Below are positions 1-37,819 of a stretch of 37,819 nt of DNA, one piece after another. The stretch's first letter is position 1; each line of letters starts with the position of its first letter. The stretch spans positions 1 through 37,819 of the forward strand of contig CANBKJ010000023.1 in assembly GCA_947369165.1 (NCBI GenBank), given 5' to 3'. Origin of the DNA: an uncultured Lachnoclostridium sp. GTDB lineage: Bacteria; Bacillota; Clostridia; Lachnospirales; Lachnospiraceae. A program made the position numbers and the translations under genes. The notes beneath the pieces are model-generated. The model ran no database searches. It was not told the DNA's origin and saw only the letters and a program-made list of their open reading frames with translations.

Positions 1-18
1 ACAATATCACAATTCGAT

Positions 19-1518
19 CTATTTACTTGAAGATCCATAATTATGCGTATAATCAAGATTATATTTATTAAAGAATGCCATAGAAGCACTGTCCAAAGCA
101 ACACCTAAATTAACTCTTTTAGCATTTCTGGTTATATTCTCCATTTTAAATGTTACACTATTAAGCAGTGTATTTCTTAATCCTGTATCATCCGGTACAA
201 ATGTTTTGTAACTTGCCTGATTTCCAGCCACATAAGCCCTGACTATGCGATATGCAATGTGTTTTGAATATTCATAGCGATATGGAAACTCTCCAGGATT
301 ATCTGCCCATCCATATATTCCCTTATGATAACCATGACGCCACGCATTATCTCGCCATCCAAAAGAATGGTGTGCTACTGCATCGGTTGCTACATGGATG
401 GCCATCCCATAATAATATAACTTCTTATCTGCTTCACTAGGAATCCCTGGTGCTCCTCCCTCTTTCCACTGCGCGGAAGAAAGATTTCTTAAATAATTTA
501 TAATTCCTTGTGCATTGGATACTTCAGTGGAATTAGAGCTGATTGTATTTACTGAACAGCTACTTCCCTTAACTGCTAATCTCGTAAGTGCAATAGTATT
601 TGCAATATAATTATTTCTTCCGTGAAGAGTTGGAAATACGCCATCTGTCAACCCCCCTATTATATCTGGCATAATTGATCCAAGTTTTATTTTCTGCAGA
701 TCCTGTTGTGATCCATTATATTTTCCTGCAATTCCTTGATCAAACAAGCTCCAATGATCTGACCATGAACCCTCGATCAAATCTGTCTCTGCTGTTTCTA
801 TAGGTGCCTCATTTTTGTCTAGTAAACCCTCTGTGTTATATATAGGTGATTCATCATACCTATCAGCAAATTCTTCATAATTAGCCAGCGCATACTCTAC
901 ATCCAATAATCCACTTCCAGTACTGTTCTTGTCTCCTATTTTTTTAGCACTTTGAAGCAATAATTCTTTCACAAAATTTGGAGAAACATTTAGGTTTTTT
1001 TGCAGAATTAGTGCAACAGCACCAGTAACATGAGGCGCAGCGATGCTAGTCCCCCCAACCACAATATTGGTTCCATACAACCCCTCTGAAACAACTTGTT
1101 TTCCTGGCGCCATAATATCCAGGCCTTTCCCATTTGAACTCTCTTCTGTTTTTTTCCCTTGTGAATCTACAGCACCTACAGATATTACATTTTGAAAGGC
1201 TGCTGGATAGTCAATTCCTTGTTCTCCTTTATTTCCAGCAGAAGCTACCATTATAATTCCTGCTTTATATGCATCATTAACATCAAGTACTTTAACAGAA
1301 TATATTTCCGCATTTGGTACTATATTTTGAATAATTCCCGAAACACTAGTTCCATGCCCTGTCATATCCTCAAAATACCATGGTGCAGTATCCTCACCTG
1401 AGATATTATAGTATCCCTTAGGGGTTGTATTCCCCAGATCAATTCCTGAGTCAAGAACAGCTATTTTTATTTTCTCTTTACTATTTGACTCTTCATTTCC
1501 TTGATCTGCATTTATCAT
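19..1518 (-). CDS. S8 subtilase with C-terminal DUF6765-like helical domain; shortened, possibly inactive
   Basis: The N-terminal part is a subtilisin-type serine protease. Counting from a TTG one codon before the chosen ATG, the catalytic triad is Asp24 (AVLDSGID), His56 (GHGTSVSG) and Ser159 (GGTSIAAPHV), with oxyanion Asn97 (ASAGNKG). His-to-Asn spacing is about 41 residues against about 90 in subtilisin. The text runs straight from VKVLDVN to DAYKAGIIMVASAGN, so the segment that normally holds the substrate-binding Ser-Leu-Gly strand is missing. There is no signal peptide or propeptide, and the start (ATG 1518 or TTG 1521) has only a weak GGA upstream; a good GGAGGA site about 80 bp further upstream leads only to stop codons. 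Residues 370-388 read YYGMAIHVATDAVAHHSFG, the same His/Asp pattern as the DUF6765 protein at 36584-37729. It lies 270 bp downstream of agrB on the same strand. It may be a decaying gene or a reduced variant; the fold is secure, activity is doubtful. Confidence 0.8.
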   Translation of the reverse strand: MINADQGNEESNSKEKIKIAVLDSGIDLGNTTPKGYYNISGEDTAPWYFEDMTGHGTSVSGIIQNIVPNAEIYSVKVLDVNDAYKAGIIMVASAGNKGEQGIDYPAAFQNVISVGAVDSQGKKTEESSNGKGLDIMAPGKQVVSEGLYGTNIVVGGTSIAAPHVTGAVALILQKNLNVSPNFVKELLLQSAKKIGDKNSTGSGLLDVEYALANYEEFADRYDESPIYNTEGLLDKNEAPIETAETDLIEGSWSDHWSLFDQGIAGKYNGSQQDLQKIKLGSIMPDIIGGLTDGVFPTLHGRNNYIANTIALTRLAVKGSSCSVNTISSNSTEVSNAQGIINYLRNLSSAQWKEGGAPGIPSEADKKLYYYGMAIHVATDAVAHHSFGWRDNAWRHGYHKGIYGWADNPGEFPYRYEYSKHIAYRIVRAYVAGNQASYKTFVPDDTGLRNTLLNSVTFKMENITRNAKRVNLGVALDSASMAFFNKYNLDYTHNYGSSSK

Positions 1519-1791
1519 CAAATAGTTCCATTTATTATATAGTTAGTTTACAGAAAGAAATAGACAGCTAAACTAGCTTAATACAGTCAAACTATCCTCC
1601 TTCCAAATTTTCTCCTCGTTTTTCAGTACTTTTTAGTTCCATGAAACAAAAATTAAGTAAATTTATCATACAAACCTTTTTGCATCTATATAAACAAAAA
1701 AGAATGTTCCCCCTCCACATTTGATATAAACCACCTTCCCTCCTTATGGCTTTCCGATAAATAGCAAGTTTTTTTAATCTGAACTGTAGCT

Positions 1792-2376
1792 TTATTCATA
1801 GTGATTGCCTCTCCAATTCACCCCCACTCCGATCCACATGATCACCAGCATCATCCCGATTCCCAGCACGATGCATCTGGCCGCCCCTGCAGCTCCCAGC
1901 AGACGCATAATCACAAAAAGGGCTGCCTCTGTTCCATATACTCCAAAGGCCAGTTTTCTATATTTGATAACCTCATACTCCTCCAAAGGTTTATTTTCGT
2001 GCTCCACCGGAGCAAATTTCCACAGGCTGAGTCCTGTGATGACCAGGAGAAGAATCTGGATCCATAAGAATCCAGGAGTCAATTTGTACAATACTAATAT
2101 TCCCAGGAATAAGAACCAGGTTTTGACAGCGCACTGCATCGGTGTCCTGGCATGATAACCACCTGCATAAATACGTAGAGACATAAACGCCAAAAGGATC
2201 ACCACTCCCTGCCAGAACAGATTCATAGACAGACCTGTACACAACAAAATGATGATCTCTATCAAAGTGCGGAGCCCCTGAACGATTCCAAATAACACCA
2301 ACGGTGCATCTTCTTCGGGAAATGCCTGGCTGGCACGCATCCTGCCCACCAGCCACCCGGCAAATCTTTCCAGCAC
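1792..2376 (-). CDS. agrB: AgrB-type peptide processing membrane endopeptidase
   Basis: This is a 194-residue integral membrane cysteine endopeptidase of the AgrB family, which cleaves the C-terminal tail from an AgrD precursor and forms the cyclic (thio)lactone peptide. His75 and Cys82 lie in LRIYAGGYHARTPMQC, seven residues apart as in staphylococcal AgrB, and several hydrophobic membrane segments follow. The start is GTG at 2376: AGGAG inside the end of the preceding agrD gene lies 7 nt upstream, and only 3 nt separate the agrD stop from the GTG, so the two are translationally coupled. The order agrD-agrB is the reverse of the staphylococcal agrB-agrD order. Family membership is clear; the substrate is inferred from position. 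Confidence 0.95.
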   Translation of the reverse strand: MLERFAGWLVGRMRASQAFPEEDAPLVLFGIVQGLRTLIEIIILLCTGLSMNLFWQGVVILLAFMSLRIYAGGYHARTPMQCAVKTWFLFLGILVLYKLTPGFLWIQILLLVITGLSLWKFAPVEHENKPLEEYEVIKYRKLAFGVYGTEAALFVIMRLLGAAGAARCIVLGIGMMLVIMWIGVGVNWRGNHYE

Positions 2377-2379
2377 CGC

Positions 2380-2523
2380 TTATCTCCTGCGGAGCCGCTC
2401 TGCCCCTTTCGGCAGCTCCGGCTGATGCATAAATAACTGGCATGCAGAATTAACTGTACCTGAAGTAACTTTCATCGAAAGTCCTGCCAACTTTACTGCC
2501 AACTTTTTCTTTGTGTTTTTCAT
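2380..2523 (-). CDS. agrD: AgrD-like cyclic lactone autoinducer peptide precursor
   Basis: This 47-codon gene begins MKNTKKKLAVKLAGLSMKV and has the three-part AgrD layout. It has an amphipathic basic N-terminus, a core around SACQLFM, and a C-terminal tail HQPELPKGAERLRRR. Cys28 followed by Gln-Leu-Phe-Met would give a five-residue thiolactone ring ending in Met32, the same ring size as in S. aureus AgrD-I (CDFIM). The tail starts with HQPELPKG, comparable to the DEVPKEL recognition tail of S. aureus. AGGAGG lies 7 nt upstream of the ATG at 2523. The stop overlaps the Shine-Dalgarno of agrB. The exact mature ends, and any N-terminal exocyclic tail, cannot be read from sequence. Confidence 0.9.
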   Translation of the reverse strand: MKNTKKKLAVKLAGLSMKVTSGTVNSACQLFMHQPELPKGAERLRRR

Positions 2524-2538
2524 AGTCTTTCCTCCTAA

Positions 2539-2577
2539 AAAAAGATGTGATATAAATAAATTATATCACATCTTTTT
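2539..2577 (-). promoter_or_regulatory. 17-bp palindrome: agrC terminator that also holds the -10 of agrDB
   Basis: Perfect inverted repeat with 17-bp arms (2539-2555 and 2561-2577) and a 5-nt loop. On the minus strand the stem is followed by a T run and then directly by the AGGAGG of agrD, so read-through RNA from agrAC would form an intrinsic terminator. The loop and second arm also contain TATAAT (minus strand, 2565-2560), a consensus -10 with a poor -35 (CCCAAA) 17 bp upstream. RNA started from it would contain only one arm and could not form the hairpin. The dual role is inferred. Confidence 0.7.
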
Positions 2578-2599
2578 GCGGTTTTGGGCGTTTTGGCGT

Positions 2600-2627
2600 G
2601 AACGACATAAACTTGCGACGAACGACA
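2600..2627 (-). promoter_or_regulatory. Putative AgrA (LytTR) binding direct repeat upstream of agrDB
   Basis: On the minus strand TGTCGTTC occurs twice, 20 bp apart start to start with a 12-bp spacer (plus-strand GAACGACA at 2600-2607 and 2620-2627). LytTR regulators such as AgrA bind two roughly 9-bp direct repeats about two helical turns apart. The downstream copy starts about 42 bp upstream of the TATAAT of agrDB, a reasonable place for an activator of a promoter with a poor -35. Confidence 0.55.
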
Positions 2628-2634
2628 CTATGAC

Positions 2635-3903
2635 CTACAGAAAAAGGCAGATCTTCACTTCAAAAATTTCGTTTTTTGCATTGATTTCTAATGTTCCATC
2701 GTACTTTTTTACGATCTTCCCCACCTTCCGTAATCCGTAACCATGATAGGCTTTGTCTTCTTTCGTAGTACAAAAGTTTCCTTCCCTTTTCTCTCTCTTC
2801 CCCTCATATGGATTTCTGATCCAGATAAATAACCGCTTCCCCTTACTACTGTAACGAACACCTAGTCTAATTTTCTTTTGTCTGATATCACGGACTGCCT
2901 CCATACTGTTGTCCATGAGATTCGCCAGAATCAAATTCATATCATAGACAGACAGTTCCAGCTCCTCCGGGACCTTGAGCTCCATATCCACTGATATATC
3001 AGCAGCCACTGCCTCCTGAAGTTTATAATTCAATATACCATCCAGCACAGAATTTCCTGTGTCCGCATATTTCTGATTCTGCAGGATATTTTCCTGGATC
3101 TCTCCCAGATACGCTGCAAGACGTTCCGTCTCATGATGCTCATTCATATAAGAAATCATGGAAATATGTTTTATGAAGTCATGTCTCTGCTCTCTTACCT
3201 GCTCCACCAGCTCGTTCATTAACTCCAACTGCTTTTTCTGATACAGATTCTGAAGTTCCAGCGTATCTTTTTCCACCTGCAGCCGGAAGCTGTGAAGCTG
3301 CCGGTCATACAGATAAATGACAAAGATATTTATAGCAAAAAGCACAATGGCACAGGCTCCGACAGATTGAAGCCTTAGTCCTGGCTGCTGACAAAACAAC
3401 AGAAATAGATAGACCGATGAAATTGGCAGCGCCACAGAAATGATCCAATAAGCAGCCGGCACATCCTCCCCCTCCCGGATATTTTTGAGATTTCGGATAA
3501 AAAGCACGATCAAGTACATCACCACTGGAAGGCATATCGTTCCAAATGCAGAAAAATACTCAGAGGATGAAAAGATATCCAGATTAATATAACCGGATAA
3601 CAGTGCCACAACACACTCTGCAAGGGTAAAAGTTACAAAGGCAAAAACTCCCGATAAAATCCGCTTTTTCCAACTCTCCTTGTAAAGCATAGTGATGAGC
3701 AGTTCTCCACCAAAGGAACAGACTAGATTTACCATGGGGATGCCCAAAAGCAGATTGGGAAGTGTCAGCATGAGATACAGCCCTGCATAGGCACAGAGTA
3801 CCCTTTTCCCTCCAAACCGGCATTTTTTAAGAAAGCATTGCATGAGCAGATACACCTCATATGTCTGAAAGGCAGAGGATATCAGGAAGATCACTGTGAA
3901 CAT
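2635..3903 (-). CDS. agrC: AgrC-like membrane sensor histidine kinase (GHKL type)
   Basis: This 422-residue protein has about six N-terminal membrane segments (residues 1-200), a coiled-coil linker (205-235) and a kinase core. The phosphoacceptor is His241 in REQRHDFIKH. The N box is LILANLMDNSMEAV (325-337) and the G box HGYGLRKV is near 387. This matches AgrC/ComD-type receptors for cyclic or linear peptides. The ATG follows the agrA stop with no gap, and GGAGGTG lies in the end of agrA, so agrA-agrC are co-transcribed and coupled. It should sense the peptide made from the agrD at 2380-2523. Confidence 0.9.
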   Translation of the reverse strand: MFTVIFLISSAFQTYEVYLLMQCFLKKCRFGGKRVLCAYAGLYLMLTLPNLLLGIPMVNLVCSFGGELLITMLYKESWKKRILSGVFAFVTFTLAECVVALLSGYINLDIFSSSEYFSAFGTICLPVVMYLIVLFIRNLKNIREGEDVPAAYWIISVALPISSVYLFLLFCQQPGLRLQSVGACAIVLFAINIFVIYLYDRQLHSFRLQVEKDTLELQNLYQKKQLELMNELVEQVREQRHDFIKHISMISYMNEHHETERLAAYLGEIQENILQNQKYADTGNSVLDGILNYKLQEAVAADISVDMELKVPEELELSVYDMNLILANLMDNSMEAVRDIRQKKIRLGVRYSSKGKRLFIWIRNPYEGKREKREGNFCTTKEDKAYHGYGLRKVGKIVKKYDGTLEINAKNEIFEVKICLFL

Positions 3904-4623
3904 TTACTTCACCTCCATATCATAATCCACCCATGCCTTTTTTATCTTTTCTACATACCGTCTCCCCACAGGAATCTCTGCACCATTTTCCATAAACAAA
4001 CAGTAATCCAGATAACGGACCACATAACTTAAGTTCACCACATGAGACCGATGGCATTGGCACAAAGAATAATCAGCATATTTTTTCCCAAGATCCTGCA
4101 AGTTTTCCCGTATCCGGATACGCTTATTGTCCCTGGTCATCACCTCCAGCATTTTATCCACCGACTTAACATACATGACATCCCTCAGAGCGATCCACTT
4201 GATAATTCCATCCTCTTTATACTTTAGCACCTGTTTGCCCTCGCTGCTTCTCCTGACCACCTTATCCAGGTCGGCAAAGATCGCATCACGGTGCAGAGGT
4301 TTATGGTGAAAATTCAGTGGTTCCAGTGCAAAAAGATGCCTGCAGTATTTTGTTTTACCCGATATATAGATAATTTGTACCGCTTCATTTTTCATATTAT
4401 CCCGGATAAAATGTCCCAGCTCCACGCCGGAACCCTCGGGAAATTCTATATCCAGAAAAATGACATCATAACAGGAACCCCCTTCTATCTCATTTAAAAG
4501 AAGCTCTACCGTATAAAATATATGTATATCCATTCTGACTTTTTGTGTTCTTCGATAAATCTTAAGCCACCCCTCAAGCCGCGAACAGCATCCCTGATCA
4601 TCATCGCATATTGCTACCCGCAT
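3904..4623 (-). CDS. agrA: AgrA-like response regulator (receiver + LytTR)
   Basis: A 239-residue regulator. The receiver domain (1-120) has the acidic cluster Asp7-Asp9, phosphoacceptor Asp58 in VIFLDIEFP and Lys108 in FHHKPLH. The LytTR DNA-binding domain spans about 130-235, including CHRSHVVNLSYV and IPVGRRYVEKIKKA. It is the first gene of the agrA-agrC unit, with GGAGGG upstream of the ATG and its own sigma-A promoter. The likely target is the TGTCGTTC repeat in front of agrDB, giving the usual autoinducing loop. Confidence 0.9.
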   Translation of the reverse strand: MRVAICDDDQGCCSRLEGWLKIYRRTQKVRMDIHIFYTVELLLNEIEGGSCYDVIFLDIEFPEGSGVELGHFIRDNMKNEAVQIIYISGKTKYCRHLFALEPLNFHHKPLHRDAIFADLDKVVRRSSEGKQVLKYKEDGIIKWIALRDVMYVKSVDKMLEVMTRDNKRIRIRENLQDLGKKYADYSLCQCHRSHVVNLSYVVRYLDYCLFMENGAEIPVGRRYVEKIKKAWVDYDMEVK

Positions 4624-4656
4624 ATCGCCCTCCTATGTCAAAAATATTTTTCTTTA

Positions 4657-4685
4657 ATTATACCAGATAATGCCAGAAAATACAA
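4657..4685 (-). promoter_or_regulatory. Sigma-A promoter of agrA-agrC
   Basis: On the minus strand TTGTAT (4685-4680), a 17-bp spacer and TATAAT (4662-4657) lie 34 bp upstream of the agrA ATG. Further upstream there are two TTGTC motifs 10 bp apart, partly resembling the agrDB repeat, but these are too short to call a site. Confidence 0.65.
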
Positions 4686-4735
4686 TATTATCGCTTTTAT
4701 GACAAAATACGACAACGTTATCGATATAACAAAAA

Positions 4736-4781
4736 ATTACGGATATATGATCCCTTTTTTTAAGGATCATATATCCGTAAT
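4736..4781 (-). terminator. 18-bp palindrome after the MerR remnant
   Basis: Perfect inverted repeat with 18-bp arms (4736-4753 and 4764-4781) and a 10-nt loop, followed on the minus strand by a run of T. It works as an intrinsic terminator for leftward transcription. Its outer arm (ATTACGGATATATGATCC) resembles the arm of the palindrome at 5577-5616. Confidence 0.7.
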
Positions 4782-4787
4782 CAAAAG

Positions 4788-5005
4788 TTAAGCTTTATAG
4801 CAATGCCAGAAGCCACCTTCCGACTGGACGACAACCTGCCCGTTTTTTTTGATCATATCATCAAAATGTTTCAGAAGCAGATCCTTTTTCTCCGTCAGAT
4901 ATTTTTCCACATGCCGGTTGTGTCCCACCGCCCTCTCAAATACCTTACTGCCTTTTGGGAAATACCGGCTTTTCTGGCGATTTCGCCTGATGTCATTTTG
5001 TCCAT
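4788..5005 (-). pseudogene. MerR-family regulator remnant
   Basis: Behind a strong AAAGGAGG site the ATG at 5005 opens MDKMTSGEIARKAGISQKAVR, the start of a MerR-type helix-turn-helix. The usual Leu-Tyr-(Asp/Glu) continuation is gone: the frame reads RYLRGRWDTTGMWKNI and stops at 4895. In another frame the text continues RHVEKYLTEKKDLLLKHFDD and ends FWHCYKA at 4788, which looks like the C-terminal part of the same or a similar protein. The pattern fits an internal deletion plus frame change. A 36-aa peptide could still be made. Confidence 0.65.
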
Positions 5006-5105
5006 AACAAACCTCCTTTTAATAAATAATGATGGTATTCTGAACGTTCATTTTTTTATTATAAAGGAAGCCCTAAGGGAAGAGTCAATCACCAAAATAG
5101 ATTTT

Positions 5106-5518
5106 CTAATTATTTTTATTCCCGCAATCTTCTCTGCACGTCTCCTCTACCTTTTTCTCTATGGCATCCAGCTGTTGGATAATTTCGGAAAGCATATGGA
5201 TCACTCTGCTGTCACTAGCTGCTGCATATTCCTCTTCCACAGACATACTTGTCCCACCAATGATATAGTTCAGATCATAACCTATTTTCTGTGTAAAATA
5301 TTTGCCTTATCCGCCGAAAGCGAATTGATACCATACTCGATACGGCGGTAACTGTCCTCCTCAAGATTTAAAATTCCTGCGATGTAGCGTACTGTATGAC
5401 CATTTTCGATCCGGATCGTCCTAAGCCTTTTTCCCACGCCGCAATTACACGGATTTTTTTGTTTTTTCTCTTTCCTTTTATTTGATTTCACCATAAGCAT
5501 TCCCTTACTTTCTTTCAT
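5106..5518 (-). pseudogene. XRE-family transcriptional regulator broken by a 1-nt frameshift
   Basis: The first frame (5518-5282) has a basic N-terminus, a CNCGVG motif and an XRE helix-turn-helix, GKRLRTIRIENGHTVRYIAG followed by LEEDSYRRIEYG, and stops right after LSADKANILHRK. Shifting by one base at about 5300 restores KYFTQKIGYDLNYIIGGTS, the usual end of this HTH type, then a 45-residue acidic helical tail to a stop at 5106. A single-base deletion in an AAAT-rich stretch explains this. An intact protein would be about 135 aa. A sequencing error cannot be excluded. Confidence 0.8.
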
Positions 5519-5576
5519 AGAATTGTCGGTTAACTATTATTAAATTCTATGATAACAACCAAAGGAAATAAATTTA

Positions 5577-5616
5577 ACGGATACATTGTCCGTATATCTA
5601 TGGATAATGTATCCGT
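5577..5616 (-). terminator. 15-bp imperfect palindrome downstream of spmB
   Basis: Arms 5577-5591 and 5602-5616 pair with one G-T position around a 10-nt loop, between the spmB stop and the XRE remnant. The arm (ACGGATACATTGTCC) resembles the arm at 4736-4753, so the two hairpins bracket the broken regulators. The T tract is weak, so terminator function is moderately supported. Confidence 0.55.
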
Positions 5617-5629
5617 AATTTTCAAATAA

Positions 5630-6145
5630 TTATACCAATAGCACCGAAGCAACGATTCCTGCCAGGGTAGCAAAAAGTGCCCCAGCCAACGTGTATCTCG
5701 TTCTGGTCACCTTGGCAGTCATGAAGTACACACTCATCGTATAAAAGATAGTCTCTGAACAGCTCATCAATACCGAGGCAAGTGTCCCAAGACTGCTGTC
5801 CGGTCCGAACTGCTTGTAGACATCCAGCAAAAGGCTGGTGGCCGCGGAAGATGAGAACATTTTTACAGTGACCAGAGGCACCAGCTCGGAAGGGAACCCA
5901 ACGCAGGAGGTCAATGGCGCCAGCACCCCTGCCAGATAATCTAAACTACCGGATTGCCTAAGTACTCCAATTGCGATCATAAGACCGATCAGAGTCGGCA
6001 GTATTTTGTACACGGTCTTAAAACCATCCACAGCTCCTTCGATAAATGCATCAAATATATCCACCTTCTGAAGAAGTCCATATCCTGCCACCAAAACCAG
6101 AACAAAAGGTATCATGCTGTCTGAGAGATAATATAAAAATCTCAT
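5630..6145 (-). CDS. spmB: Spore maturation protein B
   Basis: A 171-residue membrane protein of the nucleoside-recognition (Gate) family, paired with SpmA, with which it acts in spore core dehydration in Bacillus. Conserved stretches include ILPTLIGLMIAIGVLRQSG and FSSSAATSLLLDVYKQFGPDS. The frame is open far upstream, but the start is taken as ATG 6145 because it overlaps the spmA stop (ATGA) and gives the normal family length. The palindrome at 5577-5616 follows. Confidence 0.9.
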   Translation of the reverse strand: MRFLYYLSDSMIPFVLVLVAGYGLLQKVDIFDAFIEGAVDGFKTVYKILPTLIGLMIAIGVLRQSGSLDYLAGVLAPLTSCVGFPSELVPLVTVKMFSSSAATSLLLDVYKQFGPDSSLGTLASVLMSCSETIFYTMSVYFMTAKVTRTRYTLAGALFATLAGIVASVLLV

Positions 6146-6735
6146 GCCCCACCGTCCTTCCTGCCGAACCTTCTTGCCATCACGGAAAATAGTACTCCTG
6201 CTGCTGTGGATACCAGTGTTGCCACTAGTCCCATCCCGATGATGGAGGTAGGCGAGATCGAGCCATACTCGCTGCGGTAAGCAATGATGTTGACCGGAAT
6301 AAGCTGAAGCGATGAAATATTGATGATAAGAAACGTGCACATATCCGCGCTGGCGATATGACTGCCGTTGTTTAATTCTTTCATCTCTTCCATTGCCTTG
6401 AGTCCGTAGGGTGTCGCCGCCCACCCCAGCCCAAGCATATTGGCAATTATGTTGGAGGCGATGTATTCATTTGCCCGGTGTCCCTCCGGAACCCCTGGAA
6501 ACAAAAAACGAAGGGCAGGCCGGAGCGCCCTCGTCATGGCGTCGATCAGACCTGCCTTTTTTGCAACATTCATGATACCTGTCCACATTGACATAACTCC
6601 CAGCATAGCGATGCAGAGTGTCACTGCTTCCTTGGACGAGTCGATCGCCGCGGTTCCCGCCTCGCCGATTTTTCCCGTAAAAGCTGCTACAACGATTCCC
6701 GCCAGCAGCATGATCCCCCAAAGTTTGTTCAGCAT
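6142..6735 (-). CDS. spmA: Spore maturation protein A
   Basis: A 197-residue membrane protein starting MLNKLWGIMLLAGIVVA, with the family stretches EAVTLCIAMLGVMSMWTGIM, PEGHRANEYIASNIIANMLG and NISSLQLIPVNIIAYR. It is first in a two-gene operon and overlaps spmB by 4 nt. SpmA and SpmB are integral membrane proteins needed for normal spore maturation and heat resistance in model spore formers. Their presence suggests the organism sporulates or did so recently. Confidence 0.92.
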   Translation of the reverse strand: MLNKLWGIMLLAGIVVAAFTGKIGEAGTAAIDSSKEAVTLCIAMLGVMSMWTGIMNVAKKAGLIDAMTRALRPALRFLFPGVPEGHRANEYIASNIIANMLGLGWAATPYGLKAMEEMKELNNGSHIASADMCTFLIINISSLQLIPVNIIAYRSEYGSISPTSIIGMGLVATLVSTAAGVLFSVMARRFGRKDGGA

Positions 6736-6809
6736 AAAAAGAATCCCTTTTTCCTTCTTTTTATAAATCTATGAAAAGAGTATGCCGCATATTCCTCTTC
6801 AGGCATTCA

Positions 6810-7976
6810 TTACTCTCTCTGCCCTGCTGCCACCTTCGCCTTGGAATACGCCAGCCCGACAGTGACCAGTGCTGCTCCAAAAAGCAGCTGGATCCCCATG
6901 CCCCGCCAGAGTTCTCCCATCGCCTGTCCTGGCACATAGCGGTCGATCCAGTTCGCCGATGTGATGTACCAGTACGCCGGGAGAAAATGTGCTGCCTTGA
7001 TGAGGCCATCTCCCAAAAATTCCAGTGGCACAAAGATCCCACACAGGAAACTCATACCAAGAGCAATCGTATTAGAGATCATGTTCAGCACAGAGCTCTT
7101 CTTTACCACTTCGCCTACCAGAAATACGATGCCCAGCGTCACCACCATAAAGCAGAATACATTGAGACAGTACAGCAGCCCCTGGAAACTAAACAGCTGA
7201 CTCCGTTCTTTCATAGCCGCAAACGCCATCAGAAAATAACAGAGACAGAAACCGATCTCTGTAGTGACCATGCCTACATAAAGTTCAAAATTGGTCCGCT
7301 GCAGTGGATAACAGGAACATATATTTCGCTCCCTAACCTCTTTTTTGTGAAATACCACAAGGATCGGACCGATGCCCACAACAGAAATCGAGATAAAAAT
7401 ATAGGGAAAATAAGCAAAGAAATAATATAGTGCCTGATGACTACTCTCCCTGCCTCCCTCCACCAGCGTTACTGGAACCTTTTCCTGGCAGGCTTCTACT
7501 GTCTTTTCTGCAACCTGCTGCGGATCCATCCCTCCTGCCCGATAGGCCTTCGCGATGGAGCTATACCTGCCTGTCATATTTTTAAAGGTCTCCGCATATA
7601 TGGTTCCGGGAATACTGAGCACTTGTGGCCTCACTACCTCTCCACCCTCTGCCAGCGACTGCCCATACCCCTTTGGGATCCGGATCACACAATTAATGTT
7701 GCGGTTATAGAGTTCATCCTGGATCGTCTCTTTGTCATCCTCTATCTTTACCTCTTTATTCCCCTCTCTCAGATACGCTGCCATGCCCTGGCTCAGTTCT
7801 GATCCGTCTTCGTCAAAGATCACAAGCCTGTGGGAATGCGCTTTAAACATCCCTTTCTGGGTGTCTTCCCCCTGGTAGGACATAGCAATAGAAATACTAA
7901 AGAAGATCACGAGATACATAATGATCTGAAACTTCTGCCTGCTTAATATACGAAAGAAAACCTTATAAACTTGCAT
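6810..7976 (-). CDS. ABC-2 type transporter permease
   Basis: A 388-residue permease with one N-terminal membrane helix (about 18-34), an extracytoplasmic domain of about 160 residues, and a C-terminal bundle of five to six helices including VVGIGPILVVF and GMSFLCGIFVPLEFLG. This is the YhgE/ABC-2 exporter layout. Its ATG overlaps the end of the upstream permease by 14 nt, with AAGGAGGAG upstream. It is the last gene of the ATPase-permease-permease operon, whose two permeases probably form a heterodimer. The substrate is unknown; the linked two-component system makes a peptide, lipid or drug exporter plausible. Confidence 0.85.
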   Translation of the reverse strand: MQVYKVFFRILSRQKFQIIMYLVIFFSISIAMSYQGEDTQKGMFKAHSHRLVIFDEDGSELSQGMAAYLREGNKEVKIEDDKETIQDELYNRNINCVIRIPKGYGQSLAEGGEVVRPQVLSIPGTIYAETFKNMTGRYSSIAKAYRAGGMDPQQVAEKTVEACQEKVPVTLVEGGRESSHQALYYFFAYFPYIFISISVVGIGPILVVFHKKEVRERNICSCYPLQRTNFELYVGMVTTEIGFCLCYFLMAFAAMKERSQLFSFQGLLYCLNVFCFMVVTLGIVFLVGEVVKKSSVLNMISNTIALGMSFLCGIFVPLEFLGDGLIKAAHFLPAYWYITSANWIDRYVPGQAMGELWRGMGIQLLFGAALVTVGLAYSKAKVAAGQRE

Positions 7977-9096
7977 ACTGGCTCCTCCTTACCATAAAAT
8001 AGCTTACCAGCGTCAATACTACAACCCCTGCCCCCAGACAGATCATATTTCCCCAAAAGCGCTCATCCGTCTCATAGATGTTCAGTGCATAAAAAGAATC
8101 TGTGATCAATGCCGCCGGGTTGATATCATTGATAAGCGGCACACTGTGTTCGATGCTGTCTTTTATGCCGGATATCATCAGATCACTCATGGCGCTGAGG
8201 GCAAGGCTGACACTCACCAGCACTCCCATCTTTGCCCCCTCTCCCAGCTGGGGAAGGGATCCCACAAATATTCCTATCATAATCCCATAACTGGTGCCAA
8301 GAAATAGCAGGACCAGGATCTGGGGCAGATCATTTCCCAGTTCCAGACGCAGTACAAACTTCATGTATACCAAAAGCAGAATCACAATGCTGTATTGAAC
8401 GATCTCACAGGCTGCAAAATCTGCCAGAATGCTTTTTAATTTGTGCACCGGTATCATGTTCCTACGCTGTCCCAATGCCGAAACATTCGCCTGAATTTTC
8501 AGGATCCGGTCACAGCCTGCAAAGCTGGCAAACAGACATACCATCGCCAGTACTGCGTAAAAATAGTTGATGACATTGTCCTGGTTACTCTCTGTGGAAC
8601 TCTTCTCCTCCACATATTCTGCCTGGGATGTCAGTGCGGATACTGCCTGCATGATCTTTTCCGGATGAACCTGCACTACATCTGAAATCGTTTTTTGATA
8701 TTGTACAAATTGATCCAGAATCATCTGCAGCAGCGTCTGGTCCATACCGGACTCCGCCACCTGCAGAGCAGGTTCTGCCCCTGCTGTCAAAATTCCTTTT
8801 ACCTCTCCTGCCAGCAGCATTTCCTCTGCTTTTTCCCTGGTAGTCTCATGTATCTCCAGCAGCTGATCCTCCCCCTCTTCCGAAACCAGACGGAGCATTT
8901 GCGCGAAAATCTCATTTTCACCTTCCTGCACTACCGCCACCGGGACGACATGAAACTGTTCTGTCGTCTCAAACAAATTGCCAAAAGCCAAGTACATAAA
9001 CGTGGTGAGGGCAAAAGGAAACGCCAGTGTCCAGAATATGATCTCTTTCGTACGCAGAAGAGACAATAACCCATATTTTAATACATGTCGAAACAT
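7963..9096 (-). CDS. ABC-2 type transporter permease
   Basis: A 377-residue permease with the same layout as its downstream neighbour: N-terminal helix (FWTLAFPFALTTFMYLAFG), a soluble extracytoplasmic region (about 40-170), then five or more membrane helices. AAGGAG precedes the ATG at 9096. It sits 13 bp downstream of the ATPase gene and overlaps the next permease by 14 nt, so all three are one operon. Confidence 0.85.
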   Translation of the reverse strand: MFRHVLKYGLLSLLRTKEIIFWTLAFPFALTTFMYLAFGNLFETTEQFHVVPVAVVQEGENEIFAQMLRLVSEEGEDQLLEIHETTREKAEEMLLAGEVKGILTAGAEPALQVAESGMDQTLLQMILDQFVQYQKTISDVVQVHPEKIMQAVSALTSQAEYVEEKSSTESNQDNVINYFYAVLAMVCLFASFAGCDRILKIQANVSALGQRRNMIPVHKLKSILADFAACEIVQYSIVILLLVYMKFVLRLELGNDLPQILVLLFLGTSYGIMIGIFVGSLPQLGEGAKMGVLVSVSLALSAMSDLMISGIKDSIEHSVPLINDINPAALITDSFYALNIYETDERFWGNMICLGAGVVVLTLVSYFMVRRSQYASL

Positions 9097-9109
9097 TCTG
9101 CACTCCTTC

Positions 9110-10051
9110 CTACTGATCCCTCAGTTCTTTTCCTGTGATCTCTAGAAATACGTCGTTTAGGGTGGGCAGTTCTGTGAATACCCTGCCAAATGGAATCTCA
9201 TCTGCGTGGAGCAGCTCAAGCACATGAATCAGATTCTGTCTGCCGCCACTGAAACGGATAAGAAGCTTCCCATTTTCCAACACTACCTCGTAGGCATGTT
9301 CCAGCTCGCGGAAACGGGCCAGTTTCTCTTCTTCTAACTCCGGAACCTCTACCGTGATGGTCTCTGTATTTTTGATCATCTTTTTTAATTCCTCTTTGGT
9401 GCCGATGGCTACATTCTGCCCCTTGTCCATAATGGCAATCCGGCTGCAGATCTGCTCCACCTCTTCCATATAGTGGGAGGTATACACGATTGTCGCCCCA
9501 TTTTCATTCAGTTCCATGATCCCTTCAAGAATCTTATTCCGGCTCTGGGGATCCACCGCCACCGTGGGCTCATCAAAAAATATCAGCCTGGGCTTATGGG
9601 CGATGCCACAGGCAATATTCAGTCTTCTCAGCAGTCCGCCGGAGAGTTTCTTCGGATAAAATTTGCGGAACTCATCCAACTCTACAAACTGAATCGCCTC
9701 TTCCACATACCGTTTTCTTGTCTTCTTGTCCTTGACGTAAAGACCACAAAAATAGTCAATGTTTTCATATACCGTAAGTTCATCAAAAACAGCTACATTC
9801 TGCAGGACCACTCCGATCTCCCTCTTGCTGTCATAAGAATCCGGACGCATCTCTTTTCCAAATACCCGGATCCTGCCTTTGTCATACCGGAGCAGGGACA
9901 GAATACAACTGATGGCTGTGGTCTTTCCGGAACCATTCGGTCCCAGCAGCCCAAAGATCTCCCCCTCCTGGATCGTCAGATTAAAATGATCCAGCGCCAC
10001 CAGCTCTTTATATCGTTTTACCAGATTTTCTACTTCGATCACCGCTGCCAT
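9110..10051 (-). CDS. ABC transporter ATP-binding protein
   Basis: A 313-residue nucleotide-binding subunit. Walker A is GLLGPNGSGKTTA (34-46), the Q-loop is Gln84, the signature is LSGGLLRRLNIA (136-147), Walker B is LIFFDEP (156-162) and the switch His193 is in YTSHYMEE. The signature has LSGGLLRR where LSGGMKRR is more usual, and the D-loop region reads TVAVDP. The C-terminal 90 residues form the accessory domain common in ABC-2 exporters. AAGGAGGAG precedes the ATG. It is first in the exporter operon and divergent from the two-component genes, which likely regulate it. Confidence 0.93.
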   Translation of the reverse strand: MAAVIEVENLVKRYKELVALDHFNLTIQEGEIFGLLGPNGSGKTTAISCILSLLRYDKGRIRVFGKEMRPDSYDSKREIGVVLQNVAVFDELTVYENIDYFCGLYVKDKKTRKRYVEEAIQFVELDEFRKFYPKKLSGGLLRRLNIACGIAHKPRLIFFDEPTVAVDPQSRNKILEGIMELNENGATIVYTSHYMEEVEQICSRIAIMDKGQNVAIGTKEELKKMIKNTETITVEVPELEEEKLARFRELEHAYEVVLENGKLLIRFSGGRQNLIHVLELLHADEIPFGRVFTELPTLNDVFLEITGKELRDQ

Positions 10052-10133
10052 GAAATCTCCTCCTTTTTCATTCTGCCATAATTATAAATGATACTTTCCT
10101 GTTTTGGAAGTGAACAATATCATGTTTTACCTG

Positions 10134-10145
10134 TGACATTTGTCA
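10134..10145. promoter_or_regulatory. Candidate operator between ABC operon and two-component genes
   Basis: A perfect 12-bp palindrome (TGACATTTGTCA) in the 163-bp divergent intergenic region, directly upstream of the -35 of the kinase promoter. NarL/DesR/LiaR-type regulators bind short inverted repeats of this kind. The assignment to the neighbouring response regulator rests on position only. Confidence 0.45.
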
Positions 10146-10146
10146 T

Positions 10147-10175
10147 TTGTTATTTTTACACTTTTGAAGTATACT
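10147..10175 (+). promoter_or_regulatory. Sigma-A promoter of the histidine kinase-response regulator operon
   Basis: TTGTTA (10147-10152), a 17-bp spacer and TATACT (10170-10175) lie 40 bp upstream of the kinase ATG. On the other strand a TATAAT with a poor -35 (TTCCAA) lies in front of the ABC operon, consistent with activator dependence. Confidence 0.6.
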
Positions 10176-10214
10176 TAAAAAGAAATCATAAAAATGCTGT
10201 GGAAGGAGAATACT

Positions 10215-11303
10215 ATGCAGGATCTGGGCAATAAACTGCTGATATATCTGGCTGGCTGTTATTTCATCTGGCGCCTGGGTGTGGACGATACGGCGATCAT
10301 CGTTGTCACTCTGTCTCTGCTTTTTAGCTGCCTGTGCAGCTTTTTTAGGGATACCAGGATCTGTGATATACTAGTGCTGCTATTTTCCCTTTTCTTCCTT
10401 ATTTTCCCAGGTTTTGCCCCCTATCTTCCCCTTCTTATATACGATGCCATATACCAACAGCAGAAGCTTTTGCTGGTTGCATGCGCCCCCGCCGGAATCC
10501 GAGCCCTTTTATGGCTTCCTGCCCCGCTTCTCTTTCCGTATTTGCTGCTTTTCTCCTTTAGTTTCTTACTTGCCGGATATTCCAGAAAAAATCAAGGGCT
10601 TTTGCGGGAACTTCATCTCATAAGGGACCGGAGCACAGAAGCTGAGATCCATCTGAAAGAGCGCAATCAGGCATTGATCCAAAAACAGGATTCGGAGATA
10701 CATGCAGCGACACTTTCCGAGCGGAACCGTATCGCCAGAGAAATCCATGATAATGTGGGGCACATGCTGACCCGTTCTATCTTACAGACCGGCGCCCTCA
10801 AAGTCATCAACCGGAATCCGGAGCTGGAAGAGCCTCTGGATACGCTGAAGGACACATTAAATACTGCCATGACCAGCATCCGCACCAGCGTCCATGACCT
10901 CCACGATGAATCCATCGACCTTCAGAGCGTTTTACAGGAGATCGCATCTTCTGACCCGGAACTTTCGATCCATCTGGAATATGATGTGGATGCGGACCTG
11001 CCCAGAGAAATCAAATACGCATTTATCTCCATCGTCAAAGAAGCGGTCAACAATATCCACAAACACAGCAGTGGCGACTCTGGCAGAATCACAGTGAGGG
11101 AACACCCCGGATTCTATCTGCTGCAGATCCGCGATAACGGTACTCCTGACAAACTGCCACCTAAGACAGATGGCATTGGGCTCTCGGGAATCCGGGACCG
11201 TGTGCATTCTCTGGGGGGAACCATGCGCATCGACACAACACATGGGTTTTTATTAAATATCTCGATCACAAAAGGAGCCTTATATGAAAGTTTTGATCAT
11301 TGA
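10215..11303 (+). CDS. Sensor histidine kinase, DesK/NarX-like (HisKA_3)
   Basis: A 362-residue kinase with four to five N-terminal membrane helices (1-122), a coiled coil (128-165) and a HisKA_3 dimerisation domain with phosphoacceptor His178 in ERNRIAREIHDNVGH. The HATPase domain has EAVNNIHKHS and a G box DGIGLSGIRDRV. The start is ATG 10215, with AAGGAGA 7 nt upstream; an in-frame ATG at 10194 lacks such a site. It overlaps the response regulator by 20 nt. There is almost no extracytoplasmic loop, so it probably senses the membrane, as in DesK or LiaS-type kinases. Confidence 0.9.
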   Translation: MQDLGNKLLIYLAGCYFIWRLGVDDTAIIVVTLSLLFSCLCSFFRDTRICDILVLLFSLFFLIFPGFAPYLPLLIYDAIYQQQKLLLVACAPAGIRALLWLPAPLLFPYLLLFSFSFLLAGYSRKNQGLLRELHLIRDRSTEAEIHLKERNQALIQKQDSEIHAATLSERNRIAREIHDNVGHMLTRSILQTGALKVINRNPELEEPLDTLKDTLNTAMTSIRTSVHDLHDESIDLQSVLQEIASSDPELSIHLEYDVDADLPREIKYAFISIVKEAVNNIHKHSSGDSGRITVREHPGFYLLQIRDNGTPDKLPPKTDGIGLSGIRDRVHSLGGTMRIDTTHGFLLNISITKGALYESFDH

Positions 11304-11916
11304 TGACGATAAACTCGTCTCTCTTTCACTGAAAACAATTTTAGAAGCCAGCGGTCAGGTAGAGATCGCGGCGATCGGAAATAGCGGAGCGGAGGCAGTT
11401 GAACTCTATGATTCACTGGCTCCGGACATCCTTCTTATGGATATCCGCATGGACGGCATGACCGGCTTGGAAGCAGGAGTGCATATTCTGTCTGCACATC
11501 CAGAGGCTAAAATTTTATTTCTAACCACTTTTTCTGACGATGAATACATCGTAAAGGCATTAAAAATGGGAGCAAAAGGGTATATACTCAAACAGAATTT
11601 TGAGAGCATTGTCCCGGCGCTTCTTGCAGTAGAAGGAGGACAGAATGTATTTGGCGATGAGATCACTGGCAGGATTCCCCGCCTTATGGGCGCGCCTGCC
11701 AGTGGTCCAGACTATAAAAAATATGATCTCTCTGAGAGGGAACAAAAGCTTATCTCACTGGTAGCAGAAGGTTTGAACAACCGGGAAATCGCAGAAAAAC
11801 TCTATCTCAGCGAGGGGACGGTCCGCAACTATCTCAGCAGTATTTTGGAAAAGCTGGAACTGCGGGACCGGACCCAGCTGGCTGTATTTTATTATAAAGG
11901 GGACTGCAGGTCATAA
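11284..11916 (+). CDS. NarL/LuxR-family response regulator
   Basis: A 210-residue regulator. The receiver domain has acidic Asp7-Asp9, phosphoacceptor Asp53 in ILLMDIRMDG, and KGYILK near the conserved Lys. The C-terminal LuxR helix-turn-helix is LSEREQKLISLVAEG followed by NREIAEKLYLSEGTVRNYLS. AAAGGAG lies in the end of the kinase gene. The pair most likely controls the divergent ABC exporter. Confidence 0.93.
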   Translation: MKVLIIDDDKLVSLSLKTILEASGQVEIAAIGNSGAEAVELYDSLAPDILLMDIRMDGMTGLEAGVHILSAHPEAKILFLTTFSDDEYIVKALKMGAKGYILKQNFESIVPALLAVEGGQNVFGDEITGRIPRLMGAPASGPDYKKYDLSEREQKLISLVAEGLNNREIAEKLYLSEGTVRNYLSSILEKLELRDRTQLAVFYYKGDCRS

Positions 11917-11969
11917 TTCCCGTAATCGGCATATGGAACAAATTAAAATCAATTTCTTGTTCTATCCGA

Positions 11970-11997
11970 TTGACATATCTAAAATACCATGTATAAT
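11970..11997 (+). promoter_or_regulatory. Sigma-A promoter of the MCP-like gene
   Basis: TTGACA (11970-11975), a 16-bp spacer and TATAAT (11992-11997), 49 bp before the MCP-like ATG. An imperfect inverted repeat just upstream (arms starting AATCGG near 11924 and ending CCGATT near 11971) overlaps the -35. It may end the preceding operon or act as an operator. Confidence 0.65.
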
Positions 11998-12046
11998 TCA
12001 GTTATGGACAGAGAGAAAAGATCTAAAATAGGAGGTATTACATAAT

Positions 12047-12865
12047 ATGAATGAAAAATTGCAGTATATCGTCGATAATCTCGACATTATAAGCCAGTTG
12101 TTTGACAAAGAACTGATCATATCCGTTATGGACAAGGACAAAGTCGTTCAAGGTTTTTCACTTCCTAAGGGAATCCCCCCGCAGGTAGAGGTTGGCTCCG
12201 TGTTTGAAGATCCCAGTGGGATTTTTGATGAAGTTATCACATCAGGTGTTACAAAACATAATTATCTTCCGGAAGAAGTCATGGGCTTTCCTATTGAGGG
12301 AAATCTAGTCCCGGTTAAAGATAACGGTGAAGTGGTGGGCTGCATAATATGCTCTTATTCTGTAGAGGGTAAAGAAAAGATTAAGGATATCGCCACAAGG
12401 TTCCAGGAATCCATTCAGGAAATCGATAGTTCCATTCAGGATGTCATCGGTGGGATCGAAAATCTGTTTCATATGTTGACAAATATGAATAAGATGACTT
12501 CCGATGTGGAGAAGGACGTCACTGAAGCGGCAGATGTTGTAAATAAGATCAGCAACAATGCCTCCCATTCCAATATACTTGCGCTGAATGCCTCCATCGA
12601 GGCCGCACGAAGCGGTGAAGCAGGGAGAGGATTTGCAGTGGTTGCCACACAGATGGGAAAATTGGCAGAAGACAGCGGCAGTTCCGCCACGGAAATAAAG
12701 AAAACTTTGTCTGAGATCGTCGCCCACCTTGAAACTATCGTAGACTCTATAAAAGATGCAAATGATGTGGCAAAAAGCCATATAGACAGCATAAGTTCCA
12801 TCAGAAACGCACTGGAACAAACGATTTACATTGCCAAAGAATTGGAAAGTGACATAAAATTATAA
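12047..12865 (+). CDS. Soluble methyl-accepting chemotaxis-like signalling protein
   Basis: A 272-residue protein with no membrane segment. Residues 1-110 form a small PAS-like sensor region, and 115-272 a helical hairpin with the conserved MCP tip [20 protein letters not shown] (184-203). The signalling domain is shorter than in classical chemoreceptors, and no chemotaxis or flagellar genes are in the window. Such short soluble MCP-like proteins are frequent in non-motile Lachnospiraceae; their output is unclear. AGGAGG lies 12 nt upstream of the ATG. It is monocistronic, ending at a palindrome. Confidence 0.85.
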
Positions 12866-12884
12866 CAGAAATATAGGCTTAGGA

Positions 12885-12910
12885 TTAGCTCGACGGCACC
12901 GTCGAGCTAA
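12885..12910. repeat. Perfect 26-bp palindrome, end-to-end copy of the 28.8-kb element terminus
   Basis: Arms of 12 bp (TTAGCTCGACGG and its complement) around CA. The 17 bases GGCACCGTCGAGCTAAC at 12895-12911 are identical to 29068-29084, the right end of the folded element at 28810-29082. It looks like both element ends joined without the interior. It lies between two convergent genes and could also act as a terminator, though it lacks a good T run. Confidence 0.7.
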
Positions 12911-12959
12911 CTCTTACCTGGAAGTGTCCCCTGTCAGCCGGTATCTGAACGGGGTGTAT

Positions 12960-14069
12960 CTATGGTTTCACGTCAATGAGGACATACTCTGAGTGCCCTC
13001 CCGTCCGCACCGCATATCCCCACCCGGCGATACCGGAACTAACGATGGCATGGAAGCCGTCTATTTTTTTTAAACCGTAATTCATCTCATTGATTCCCAA
13101 AAGTTCCGCCAGCTGTCCCGTGGGCCAGATCTGCCCTGCATGGGTATGTCCCGAAAGCTGCAGATCCACTCCGGCAGCTGCATTTTCTTCCAGCTCCACC
13201 GGACGGTGGTCAAGAACGATCTGATAAGAACCGGGTTCTAAGTCTGCTGCCAGTTCCTGGACGCTCTTTCGGTTCCGGTCCAAAGACTGTTCCATCCGCC
13301 CAATAACTGCCAGCTCCGATGTCACCTGCACCGCTTCATCTTCCAGAACCCGGATCTGGCTGTCGGCAAGCACACGTCGCAGCTCCTCCATACTATATTC
13401 CGCTTGTGCTGAATAATGATTGGGATCATGGTTTCCCCAGACATAATACACACCATATTCTGCATCGATATTCCCCAGAACAGCGGCAGCTTCTTCCATC
13501 ATTGACTTTTCTGTTCTCTCATCAAAGATATCTCCCGTGAGAAAGAGGATATCCGGATTCTTCGCCTGAATTTTTTCACAATATCCACGAAGCTCTTCCA
13601 CTCCCATCGTCGTTCCCATATGTAGATCTGAGATCTGGGCAATCCTCAGCCCTTCACCCGGTATTTTGTCAGACTGCAGTGTGTAAGAGGTCTCTCTCAC
13701 CTGATGGATATTGACATAACCATAAGTAAACAGTATACTGACAACCAAAATGGGAATGATCCCACTTTTATGGATCACATTCCATATCCGCACACCTCTG
13801 TTATCATTCAAGTATCTTTTAAGGAGTCTGTGAACTCCATCCAGCAGCAGCGAACAACCAACAAAATAAAGCACTGCCACAGAACCTACATCATAAACCC
13901 GCCAGCCTGCCGCTGCGCATGCCACAGCAAAGACCACGGATATGATCTTATCCGCTCTTTTACTCCGTTTTATGTGAAACAGGGATAAGAGCCGTTTCAT
14001 AAAATGGTACAGATAAATCCCCACAGGTAAAAAAACTACTGCTGGCATCAAGTAAAACAAGATCCTCAT
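12960..14069 (-). CDS. Membrane-anchored metallophosphoesterase (YkuE-like)
   Basis: A 369-residue protein with three to four N-terminal hydrophobic segments and a calcineurin-like phosphoesterase domain from about residue 145. The metal-binding motifs are present in order: IAQISDLHMG, FLTGDIFDE, YVWGNHDPNHY and LQLSGHTHAGQIWP. Related YkuE-type enzymes act at the membrane on phosphate esters, and some on lipid-linked substrates. GGAGG precedes the ATG. It is a single gene, with the substrate unknown. Confidence 0.9.
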   Translation of the reverse strand: MRILFYLMPAVVFLPVGIYLYHFMKRLLSLFHIKRSKRADKIISVVFAVACAAAGWRVYDVGSVAVLYFVGCSLLLDGVHRLLKRYLNDNRGVRIWNVIHKSGIIPILVVSILFTYGYVNIHQVRETSYTLQSDKIPGEGLRIAQISDLHMGTTMGVEELRGYCEKIQAKNPDILFLTGDIFDERTEKSMMEEAAAVLGNIDAEYGVYYVWGNHDPNHYSAQAEYSMEELRRVLADSQIRVLEDEAVQVTSELAVIGRMEQSLDRNRKSVQELAADLEPGSYQIVLDHRPVELEENAAAGVDLQLSGHTHAGQIWPTGQLAELLGINEMNYGLKKIDGFHAIVSSGIAGWGYAVRTGGHSEYVLIDVKP

Positions 14070-14240
14070 TTGCGCGAACCTCCATTATTTTTTTAGCCCG
14101 GCGGCGCGAATTGGAATCCGGTTTCGGATTTATACCGCCTGCCTGCTCCCCCTATCATAACATCTATAGCTGGCTCCAGGGCAAGCTTTTTTTGAAAGTT
14201 CACAAAATCTACACATTTTTTCAGCTGAAATCTCCTTGTC

Positions 14241-14690
14241 CTAAAAATCCTGATTTAGGATCGGCACTCCAAAATACACAACACTCTTATCTTCATTTTC
14301 ATCATAGGTGATCGCCACGTTCATATTAATCATTTTTCCATTCACCCGCCGTACCATATTGATGCCATTGGTATAGCCGTAGGCAACATAGTATCCCTTC
14401 GTCTCCTGTTCCATGATACTTCCACCGCCCTCGTAGCCGAACAAACTCTGTGCCATTCTCTGTTTCTCCTCCGTGGACAGCCTTCCGGGCAGTTTACCCA
14501 TGATCCAGCCGCCCTCCTGGCAGATCTCGGGAAGCTCCCCGCTCTGCGCCGCGATGGCAAGCTGATTTCTGGCAAATGCCTGAGTCATATCATTTCTGTT
14601 TACATATGCTTTCGTCAAAATAATCTGGGCAAACACCACGATCCAGAGTGTGCAGACTACAGATATCATAATCTTTATTTTTTTGCTCAT
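14241..14690 (-). CDS. Small membrane-anchored or secreted protein, possibly YwmB-like
   Basis: 149 residues starting MSKKIKIMISVVCTLWIVVF, a single N-terminal membrane segment or uncleaved signal. The start is ATG 14690, with GGGAGAAG 4 nt upstream; the frame is open further upstream but without a site. The rest is a mixed alpha/beta domain with YYVAYGYTNGINMVRRVNG and an ending VVYFGVPILNQDF. The ending and general pattern recall the first half of YwmB (DUF1779) proteins of sporulating Firmicutes, but this is a weak resemblance. No operon partner is evident. Confidence 0.6.
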   Translation of the reverse strand: MSKKIKIMISVVCTLWIVVFAQIILTKAYVNRNDMTQAFARNQLAIAAQSGELPEICQEGGWIMGKLPGRLSTEEKQRMAQSLFGYEGGGSIMEQETKGYYVAYGYTNGINMVRRVNGKMINMNVAITYDENEDKSVVYFGVPILNQDF

Positions 14691-14925
14691 AGGCTTCTCC
14701 CTTCCCGTCCGAAGGCAATGTCGGACGAACCAAAACCTTTTAGGCTTCTTTGGGAAAAGTATGTCCATTTCTTTCAAAATTATACCAGATTAAAGTCGAA
14801 AAGCATGTTCATAAAAAATTATGTAATGCTATTTTAGAGCGTCACTAAACTCTTTCAATTGTTTTTTCTTTTCCTCTGAAAGACAATTTTTATGCTATTT
14901 CTTTACCGATATTCCACTTCCCTAA

Positions 14926-15063
14926 TCAGTGGCAGCCGCCACTGCATTTTTTGCAGTCGCAGCCGCACTGCAGGGATTTTCCCTGCTTTTTATCCCGGAT
15001 CATACTTCTCACAGCAAGTATGACCCCGATCACAACAACGCTGAGTACTATCGCTGTGCCCAT
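14926..15063 (-). CDS. FeoB-associated Cys-rich membrane protein
   Basis: 45 residues: an N-terminal membrane helix (MGTAIVLSVVVIGVILAV), a short basic linker, and a tail CGCDCKKCSGGCH with five Cys, the hallmark of the FeoB-associated Cys-rich family at the end of many feo operons. It is thought to assist ferrous iron handling at the membrane. It is last in the feo operon. A 119-bp tandem duplication has separated it from the end of feoB by inserting a chimeric copy of its own 5' end. Confidence 0.9.
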   Translation of the reverse strand: MGTAIVLSVVVIGVILAVRSMIRDKKQGKSLQCGCDCKKCSGGCH

Positions 15064-15251
15064 ACCGCATTCCCCTTTCCATGAAGTATCAAAGACTCTC
15101 TTCGTACCGGACGAAACAGTAGATACAGAAGAGCAAGTATGACCCCGATCACAACAACACTAAATACTATCGCTGTGCCCATACCGCATTCCCCTTTCCA
15201 TGAAGTATCAAAGACTCTCTTCGTACCGGACGAAACAGCAGATACAAAAGA
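15014..15251. repeat. 119-bp tandem duplication across the feoB end
   Basis: The unit starting GCAAGTATGACCCCGATCAC begins at 15014 and again at 15133; GCAAGTA recurs at 15252 as the duplication boundary. The two copies differ at only a handful of positions, so the event is recent. Each unit carries the last codons of feoB plus the first codons of the Cys-rich gene, so the duplication created a chimeric ORF between them. Confidence 0.92.
15048..15182 (-). CDS. Chimeric small ORF: Cys-rich protein N-terminus joined to the FeoB C-terminus
   Basis: 44 residues: MGTAIVFSVVVIGVILA (the membrane helix of the FeoB-associated protein) runs into LLYLLFRPVRRESL and the same C-terminus as FeoB, ending NAVWAQR. 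Its ATG lies inside the last codons of feoB (overlap 16 nt), just as the ancestral Cys-rich gene must have done. It has the helix and ribosome binding site of the real gene but no Cys tail. It is probably a by-product of the duplication, although it is translatable. Confidence 0.6.
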   Translation of the reverse strand: MGTAIVFSVVVIGVILALLYLLFRPVRRESLILHGKGNAVWAQR

Positions 15252-17596
15252 GCAAGTAACAGTGCCGCTGCCACAATCGTTCCGATTCCAAATGTGCCTG
15301 AGATAAGAAGGGAGCCAAACTGATATATCATCAGCGCTGCCACATAGGCAAATACACACTGATATCCAATGGCAAACCAGAACCACCTGATGTTGTTCAT
15401 CTCACGCTTGATGGCACCCATCGCTGCAAAACAGGGGGCACACAGGAGGTTGAATGCCAGGAACGAATATCCGGCGATCTGGGTCATTCCCTCGAAGTCC
15501 AGCACTCCAAACACTCCCACAACTTCCTCCTTTGCCACAAGTCCCATCACAGTGGCAACCGCTGCAGTGCCCTCTCCAAATCCTAAAGGTGCAAATACCC
15601 ACTTAATCACATCGCCAATATGTCCGAGAACACTGTCAGCCAGCTCCAGATCTGCATTGAAGCCAAAGACTCCATCGGTCCAGCCAAATACCGACCCCAT
15701 CCAGATAATGATGGAAGAAAGCAGAATGATTGTTCCCGCCTTTTTAATAAAGGACCATCCCCGTTCCCACATACTTCTGAGAACAGTGCCCACTGTCGGC
15801 AGATGGTATTCCGGCAGCTCCATAACAAAGGGGGCAGCATCTCCGGCAAACAGCTTTGTCTTCTTTAAAATAATTCCAGAAACGACGATGGCAGCTATTC
15901 CAAGAAAATAAGCGCTTGGCGCCACCCATCCGGCACCACCAAACAACGCGCTGCTGATCAGGGCAATAATTGGCAGCTTCGCCCCACAGGGAATAAATGT
16001 GGTCGTCATGATCGTCATTTTGCGGTCGCGGTCACTCTCAATGGTACGGGATGCCATGATTCCCGGCACACCACAACCAGTTCCGATCAGCATGGGAATA
16101 AAGGATTTTCCCGAAAGCCCAAACCGCCGGAAAATACGATCCATGATAAATGCCACCCGGGCCATATAGCCACAGGATTCCAGAAATGCCAGAAAGATAA
16201 ACAATACAAGCATCTGTGGTACAAAACCAAGGACAGCACCAACGCCGCCAATGATCCCCTCTATCAGAAGTCCGCTGAGCCAATCCGCACAACCGATAGC
16301 TTCAAGTCCACGTTCCGCCAGTACCGGGATTCCCGGCACCCAGATCCCATACTCAGCAGGATCCGGCTGATCGATCCATTCATCCTCCACAAATACATTC
16401 TGAGCCTCCATCATGCCACCCAGATCATATCCTTTTTCTTCCAGATCGGCTCCATAAGTGCTATAAGCTTCCTCAAATCCTCCAAAATCCCTATCCTCAA
16501 AAGCCGCCTGAAGCTCTTCCGCACCGATTACCTCTGTGTCCACAGCCGCGGCATCGATCACCACTTTGATCTGTTCATTTTCAAACAACGTTTCTTTTGC
16601 CCAGTCATCCGTAGCATCATCCAGATCTGACCTTCCAATTCCGAACAAATACCAGCCATCTCCAAAAAGACCATCATTGGTCCAGTCTGCCGCCAGGGTT
16701 CCCACAGATGTCACCGATATATAGTATACAATGATCATCACAACCGCAAAAATCGGTAATGCCAAGATTCGATTTGTGACAATTTTATCAATTCTATCCG
16801 TAAGTGTCAACTTCTCACGGTTCGCCTTCTGGATACAGTCCCCAATAATCCCGGATATGTACTCGTATCTCTCATTGGTAATTATACTTTCCACGTCATC
16901 TTCAAATTTTGCCTCCAGCCGTTCCGACAATTCGGATACATCCGGCGGATTTTTCATAAGGTCACCAATTTTTTTATCCCTCTCCAAAAGCCGGATCGCC
17001 AGAAAACGTTTCTGTGCTTCCTCTGCCTCCGGAATCATCTCTTCCACCTGAGTAATCTCTTCTTCCACCACCTCACAGAAGGAATGTGATGGATAAAATA
17101 TTTTTTTCGCCCTCGCAGCAGCCACAGCTTTTTCTGCTGCCTTACTTATGCCAGTGCCTTTCAGGGCAGAGATTCCCACCACCTCACAGCCCAGCTTTTC
17201 TTCCAGCTGTGCCAAATCGATACTGTCTCCCCGTTTTTCCACGGCATCCATCATATTCACTGCGATCACCACCGGGATCCCCAGCTCCATAATCTGAGTG
17301 GAAAGGTACAGGTTTCTCTCCAGATTCGTGCCGTCTACAATGTTGATGATCGCATCCGGTTTTTCGTTTATAAGGTAATTTCTCGCCACAACTTCTTCTA
17401 AAGTATATGGTGACAGCGAATAAATACCCGGAAGGTCTGTGATCACCACCTCCCTGTGATTTTTTAATTTTCCTTCTTTCTTCTCTACCGTTACTCCCGG
17501 CCAGTTGCCAACGAACTGATTGGACCCCGTCAGCGCGTTAAATAATGTGGTTTTCCCACAGTTTGGGTTGCCGGCCAAAGCTATTTTTATAGACAT
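15167..17596 (-). CDS. feoB: Ferrous iron transporter FeoB
   Basis: 809 residues. The cytoplasmic GTPase domain has G1 GNPNCGKT (9-16), the switch region PGVTVEKKEG, G3 DLPGIYSL and G4 NMMD. After the first membrane helix (about residues 272-295) there is a roughly 110-residue acidic soluble insert, before VPGIPVLAERGLEAIG. The transport core follows with FVPQMLVLFIFLAFLESCGY, LIGTGCGVPGIMASR and FIPCGAKLPIIALIS. The C-terminal helices end in a basic tail. It is third in the feoA-feoA-feoB-Cys-rich operon, under the palindromic operator at 18107-18122. It imports Fe(II) across the cytoplasmic membrane. Confidence 0.97.
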   Translation of the reverse strand: MSIKIALAGNPNCGKTTLFNALTGSNQFVGNWPGVTVEKKEGKLKNHREVVITDLPGIYSLSPYTLEEVVARNYLINEKPDAIINIVDGTNLERNLYLSTQIMELGIPVVIAVNMMDAVEKRGDSIDLAQLEEKLGCEVVGISALKGTGISKAAEKAVAAARAKKIFYPSHSFCEVVEEEITQVEEMIPEAEEAQKRFLAIRLLERDKKIGDLMKNPPDVSELSERLEAKFEDDVESIITNERYEYISGIIGDCIQKANREKLTLTDRIDKIVTNRILALPIFAVVMIIVYYISVTSVGTLAADWTNDGLFGDGWYLFGIGRSDLDDATDDWAKETLFENEQIKVVIDAAAVDTEVIGAEELQAAFEDRDFGGFEEAYSTYGADLEEKGYDLGGMMEAQNVFVEDEWIDQPDPAEYGIWVPGIPVLAERGLEAIGCADWLSGLLIEGIIGGVGAVLGFVPQMLVLFIFLAFLESCGYMARVAFIMDRIFRRFGLSGKSFIPMLIGTGCGVPGIMASRTIESDRDRKMTIMTTTFIPCGAKLPIIALISSALFGGAGWVAPSAYFLGIAAIVVSGIILKKTKLFAGDAAPFVMELPEYHLPTVGTVLRSMWERGWSFIKKAGTIILLSSIIIWMGSVFGWTDGVFGFNADLELADSVLGHIGDVIKWVFAPLGFGEGTAAVATVMGLVAKEEVVGVFGVLDFEGMTQIAGYSFLAFNLLCAPCFAAMGAIKREMNNIRWFWFAIGYQCVFAYVAALMIYQFGSLLISGTFGIGTIVAAALLLALLYLLFRPVRRESLILHGKGNAVWAQR

Positions 17597-17613
17597 AATT
17601 TTGTTTCCTTTCT

Positions 17614-17844
17614 TTAATTGACACCATCCACTACTATCATTTCTGCATCTGCTTTTCGCAGAGACAGCTCATACCCCCGCACCGTAACCTCCACCGGATC
17701 ACCAAGGGGTGCTGTTTTTCTCACGAATATACTGGTCCCTTTCGTGATTCCCATGTCCATAATACGTCTTTTTACACTGCCTTCCCCTGTCAGCCGTGTC
17801 ACTTTAACCGTGGCACCGCAGGGAATTTCTCTCAATGTCTGCAT
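17614..17844 (-). CDS. feoA: FeoA family protein
   Basis: 76 residues with the SH3-like FeoA pattern: LREIPCGATVKVTRLTGEG, RRIMDMGITKGTSI and GDPVEVTVRGYELSLRKADA. The start is ATG 17844, which gives the normal family length and a tight fit after the preceding gene (4 nt); the frame upstream overlaps that gene. FeoA is a small cytoplasmic partner of FeoB. Confidence 0.93.
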   Translation of the reverse strand: MQTLREIPCGATVKVTRLTGEGSVKRRIMDMGITKGTSIFVRKTAPLGDPVEVTVRGYELSLRKADAEMIVVDGVN

Positions 17845-17848
17845 AGCC

Positions 17849-18067
17849 TCAATTCCTTTCCACCATAATTTTATTCGCCATATTTTTTCCAATGGCAATC
17901 CTGGAATCCATCACACTGACAATCATATTACCTTCCACCCTGTTGATCACCGTGACAGAACTACCTTCCACAAAACCAAGGTTTTTCAAAAAACGTTTTG
18001 TGTCATCCCTGCCGGAAATCCGGTGGATCATCCCAGACTCCCCGGAACAAAACATAGATAATGGCAT
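17849..18067 (-). CDS. feoA: FeoA family protein, first gene of the feo operon
   Basis: 72 residues of the same fold as the next gene, with RDDTKRFLKNLGFVEGSSVTV, NMIVSVMDSRIAIGKNMA and NKIMV. Two consecutive feoA genes are common in clostridial feo operons. It is the first gene after the divergent promoter region, and its ATG lies 40 bp from the palindromic operator. Confidence 0.92.
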   Translation of the reverse strand: MPLSMFCSGESGMIHRISGRDDTKRFLKNLGFVEGSSVTVINRVEGNMIVSVMDSRIAIGKNMANKIMVERN

Positions 18068-18106
18068 ATCATCACTTCCAATCGAAATTATTCATATCTT
18101 ACAACT

Positions 18107-18138
18107 GTTAGTATATACTAACTCAAATTAGATGTCAA
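18107..18138 (-). promoter_or_regulatory. feo operon promoter with DtxR-type operator over the -10
   Basis: On the minus strand TTGACA (18138-18133), a 17-bp spacer and TATACT (18115-18110). The -10 lies inside a perfect 16-bp palindrome, GTTAGTATATACTAAC (18107-18122). DtxR/MntR/IdeR-type repressors bind palindromes of this size with TTAG/CTAA half-sites, and blocking the -10 would shut off feo when metal is plentiful. The divergent dtxR-type gene is the natural regulator. Confidence 0.8.
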
Positions 18139-18171
18139 CAACTTTTTTGAACAGTTCCTAAATTCACTTTA

Positions 18172-18218
18172 TTGATTTCATTTTCTTAATATGTTATACT
18201 TGTAAACAATACTTACAA
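18172..18218 (+). promoter_or_regulatory. Promoter of the DtxR-type regulator, with an inverted repeat at the start site
   Basis: TTGATT (18172-18177), a 17-bp spacer and TATACT (18195-18200). Directly after the -10 there is an inverted repeat with arms TTGTAA and TTACAA (18200-18205 and 18213-18218), where a repressor could bind. Its sequence is unlike the feo palindrome, so autoregulation by the same protein is uncertain. Confidence 0.6.
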
Positions 18219-18256
18219 CACCCGAATATACCGGGCAGGTTATGGGGGAGATACTT

Positions 18257-18634
18257 ATGACGTTAAATGAGTCATCTGAAAATTATCTGGAGACAATACT
18301 TATGCTGAGCAGGAAACTTCCTGTAGTCCGCTCAGTGGATATCGCAGAGGACATGGGGTTTAAAAAATCTAGCGTCAGCGTAGCCATGAAGCAGCTGCGC
18401 GAGAATGATTATATAACAGTTACAAAATCGGGATTTATTTATCTTACAGAAAAAGGAAAAGAAGTAGCAGAAATGATCTACGAACGCCATGAATTTTTAT
18501 CCTCCTGGCTGACTGAGCTGGGAGTGGATGCCAAAACCGCCGCCGAAGATGCCTGCCGGATGGAACATTATATCAGCAAAGAGAGTTTTCAGGCGATCAA
18601 AGACTATATCGCCGGACGAAAGAAGACAAAATAG
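18257..18634 (+). CDS. Metal-dependent transcriptional regulator, DtxR/MntR family
   Basis: 125 residues. The winged helix-turn-helix includes VRSVDIAEDMGFKKSSVSVA and LTEKG. A short dimerisation and metal-binding helical domain (ERHEFLSSWLTELGV, AAEDACRMEHYIS) follows. There is no C-terminal SH3-like domain, as in MntR and short clostridial members. The start is ATG 18257, with GGGGGAG 7 nt upstream; an in-frame ATG at 18242 overlaps that site. It is divergent from feoA. The metal is likely Fe(II), by context. Confidence 0.92.
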   Translation: MTLNESSENYLETILMLSRKLPVVRSVDIAEDMGFKKSSVSVAMKQLRENDYITVTKSGFIYLTEKGKEVAEMIYERHEFLSSWLTELGVDAKTAAEDACRMEHYISKESFQAIKDYIAGRKKTK

Positions 18635-18660
18635 TGCATAAGGTGATAAGATTTACCGCA

Positions 18661-18692
18661 AAAAAGCCGCCCGGTTTCCCGGACGGCTTTTC
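18661..18692. terminator. Bidirectional terminator between dtxR and desulfoferrodoxin genes
   Basis: A GC-rich hairpin (AAAAGCCG-CCCGG / CCGG-ACGGCTTTT, one mismatch, small loop), flanked by an A run and a T run, between two convergent genes. Confidence 0.9.
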
Positions 18693-18696
18693 TCAT

Positions 18697-19083
18697 TTAC
18701 TTAAATGACCGCTGCCACAGTCCATGCTCATTACAGTAGGCATATACAGCCGAGATGGTCTCGTCCTCTTCCAGGAGAAATTTTGTTTCTGGCTCTCTTC
18801 CTGCCTCAAAATCCCTGCGGTACATTCCATGATTCGTATGCACTGCTACCCAGCCGATATAATGCTCTTTCACCATCGGATGAAGTACACTGCCGACTCT
18901 GACCGTCACAGCATTTCCCTGAACTTCCACCTCTGGAATATGTTTTTCTCCGGCGCCTTCACTGGTATTAGGATGAATTTCTGTCAGTTTCACACTGCAG
19001 CAGTCACCAGCGCCCTTTCCTTCGACCAACTCCATGATGGAACTGCAGTCCTCACACATATAAAATTTTGCTTCTTTTTGCAT
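18697..19083 (-). CDS. Desulfoferrodoxin (superoxide reductase)
   Basis: 128 residues. The N-terminal desulforedoxin-type iron centre has Cys10, Cys13, Cys28 and Cys29 (CEDC ... CC). The C-terminal superoxide reductase domain has the His4-Cys ligands: His47 in EKHIPEV, His67 and His73 in HPMVKEHYIGW, and Cys116/His119 in YAYCNEHGLW. It reduces superoxide to peroxide in the cytoplasm of anaerobes. AAGGAGG precedes the ATG. Its place next to iron uptake and HydE fits an iron and oxygen-protection neighbourhood. Confidence 0.96.
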   Translation of the reverse strand: MQKEAKFYMCEDCSSIMELVEGKGAGDCCSVKLTEIHPNTSEGAGEKHIPEVEVQGNAVTVRVGSVLHPMVKEHYIGWVAVHTNHGMYRRDFEAGREPETKFLLEEDETISAVYAYCNEHGLWQRSFK

Positions 19084-19194
19084 CGATTTCCCTCCTTGCG
19101 TTTTCTCTGCCCTTCCTGCACCGGACGGCAGAATTTAACTATAGTTTCTACGCATTTTGGAAAATTATTCATAGCAGAGATACCATCGAGTAGT

Positions 19195-20217
19195 TTAGGG
19201 GATCAACTTGTCCCGCTTTACATCTCCTCTCGCCTCCACCACCCGGTATCCGGCGGACACCACCTGCTTTCTCAGAAGGTCAACACTCTGGGCAGCCTCT
19301 TCACCGGTGGATATCTTATTTTCGTACAGATCGTAAAGTTTCCGCACCCTCATGGGTGACAGATTTGGCATAACCACATTCGCTCCTGCCTGCAGTCCCA
19401 GCTCACGCCCCCTGGGGTGGATCGTTCCCAGCGCTGTCGTAGCAGGGATAAGTGCATAAGGAAACATTAACCTCAGTATAGAGACCAGACGAAGGGTCTG
19501 GGAAAGTGTTCCATTTTCACAGCCGGCAAAGGGCGTCTCGCCATGGCTGATATAAGGACCGATGCCGATCATATCCGGCTCAAGTTCCTGCAAAAAACGC
19601 AGATCCTGAATAAGATGCTCTGTAGTCTGATAAGGCGATCCCACCATAAATCCAGACCCTACCTGATAACCAATCTCTTTCAGGTCAGATAAACAGCGCT
19701 TTCGTTCTGATGCACTCATCTCCTTCGGATGGAGCTTCTGGTAATGTTCTTCTGAAGCTGTCTCATGCCGGAGCAGATACCGGTTGGCACCGGCATCATA
19801 ATATGCCTGATAACTCTCCCTGGGCTTCTCACCAATGGACAAGGTGATTGCGCAGTCTGGGTGCTCATGCCGGATCGCCGCCACGATCCCACATATTTTT
19901 TCATCAGAAAAATAGGGATCTTCTCCACTCTGCAGCACAAAAGTCCTAAATCCCAGATCATATCCTTCCTGACAGCAGGACAGGATCTCTTCTTTTGTAA
20001 GACGGTACCGCACAGCCCCTGTATTGCCTCCGCGGATCCCACAATAATAACAGTTATTCTTACAATAATTAGAAAACTCGATCAGCCCCCGGATATATAC
20101 CTCATCACTGTAATACTGACGGCGAATGGCATCCGCTTCGGCTGCCAGATCAGAAGCGGTCTCCGGGGAATCATTTTCCAACAACTCTTTTAATTCAATA
20201 TCTGAAAAATCTCTCAT
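19195..20217 (-). CDS. hydE: [FeFe] hydrogenase H-cluster maturase HydE
   Basis: 340-residue radical SAM enzyme with Cys52, Cys56 and Cys59 in NYCKNNCYYCGIRG, followed by YRLTKEEIL, FVLQSGEDPYF, LSIGEKPRESY and RYLLRHETASEEHY, and the late GIGPYISHGETPFA. These are HydE signatures, distinguishing it from BioB and PylB. HydE helps build the dithiolate-bridged di-iron subcluster of [FeFe] hydrogenase. HydF, HydG and the hydrogenase are not in this window. Confidence 0.92.
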   Translation of the reverse strand: MRDFSDIELKELLENDSPETASDLAAEADAIRRQYYSDEVYIRGLIEFSNYCKNNCYYCGIRGGNTGAVRYRLTKEEILSCCQEGYDLGFRTFVLQSGEDPYFSDEKICGIVAAIRHEHPDCAITLSIGEKPRESYQAYYDAGANRYLLRHETASEEHYQKLHPKEMSASERKRCLSDLKEIGYQVGSGFMVGSPYQTTEHLIQDLRFLQELEPDMIGIGPYISHGETPFAGCENGTLSQTLRLVSILRLMFPYALIPATTALGTIHPRGRELGLQAGANVVMPNLSPMRVRKLYDLYENKISTGEEAAQSVDLLRKQVVSAGYRVVEARGDVKRDKLIP

Positions 20218-20350
20218 TTCTGATTAGACCTCACTTCCCATACCTATTGTACTATATCCGGATGAAAAACGCCAGTGCGCTGATCCGCTGTTTCACTCAA
20301 TTTTTTCCCCTTTCCCTCTGGTTTAACACCTCAAATCTGCAATTACTATT

Positions 20351-20443
20351 TTATAGAGTAGGTTTATCCTTACTTCCACAGCCTGCCAAGCACACTCCTA
20401 AAACCAGTACGGCTGCAATAATAACAACTATTTTTCCTTTCAA
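20351..20443 (-). CDS. Tiny lipoprotein (30 aa), possibly truncated
   Basis: A TTG start at 20443 with AAAGGAG 8 nt upstream gives MKGKIVVIIAAVLVLGVCLA, then a lipobox LAGC, then GSKDKPTL and a stop. This is a complete lipoprotein signal sequence followed by a mature part of only nine residues from the lipidated Cys. It may be the start of a lipoprotein cut short by mutation, or a real short lipopeptide. No longer continuation was found in the other frames downstream. Confidence 0.5.
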   Translation of the reverse strand: MKGKIVVIIAAVLVLGVCLAGCGSKDKPTL

Positions 20444-20460
20444 TTCTTTTTCTCCTTTCC

Positions 20461-21049
20461 GTTTGATCTGCAGTTATTATAAAATAAATTTTTTTCTGCT
20501 TCCATAGATTTAGCTTACATCTGCTTACGATTTTGTAAGATTGGGGGGAGTGAAGTATTTTTGTAAAAGTTGTTGAAACCCTTATCGTTACTGGGGTTAA
20601 AGAGGGTTGTGGACGTAGTGGGGGAAAGTTATTTTCTTATGATTTTGCATATTTTTTCAGTGGAATGGTGTAAAAGTGGTGTAAATTCAGAGTAGTTTTG
20701 GTGTACGGAATGGTGTAAAACAGAAATGTATCAATACACCACGGCCGAACAGCTAAAAATAATGGTGTAAGAATGATACGCCAAAATCACAAACTGACGT
20801 AGGTTTGCTACACCAAAAAACGCAGAATGGCATAGGAATCATACATCACCACATGAAAATCATGTAAGTTTGGGGGATTTTTCGCAAAAAGTATCTGACT
20901 TGGATTTCAAGAAAAAAAATTTGAATATGCCTGTGGCACATTGCCAGATACGCATTTTGCCAGACAAGCTGAAAATACGACCGGTTAGGGAAAGAATCCC
21001 CTAAAACCCTATAATATTAGTATAAGCAAATTGATATCCTATAGATAAT
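20461..21049. other. Noncoding stretch with clustered TGGTGTAAA motifs
   Basis: No convincing gene. Between 20660 and 20830 the motif TGGTGTA recurs five times, including GGAATGGTGTAAAA at two places 45 bp apart, with inverted copies (TACACCA) mixed in. Further right there is a direct repeat of TTGCCAGA and a small hairpin (AGGG-CCCT) at about 20988-21005. The motif cluster has a second copy at 22675-22704, on the other side of the decayed genes, so this is probably the edge of a transferred segment. Confidence 0.5.
20666..20695 (+). repeat. Left direct repeat of the decayed island
   Basis: A 30-bp segment starting TGGTGTAAAAGTGGTGTAAA, matching 22675-22704 at about 24-25 of 30 positions in the same orientation. 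The two copies bracket about 2 kb of broken defence-type genes. Confidence 0.6.
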
Positions 21050-21837
21050 TTGCATTATGAGAAGTTCACTGATGGGACGGTGAAATGTATTGAGGATGAG
21101 ATACCGTTTGAAGTGCCGGAAGGGTGGGCGTGGTGCCGGTTTTCAACTATTACTGTCAATAAAGATGCAGAAAGAAAACCTATATCATTGGCAAACAGAC
21201 AAGATGTTAAAAAAATATATGATTATTATGGCGCATCTGGAAAGATTGATAAAATTGATGAATTCATATTCAATGAAAAATTGTTGCTCATAGGTGAAGA
21301 TGGTGCAAATCTTGTAACAAGGAGTAAACCAATTGCTTTTTTGGCTGAAGGAAAATATTGGGTTAACAATCATGCACATTGTATTGATGCAACTAATAAA
21401 TTTATTTTGGACTATCTTTGTATTTATCTCAACGCAATTAGTTTAGAAAATATGTGACGGGTTCTGCTCAACCTAAAATGACACAATCCAACATGAATTC
21501 TATTCTTGTTTCATTACCACCATATGAAGAACAACGTCAAATCAACCTACAGTTATCAAATGTTTTTGGAGTTTTAAATCACATTGATAATGAAAAAACA
21601 AATATTGTTAAACTTATAGCTAAAACAAAATCCAAAATCTTCGACCTCGCCATCCGTGGCAAACTCGTTCCCCAAAACCCAGATGACGAACCTGCCGCTG
21701 TCCTTCTTGAGCGCATACGTGTTGAAAAAGAAGCACTGATAAAACAAGGTAAAATCAAACGTGATAAGAAGGAATCCATCATCTACCGAGGTGATGATAA
21801 TTCTATATTATCGGAAGTTCTTATACAAAAAAATTAG
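21050..21837 (+). pseudogene. Orphan type I restriction specificity (hsdS) cassette, frameshifted
   Basis: The text HYEKFTDGTVKCIEDEIPFE and VPEGWAWCRF is the conserved entry to the second target-recognition domain of many HsdS proteins. It stops after YLNAISLENM; shifting one base at about 21452 restores YVTGSAQPKMTQSNMNSI and LVSLPPYEEQRQI, then the central conserved helix (KSKIFDLAIRGKLVPQNPDDE) and IIYRGDDNS. So it holds a single recognition domain plus one conserved region, starts without an ATG, and has a 1-nt deletion. No hsdM or hsdR is nearby. It is a spare or silent specificity cassette that has decayed. Confidence 0.85.
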
Positions 21838-21941
21838 CCATGTATTATTTTATGATATCTCTTATGGCACACTTAATACAATCCCGCTTTCCCTTGTAAA
21901 ACTTCCAAGTTTTCATAAAAAATCTAGACAAAAGCATTTTT

Positions 21942-22451
21942 CTAATCTTCTTCATCAAACATAATCTTGTCCACTAACTGCTTTAATTCCTCCCTATTGG
22001 GCAAATACAACTCATATTTTGAGACAAACAAATTTGTATCCATTCCATAAGTAGCATATTTTACTAACAATTCATCCTTATCCCTCGCTAACACAATACC
22101 AATAGGCGGATTATCATCTGGTTCATTCTCTTCTTCTGCAAAATATCCCATGTACATATTCATTTGCCCGATATCATCATATTGAACTGCATTTACCTTT
22201 AAATCAATTAAAACAAAACACTTCAAAATACGGTGATAAAATACTAAATCACTTTAGTAGATATGATTATTGATATTCATGGGAAACTGTTCTTTGACAA
22301 AAGTAAAACCTTTACCCAATTCCAACAAAAACACCTGCATCTCTCCATCTAGATACAGTCTTGCGTATTCCAGCGGTTCATCAATCGCCAGTGCATTCAA
22401 GGCACACTGCGAATTAGGCGTTACCTTCAATCCATGCTCTGTTACAGCCAA
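21942..22451 (-). pseudogene. DUF1016 (YhcG-type PDDEXK nuclease) remnant with an internal stop
   Basis: The two open parts (22451-22254 and 22253-21942) are in the same frame, separated only by a TAA codon. Read through, they give FLLELGKGFTFVKEQFP, then DLVFYHRILKCFVLIDLKVN, then QMNMYMGYFAEEE and DNPPIGIVLARDKDELLVKY, the C-terminal nuclease core of the DUF1016 family (FYHR ... IDLK ... QM ... DNPxIGIxL). The N-terminal half is absent. These nucleases often travel with type I restriction genes, matching the hsdS remnant next door. Confidence 0.85.
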
Positions 22452-22669
22452 TCCTTAGCAGATAGCCATTAAATGTCGTAATATCAATACTATTGTGATA
22501 CTTATTATACCTTGCATATATCAGTTGCATTATCATCCGTCCTTTCCCGATTAATTCCAATCCTCACTTCTTAATGTATGGTATTAGAAATACCGCCACA
22601 AAACCACCGACATTTTCGTTACCATCTACCGCCCAATCCCTCATCTCACATCATCGTCCCAAAGCTCCC

Positions 22670-22768
22670 TCATTTGGTGTAAAACTGGTGTAAACTTGAG
22701 TAAACCTTACAATTCATTCCGCAAGGAGCAAACATACTCGTGTCGATTATTTCTTTTGGCATTTTCAT
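22670..22768 (-). pseudogene. Truncated DUF3795 gene (N-terminal fragment)
   Basis: The ATG at 22768 opens MKMPKEIIDTSMFAPCGMNC, a typical start of a DUF3795 Cys-rich protein. After KVY the text is unrelated (SSLHQFYTK, stop at 22670) and coincides with the TGGTGTAAA direct repeat at 22675-22704. The gene was therefore cut at the island boundary. Its ribosome binding site lies in the intergenic space after the DUF3788 gene, and these two families are often neighbours. Confidence 0.75.
22675..22704 (+). repeat. Right direct repeat of the decayed island
   Basis: TGGTGTAAAACTGGTGTAAA and the following ten bases match 20666-20695 in the same orientation. It sits exactly where the DUF3795 reading frame loses its family pattern. 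Confidence 0.6.
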
Positions 22769-22799
22769 AGCTGTTTGTCCTTTCTTCAAACTGAGATTG

Positions 22800-23213
22800 T
22801 TATTTCCTATTTGGTTTTCTCTTAATAGCCAGCAATTTAATATAATCACTAAATTCAGAAGTATTGGTCGGTTCAAACATTACCCATTTTCCGTCATGAT
22901 AGGTTTTAGCTTCATCATATTGCTTACAAACGGTATTAGATAGCGTACCTCTTATATCTTCAAATTTTCTTCTTTCATCTTTTCCAAAGATAATCATAAA
23001 ACCGACACAATTACTTTTTGCATATAGGCAACAAAGTGTTTTACCACCTCTGCGATATTTATACTCATAAGTCCAGTTCTTACCGCCAGTATTCCATGAT
23101 CGTTCCATTTCGTATTTTTCTTCAATAACCGAACATAGTTCTTGCCAAACCTCAAATAAATTTCGTCCAAGCAATTCAGTCATAGTTGATTGAGATGGTA
23201 TATTTTCAAGCAT
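22800..23213 (-). CDS. DUF3788 family protein
   Basis: 137 residues, intact, starting MLENIPSQSTMTELLGRNLF, with NWTYEYKYRRGGKTLCCLYA, VGFMIIFGKDERRKFE and KTYHDGKWVMFEPTN, the DUF3788 pattern. It is a small soluble protein with an alpha/beta fold; the function is unknown, though the family resembles YdhG/DUF1801-like domains used in small-molecule binding. GAGGAGG precedes the ATG. It was probably co-transcribed with the DUF3795 gene before that gene was truncated. Confidence 0.85.
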   Translation of the reverse strand: MLENIPSQSTMTELLGRNLFEVWQELCSVIEEKYEMERSWNTGGKNWTYEYKYRRGGKTLCCLYAKSNCVGFMIIFGKDERRKFEDIRGTLSNTVCKQYDEAKTYHDGKWVMFEPTNTSEFSDYIKLLAIKRKPNRK

Positions 23214-23305
23214 TGTATTTCCTCCTCAAATTCATATTTGTTAATGTCTTTATTTTATCATACTTCCGTTGTGCTTTCTATCACTATTTATATATGGCAA
23301 AAAAG

Positions 23306-23338
23306 TACAGGACGTATGCCGTTTGCATACATCCTGTA
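23306..23338 (-). terminator. Terminator of sipL
   Basis: A 14-bp stem with one G-T position (TACAGGACGTATGC and its partner) and a short loop, followed on the minus strand by CTTTTTTGCC, 58 bp after the sipL stop. Confidence 0.85.
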
Positions 23339-23396
23339 TATTCAAGAACAGAGTTATAAGTCTTCAGAAGTTATCTCACAATAGACATCCGCAGAA

Positions 23397-24959
23397 TTAA
23401 CTGCAGCCTGCCTCTTTCATCACCAGCAGGACGTCTCCTGCATTGATGAGGTCGCTCTCCAGTTTATTGATCTCCATGATCGTATCTGTAGTCGTATAAA
23501 ATTCTTTGGCGATGTCCCAGAGTTCATCCCCTTTCTGAACGACATAACCGATCAGGCCAGGCTCCCTCGCCCTGGCATCGCAGTCCATTGTCTCCATTTT
23601 GAAGTCTGCAATAATCGGTTCTTCGATATTATTAAAGGCAAGAATATCGATCATGACCACCGCCTTGATATCCGCTTCATTTTCTCCCAGAAGAGAACCA
23701 CTGATCTGCTCGATTCCCGCCGTCATGCGTATATCGCTGTCTGGGAGGATATCCGGGATCTGTATATGTTGTTCAAAGGGCAGAATTCCCGAAGAAGCCG
23801 CCAGTGGTACCGCATCGTCCGACGACTGGTACAAAATATTTATATCAATAATCCCCTCTACTTCCACACCATCCTCTACGATCCGCTTGCCGTCTACGCG
23901 CACAGCCCCTGTCACTTTCCAGATCTGCAGCGGGGTATTGGCGCTGTCCAGGGGAATTTTCCCGTTTACCCTGGATTTACTCTTATTCTTCATAATGAGG
24001 TTTTCAAAATAAGAGGTTTCAAATACCGGCGTACATTCCTTTTCTGTTGAGTAAAAATCTGTAAGAAGCTCCAGCCTCTCCTCGCCAAATGCCTTTATAT
24101 CCAGATCCAGGACGATTTCTACATCAATGACGCGGTCTTCTCCATCTTCGTCCTCCTTTACCTCGATCTCTCTGCTGTGGATCCCCACATCTGCCTGGAC
24201 CACGTTGGTCTCGTCGCAGCCCCCGCAGTTTACCTCCCCGCTGAGGGGTACGATACACTCATGAAAATTTAGCTGCGGTGTCTCATCATTACTCAGATAG
24301 ATCAGAAAAAGGCTTGCTTCGCCGGAAAGCACCAGCTTATCCTCACCGACCCTGGTCTCCACTTCCAGCAAGCTCACATCATCATACAAAATGCGGCCAA
24401 TGGTGTCCTTCGTTCCAGGGATCTTACATTCATCCCTCACCCGGAGTGTATCCTTTTTGGACAGGATAAGCCGTGTGATATCCATGCTTTTTTTGCGTTT
24501 GAGAATCGACTCATCTCCTTCAATATCAATGGCGCCCTCGCCATCATAGACTGATTCCGACACTACTTCCATATTGACGATGGCCTTTACTCCAAATTTG
24601 CGGGAATTGATCAGCTCTCCCCGCAGGTCATCGATGGATGAGTGTACTGAGATCTCATCCTCTCTGGTGGAATCACATCCCAGAGCCACCGTTTCACTGA
24701 TGGGAATATTTCCTGTCAGGTCGCAGACCGGCATCTCGTCCTCTCCTGCATACAGGATCGTAAAATACAAGGCGCCTTTTATGTTGGCTCTGCCATCCAC
24801 AACCCGTATCTCCTCTATTACCACCTCACCCTTCTCCTGCATGATCGCCCTGGCATCCGGTTTGATATCCGGTACATTAAAATCTGCATCCAGTGTGATC
24901 TGAACATTTTCCCGGCTGTTGCACCGGTTCATGTGAACTCTCTGTTTTATAAGTTCCAT
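23397..24959 (-). CDS. sipL: SipL-like spore coat morphogenesis protein (DUF3794 + LysM)
   Basis: 520 residues. The N-terminal SipN-like domain starts MELIKQRVHMNRCNSRENVQ and has DADFNVPDIKPDARAIMQEKG; DUF3794 repeats follow, with paired boundaries such as LTGNIPISETVALG and SGILPFEQHIQIP. The C-terminus is a LysM domain (GYVVQKGDELWDIAKEF ... NAGDVLLVMKEAG). In C. difficile, SipL binds SpoIVA through LysM to anchor the coat on the forespore; the length and domain order fit. GAGGAGGG precedes the ATG, with a small hairpin (TAGCCTG/CAGGCTA, 24975-24997) just upstream. Sporulation sigma control is likely, but no clear sigma-E or sigma-K promoter was identified. Confidence 0.9.
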   Translation of the reverse strand: MELIKQRVHMNRCNSRENVQITLDADFNVPDIKPDARAIMQEKGEVVIEEIRVVDGRANIKGALYFTILYAGEDEMPVCDLTGNIPISETVALGCDSTREDEISVHSSIDDLRGELINSRKFGVKAIVNMEVVSESVYDGEGAIDIEGDESILKRKKSMDITRLILSKKDTLRVRDECKIPGTKDTIGRILYDDVSLLEVETRVGEDKLVLSGEASLFLIYLSNDETPQLNFHECIVPLSGEVNCGGCDETNVVQADVGIHSREIEVKEDEDGEDRVIDVEIVLDLDIKAFGEERLELLTDFYSTEKECTPVFETSYFENLIMKNKSKSRVNGKIPLDSANTPLQIWKVTGAVRVDGKRIVEDGVEVEGIIDINILYQSSDDAVPLAASSGILPFEQHIQIPDILPDSDIRMTAGIEQISGSLLGENEADIKAVVMIDILAFNNIEEPIIADFKMETMDCDARAREPGLIGYVVQKGDELWDIAKEFYTTTDTIMEINKLESDLINAGDVLLVMKEAGCS

Positions 24960-25144
24960 ATGCCCTCCTCACTATAGCCTGGCGCGCAGGCAGGCTACGG
25001 CTTAATTACTTCTAAACTATCTATATTCCGGGGGGATCATGGTTATTCCAGCTTTTTTAAAAAATAGAAGGAATATTTTTCCGATTGCCGCATATAATAA
25101 TACTGTTATTTCATTGCGCAAAAAAGGAAACAGAGATACAAAAA

Positions 25145-25173
25145 TTGACAAACACAATATTATGTGGTACAAT
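25145..25173 (+). promoter_or_regulatory. Strong sigma-A promoter of veg
   Basis: TTGACA (25145-25150), a 17-bp spacer and TACAAT (25168-25173), about 95 bp before the veg ATG. The rest of 24960-25266 has no gene. The leader before veg includes CCGGCGACAGGAGAAAGG, but no riboswitch was recognised. Confidence 0.85.
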
Positions 25174-25266
25174 AGAATTGTATTTCTATATATCGTGGTA
25201 ATACACTGAAGGGACATGGGACATCATATTACCTGTCCGGCGACAGGAGAAAGGTCGGTATTATTT

Positions 25267-25512
25267 ATGTTGAAAACAGATGTTGGAAATGTGCGTAAGG
25301 CAGTAAGCAAACACATTGGAAGCAGAGTAGTCATACGTTGCAACTTGGGAAGACATAAAGTAGACGTTACAGAAGGTGTTATCACGGAAACATTCCCAAG
25401 TATATTCCTGATTACAGTAGAAAATGAGCTTGAGAACACAAGCCAGACGATCTCATACAGCTACACAGATGTATTGACAAAGGATGTTCAAATAACGCTT
25501 TGTAAAGCATAA
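25267..25512 (+). CDS. veg: Veg protein (DUF1021)
   Basis: 81 residues: VRKAVSKHIGSRVVIRCNLG, RHKVDVTEGVITETFPSIFL, then TISYSYTDVLTKDV. This is the Veg family, small SH3-like proteins expressed strongly in vegetative cells of Firmicutes and linked to biofilm and spore outgrowth in B. subtilis. The start is ATG 25267 by family length, with AGGAGAAAGG upstream at a somewhat long distance. It has its own promoter and terminator. Confidence 0.95.
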   Translation: MLKTDVGNVRKAVSKHIGSRVVIRCNLGRHKVDVTEGVITETFPSIFLITVENELENTSQTISYSYTDVLTKDVQITLCKA

Positions 25513-25546
25513 CAAAGCACTTTTCATACGATTTACTTTTCTCAGC

Positions 25547-25576
25547 AAAAAACGGCTGCCGTGGCAGCCGTTTTTT
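25547..25576. terminator. Bidirectional terminator between veg and coaBC
   Basis: A perfect 14-bp stem (AAAAAACGGCTGCC / GGCAGCCGTTTTTT) with a 2-nt centre (GT), so the apical pairs must open. A and T runs on both sides serve the two convergent operons. Confidence 0.95.
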
Positions 25577-25610
25577 GCATCTGGGAAAGGTCGTCAGGCC
25601 ATATTTATTT

Positions 25611-26798
25611 TTATTTCTTTACGATCACATCAAAAATCGTTGCTGCCACCTCTTCCTTCGACATGCAGGGAAGCTCAACCAGCCCCTCCTCCATGATCAG
25701 CGTGACAATGTTTGTATCGGAGCCAAAGCCGGCTCCCTCCGTGTTCAGGTTATTGGCAACGATCAGATCCACGTGTTTGTCCTTCAGCTTCTGTTGTGAA
25801 TTCTCTATCATATTTTCCGTCTCCATAGAAAAACCACAGATATATTGACCCTGTCTGCGGCGTGCGCCAAGGTAAGCAAGAATATCCTGGGTGCGCTTTA
25901 GCTCCAGTGTACTCTCCCCCTCTTTTTTCTTGATTTTCTCCTCATGGTATTCCACCGGAGTAAAATCTGCCACTGCTGCCGCTTTAATAATGATATCCAT
26001 ATCCGGTGCCATTTTTTTTACTTCACGAAACATATCTTCAGCGCTCTCCACTCTGACCAGCTTCACGCAGATCGGGGGCGGCAGCTGGGTCGGCGTACTT
26101 ACCAGCGTCACCTCTGCCCCCCGGTACATAGCTACCTTCGCCAGTGCATAACCCATTTTCCCAGTAGAATGATTGGTGATAAAGCGTACCGGATCGATGG
26201 CCTCACGGGTAGCCCCGGCTGTAACCAGTACTTTCTTTCCTTCCAGATCCTTTTCCAGATGGATTTCCCGCAAAATATATTCCAGCAGAATCTCCTCTGA
26301 GGGAAGTTTTCCTTTCCCCACCGACTTACAGGCGAGGATACCGGTATCCGGCTCGATCACTTCCATACCGAATTCCCGCAGTCTCTGCAGATTGTACTGT
26401 ACAATGGGATTCTCATACATATTAGTGTTCATCGCCGGCGCCACCAGCTTGCGGCATCGGCAGGCGAGTGCCGTCGTCGTCAGCATATCATCCGCGATGC
26501 CCCCCGCCAGCTTTCCAATCACGTTGGCAGAGGCCGGAGCCACCAGCATCAGATCTGCCTTGTCCCCCAGCGCCACATGTTCTATATTATAATTAAAATT
26601 CCTGTCAAATGTATCCACAAGGCACTTATGCCCTGTGAGAGTCTCAAAAGTAATTGGATTAATAATATTGGTAGCATTTTTTGTCATGATCACATGGACA
26701 TCACAGTGAAGCTTAATGAGCATACTCGTGAGATTCGCCATCTTGTATGCCGCGATGCTCCCTGTCACTCCAAGAACTACCGTTTTTCCCTTTAACAT
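25611..26798 (-). CDS. coaBC: Bifunctional phosphopantothenoylcysteine decarboxylase / phosphopantothenate-cysteine ligase
   Basis: 395 residues. The flavin-dependent CoaC domain (1-180) has GVTGSIAAYK, active His74 in NIEHVAL, PAMNTNM (121-127) and Cys157 in GILACKSVGKGKLP. The CoaB ligase domain (190-395) has VLVTAGATREAIDPVRFI, TNHSTGKMG and KAAAVADF. It catalyses two consecutive steps of coenzyme A synthesis from phosphopantothenate. It is 31 bp downstream of panD, forming a pantothenate/CoA operon. panB and panC are not in the window. Confidence 0.97.
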   Translation of the reverse strand: MLKGKTVVLGVTGSIAAYKMANLTSMLIKLHCDVHVIMTKNATNIINPITFETLTGHKCLVDTFDRNFNYNIEHVALGDKADLMLVAPASANVIGKLAGGIADDMLTTTALACRCRKLVAPAMNTNMYENPIVQYNLQRLREFGMEVIEPDTGILACKSVGKGKLPSEEILLEYILREIHLEKDLEGKKVLVTAGATREAIDPVRFITNHSTGKMGYALAKVAMYRGAEVTLVSTPTQLPPPICVKLVRVESAEDMFREVKKMAPDMDIIIKAAAVADFTPVEYHEEKIKKKEGESTLELKRTQDILAYLGARRRQGQYICGFSMETENMIENSQQKLKDKHVDLIVANNLNTEGAGFGSDTNIVTLIMEEGLVELPCMSKEEVAATIFDVIVKK

Positions 26799-26829
26799 TC
26801 TGCTACTCCTCTTCTAAACTTAATTTCAT

Positions 26830-27213
26830 CTAATTCAACTGCCCGTGTTTTTCATAGGAAGAAATTCTCTGCACCTGATTATCATCATTTACAAAAACTA
26901 CTTTCGGTTTGTGATTTTTTGCCTCCTCCGGCGTCATTTCGCAATATGCCATGATGATAATGTGATCCCCCACCTGAACTTGTCTCGCCGCAGCGCCATT
27001 CAAACAGATCATGCCGGAATTTTCTTCTCCCGCTATGGTATAGGTCTCAAATCGGCTTCCATTTTCCACATCTACGATCTGAACCTTTTCATATTCAAGA
27101 ATTCCTGCTGCCTCCATGAGTGCCGGATCCACCGTGATACTCCCTACATAATTTAACTCAGCCTGCACAACTGTGGCGCGATGAATCTTTCCCTTTAACA
27201 TTGTAATATTCAT
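26830..27213 (-). CDS. panD: Aspartate 1-decarboxylase precursor
   Basis: 127 residues, starting [15 protein letters not shown], with the self-cleavage site Gly24-Ser25 in [10 protein letters not shown] that yields the pyruvoyl group, Lys9, and the later [21 protein letters not shown]. It makes beta-alanine for pantothenate. It is first in the panD-coaBC operon. Upstream lies a folded repeat-like element. Confidence 0.97.
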
Positions 27214-27248
27214 AGCTTACCTCATTTCCGCGCTGCTGTTTGCGCATA

Positions 27249-27459
27249 AAAAGAACTAAAGTTCTTGCGAGGTTTGTGACAAGCAGCGCGCAGTCACAAA
27301 CTTGCCGAGTGAAAATTTATTTTTCACTCTTTCAGACATGCCGCCTGTGGCGGCACAAACAATTCTGTGTGAATCGGCGGCTTCATGCCGCCGTAGAACT
27401 TCTTGGCTTTCATTATGTAAAAGCAGCTTTCGCTTTTTTGAAAGCTTAGTAGTTCTTTT
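27249..27459. repeat. Folded repeat-like element A (about 211 bp)
   Basis: Terminal inverted repeats AAAAGAACTA (27249-27258) and its complement (27450-27459) enclose a chain of hairpins. These are GGTTTGTGAC with GTCACAAACT, GAGTGAAAA with TTTTCACTC, GCCGCC-GGCGGC and GGCGGC-GCCGCC. A segment (27295-27328, CACAAACTTG ... TTTATTTTTCACT) recurs almost unchanged at 37759-37793. A 68-codon reading frame on the minus strand crosses all the hairpins, has no family look and is not called. It is probably a dispersed intergenic element. Confidence 0.65.
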
Positions 27460-27483
27460 CACACTTCATTACCTGTAAAAATC

Positions 27484-27933
27484 TTACTTTACACTAACTT
27501 CCCGATGATCGATACATGTTGAAAATACGATCAATGTTTTTGTCCTTCCATAGATCTGAAGTTCGCCGATAAACTGATCCAATTCCATCGTGCTCTTAAA
27601 CTGAACCTCCAGCAGCATGGAGTAATCCCCCGTAACACAGTTACATTCGATCACATTAGGGCAGTCTTTGATAAAAGGATAAAAATCCTTCTTATCTTTG
27701 GGCTCCACTTCCAGATTTATAAATGCTTTGATATGATATCCCAAAAGTTCCGGGTTCAGGCTCGCATGAAACCCGGTTATATACTTCTCATTTACAAGAT
27801 GATTGATCCGTGCCGATACCGCTGGCGCCGTTAGAAATACCGCCTGCGCAATGTCTTTTACCGGAGTTCTGGCATCCTTTTCCAAAATCTCAATTATCTG
27901 CTTGTCTATGGCATCCAAATGGTCATTTTTCAT
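27484..27933 (-). CDS. Lrp/AsnC family transcriptional regulator
   Basis: 149 residues. The N-terminal helix-turn-helix is DAIDKQIIEILEKDARTPVK and FLTAPAVSARINHLVNEKYI. The C-terminal RAM (effector-binding) domain includes GYHIKAFINLEV, IECNCVTGDYSMLLEV and LDQFIGELQIYGRTKT. The start is ATG 27933, with GGGGAGA 5 nt upstream; the frame continues open further upstream without a site. It is a feast/famine regulator, with amino acid ligand and targets unknown. It is monocistronic. Confidence 0.92.
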   Translation of the reverse strand: MKNDHLDAIDKQIIEILEKDARTPVKDIAQAVFLTAPAVSARINHLVNEKYITGFHASLNPELLGYHIKAFINLEVEPKDKKDFYPFIKDCPNVIECNCVTGDYSMLLEVQFKSTMELDQFIGELQIYGRTKTLIVFSTCIDHREVSVK

Positions 27934-28093
27934 AACAATCTCCCCATTACAAATCAAATCCCTCATAGTATAGCACTTATTTTCTCCCTCGTCCATAGCC
28001 ACTTTATAAAATAAACAAAAAACAATAAAACTCTTTTGTTTATAACATATTTTCTAATTATTCATAACGTTTCAAGGTCTTTCTTTTCATGTA

Positions 28094-28122
28094 TTGACTT
28101 TATATAAATAGTAGGATAAGAT
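28094..28122 (+). promoter_or_regulatory. Orphan sigma-A promoter
   Basis: TTGACT (28094-28099), a 17-bp spacer and TAAGAT (28117-28122) on the plus strand. No plus-strand gene follows; instead, a hairpin terminator lies about 120 bp downstream. Confidence 0.5.
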
Positions 28123-28127
28123 GACAT

Positions 28128-28255
28128 TCTATCGGTGGCGAATAGCAATCATGATAGAACTGCTGCATTTGACCACATTTTTCCTTATAATATCAAACAA
28201 AAACAGAGGTTGCTGCAGTCGGTGTCCATACCGCGCACTGCCTCTGTTTTATTTT
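28128..28255 (+). ncRNA. Candidate small RNA
   Basis: A transcript from the promoter at 28094-28122 would start near 28128 and end at the hairpin AAAACAGAGG / CCTCTGTTTT (28200-28250) followed by TTTTATTTT. It contains a second stem (TTCTATC ... GATAGAA, about 28127-28159). No known RNA family was recognised. The same hairpin has a T run on the minus strand and so also ends the NifX-like gene, which is an alternative explanation for it. Confidence 0.35.
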
Positions 28256-28335
28256 CTGAAATTCTAAGACGGAGATAATTGATGCCAACACTCTGACTGG
28301 AAAATGGCCCGAGGATCATCGCTCCTTCACTCGAC

Positions 28336-28725
28336 TCAGTGACATCCATGACACCCTCCACAGCCGCCGCCACAGGCATGTCCTTCTCCGTGATGGTCAC
28401 AATTCGGGGTATTATCTGTCTCTAGAATTCCTTTTAAAAAGTCTGCCACTGCTCTGTCTGCATCACCAGAGACCCCCGGTACTACAAGAATGCCTTCCTC
28501 ACTAAGCGCCATCATGGCACCTTCACCAATTCCCCCGCAAATCAGAACCTTCACATTTCCTTTCGCAAGAAACCCAGCGATGGCTTCATGTCCTGTTCCA
28601 TTGGTATCCACTACCATCGTATTCACAAGGCCATTCTCGCCAAATTCAAAAATCTTAAATTTTTCCGTATGTCCAAAATGCTGGAACACCTGTCCTTCTT
28701 CATCATATGTTACTGCTATCTTCAT
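28336..28725 (-). CDS. NifX/NifB-type dinitrogenase iron-molybdenum cofactor domain protein
   Basis: 129 residues. It starts MKIAVTYDEEGQVFQHFGHT, with FKIFEFGENG, AIAGFLAKGNVKVLICGGIG and EEGILVVPGVSGDADRAVADFL, the NifX/NifB C-terminal fold. The last 20 residues are rich in Cys, His and Gly (HHGEGHACGGGCGGCHGCH), a likely metal-binding tail. Small stand-alone members of this family occur in anaerobes without nitrogenase, and are thought to carry iron-sulfur or metal clusters. Monocistronic. Confidence 0.9.
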   Translation of the reverse strand: MKIAVTYDEEGQVFQHFGHTEKFKIFEFGENGLVNTMVVDTNGTGHEAIAGFLAKGNVKVLICGGIGEGAMMALSEEGILVVPGVSGDADRAVADFLKGILETDNTPNCDHHGEGHACGGGCGGCHGCH

Positions 28726-28809
28726 ATATATCCTTCCTTTCCCGTACTATTTCGGCAGAACTGGCTCCATGGTATCAGATGGACGACACGAATGTGCCCC
28801 CCTGCCGAA

Positions 28810-29082
28810 TAGCTCGATGGCTCTAATTTGAACCCTGCCTCCGATTTGTGATTTTCCAATTTGCTACGTCAACGTCAATCAACGTACCTCCAGTACGTTT
28901 CATTCCGTTTCCTTGTAAATTGGAAAATCACAAACGGAGGTCGAAGATTTCGGATTGTGATAGCAGCAAAATAGCTAGGCGCTTGAATGAGGTGATGTGG
29001 TGGCATCATCGAATGAAAGCAACAACGCTATTTTGCTGCTAGCGCAGAACGAAACAGGGTTCAAATTGGCACCGTCGAGCTA
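28810..29082. repeat. Folded repeat-like element B (273 bp) with terminal and nested inverted repeats
   Basis: Outer inverted repeats of 28 nt (28810-28837 and 29055-29082) match at 24 of 28 positions and begin TAGCTCGA. Inside, arm pairs 28838-28862/28917-28940 (CCTCCG ... TTTTCCAATTT, one bulge) and 28961-28975/29027-29041 (TAGCAGCAAAATAGC, perfect) form two more stems, giving a three-way junction. The terminal sequence recurs as a palindrome at 12885-12910. No protein is encoded. It fills the gap between the NifX-like gene and the purF-like gene and looks like a MITE-type or REP-type element. Confidence 0.75.
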
Positions 29083-29164
29083 ACATGATTATAACAAAAG
29101 GTGCCAGTTTTAGCAACAGCCATGCCTCTCTATCTGAAAAAAAGAAAAGAAATTGAATTCCCTC

Positions 29165-29193
29165 TTGTCAGCTTCGTCAATGCTTGATAAAAT
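29165..29193 (+). promoter_or_regulatory. Promoter of the purF-like gene
   Basis: TTGTCA (29165-29170), a 17-bp spacer and TAAAAT (29188-29193), about 90 bp before the ATG at 29283. Confidence 0.55.
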
Positions 29194-29208
29194 AAATTTG
29201 TAAAACGA

Positions 29209-29258
29209 CCTGGACATGCCTTGAGACATCCAGGATGGAATGCCTCATAGAGTGGCAT
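29209..29258 (+). promoter_or_regulatory. Structured leader of the purF-like mRNA
   Basis: Two small hairpins, CCTGGA/TCCAGG (29209-29234) and ATGCC/GGCAT (29240-29258), lie between the predicted transcription start and AAGGAG. They do not match a purine riboswitch core that I can recognise, so the role is open. Confidence 0.35.
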
Positions 29259-29282
29259 ATCACTTATAATAAGGAGATTATC

Positions 29283-30692
29283 ATGGGCGGATTTTTTGGC
29301 GTTGCAGCAAAGAACGACTGCATTTTTGATTTATTTTTTGGAACGGACTATCATTCCCACCTGGGGACGAGACGCGGCGGTCTTGCCGTGTATGGAGAAG
29401 ACGGCTTTGACCGCGCCATCCATAATATAGAAAATTCTCCATTCCGAACCAAATTCGATAAAGATGTACAAAAAATGAAAGGATATTATGGCATCGGCTG
29501 TATCTCAGATTACGAGCCCCAGCCATTGATCGTGCGCTCCCACCACGGCACCTATGCCATTACCACAGTCAGTAAGATCAACAATACAAAAGAAATTGTA
29601 GATACGATTTTTTCCAATGGAAATTCCCATTTTCTTGAAATGAGCGGCGGTGACATCAATCCCACGGAACTGGTGGCAGCCATCATTAACCAGAAGGAAA
29701 ATATTATTGAGGGAATTCATTATGCCCAGGAACTAATCGACGGTTCTCTGACTCTGATGCTCATGACACCAAAAGGCATTTATGCCGCCAGGGATAAATA
29801 CGGCCGCACGCCTATCGTCATCGGAAAAAAAGAAGACGCTTACTGCATTTCCTTTGAATCCTTTGCATATCAAAATCTGGGGTATCAGGACCTTAAGGAG
29901 CTAGGTCCTGGTGAGATCGATGTCGTAACGGAAAAGGGTGTACATGTACTGATGGCACCCGGAAAAAAATTAAAAATCTGTACCTTTTTATGGGTATACT
30001 ATGGTTACCCATCCAGTTCTTATGAAGGGATCAGCGTAGAACAGATGCGCTATAACTGTGGAGCCAGCCTGGCAAAACGGGACAATGTCAAACCGGACAT
30101 CGTGGCTGGCGTGCCGGATTCTGGTACGGCACACGCCATTGGTTACTCCAATGCTTCGGGAATCCCATTTTCCCGCCCCTTTATTAAATATACACCAACC
30201 TGGCCCCGTTCTTTTATGCCTACGATCCAGAGCAAACGGAACCTGATCGCGAAAATGAAGCTGATCGCTGTTCATGATCTTATCAAGGACAAGAGTCTGC
30301 TCCTTATCGACGATTCTATCGTCCGGGGCACCCAGCTGCGCGAGACCACAGAATTCTTATATAAAAGCGGCGCCAAAGAAGTCCATATCCGGCCTGCCTG
30401 TCCACCTCTTGTATACGGCTGTAAATTTTTAAACTTCTCCCGTTCCACTTCAGAGATGGATCTGATCACAAGACGCGTGATTGCCCGTCTGGAGGGTACA
30501 GAAGATGTTTCCGATGACATACTGCAGAAATATACCGATCCAGAATCACCTAAATATGAGCAGATGGTAGAAGAGATCCGCAAGGAGCTGAATTTTACAA
30601 CACTGCGCTATAACCGTCTGGACGACATGCTTGCCTCAGTGGGAATCCCCCAGGAAAATCTATGCACCTACTGCTGGAATGGAAAAGAATAA
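29283..30692 (+). CDS. PurF-like amidophosphoribosyltransferase lacking the N-terminal nucleophile Cys
   Basis: 469 residues with the PurF layout: an N-terminal class II glutamine amidotransferase domain (1-235) and a C-terminal phosphoribosyltransferase domain with the PRPP loop LLLIDDSIVRGTQLRE, plus VAGVPDSGTAHAIGYS and RPACPPLVYGC. PurF should have Cys right after the initiator Met, but this protein reads MGGFFGVAAKNDC. The usual glutamine-site GHVRYST is also absent (GYYGIGCISDYEPQP instead). The start is certain: AAGGAG lies 7 nt upstream of the ATG. It may use ammonia, depend on another subunit, or have a different job. A normal purF is expected elsewhere in the genome. Confidence 0.88.
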   Translation: MGGFFGVAAKNDCIFDLFFGTDYHSHLGTRRGGLAVYGEDGFDRAIHNIENSPFRTKFDKDVQKMKGYYGIGCISDYEPQPLIVRSHHGTYAITTVSKINNTKEIVDTIFSNGNSHFLEMSGGDINPTELVAAIINQKENIIEGIHYAQELIDGSLTLMLMTPKGIYAARDKYGRTPIVIGKKEDAYCISFESFAYQNLGYQDLKELGPGEIDVVTEKGVHVLMAPGKKLKICTFLWVYYGYPSSSYEGISVEQMRYNCGASLAKRDNVKPDIVAGVPDSGTAHAIGYSNASGIPFSRPFIKYTPTWPRSFMPTIQSKRNLIAKMKLIAVHDLIKDKSLLLIDDSIVRGTQLRETTEFLYKSGAKEVHIRPACPPLVYGCKFLNFSRSTSEMDLITRRVIARLEGTEDVSDDILQKYTDPESPKYEQMVEEIRKELNFTTLRYNRLDDMLASVGIPQENLCTYCWNGKE

Positions 30693-30748
30693 ACGACTTA
30701 ACCAGATAGCACTATCTGGCTTAATCAGGGATCTGTTTCAGATAAATT

Positions 30749-30766
30749 GGGACAGGTCCCTTTTTT
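30749..30766 (+). terminator. Terminator of the purF-like gene
   Basis: A short GGGAC/GTCCC stem with a 2-nt centre, followed by six T. A second hairpin (CCAGATAG/CTATCTGG, 30702-30719) lies just before it. Confidence 0.75.
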
Positions 30767-30856
30767 CTACATTCTTTATCTTTTATCGTCACACATCTTC
30801 ACTTTTCGACATTTTCCGCATAAAATGTACTAACAAACCAAAGAATGGAGAACTCT

Positions 30857-31756
30857 ATGTATCTCACAATCTCTATCATAGTACTGATCGCCATTGTATG
30901 CCTCCTGATCTTTCACTGGAGGAAGAAAAAGATCATCTGCAAAATCTGTTGTATGTCTGACATGCACAAATGCCGGCTCCTGAATGAATTGGTGGAACCC
31001 CTTGGCTATAACTATTATTCCAAGCAGGACATCTTTTCCAGCCGTTTGGATGCCTGGCAGAAGGATTTTGGATATGGAGCTGTCTATGACCGTGGAGCAC
31101 CTTATTTTAATATGGTCTTTGACAGCTATCCAGTTTATTTTGACCATGACGGCAAAACATGGCTGATCGAATTTTGGAAAGGACAATACGGCATCAACAC
31201 CGGAAGTGAGGTGGGGATCTATCATACCGATCACATCATTCCTCCTGCTGCCCGAAAACTTACCATTTTTCATGCAGCTTCAAACGAAGAGATGCCAGAA
31301 ATCACCATGCGTCTCCGGCGGAGGGGATGCCCTATCGCTGCACTTCAGAAAGAACACTGGTGGCTGACCATTTTTTGCATGGGACTGTTCTCCAGGCCAA
31401 AAGAGCTGTCTGTGGATATCACCCTCCGTTTTCACGACCTGTCGATGAGAGATGCCTTTCTGGATGCCCTGCTGGCCAGCGGACACGATCCCGATGATAT
31501 CGACGTGATGTATACCAGCGTGTCTTTCAACTTCCGTGCCGGCAGTCAGCATTGGTTCTTCTTGAAAAGATGGTACTGCCACTATGTTCAGTTTAAAAAC
31601 CGAATCTTCTGCAAACTTTTCTGTTTTGTCACAAGACCCTTTGAAGATTCTGGCAGCAAACTTTTGTATCTGTATTATTACATTCCCTTTGTATTCCGCC
31701 GCATTTTCAGGCTGAGACGTTTTGGACGAAAGGGAAAACATCACAAAAAACACTGA
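30857..31756 (+). CDS. DUF4474 domain protein, membrane anchored
   Basis: 299 residues. One N-terminal membrane helix (MYLTISIIVLIAIVCLLIF) is followed by a Cys/His patch and the DUF4474 domain, with DFGYGAVYDRGAPYFNMVFD and KTWLIEFWKGQYGINTGSEV. The C-terminus is hydrophobic then very basic. The start is placed at ATG 30857, with GGAGA 5 nt upstream, rather than the in-frame ATG at 30845 that precedes it. The domain has no known function. It is 12 bp upstream of the metallophosphoesterase, so the two are an operon. Confidence 0.85.
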   Translation: MYLTISIIVLIAIVCLLIFHWRKKKIICKICCMSDMHKCRLLNELVEPLGYNYYSKQDIFSSRLDAWQKDFGYGAVYDRGAPYFNMVFDSYPVYFDHDGKTWLIEFWKGQYGINTGSEVGIYHTDHIIPPAARKLTIFHAASNEEMPEITMRLRRRGCPIAALQKEHWWLTIFCMGLFSRPKELSVDITLRFHDLSMRDAFLDALLASGHDPDDIDVMYTSVSFNFRAGSQHWFFLKRWYCHYVQFKNRIFCKLFCFVTRPFEDSGSKLLYLYYYIPFVFRRIFRLRRFGRKGKHHKKH

Positions 31757-31768
31757 AAGGAGATCTGG

Positions 31769-32719
31769 ATGAGCTGCCGAAGACGACTAAATAAATCCTT
31801 TCGCAATGTTCCCGTTCTTCCTCTGGACTCTGGAAGCCGTTATGTACTTTTCAGTGACTGTCACCGGGGAAGCGGTACCCAGGGTGATAATTTTCTAAAA
31901 AACCGCCATCTCTATCTCGCTGCACTGAACTATTATTATCAGAGCGGCTATACCTACATTGAACTGGGGGATGGAGACGAACTCTGGGAAAATCGGAACA
32001 TGGAACAGATCAAAGAAATCCATGGTGACGTATTCCGGCAGCTGGCCCGGTTTTATAAGGACAACAGGCTCTATATGATCTACGGAAATCACGATATGAT
32101 CAAAAAACGCGCCTCCTTTGCCCGGAAGAAGTGTTCCACCTACTATTGCATCTCCAGCCAGTGCCAGAAAGAATTATTTCCTGATATCATTTTTTATCCG
32201 GGACTGGTGCTCCGCAATGAGCAGACGGGAAAAAGCCTGTACCTCACCCATGGGCACCAGTCTTCCCTGCTAAATTCCACATTGTGGCCTGTCAACTGTT
32301 TTCTCGTCCGTTATCTGTGGAAACCGTTGGAGCAGGTGGGAATCCTGGATCCAACGAGTGCTGCCAAAAATAACACCACCAAACAGCGTTCTGAAAGCAA
32401 GCTGGCGGCTTGGGCAAAAGAATACCACCGGACATTGATCACCGGACACACCCACCGTCCGATGGTCAGCACAGAAGATTCATCTTATTTGAATACAGGA
32501 AGCTGTGTCCATCCTCAGTGTATTACCTGTATTGAGATCTCCCATGGAAGGCTTACTCTAATGAAATGGTATATGAGTGCTAGGGCCAGCGGCAGCCTCT
32601 ACGTGGAACGGGAAGTACTTGCTGGTGATACTTATTTTAATCTGAAATCAAATGAATATTTCGCTCACAGTAACACTTCTAGAAATGAATGCTGCTGGCG
32701 ACATACCCATCTAAACTAA
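31769..32719 (+). CDS. Cytosolic metallophosphoesterase
   Basis: 316 residues without membrane segments. The calcineurin-like motifs are RYVLFSDCHRGSGTQGDNFL, IELGDGDELWEN, YMIYGNHDM and LITGHTHRP, with YLTHGHQ in between. The HRGSGTQGDNF stretch resembles UDP-2,3-diacylglucosamine hydrolase-like and related phosphatases, but this organism type lacks lipid A. AAAGGAG precedes the ATG. Pairing with the DUF4474 membrane protein suggests a joint role at the membrane. Confidence 0.9.
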   Translation: MSCRRRLNKSFRNVPVLPLDSGSRYVLFSDCHRGSGTQGDNFLKNRHLYLAALNYYYQSGYTYIELGDGDELWENRNMEQIKEIHGDVFRQLARFYKDNRLYMIYGNHDMIKKRASFARKKCSTYYCISSQCQKELFPDIIFYPGLVLRNEQTGKSLYLTHGHQSSLLNSTLWPVNCFLVRYLWKPLEQVGILDPTSAAKNNTTKQRSESKLAAWAKEYHRTLITGHTHRPMVSTEDSSYLNTGSCVHPQCITCIEISHGRLTLMKWYMSARASGSLYVEREVLAGDTYFNLKSNEYFAHSNTSRNECCWRHTHLN

Positions 32720-32729
32720 GTGAAACGAA

Positions 32730-32780
32730 TCATCCAACAGTGCCAGTCTGAGTATCATCCATTTTGTCGCTGTTGGATGA
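32730..32780. terminator. Hairpin between convergent phosphoesterase and recombinase genes
   Basis: A perfect 11-bp stem (TCATCCAACAG / CTGTTGGATGA) with a 29-nt loop, then CTTTATT. The loop is long for an intrinsic terminator, so function is moderately supported. Confidence 0.6.
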
Positions 32781-32807
32781 CTTTATTGCGTTATTTTTCA
32801 TCCCCCA

Positions 32808-33623
32808 TCACAGCCCCAGGGCGTCCATCTGCTCTCTGATCTCCTCCCCGGTACGCATGGTGTAGATCCGCGTCGTCTCCAGGGAGTTGTGTCCCAGGAT
32901 GTTTGCCAGTGCCGTGATATCTCCACACTTATTGATGTATGTCTTTGCAAAAAAATGACGGAAGGAGTGAGGATGTGCTTTTGCCTTGTCCACCCCTGCC
33001 CTGTCGGCGATCTTCATAAGCATCTGCCACACGGCGCTGCGGGACAGGACACTCCCTTTCGTTCCGGTGAAGATAGCCCCCTGGCGGATATTTCCCTGCC
33101 TGCAGTACTCCATTAATATATTTTGAAGTCCGGGAGAAATAAAGATCTCACGGTATTTTCCCTTGTTGTACACGACACCCCGACCACGCTTTACATTTTC
33201 CACCGTTATATACCTCAGCTCTCCCACCCGGATTCCCGTCCCGGCAAGCACTTTCATAATACAGTAATATTTTTCGCGCCCCGTCTTTCTGGCATAGTCC
33301 AGCATCATTCGGTAATCCTCATCGGAAATGACATTGTCCAGCACAAACATTTTTTTAAGCTTCTTTGTATGTATTTTCATGTCCTCATTTCCACTCCATT
33401 TCAGATAACTGTTAATAGCGATCGCATACAAATTTACCGTAGCCGGTTTATACTGTCTTTTCAACATCTCCACGTAATGCTCTACTACGCTTCTGTTGTC
33501 CGGGGACTTTCCACAAACAGCCACAAAACGCCTCGCCTGACGAATATAGGTAGAAATTGTACTATTTGCTTTGTCCTCTGCGGCCAAAAACTCCCTATAC
33601 GCTTCCATCGTTTTATCTTTCAT
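32808..33623 (-). CDS. Tyrosine recombinase/integrase
   Basis: 271 residues. The N-terminal SAM-like core-binding domain (1-85) has STISTYIRQARRF and ATVNLYAIAINSYLKW. The catalytic domain has Arg132 (AGTGIRVGEL), Lys154 (VYNKGKYREI), His219 and Arg222 (HPHSFRHFFA), His245 (LGHNS) and nucleophile Tyr254 (TTRIYTM), so all active residues are present. The size fits XerC/XerD-like or inverton-type recombinases more than phage integrases. It lies next to, and on the same strand as, the DUF6765/DUF2589 cassette, separated from it by a terminator. No attachment site could be recognised. Confidence 0.95.
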   Translation of the reverse strand: MKDKTMEAYREFLAAEDKANSTISTYIRQARRFVAVCGKSPDNRSVVEHYVEMLKRQYKPATVNLYAIAINSYLKWSGNEDMKIHTKKLKKMFVLDNVISDEDYRMMLDYARKTGREKYYCIMKVLAGTGIRVGELRYITVENVKRGRGVVYNKGKYREIFISPGLQNILMEYCRQGNIRQGAIFTGTKGSVLSRSAVWQMLMKIADRAGVDKAKAHPHSFRHFFAKTYINKCGDITALANILGHNSLETTRIYTMRTGEEIREQMDALGL

Positions 33624-33727
33624 CGTACACGCTCCATTTCTATTACTAAAATGTATAATAACACGAATAAAAAGCTGAATAATTTCTGTATGTCCAAGGT
33701 GTATATCTTTTTTGCCAAAAGCAGGAA

Positions 33728-33768
33728 AAAGGCTGGTACATCCTTGTTTTTAAACGGCACCAGCCTTT
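33728..33768 (-). terminator. Terminator of the DUF6765-CHAP cassette
   Basis: A 10-bp stem (AAAGGCTGGT / ACCAGCCTTT) with a 21-nt loop, followed on the minus strand by a short T run, 19 bp after the CHAP gene stop. Confidence 0.75.
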
Positions 33769-33786
33769 CTTCCTTACAAAACCCTA

Positions 33787-34287
33787 TTATGTATTATATT
33801 TAGGACGTATGATGCACCGAATCAAGCTTACGCTGCGAGTCCGTTTCATCACCATACCACCGTTGCTGTTATTCCCAGTACCGGTATTTCCCTCGATCGT
33901 CGTATAGGTTCCGTCGTCATTTTTCTTTATAATAATCCCTATGTGACAGGCCCTTCCACTGTGTGTAAAGTCAAAAATCACAAGATCGCCCTTTTTCCCT
34001 TTGCTCTTATCACTGACCACCAGGTGCTTATTTTTTCCCCAGCTCTCCACAGCAGCACAAAGCGCTGTTTTCTGGCCGTCATAAAACAATTTAGAAGCAC
34101 CGCACATCCGGAACACGTCCCAGACAAAGGCACAGCACCACGGATACGCCGCTCCTTTTACCTCATGACCATAATAATGAGTATTGAATATTACATTATT
34201 GCTGTTTGCCGGGGACTCTTTCACTCCCTCAAACTTCTTCGCCTGTGCAACAATCATGTCGGGCGTTATTTTTTTCTTTTCTCCCAT
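33787..34287 (-). CDS. CHAP/NlpC-type cysteine hydrolase (predicted peptidoglycan amidase)
   Basis: 166 residues, no signal peptide. The catalytic Cys51 is in AAYPWCCAFVWDVFRMCG, His115 in SGRACHIGIIIK, and the third residue is Asn134 in TIEGNTGTGNNSNGGMV. KGDLVIFDF precedes the His. This is the CHAP pattern of phage endolysins and similar amidases. The start is ATG 34287, with AAAGGAGGAAAAGC upstream. The first 59 nt overlap the end of the DUF4231 gene in a different frame. It is last in the cassette. Since it lacks a secretion signal, it would need a partner to reach the wall or act on a cytoplasmic substrate. Confidence 0.9.
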   Translation of the reverse strand: MGEKKKITPDMIVAQAKKFEGVKESPANSNNVIFNTHYYGHEVKGAAYPWCCAFVWDVFRMCGASKLFYDGQKTALCAAVESWGKNKHLVVSDKSKGKKGDLVIFDFTHSGRACHIGIIIKKNDDGTYTTIEGNTGTGNNSNGGMVMKRTRSVSLIRCIIRPKYNT

Positions 34288-34840
34288 GCTTTTCCTCCTT
34301 TTTCTTTCTCGGCTTTTTTTCTTCCTGTTCCTCTTCTGTCGGTGGAACATCTTCCTCCTGTTTTTTCAGTTCCAGTTGGGACCATCCCTGATTTTCCTTT
34401 ACGGTGATATCTTCTATCTTCTCAATGAAATTGCTGTCCCGTAGCTCAGGATCATCATAATCCCCGATCTCTGCCATGTAATAAACTGCCTCGCATTTGA
34501 TCTGTTCGATGCAGCTTCGGTACCCCACTGATTTTTCATGCCACTTATAAAGACTCCCGAGTCCGTTGGCAATGGCAGCGACAGCAGAAATAACAGATAT
34601 TGCCACCTTACAAAAAACATACATCCCTTCAAAATCCTGAATGCCATTAATCACAATGACACAGGGCGGAAGAACAAGACCAAGCAGACTGCTCACATGA
34701 TATCGGAATTTGTATTTGTGGTACATGACCATGTACCATTCCAGACAGCCAAGAAGACATCTTCGTACATAATCGTTGGTGACATATTCATCAACCATCT
34801 CCAGAAATTCCATATCATTGTTGTAGCTATAACTTTTCAT
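34229..34840 (-). CDS. DUF4231 (SLATT-like) two-helix membrane protein with a charged tail
   Basis: 203 residues. After a soluble N-terminus (EFLEMVDEYVTNDYVRRCLL) come two membrane helices (about 48-67 and 75-98), then a helical cytoplasmic domain with KSVGYRSCIEQIKCEAVYYM. The last 40 residues are dominated by Glu and Lys, ending CCTGEEV. DUF4231 proteins belong with SLATT-like membrane proteins, proposed effectors in nucleotide-activated bacterial conflict systems. The start is ATG 34840, with AAAGGA upstream. The charged tail is encoded in the overlap with the start region of the CHAP gene, whose strong ribosome binding site lies inside it. Confidence 0.8.
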   Translation of the reverse strand: MKSYSYNNDMEFLEMVDEYVTNDYVRRCLLGCLEWYMVMYHKYKFRYHVSSLLGLVLPPCVIVINGIQDFEGMYVFCKVAISVISAVAAIANGLGSLYKWHEKSVGYRSCIEQIKCEAVYYMAEIGDYDDPELRDSNFIEKIEDITVKENQGWSQLELKKQEEDVPPTEEEQEEKKPRKKKEEKHGRKEKNNARHDCCTGEEV

Positions 34841-34892
34841 ATCATTTCCTTTCATTGTAGCATCTGAAACTATATGTTCTTTGCCGGCAGGA

Positions 34893-35162
34893 TCAATTTG
34901 GCGCAAGCCATGGAGGTTTTCTGGCGAACCCCACATGATACACCACATACTGCATGACTACCTGATGCTCCCCGATATTCAGAATATAAAAATTTTTCTC
35001 CTGAGCGATGATCTTCCCTTTTGGGAACTCACTCAGACACCGGTTCAAAAGCTCCGTCTGCTTCCTGTAATGCTCTTCATCCGGCTGTTTTTCCGGATTA
35101 TCGTTCCCCACTATGATTCGGTGAACATACCCTACATCCGCCACAGAAAATGTCTCCGCCAT
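34893..35162 (-). CDS. Hypothetical protein, 89 aa
   Basis: Not recognised. A small soluble alpha/beta protein starting MAETFSVADVGYVHRIIVG, with many acidic and basic residues, then KIIAQEKNFYILNIGEHQVV and a Pro-rich end. The start is ATG 35162, with GGAGG upstream. It is 31 bp downstream of the DUF2589 gene and 52 bp upstream of the DUF4231 gene on the same strand, so it is part of the cassette. Confidence 0.7.
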   Translation of the reverse strand: MAETFSVADVGYVHRIIVGNDNPEKQPDEEHYRKQTELLNRCLSEFPKGKIIAQEKNFYILNIGEHQVVMQYVVYHVGFARKPPWLAPN

Positions 35163-35193
35163 ACTATTCCTCCATTTGCGCACTATTTATCGA

Positions 35194-35943
35194 TTAGTTC
35201 TTACCAGAATGTCCGCCGGACGAGCTTCCTGAGCCACTACCGCCCGATGAACCGCCACTGGATGTGCCTCCTCCTGGCGTGCTGCCACCAGATGGACTGC
35301 TTCCTGGCGTCGTTCCACCCGTGGTGCTGCCAGGTATCCTTTCATTCTTTACCGCCTCGATCTGAGCCGGTGCACTTGCTGTGGAAAGAATATCCAGCAC
35401 CTTAGCCAGACCCTCCGGCATTCCCGTATCCTTTGCATGCACTTCTACATGGTACTTCGCCGAATTATCACTTTTCCTGGTATTGCTCTCATGGGCGGAA
35501 ACGGAACCCTTAATGCTTACATCCGCGGTAAACGGGCCAATCTTCAATCCCATCTTGGCATCCAGCGATCCCGATTTATCGGAAGTCTTTTCACTGCTGA
35601 CAGAAGATTTTACCTCCATATCAAAGGACACATTCACATCGTCTACAGAAAGCGCCGGAATTTTCACAATGGATAAGAGGGGAACACTTAAATTCACCTT
35701 TTCCATGCCAATTCCGTTTCCATCTCCCGCTGTGGACGGTCTCTGGAAAGAAAAATCTACCGTTCTTACCTTTCTAATCCCACTGGCATCCACATCATCC
35801 ATACCAACATGCTGGATAAAATCGGATGTTGCTTTTGCCATCATGATTTGGGCGTCGCACGCCGCTTTCAACGGCCCGCCGATTAATGCTCCCATGTCCA
35901 GTCCACTGAACTGATCCTGCATTTTTACCAATTCATCTGCCAT
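35194..35943 (-). CDS. DUF2589 domain protein with a Gly/Ser-rich tail
   Basis: 249 residues. The DUF2589 pattern is clear: FSGLDMGALIGGPLKAACDA, QIMMAKATSDFI, VNLSVPLLSIVKIPALSVDD and VNVSFDMEVKSS, followed by a beta-rich SIKGSVSAHESNTRK block. Residues 203-249 are a low-complexity Gly/Ser/Thr/Pro linker-like tail ending SSSGGHSGKN. No membrane segment or signal peptide. The function of DUF2589 is unknown. GGAGG precedes the ATG. It lies 70 bp after the related smaller gene, so the two may form a hetero-oligomer. Confidence 0.88.
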   Translation of the reverse strand: MADELVKMQDQFSGLDMGALIGGPLKAACDAQIMMAKATSDFIQHVGMDDVDASGIRKVRTVDFSFQRPSTAGDGNGIGMEKVNLSVPLLSIVKIPALSVDDVNVSFDMEVKSSVSSEKTSDKSGSLDAKMGLKIGPFTADVSIKGSVSAHESNTRKSDNSAKYHVEVHAKDTGMPEGLAKVLDILSTASAPAQIEAVKNERIPGSTTGGTTPGSSPSGGSTPGGGTSSGGSSGGSGSGSSSGGHSGKN

Positions 35944-36013
35944 AATGTCCTCCTTTCCTGCACATATACCTGTGCATATGATGATTTATAGAAAAGACTT
36001 TCCTGACAGCACG

Positions 36014-36496
36014 CTACAGCGATACCCGAATGAGCTCATCCTGTATGCGCATGATCCCCTCCGGGGGATCCTGAGAAGTAAACTGCAGCGTAATATTGGC
36101 AAAATCATCTGAATTTCTTTTGAGCCCTCCCCCTGGGAGATAACCAACAAAAGAACGTCCTTTTTTGTCCGTATTATGTGTAGAGTTTTCTCCCGCCTTT
36201 TCCTCCAGTGAAACCTCTCCCGTGAGTCTGACCTTAAAATCTACTTTGATCCCGTCCAGTTTCAGTGATGATATGGGAACAAGGCACAGTTTGGGGATGG
36301 ATACATCTTGATATGTAATATTTCCACTGTCATCGAACTGAGGCATACTAAGAGGTATACTAACCGGTTTATTCTCTGAATCAAAGAACCCTGATAACAT
36401 TTCTATATGCTGTCTCTCTGCAAGTCGGCTGCACTGTAAAAAAGACTTCTGGATAGCTGCTACCAACTCATCAAAATTCTGCTGTTTCACTTTCAT
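36014..36496 (-). CDS. DUF2589-like protein, short paralogue
   Basis: 160 residues: a helical start (FDELVAAIQKSFLQCSRLAE), then VSIPKLCLVPISSLKLDGIK and VDFKVRLTGEVSLEE, the same beta pattern (PxL-x-hxPISSLKhDxh-xVxF) as in the DUF2589 gene downstream. It lacks the GALIGGPLxAA segment and the Gly/Ser tail. AAAGGAG lies only 2 nt before the ATG; GTG at 36490 is better spaced and may be the true start. It is the second gene of the cassette. Confidence 0.75.
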   Translation of the reverse strand: MKVKQQNFDELVAAIQKSFLQCSRLAERQHIEMLSGFFDSENKPVSIPLSMPQFDDSGNITYQDVSIPKLCLVPISSLKLDGIKVDFKVRLTGEVSLEEKAGENSTHNTDKKGRSFVGYLPGGGLKRNSDDFANITLQFTSQDPPEGIMRIQDELIRVSL

Positions 36497-36583
36497 TACT
36501 CCTTTCGGACTGCTCTTATACAGCCGGGCGGCATCGCCGCCACATGCCGGCAGAAAAGCCTGTTTCTAGCCTAATAAAAATTT

Positions 36584-37729
36584 CTAATATTTACCTGTCA
36601 CGTGCTTTCTCATCTCATAGGTTACCTGATTAAACAGATAAAAGATCTCTTCATTTTCAAAACGGTAAACAGGGACGCCATTTACACTTCCAGCCACTTC
36701 CTGTCCAAATAAACTCTGTGTACTGTAATCAAGCCAGGACATCTTATTCTGGTCATGGAAATAATTTACCGCCCATAGGGCTGAAAGCTCCTGGGCATGC
36801 TGTACGTCATCCATCTCACTGCTGACCAAACATGCTGTTTCCAGCAGTGGCGTTCTAATCTGCTCCCATCTGCCTGCGGTGTGATCCTGTGCCCCTGCCA
36901 ACTTCATAAGCCACTCAAAAATATACTTCGCACACTGCTCAAACACAATGCGGTTACAGCGGCATTTTTCTTTGGAAAAATTGTCATTTTCCTGCGCCCT
37001 ATACCGATACCAGAAGGTAGCACTGCATACATCCGGCAAATGCGCCAGCTGTCCGTGTCCACAGGCGGTAAGACTTCCAAGACGGTCTGAAAAATGCTCG
37101 ATTCCTTCTCTTCCTCTCTCCTGAAGCCCTGCATCGAAAATGTTGATGATCTTTGCATCGTTTTCCCATCCCAGGGATCCGCTGAATCCATCATGGGCAA
37201 AAGTGTCGGCAAACACATGAAGAAGCATTCCTAAATGAACTAAGTCCCCAAGCCTCTTCGAGTCATCCCCCGCTTCCCTGTCTTGAACCATACTGTCTAC
37301 GATGGCATCGATGGCGTTATACAGATTACTTCCCCGCAATGCCGGCTTTGTCCGCAAAGTACTGCGATCCGCTGGATTCTCCGTATAATTTTCCACATAA
37401 AAATGGAAAGGTGTCACACTTTCGAGCTGGTAAAATTCTTTTCTCGCATCCAGCAGGCCAAAAGATGTGATCGAAGGCAGGAACTCATAATAATGGTCCC
37501 CTGCCGCCCCCACCATGGCATTTTCCTGAAAATATCCCGGGGGTTGGTTTTCTACATAGATTTTCAGCATCTTTCCCTTCTGTGTAGGAAACTGTTCTCC
37601 TTTGAAAAAATCCGGTGTCACGTCATCCACCATCTGGGAAGTCAGTGCCAGGACCTGTGCCTCATCCTCACTTAATCCTGCCTCGATGGCCATGGCTTTA
37701 ACAAAATAATAATGAAAATTAATGTTCAT
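36584..37729 (-). CDS. DUF6765 family protein (zinc-dependent phospholipase C-like helical fold)
   Basis: 381 residues, soluble, no signal peptide. The start MNINFHYYFVKAMAIEAGLS and Asp35-Asp36 (SQMVDDVTPDFF), together with GMLLHVFADTFAHDGFSG (His171, Asp175, His179, Asp180), are the hallmarks of DUF6765 and recall the metal site of zinc-dependent phospholipase C/P1 nuclease-type helical proteins. GAGAGGAGAG precedes the ATG. It is the first gene of the cassette, with no clear promoter before the window edge. The subtilase at 19-1518 carries the same His/Asp motif in its C-terminal domain. Catalytic activity is inferred only. Confidence 0.85.
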   Translation of the reverse strand: MNINFHYYFVKAMAIEAGLSEDEAQVLALTSQMVDDVTPDFFKGEQFPTQKGKMLKIYVENQPPGYFQENAMVGAAGDHYYEFLPSITSFGLLDARKEFYQLESVTPFHFYVENYTENPADRSTLRTKPALRGSNLYNAIDAIVDSMVQDREAGDDSKRLGDLVHLGMLLHVFADTFAHDGFSGSLGWENDAKIINIFDAGLQERGREGIEHFSDRLGSLTACGHGQLAHLPDVCSATFWYRYRAQENDNFSKEKCRCNRIVFEQCAKYIFEWLMKLAGAQDHTAGRWEQIRTPLLETACLVSSEMDDVQHAQELSALWAVNYFHDQNKMSWLDYSTQSLFGQEVAGSVNGVPVYRFENEEIFYLFNQVTYEMRKHVTGKY

Positions 37730-37758
37730 GTTATTCTCTCCTCTCTTGCGTTACCTGC

Positions 37759-37793
37759 CACAAACTTGTTGATTGAAAAATTTATTTTTCACT
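37759..37793. repeat. Partial copy of repeat-like element A
   Basis: CACAAACTTG ... TTTATTTTTCACT matches 27295-27328 with three to four substitutions and one indel. It lies directly upstream of the DUF6765 gene and runs towards the window edge, so it may be one end of a further copy. Confidence 0.55.
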
Positions 37794-37819
37794 TCGTACC
37801 CGGCTTTATATACATATTA

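Follow-up and report, generated by a model that had tools for sequence, protein, structure and literature searches.

A run of six genes in a gut bacterium, an uncultured Lachnoclostridium sp., joins two DUF2589 proteins to a DUF6765 protein, a small protein of 89 residues (p89), a SLATT/DUF4231 membrane protein and a CHAP hydrolase, beside a tyrosine recombinase. Which of these genes belong together as a conserved unit, and what might such a unit do? The window, that is, the whole stretch of DNA analyzed here, is an entire contig of 37,819 nucleotides (CANBKJ010000023.1).

Organization of the locus

The cluster is confirmed at the positions and on the minus strand that the initial annotation had given for its six packed ORFs, and the family names proposed there (two DUF2589, DUF6765, DUF4231, CHAP and tyrosine recombinase) are all matched by profile. 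Listed from the upstream end, the minus-strand genes encode a DUF6765 protein of 381 aa (36584..37729; Pfam PF20551, 7.1e-37, 128.2 bits against a curated cut-off of 26.6); DUF2589-short, of 160 aa (36014..36496; Pfam 6.2e-18); DUF2589-long, of 249 aa with a Ser/Gly-rich tail (35194..35943; Pfam 6.8e-45); p89 (34893..35162); the SLATT/DUF4231 membrane protein, of 203 aa (34229..34840; NCBIfam SLATT_1 1.8e-16, 60.3 bits against a cut-off of 41; DUF4231 9.2e-9); and an endolysin-like CHAP hydrolase of 166 aa (33787..34287; Pfam CHAP 8.8e-11; PHROG endolysin 1.8e-39). The two DUF2589 proteins score 153.6 and 66 bits against the curated cut-off of 23 for PF11655. From DUF6765 to SLATT the coordinates give intergenic gaps of 87, 70, 31 and 52 nt, and the SLATT and CHAP genes overlap by 59 nt.

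The contig ends 90 nt upstream of DUF6765. In the syntenic locus L035, which shares 96.7% nucleotide identity with the window, the nearest gene upstream of DUF6765 lies 258 nt away, so that this gene is probably outside the unit. Three further loci align to L035 across this region (L036 and L037 at 85-90%, L039 at 74-77%), and DUF6765, SLATT and CHAP are present by tblastn in all four relatives.

At the other end, an intrinsic-terminator-like hairpin lies 3' of CHAP on the minus strand (33726..33768), identified by folding energy against shuffled sequences. Over 33724-33772 it reaches -21.7 kcal/mol with a z of -4.75, and 0 of 200 shuffles fold as well. A shorter cut at the site gave a z of only -0.31 because the stem was split, and the hairpin is absent from the consensus terminator scan, where the loop limit was 8. 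Across the region, promoters and terminators of consensus type are no more numerous than chance would give, and a search for an invertible promoter or recombinase-made flanking repeats returned weak inverted repeats and nothing more. Beyond the hairpin, outside the unit, stands a Xer-like tyrosine recombinase (32808..33623, minus strand; Phage_integrase 6.1e-26), possibly a mobility gene; of 97 loci, 12 have a relative of it no more than 5 kb from DUF2589 and 2 have one at a greater distance.

A conserved three-gene core

The conserved unit consists of three genes, DUF2589-short, DUF2589-long and p89. A search for DUF2589 relatives found 274, of which 80 were kept; the A5 profile alone recovered two DUF2589 genes in 14 of 48 loci, and a second profile was built for the short form. 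At least two DUF2589 genes are present in 41 of the 48 dereplicated DUF2589 loci. The small protein, described at first as an "89-aa orphan," is a conserved family: it is found in 33 of these 48 loci and in four of 250 genomes of the bacterial family, a recurrence that rules out an orphan. All four of those genomes are among the six that carry DUF2589 (hypergeometric 9e-8). The three genes are found together in Bacillota, Pseudomonadota, Thermodesulfobacteriota and Myxococcota, and DUF2589 is rare and patchy, being present in 2 of 398 genomes in one phylum draw and in 9 of 398 in another.

All 54 DUF2589-long proteins of the A5 set match DUF2589 alone, with no second Pfam domain. The middle stretch of DUF2589-long is ungapped and amphipathic. 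The structural model of DUF2589-long has a pLDDT of 62.7, and this low-confidence model gave no significant fold match, pore- and tube-forming proteins included. The model of p89 is a β-α-β-β arrangement (pLDDT 90.6); the protein has no family match in Pfam, NCBIfam, PADLOC or PHROG. A literature search found no paper describing a DUF2589/p89 module.

Accessory genes of one clade

DUF6765, SLATT and CHAP are accessories of one close clade. In neighbor counts made by similarity over 97 DUF2589 loci, with tblastn on DNA, DUF6765 is near five, SLATT is near the same five and the window-type CHAP is near six. SLATT comes and goes with DUF6765: both are missing from the otherwise syntenic locus L038, in which CHAP is kept. 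Across the 250 genomes of the bacterial family DUF6765 occurs in 15, one of them with DUF2589, an overlap at chance level (hypergeometric 0.31). Ten other DUF6765 loci of the family, reaching at most 1.5 kb on each side (L012-L021), and four longer stretches (L027-L030) contain no tblastn match to the DUF2589, p89, SLATT, CHAP or recombinase proteins of the window. The six genes, initially drawn as one unit, are thus ruled out as one conserved system, since DUF6765, SLATT and CHAP are near so few loci and DUF2589 and DUF6765 do not co-occur above chance in the family; the same neighborhoods uphold linkage for the three-gene core.

DUF6765 resembles zinc-dependent phospholipase C (PF00882, Zn_dep_PLPC) weakly, over a 21-residue stretch (0.047; 14.1 bits against a cut-off of 26.8) in which an HxxxDxxxH pattern can be seen by eye. 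SLATT matches a PHROG of unknown function, and no holin PHROG is matched in the window; SLATT could nonetheless act as a holin. Besides endolysin, CHAP also matches a PHROG tail lysozyme (2.8e-8).

Exchangeable enzymes beside the core

The enzymes that often adjoin the core are of two sorts, wall hydrolases (GH108, GH19, amidase, lysozyme and CHAP) and toxin-type domains (colicin DNase, EndoU, TcdA/TcdB-type glycosyltransferase, Tle1, patatin and HNH). Among 136 operon-linked proteins the recurring families are GH108, Amidase_2 and GH19 (6 each), Phage_lysozyme and PG_binding_1 (2 each), and TcdA/TcdB glycosyltransferase, Exo_endo_phos and HNH (2 each); none is among the families with at least two members in 130 distal controls. 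Single cases include Colicin-DNase/WHH (5e-9), EndoU (1e-16), Tle1 (3e-69), Patatin (2e-16), Amidase_3 (4e-10) and, in a locus without p89, Peptidase_C58 (9e-11). The suspicion of an envelope attack by a contact toxin or lysis module, raised when the locus was first annotated, is supported in its general sense: such enzymes recur at the DUF2589 core and not distally.

The scanned GH19 and GH108 proteins are endolysin-like (2e-79 and 8e-41), and a crude rule detected no signal peptide in any of the 21 GH19 and 18 GH108 proteins to which it was applied. A neighbor in a Luteibacter locus is holin-like (PHROG 1.6e-11). Mapped on the tree of DUF2589-long, the type of hydrolase, with "none" counted as a type, changes at least 14 times, where the least possible is 6 (GH19 3, amidase 4, GH108 4). 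No recognized enzyme is present in 18 of the 48 dereplicated loci, and one is present in only 5 of 14 evenly drawn loci. SecX3, tried as an immunity protein to the wall hydrolases, shows no association with them (Fisher 0.36).

Comparison with known delivery and defence systems

In polymorphic toxin systems one conserved partner is combined with very different toxin domains. Here, too, diverse toxin domains adjoin one conserved partner, the DUF2589 core, which is found beside DNase, EndoU, phospholipase, protease and glycosyltransferase genes, with a patchy spread and occasional plasmids. The difference is that the toxin matches are separate ORFs, and no toxin domain is fused to any of the 54 DUF2589-long proteins scanned or to the DUF2589-short of the window. 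The effector classes of the type VI secretion system (T6SS) and of extracellular contractile injection systems (eCIS) include amidases, Tle1 phospholipases and nucleases. These classes are shared with DUF2589 loci, and in L152 a nearby opposite-strand protein matches eCIS_core and Fic. By contrast, T6SS VipB is present in just 3 of 19 DUF2589 genomes and the phage-sheath family (PF04984) in 6 of 19. WXG100 genes occur in 4 of 19, and none of the three is found in the genome of the window (92.6% complete). The core is not tied to T6SS, contractile-sheath or T7SS machinery.

Type 10 secretion, in the available text of its description, is embedded in Tc toxin operons and releases the toxins by controlled lysis (PMC10847048). 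DUF2589 loci resemble it in the endolysin-type hydrolase (CHAP in the window), the holin-like protein of some loci, the occurrence of toxin-type enzymes in one locus and, by the crude rule, hydrolases without a signal peptide. They differ in that the DUF2589/p89 core has no named counterpart in the available text of that source and in the missing holin match of the window. SLATT proteins are predicted to be pore-forming effectors of conflict systems (PMC7159879), and one stands in the window operon; no GTPase or nucleotide-related partner of the kinds given in the available text of that study is recognized here, and SLATT is confined to one clade.

Proposed mechanism and alternatives

The recurrence of the core in distant bacteria, often beside changing wall-cutting or toxin-like enzymes, suggests a toxin-export or delivery module. 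We tentatively adopt this toxin- and lysin-bearing module as our working model, at somewhat less than even confidence; the 18 of 48 dereplicated loci that lack a recognized enzyme, and the low share, 5 of 14, of evenly drawn loci that have one, count against it. The DUF2589 pair and a small partner, p89, would form a cytoplasmic carrier or assembly for an enzyme as payload. The wall of the producer or the target would be opened by the lysin, which is CHAP in the window, together with a small membrane protein in loci that have one, and the assembly and its payload could then pass out or in. The model would give DUF6765 the role of payload in the window, with membrane lipid as its target; SLATT would serve it either as a partner at the membrane or as an immunity protein, a pairing for which the joint absence of DUF6765 and SLATT from L038 is suggestive. 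A bolder version, which we regard as unlikely, is that DUF2589-short, DUF2589-long and p89 make up a new small toxin-translocating assembly of Gram-positive and Gram-negative bacteria, which might take the shape of a ring, tube or pore with an amphipathic β-hairpin of DUF2589-long (residues ~128-149) as its building element. The adjoining enzyme would be loaded into it, and a phage-type lysin would release or assist it, without a known secretion machine.

The same genes might instead work as a lysis cassette resembling type 10 secretion, in which an endolysin and a small membrane protein lyse some producers, what is released is the DUF2589/p89 complex itself, for instance as a bacteriocin, and the toxin-type enzymes are fellow cargo. 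Endolysin-type enzymes in many loci, the Luteibacter holin-like protein and the precedent of the Tc toxin operons (PMC10847048, available text) agree with this. Holin-like proteins were found with one query in just 8 of the 97 loci, however, SLATT has no holin match, and four dereplicated loci (L040, L045, L048 and L064) carry a toxin-type enzyme with no recognized lysin within 5 kb; we judge this somewhat unlikely. An intracellular conflict or abortive defence role, also raised by the initial annotation, would make DUF2589 and p89 the sensors of infection and leave the killing of the host cell to SLATT, lipase and lysin. The predicted pore-forming activity of SLATT (PMC7159879, available text), the patchy distribution and the possibility that lysins and nucleases act on their own cell fit such a role, which is nevertheless improbable: none of seven window proteins has a PADLOC match at E up to 1, SLATT is near so few loci, no NTPase or nucleotide-signal domain is recognized in the core proteins, and wall hydrolases, EndoU and a TcdA/TcdB-type glycosyltransferase would suit antagonism better.

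About as much can be said for a domestic role, in which the enzymes act on their own envelope or cell wall and have no toxin part. Wall hydrolases are the commonest neighbors, and growth on lactate raises the expression of a DUF2589 gene cluster of Archaeoglobus, for which the available text mentions no link to conflict (PMC3949148); the DNase, EndoU, TcdA/TcdB-type glycosyltransferase, Tle1 and C58 protease neighbors are a misfit, as is the rare and patchy distribution, and the role is improbable to a like degree. Least probable of all is a decayed prophage, or a set of unrelated genes that came to lie next to an integrase by chance. It is the adjoining recombinase, the endolysin and tail-lysozyme matches of CHAP and the lack of linkage between DUF6765 and DUF2589 past close relatives that bring it to mind, whereas the core recurs across many lineages and phyla, and CHAP and recombinase are the only window proteins, among seven, with a PHROG match to a phage function at a meaningful E-value. 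A pattern-based IMG/VR scan with the DUF2589 profile found two contigs, tblastn of DUF2589 matched one of 50,697 phage records, and a pattern scan of viral contigs with the p89 profile confirmed nothing. L033, found through the DUF2589 scan, carries p89 and has the gene order of the Roseateles locus L062; in L034, three of four proteins have no PHROG match and one matches a PHROG of unknown function.

Implications

If the toxin- and lysin-bearing module is real, a pair of proteins listed as of unknown function and a small family without a model in four libraries would mark it in gut commensals, in bacteria that live in soil or with plants, and on some Vibrio plasmids. It would also raise the question of how enzymes without a signal leave and enter cells in the absence of a T6SS, a T7SS or a contractile tail. 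New toxins and wall hydrolases could then be sought by looking at which genes adjoin the core.

The conserved unit

The conserved unit consists of three genes, DUF2589-short, DUF2589-long and p89 (an 89-aa protein), here called the core, and not of the six that the initial annotation had joined into one system. Its six minus-strand ORFs are indeed present at 33787..37729, and the family names given to them (DUF6765, two DUF2589, SLATT/DUF4231 and CHAP) are upheld by family searches; for p89, searches of Pfam, NCBIfam, PADLOC and PHROGs found no model. The genes are separated by 31-87 nt, SLATT (the DUF4231 membrane protein) and CHAP overlap by 59 nt, and the terminator noted earlier is recovered as a hairpin 3' of CHAP (-21.7 kcal/mol, z -4.75). 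A recombinase of the Phage_integrase family lies beyond CHAP (family search). The window is a complete contig from a 2.8-Mb genome, and the nearest named relative found is L035, a Eubacterium sp. MAG locus (96.7% nt identity).

DUF2589 is rare, occurring in 6 of the 250 genomes drawn from the window's family, 2 of 398 in one phylum draw, and 9 of 398 and 1 of 246 in the phyla of a Pseudomonas and an Amycolatopsis relative, respectively (centre genome counted throughout). DUF6765 is found in 15 of those 250 genomes, in 14 of them above the cut-off, and the window's own genome is the only one common to both (chance 0.31); this overlap is chance-like and does not bear out the six-gene unit. p89 tracks DUF2589: all four family genomes that encode it also encode DUF2589 (4 of 250; chance 9e-8), by a profile built from DUF2589 neighbours, which could miss remote p89 relatives elsewhere.

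Among 84,980 species genomes, 274 DUF2589-long relatives were confirmed. The best 80, 5 family loci, 2 viral contigs, 9 phylum-draw loci and the window make up 97 loci, of which 88 carry two or more DUF2589 genes and 79 carry p89. Since the 80 are the closest relatives, these figures are biased to window-like loci. Some places are duplicated (L022 is L042, and the window nearly L035); dereplication at 80% identity drops such copies and leaves 48 loci, with at least two DUF2589 genes in 41 and p89 in 33. In the evenly drawn sample of 14 loci (L022-L026 and L151-L159), at least 8 have two DUF2589 genes by our own profiles, a lower bound because Pfam sees two DUF2589 stretches in the genome of L153 too; p89 is found in 6, and a recognised enzyme within 5 kb in 5.

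p89 is absent from a deep DUF2589 branch of four, L025 (2724-5710), L155 (9390-10775), L158 (8854-10415) and L159 (9369-11520), where other shared-looking neighbours are present. The branch has a different second gene, whose L159 copy contains GDYIGYLLSELTVARE, and L025 and L159 an additional third shared-looking gene. By eye, ricin-like and papain-like proteins follow these genes in L025.

Relatives of the window's Xer-like recombinase (32808-33623) stand up- or downstream of DUF2589, within 5 kb in 12 of the 97 loci and further off in 2 more; 13 of the 14 are from Bacillota, L057 being the exception. No clear flanking repeats were found at the window recombinase.

Neighbouring enzymes

Neighbours of the core are often lysins and toxins. 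One batch of representatives matches GH108, GH19, PG_binding_1 and Amidase_2 in Pfam, further ones Colicin-DNase/WHH, a TcdA/TcdB-type glycosyltransferase domain, HNH, Exo_endo_phos, Phage_lysozyme and Peptidase_C58, and others EndoU, Tle1 phospholipase, Amidase_3 and Patatin. Metallopeptidase matches fall below the cut-off, and 11 further neighbours, including members of the neighbour-protein clusters SecX3, C13, C14, c16 and c42, match no family over it. Because these representatives were chosen by eye, linkage was tested separately by Pfam searches of near and distal proteins. The near set comprises SLATT and CHAP of the window together with 134 operon-linked non-core proteins (60-1000 aa) from the 48 dereplicated loci, and the control a random 130 of 278 distal proteins (60-600 aa) of the same loci. 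Among the best 25 of 105 near-set families are wall enzymes (GH108 6, Amidase_2 6, GH19 6, Phage_lysozyme 2, PG_binding_1 2), toxin-type families (TcdA_TcdB 2, Exo_endo_phos 2, HNH 2) and ordinary genes (e.g., Response_reg 3, TPR_2 2). The near-set enzyme families are absent from the distal families with at least two members (best 25 of 161), a comparison that leaves room for single distal matches. By tblastn with picked enzymes, a wall hydrolase lies within 5 kb in 24 of the 48 loci (one more match lies beyond), a toxin-type enzyme in 14, either sort in 30 and none in 18. No toxin fused to DUF2589-long was seen, all 54 proteins scanned matching DUF2589 alone.

Several neighbours deserve separate description. 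An EndoU-type nuclease gene occurs in seven loci, mostly of Pseudomonas; the L061 protein has by eye an N-terminal signal-like stretch, and the 92-aa protein adjoining the gene could be its immunity protein (for nuclease and small protein, L061 4514-5068 and L076 13461-13739). Matches to eCIS_core and Fic are seen in a 1723-aa protein of L152 (2870-8041) that adjoins a GH19-DUF2589-p89 locus on the opposite strand. DUF2589 and p89 are also plasmid-borne (L164, Vibrio sp. 16 pVDT1; L165, Vibrio tubiashii pFP31), and the surrounding ~15 kb is annotated with genes for TcdA/TcdB-type domains, Exo_endo_phos-family proteins, type I secretion or an M91 metallopeptidase, which do not make up a single operon with them. 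Stand-alone SH3-like proteins of 67-82 aa (by eye; e.g., L049 10947-11180) adjoin amidase or lysozyme genes in Bacillota (7 loci by clustering, 6 by tblastn) and are perhaps a wall-binding part split off. SecX3 proteins (e.g., L099 11503-11901), exported-looking and cysteine-bearing, recur in Gram-negative loci (29, single linkage); their presence does not track wall hydrolases in DUF2589 loci.

Wall hydrolases are clustered on the DUF2589-long tree, yet have been gained, lost or replaced repeatedly: the tree requires 14 or more changes of their label, against a minimum of 6 and a mean of 22.8 after shuffling, with "none" counted as a label (24 of 48 rows). The best example is the L038 locus, a close relative 86-89% identical to L035, which is without just the DUF6765 and SLATT-body stretch and keeps the core, the recombinase and CHAP, the last with another predicted start. 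The 5 of 97 loci that have DUF6765 are the same 5 that have SLATT, and the two would thus form a pair. An Exo_endo_phos-like protein and a SLATT-like membrane protein (by eye) in a Bacilli locus (L052 10865-12521) resemble it.

Structure, export and proposed working

The p89 model is β-α-β-β (pLDDT 90.6) and has no significant match in the PDB. The DUF2589-long model is poor (pLDDT 62.7); it places a helix at residues 17-47, predicts long strands and leaves a region at ~112-158 poorly resolved. This region is gap-free across 54 sequences, the conservation of its halves (2.1 and 2.9 bits) is close to that of the resolved strands (2.6 for 61-111), and polar residues alternate with apolar ones along its strands (beta moment 0.48 and 0.63 vs. 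0.23-0.24 shuffled). The resolved strands alternate likewise (0.41-0.49), except 61-71 (0.30 vs. 0.32). The predicted pattern fits an oligomer contact or a membrane hairpin and proves neither.

No machine among the three tested is common to DUF2589 genomes: of 19 such genomes, 3 have T6SS VipB, 6 have the phage-sheath family PF04984 and 4 have WXG100, and the genome of the window, which is 92.6% complete, lacks all three. Core proteins rarely look exported, signal peptides by a crude rule being predicted for 0/79 p89, 1/90 DUF2589-long and 11/99 DUF2589-short proteins; 21/90 DUF2589-long proteins have a hydrophobic stretch above the set threshold. By the same rule no signal peptide is predicted for GH19 (0/21) or GH108 (0/18) proteins. 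The GH19 and GH108 proteins searched against PHROGs are endolysin-like, and a holin-like gene (PHROG holin, 1.6e-11) is part of the Luteibacter set.

Most likely, the core is an enzyme carrier or assembly that works with a wall-opening lysin. It would carry, or assemble with, the neighbouring enzyme, while the lysin would open a wall; in the window, the payload would be DUF6765, with SLATT acting as a membrane partner to it. What the data show are the genes, their linkage, the turnover of enzymes and that none of the three machines tested is shared; we infer complex formation, export, target and toxicity. SLATT is predicted as a pore-forming effector (PMC7159879). The nearest known arrangement is the type 10 secretion system (T10SS), in which Tc toxin is let out through controlled lysis (PMC10847048).

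The literature searched, with subscription papers and preprints outside its scope, holds nothing on DUF2589, PF11655 or PF20551 beyond one paper reporting that the DUF2589-related Archaeoglobus genes AF0414-AF0417 are up on lactate (PMC3949148), and no mention of DUF6765. Among the titles and opening abstract text listed from the wider literature none describes such a system, which within this scope is no proof of absence. A new kind of translocating assembly is less likely, and we rate the DUF2589-core locus as belonging with a known kind, the modular toxin/lysin locus.
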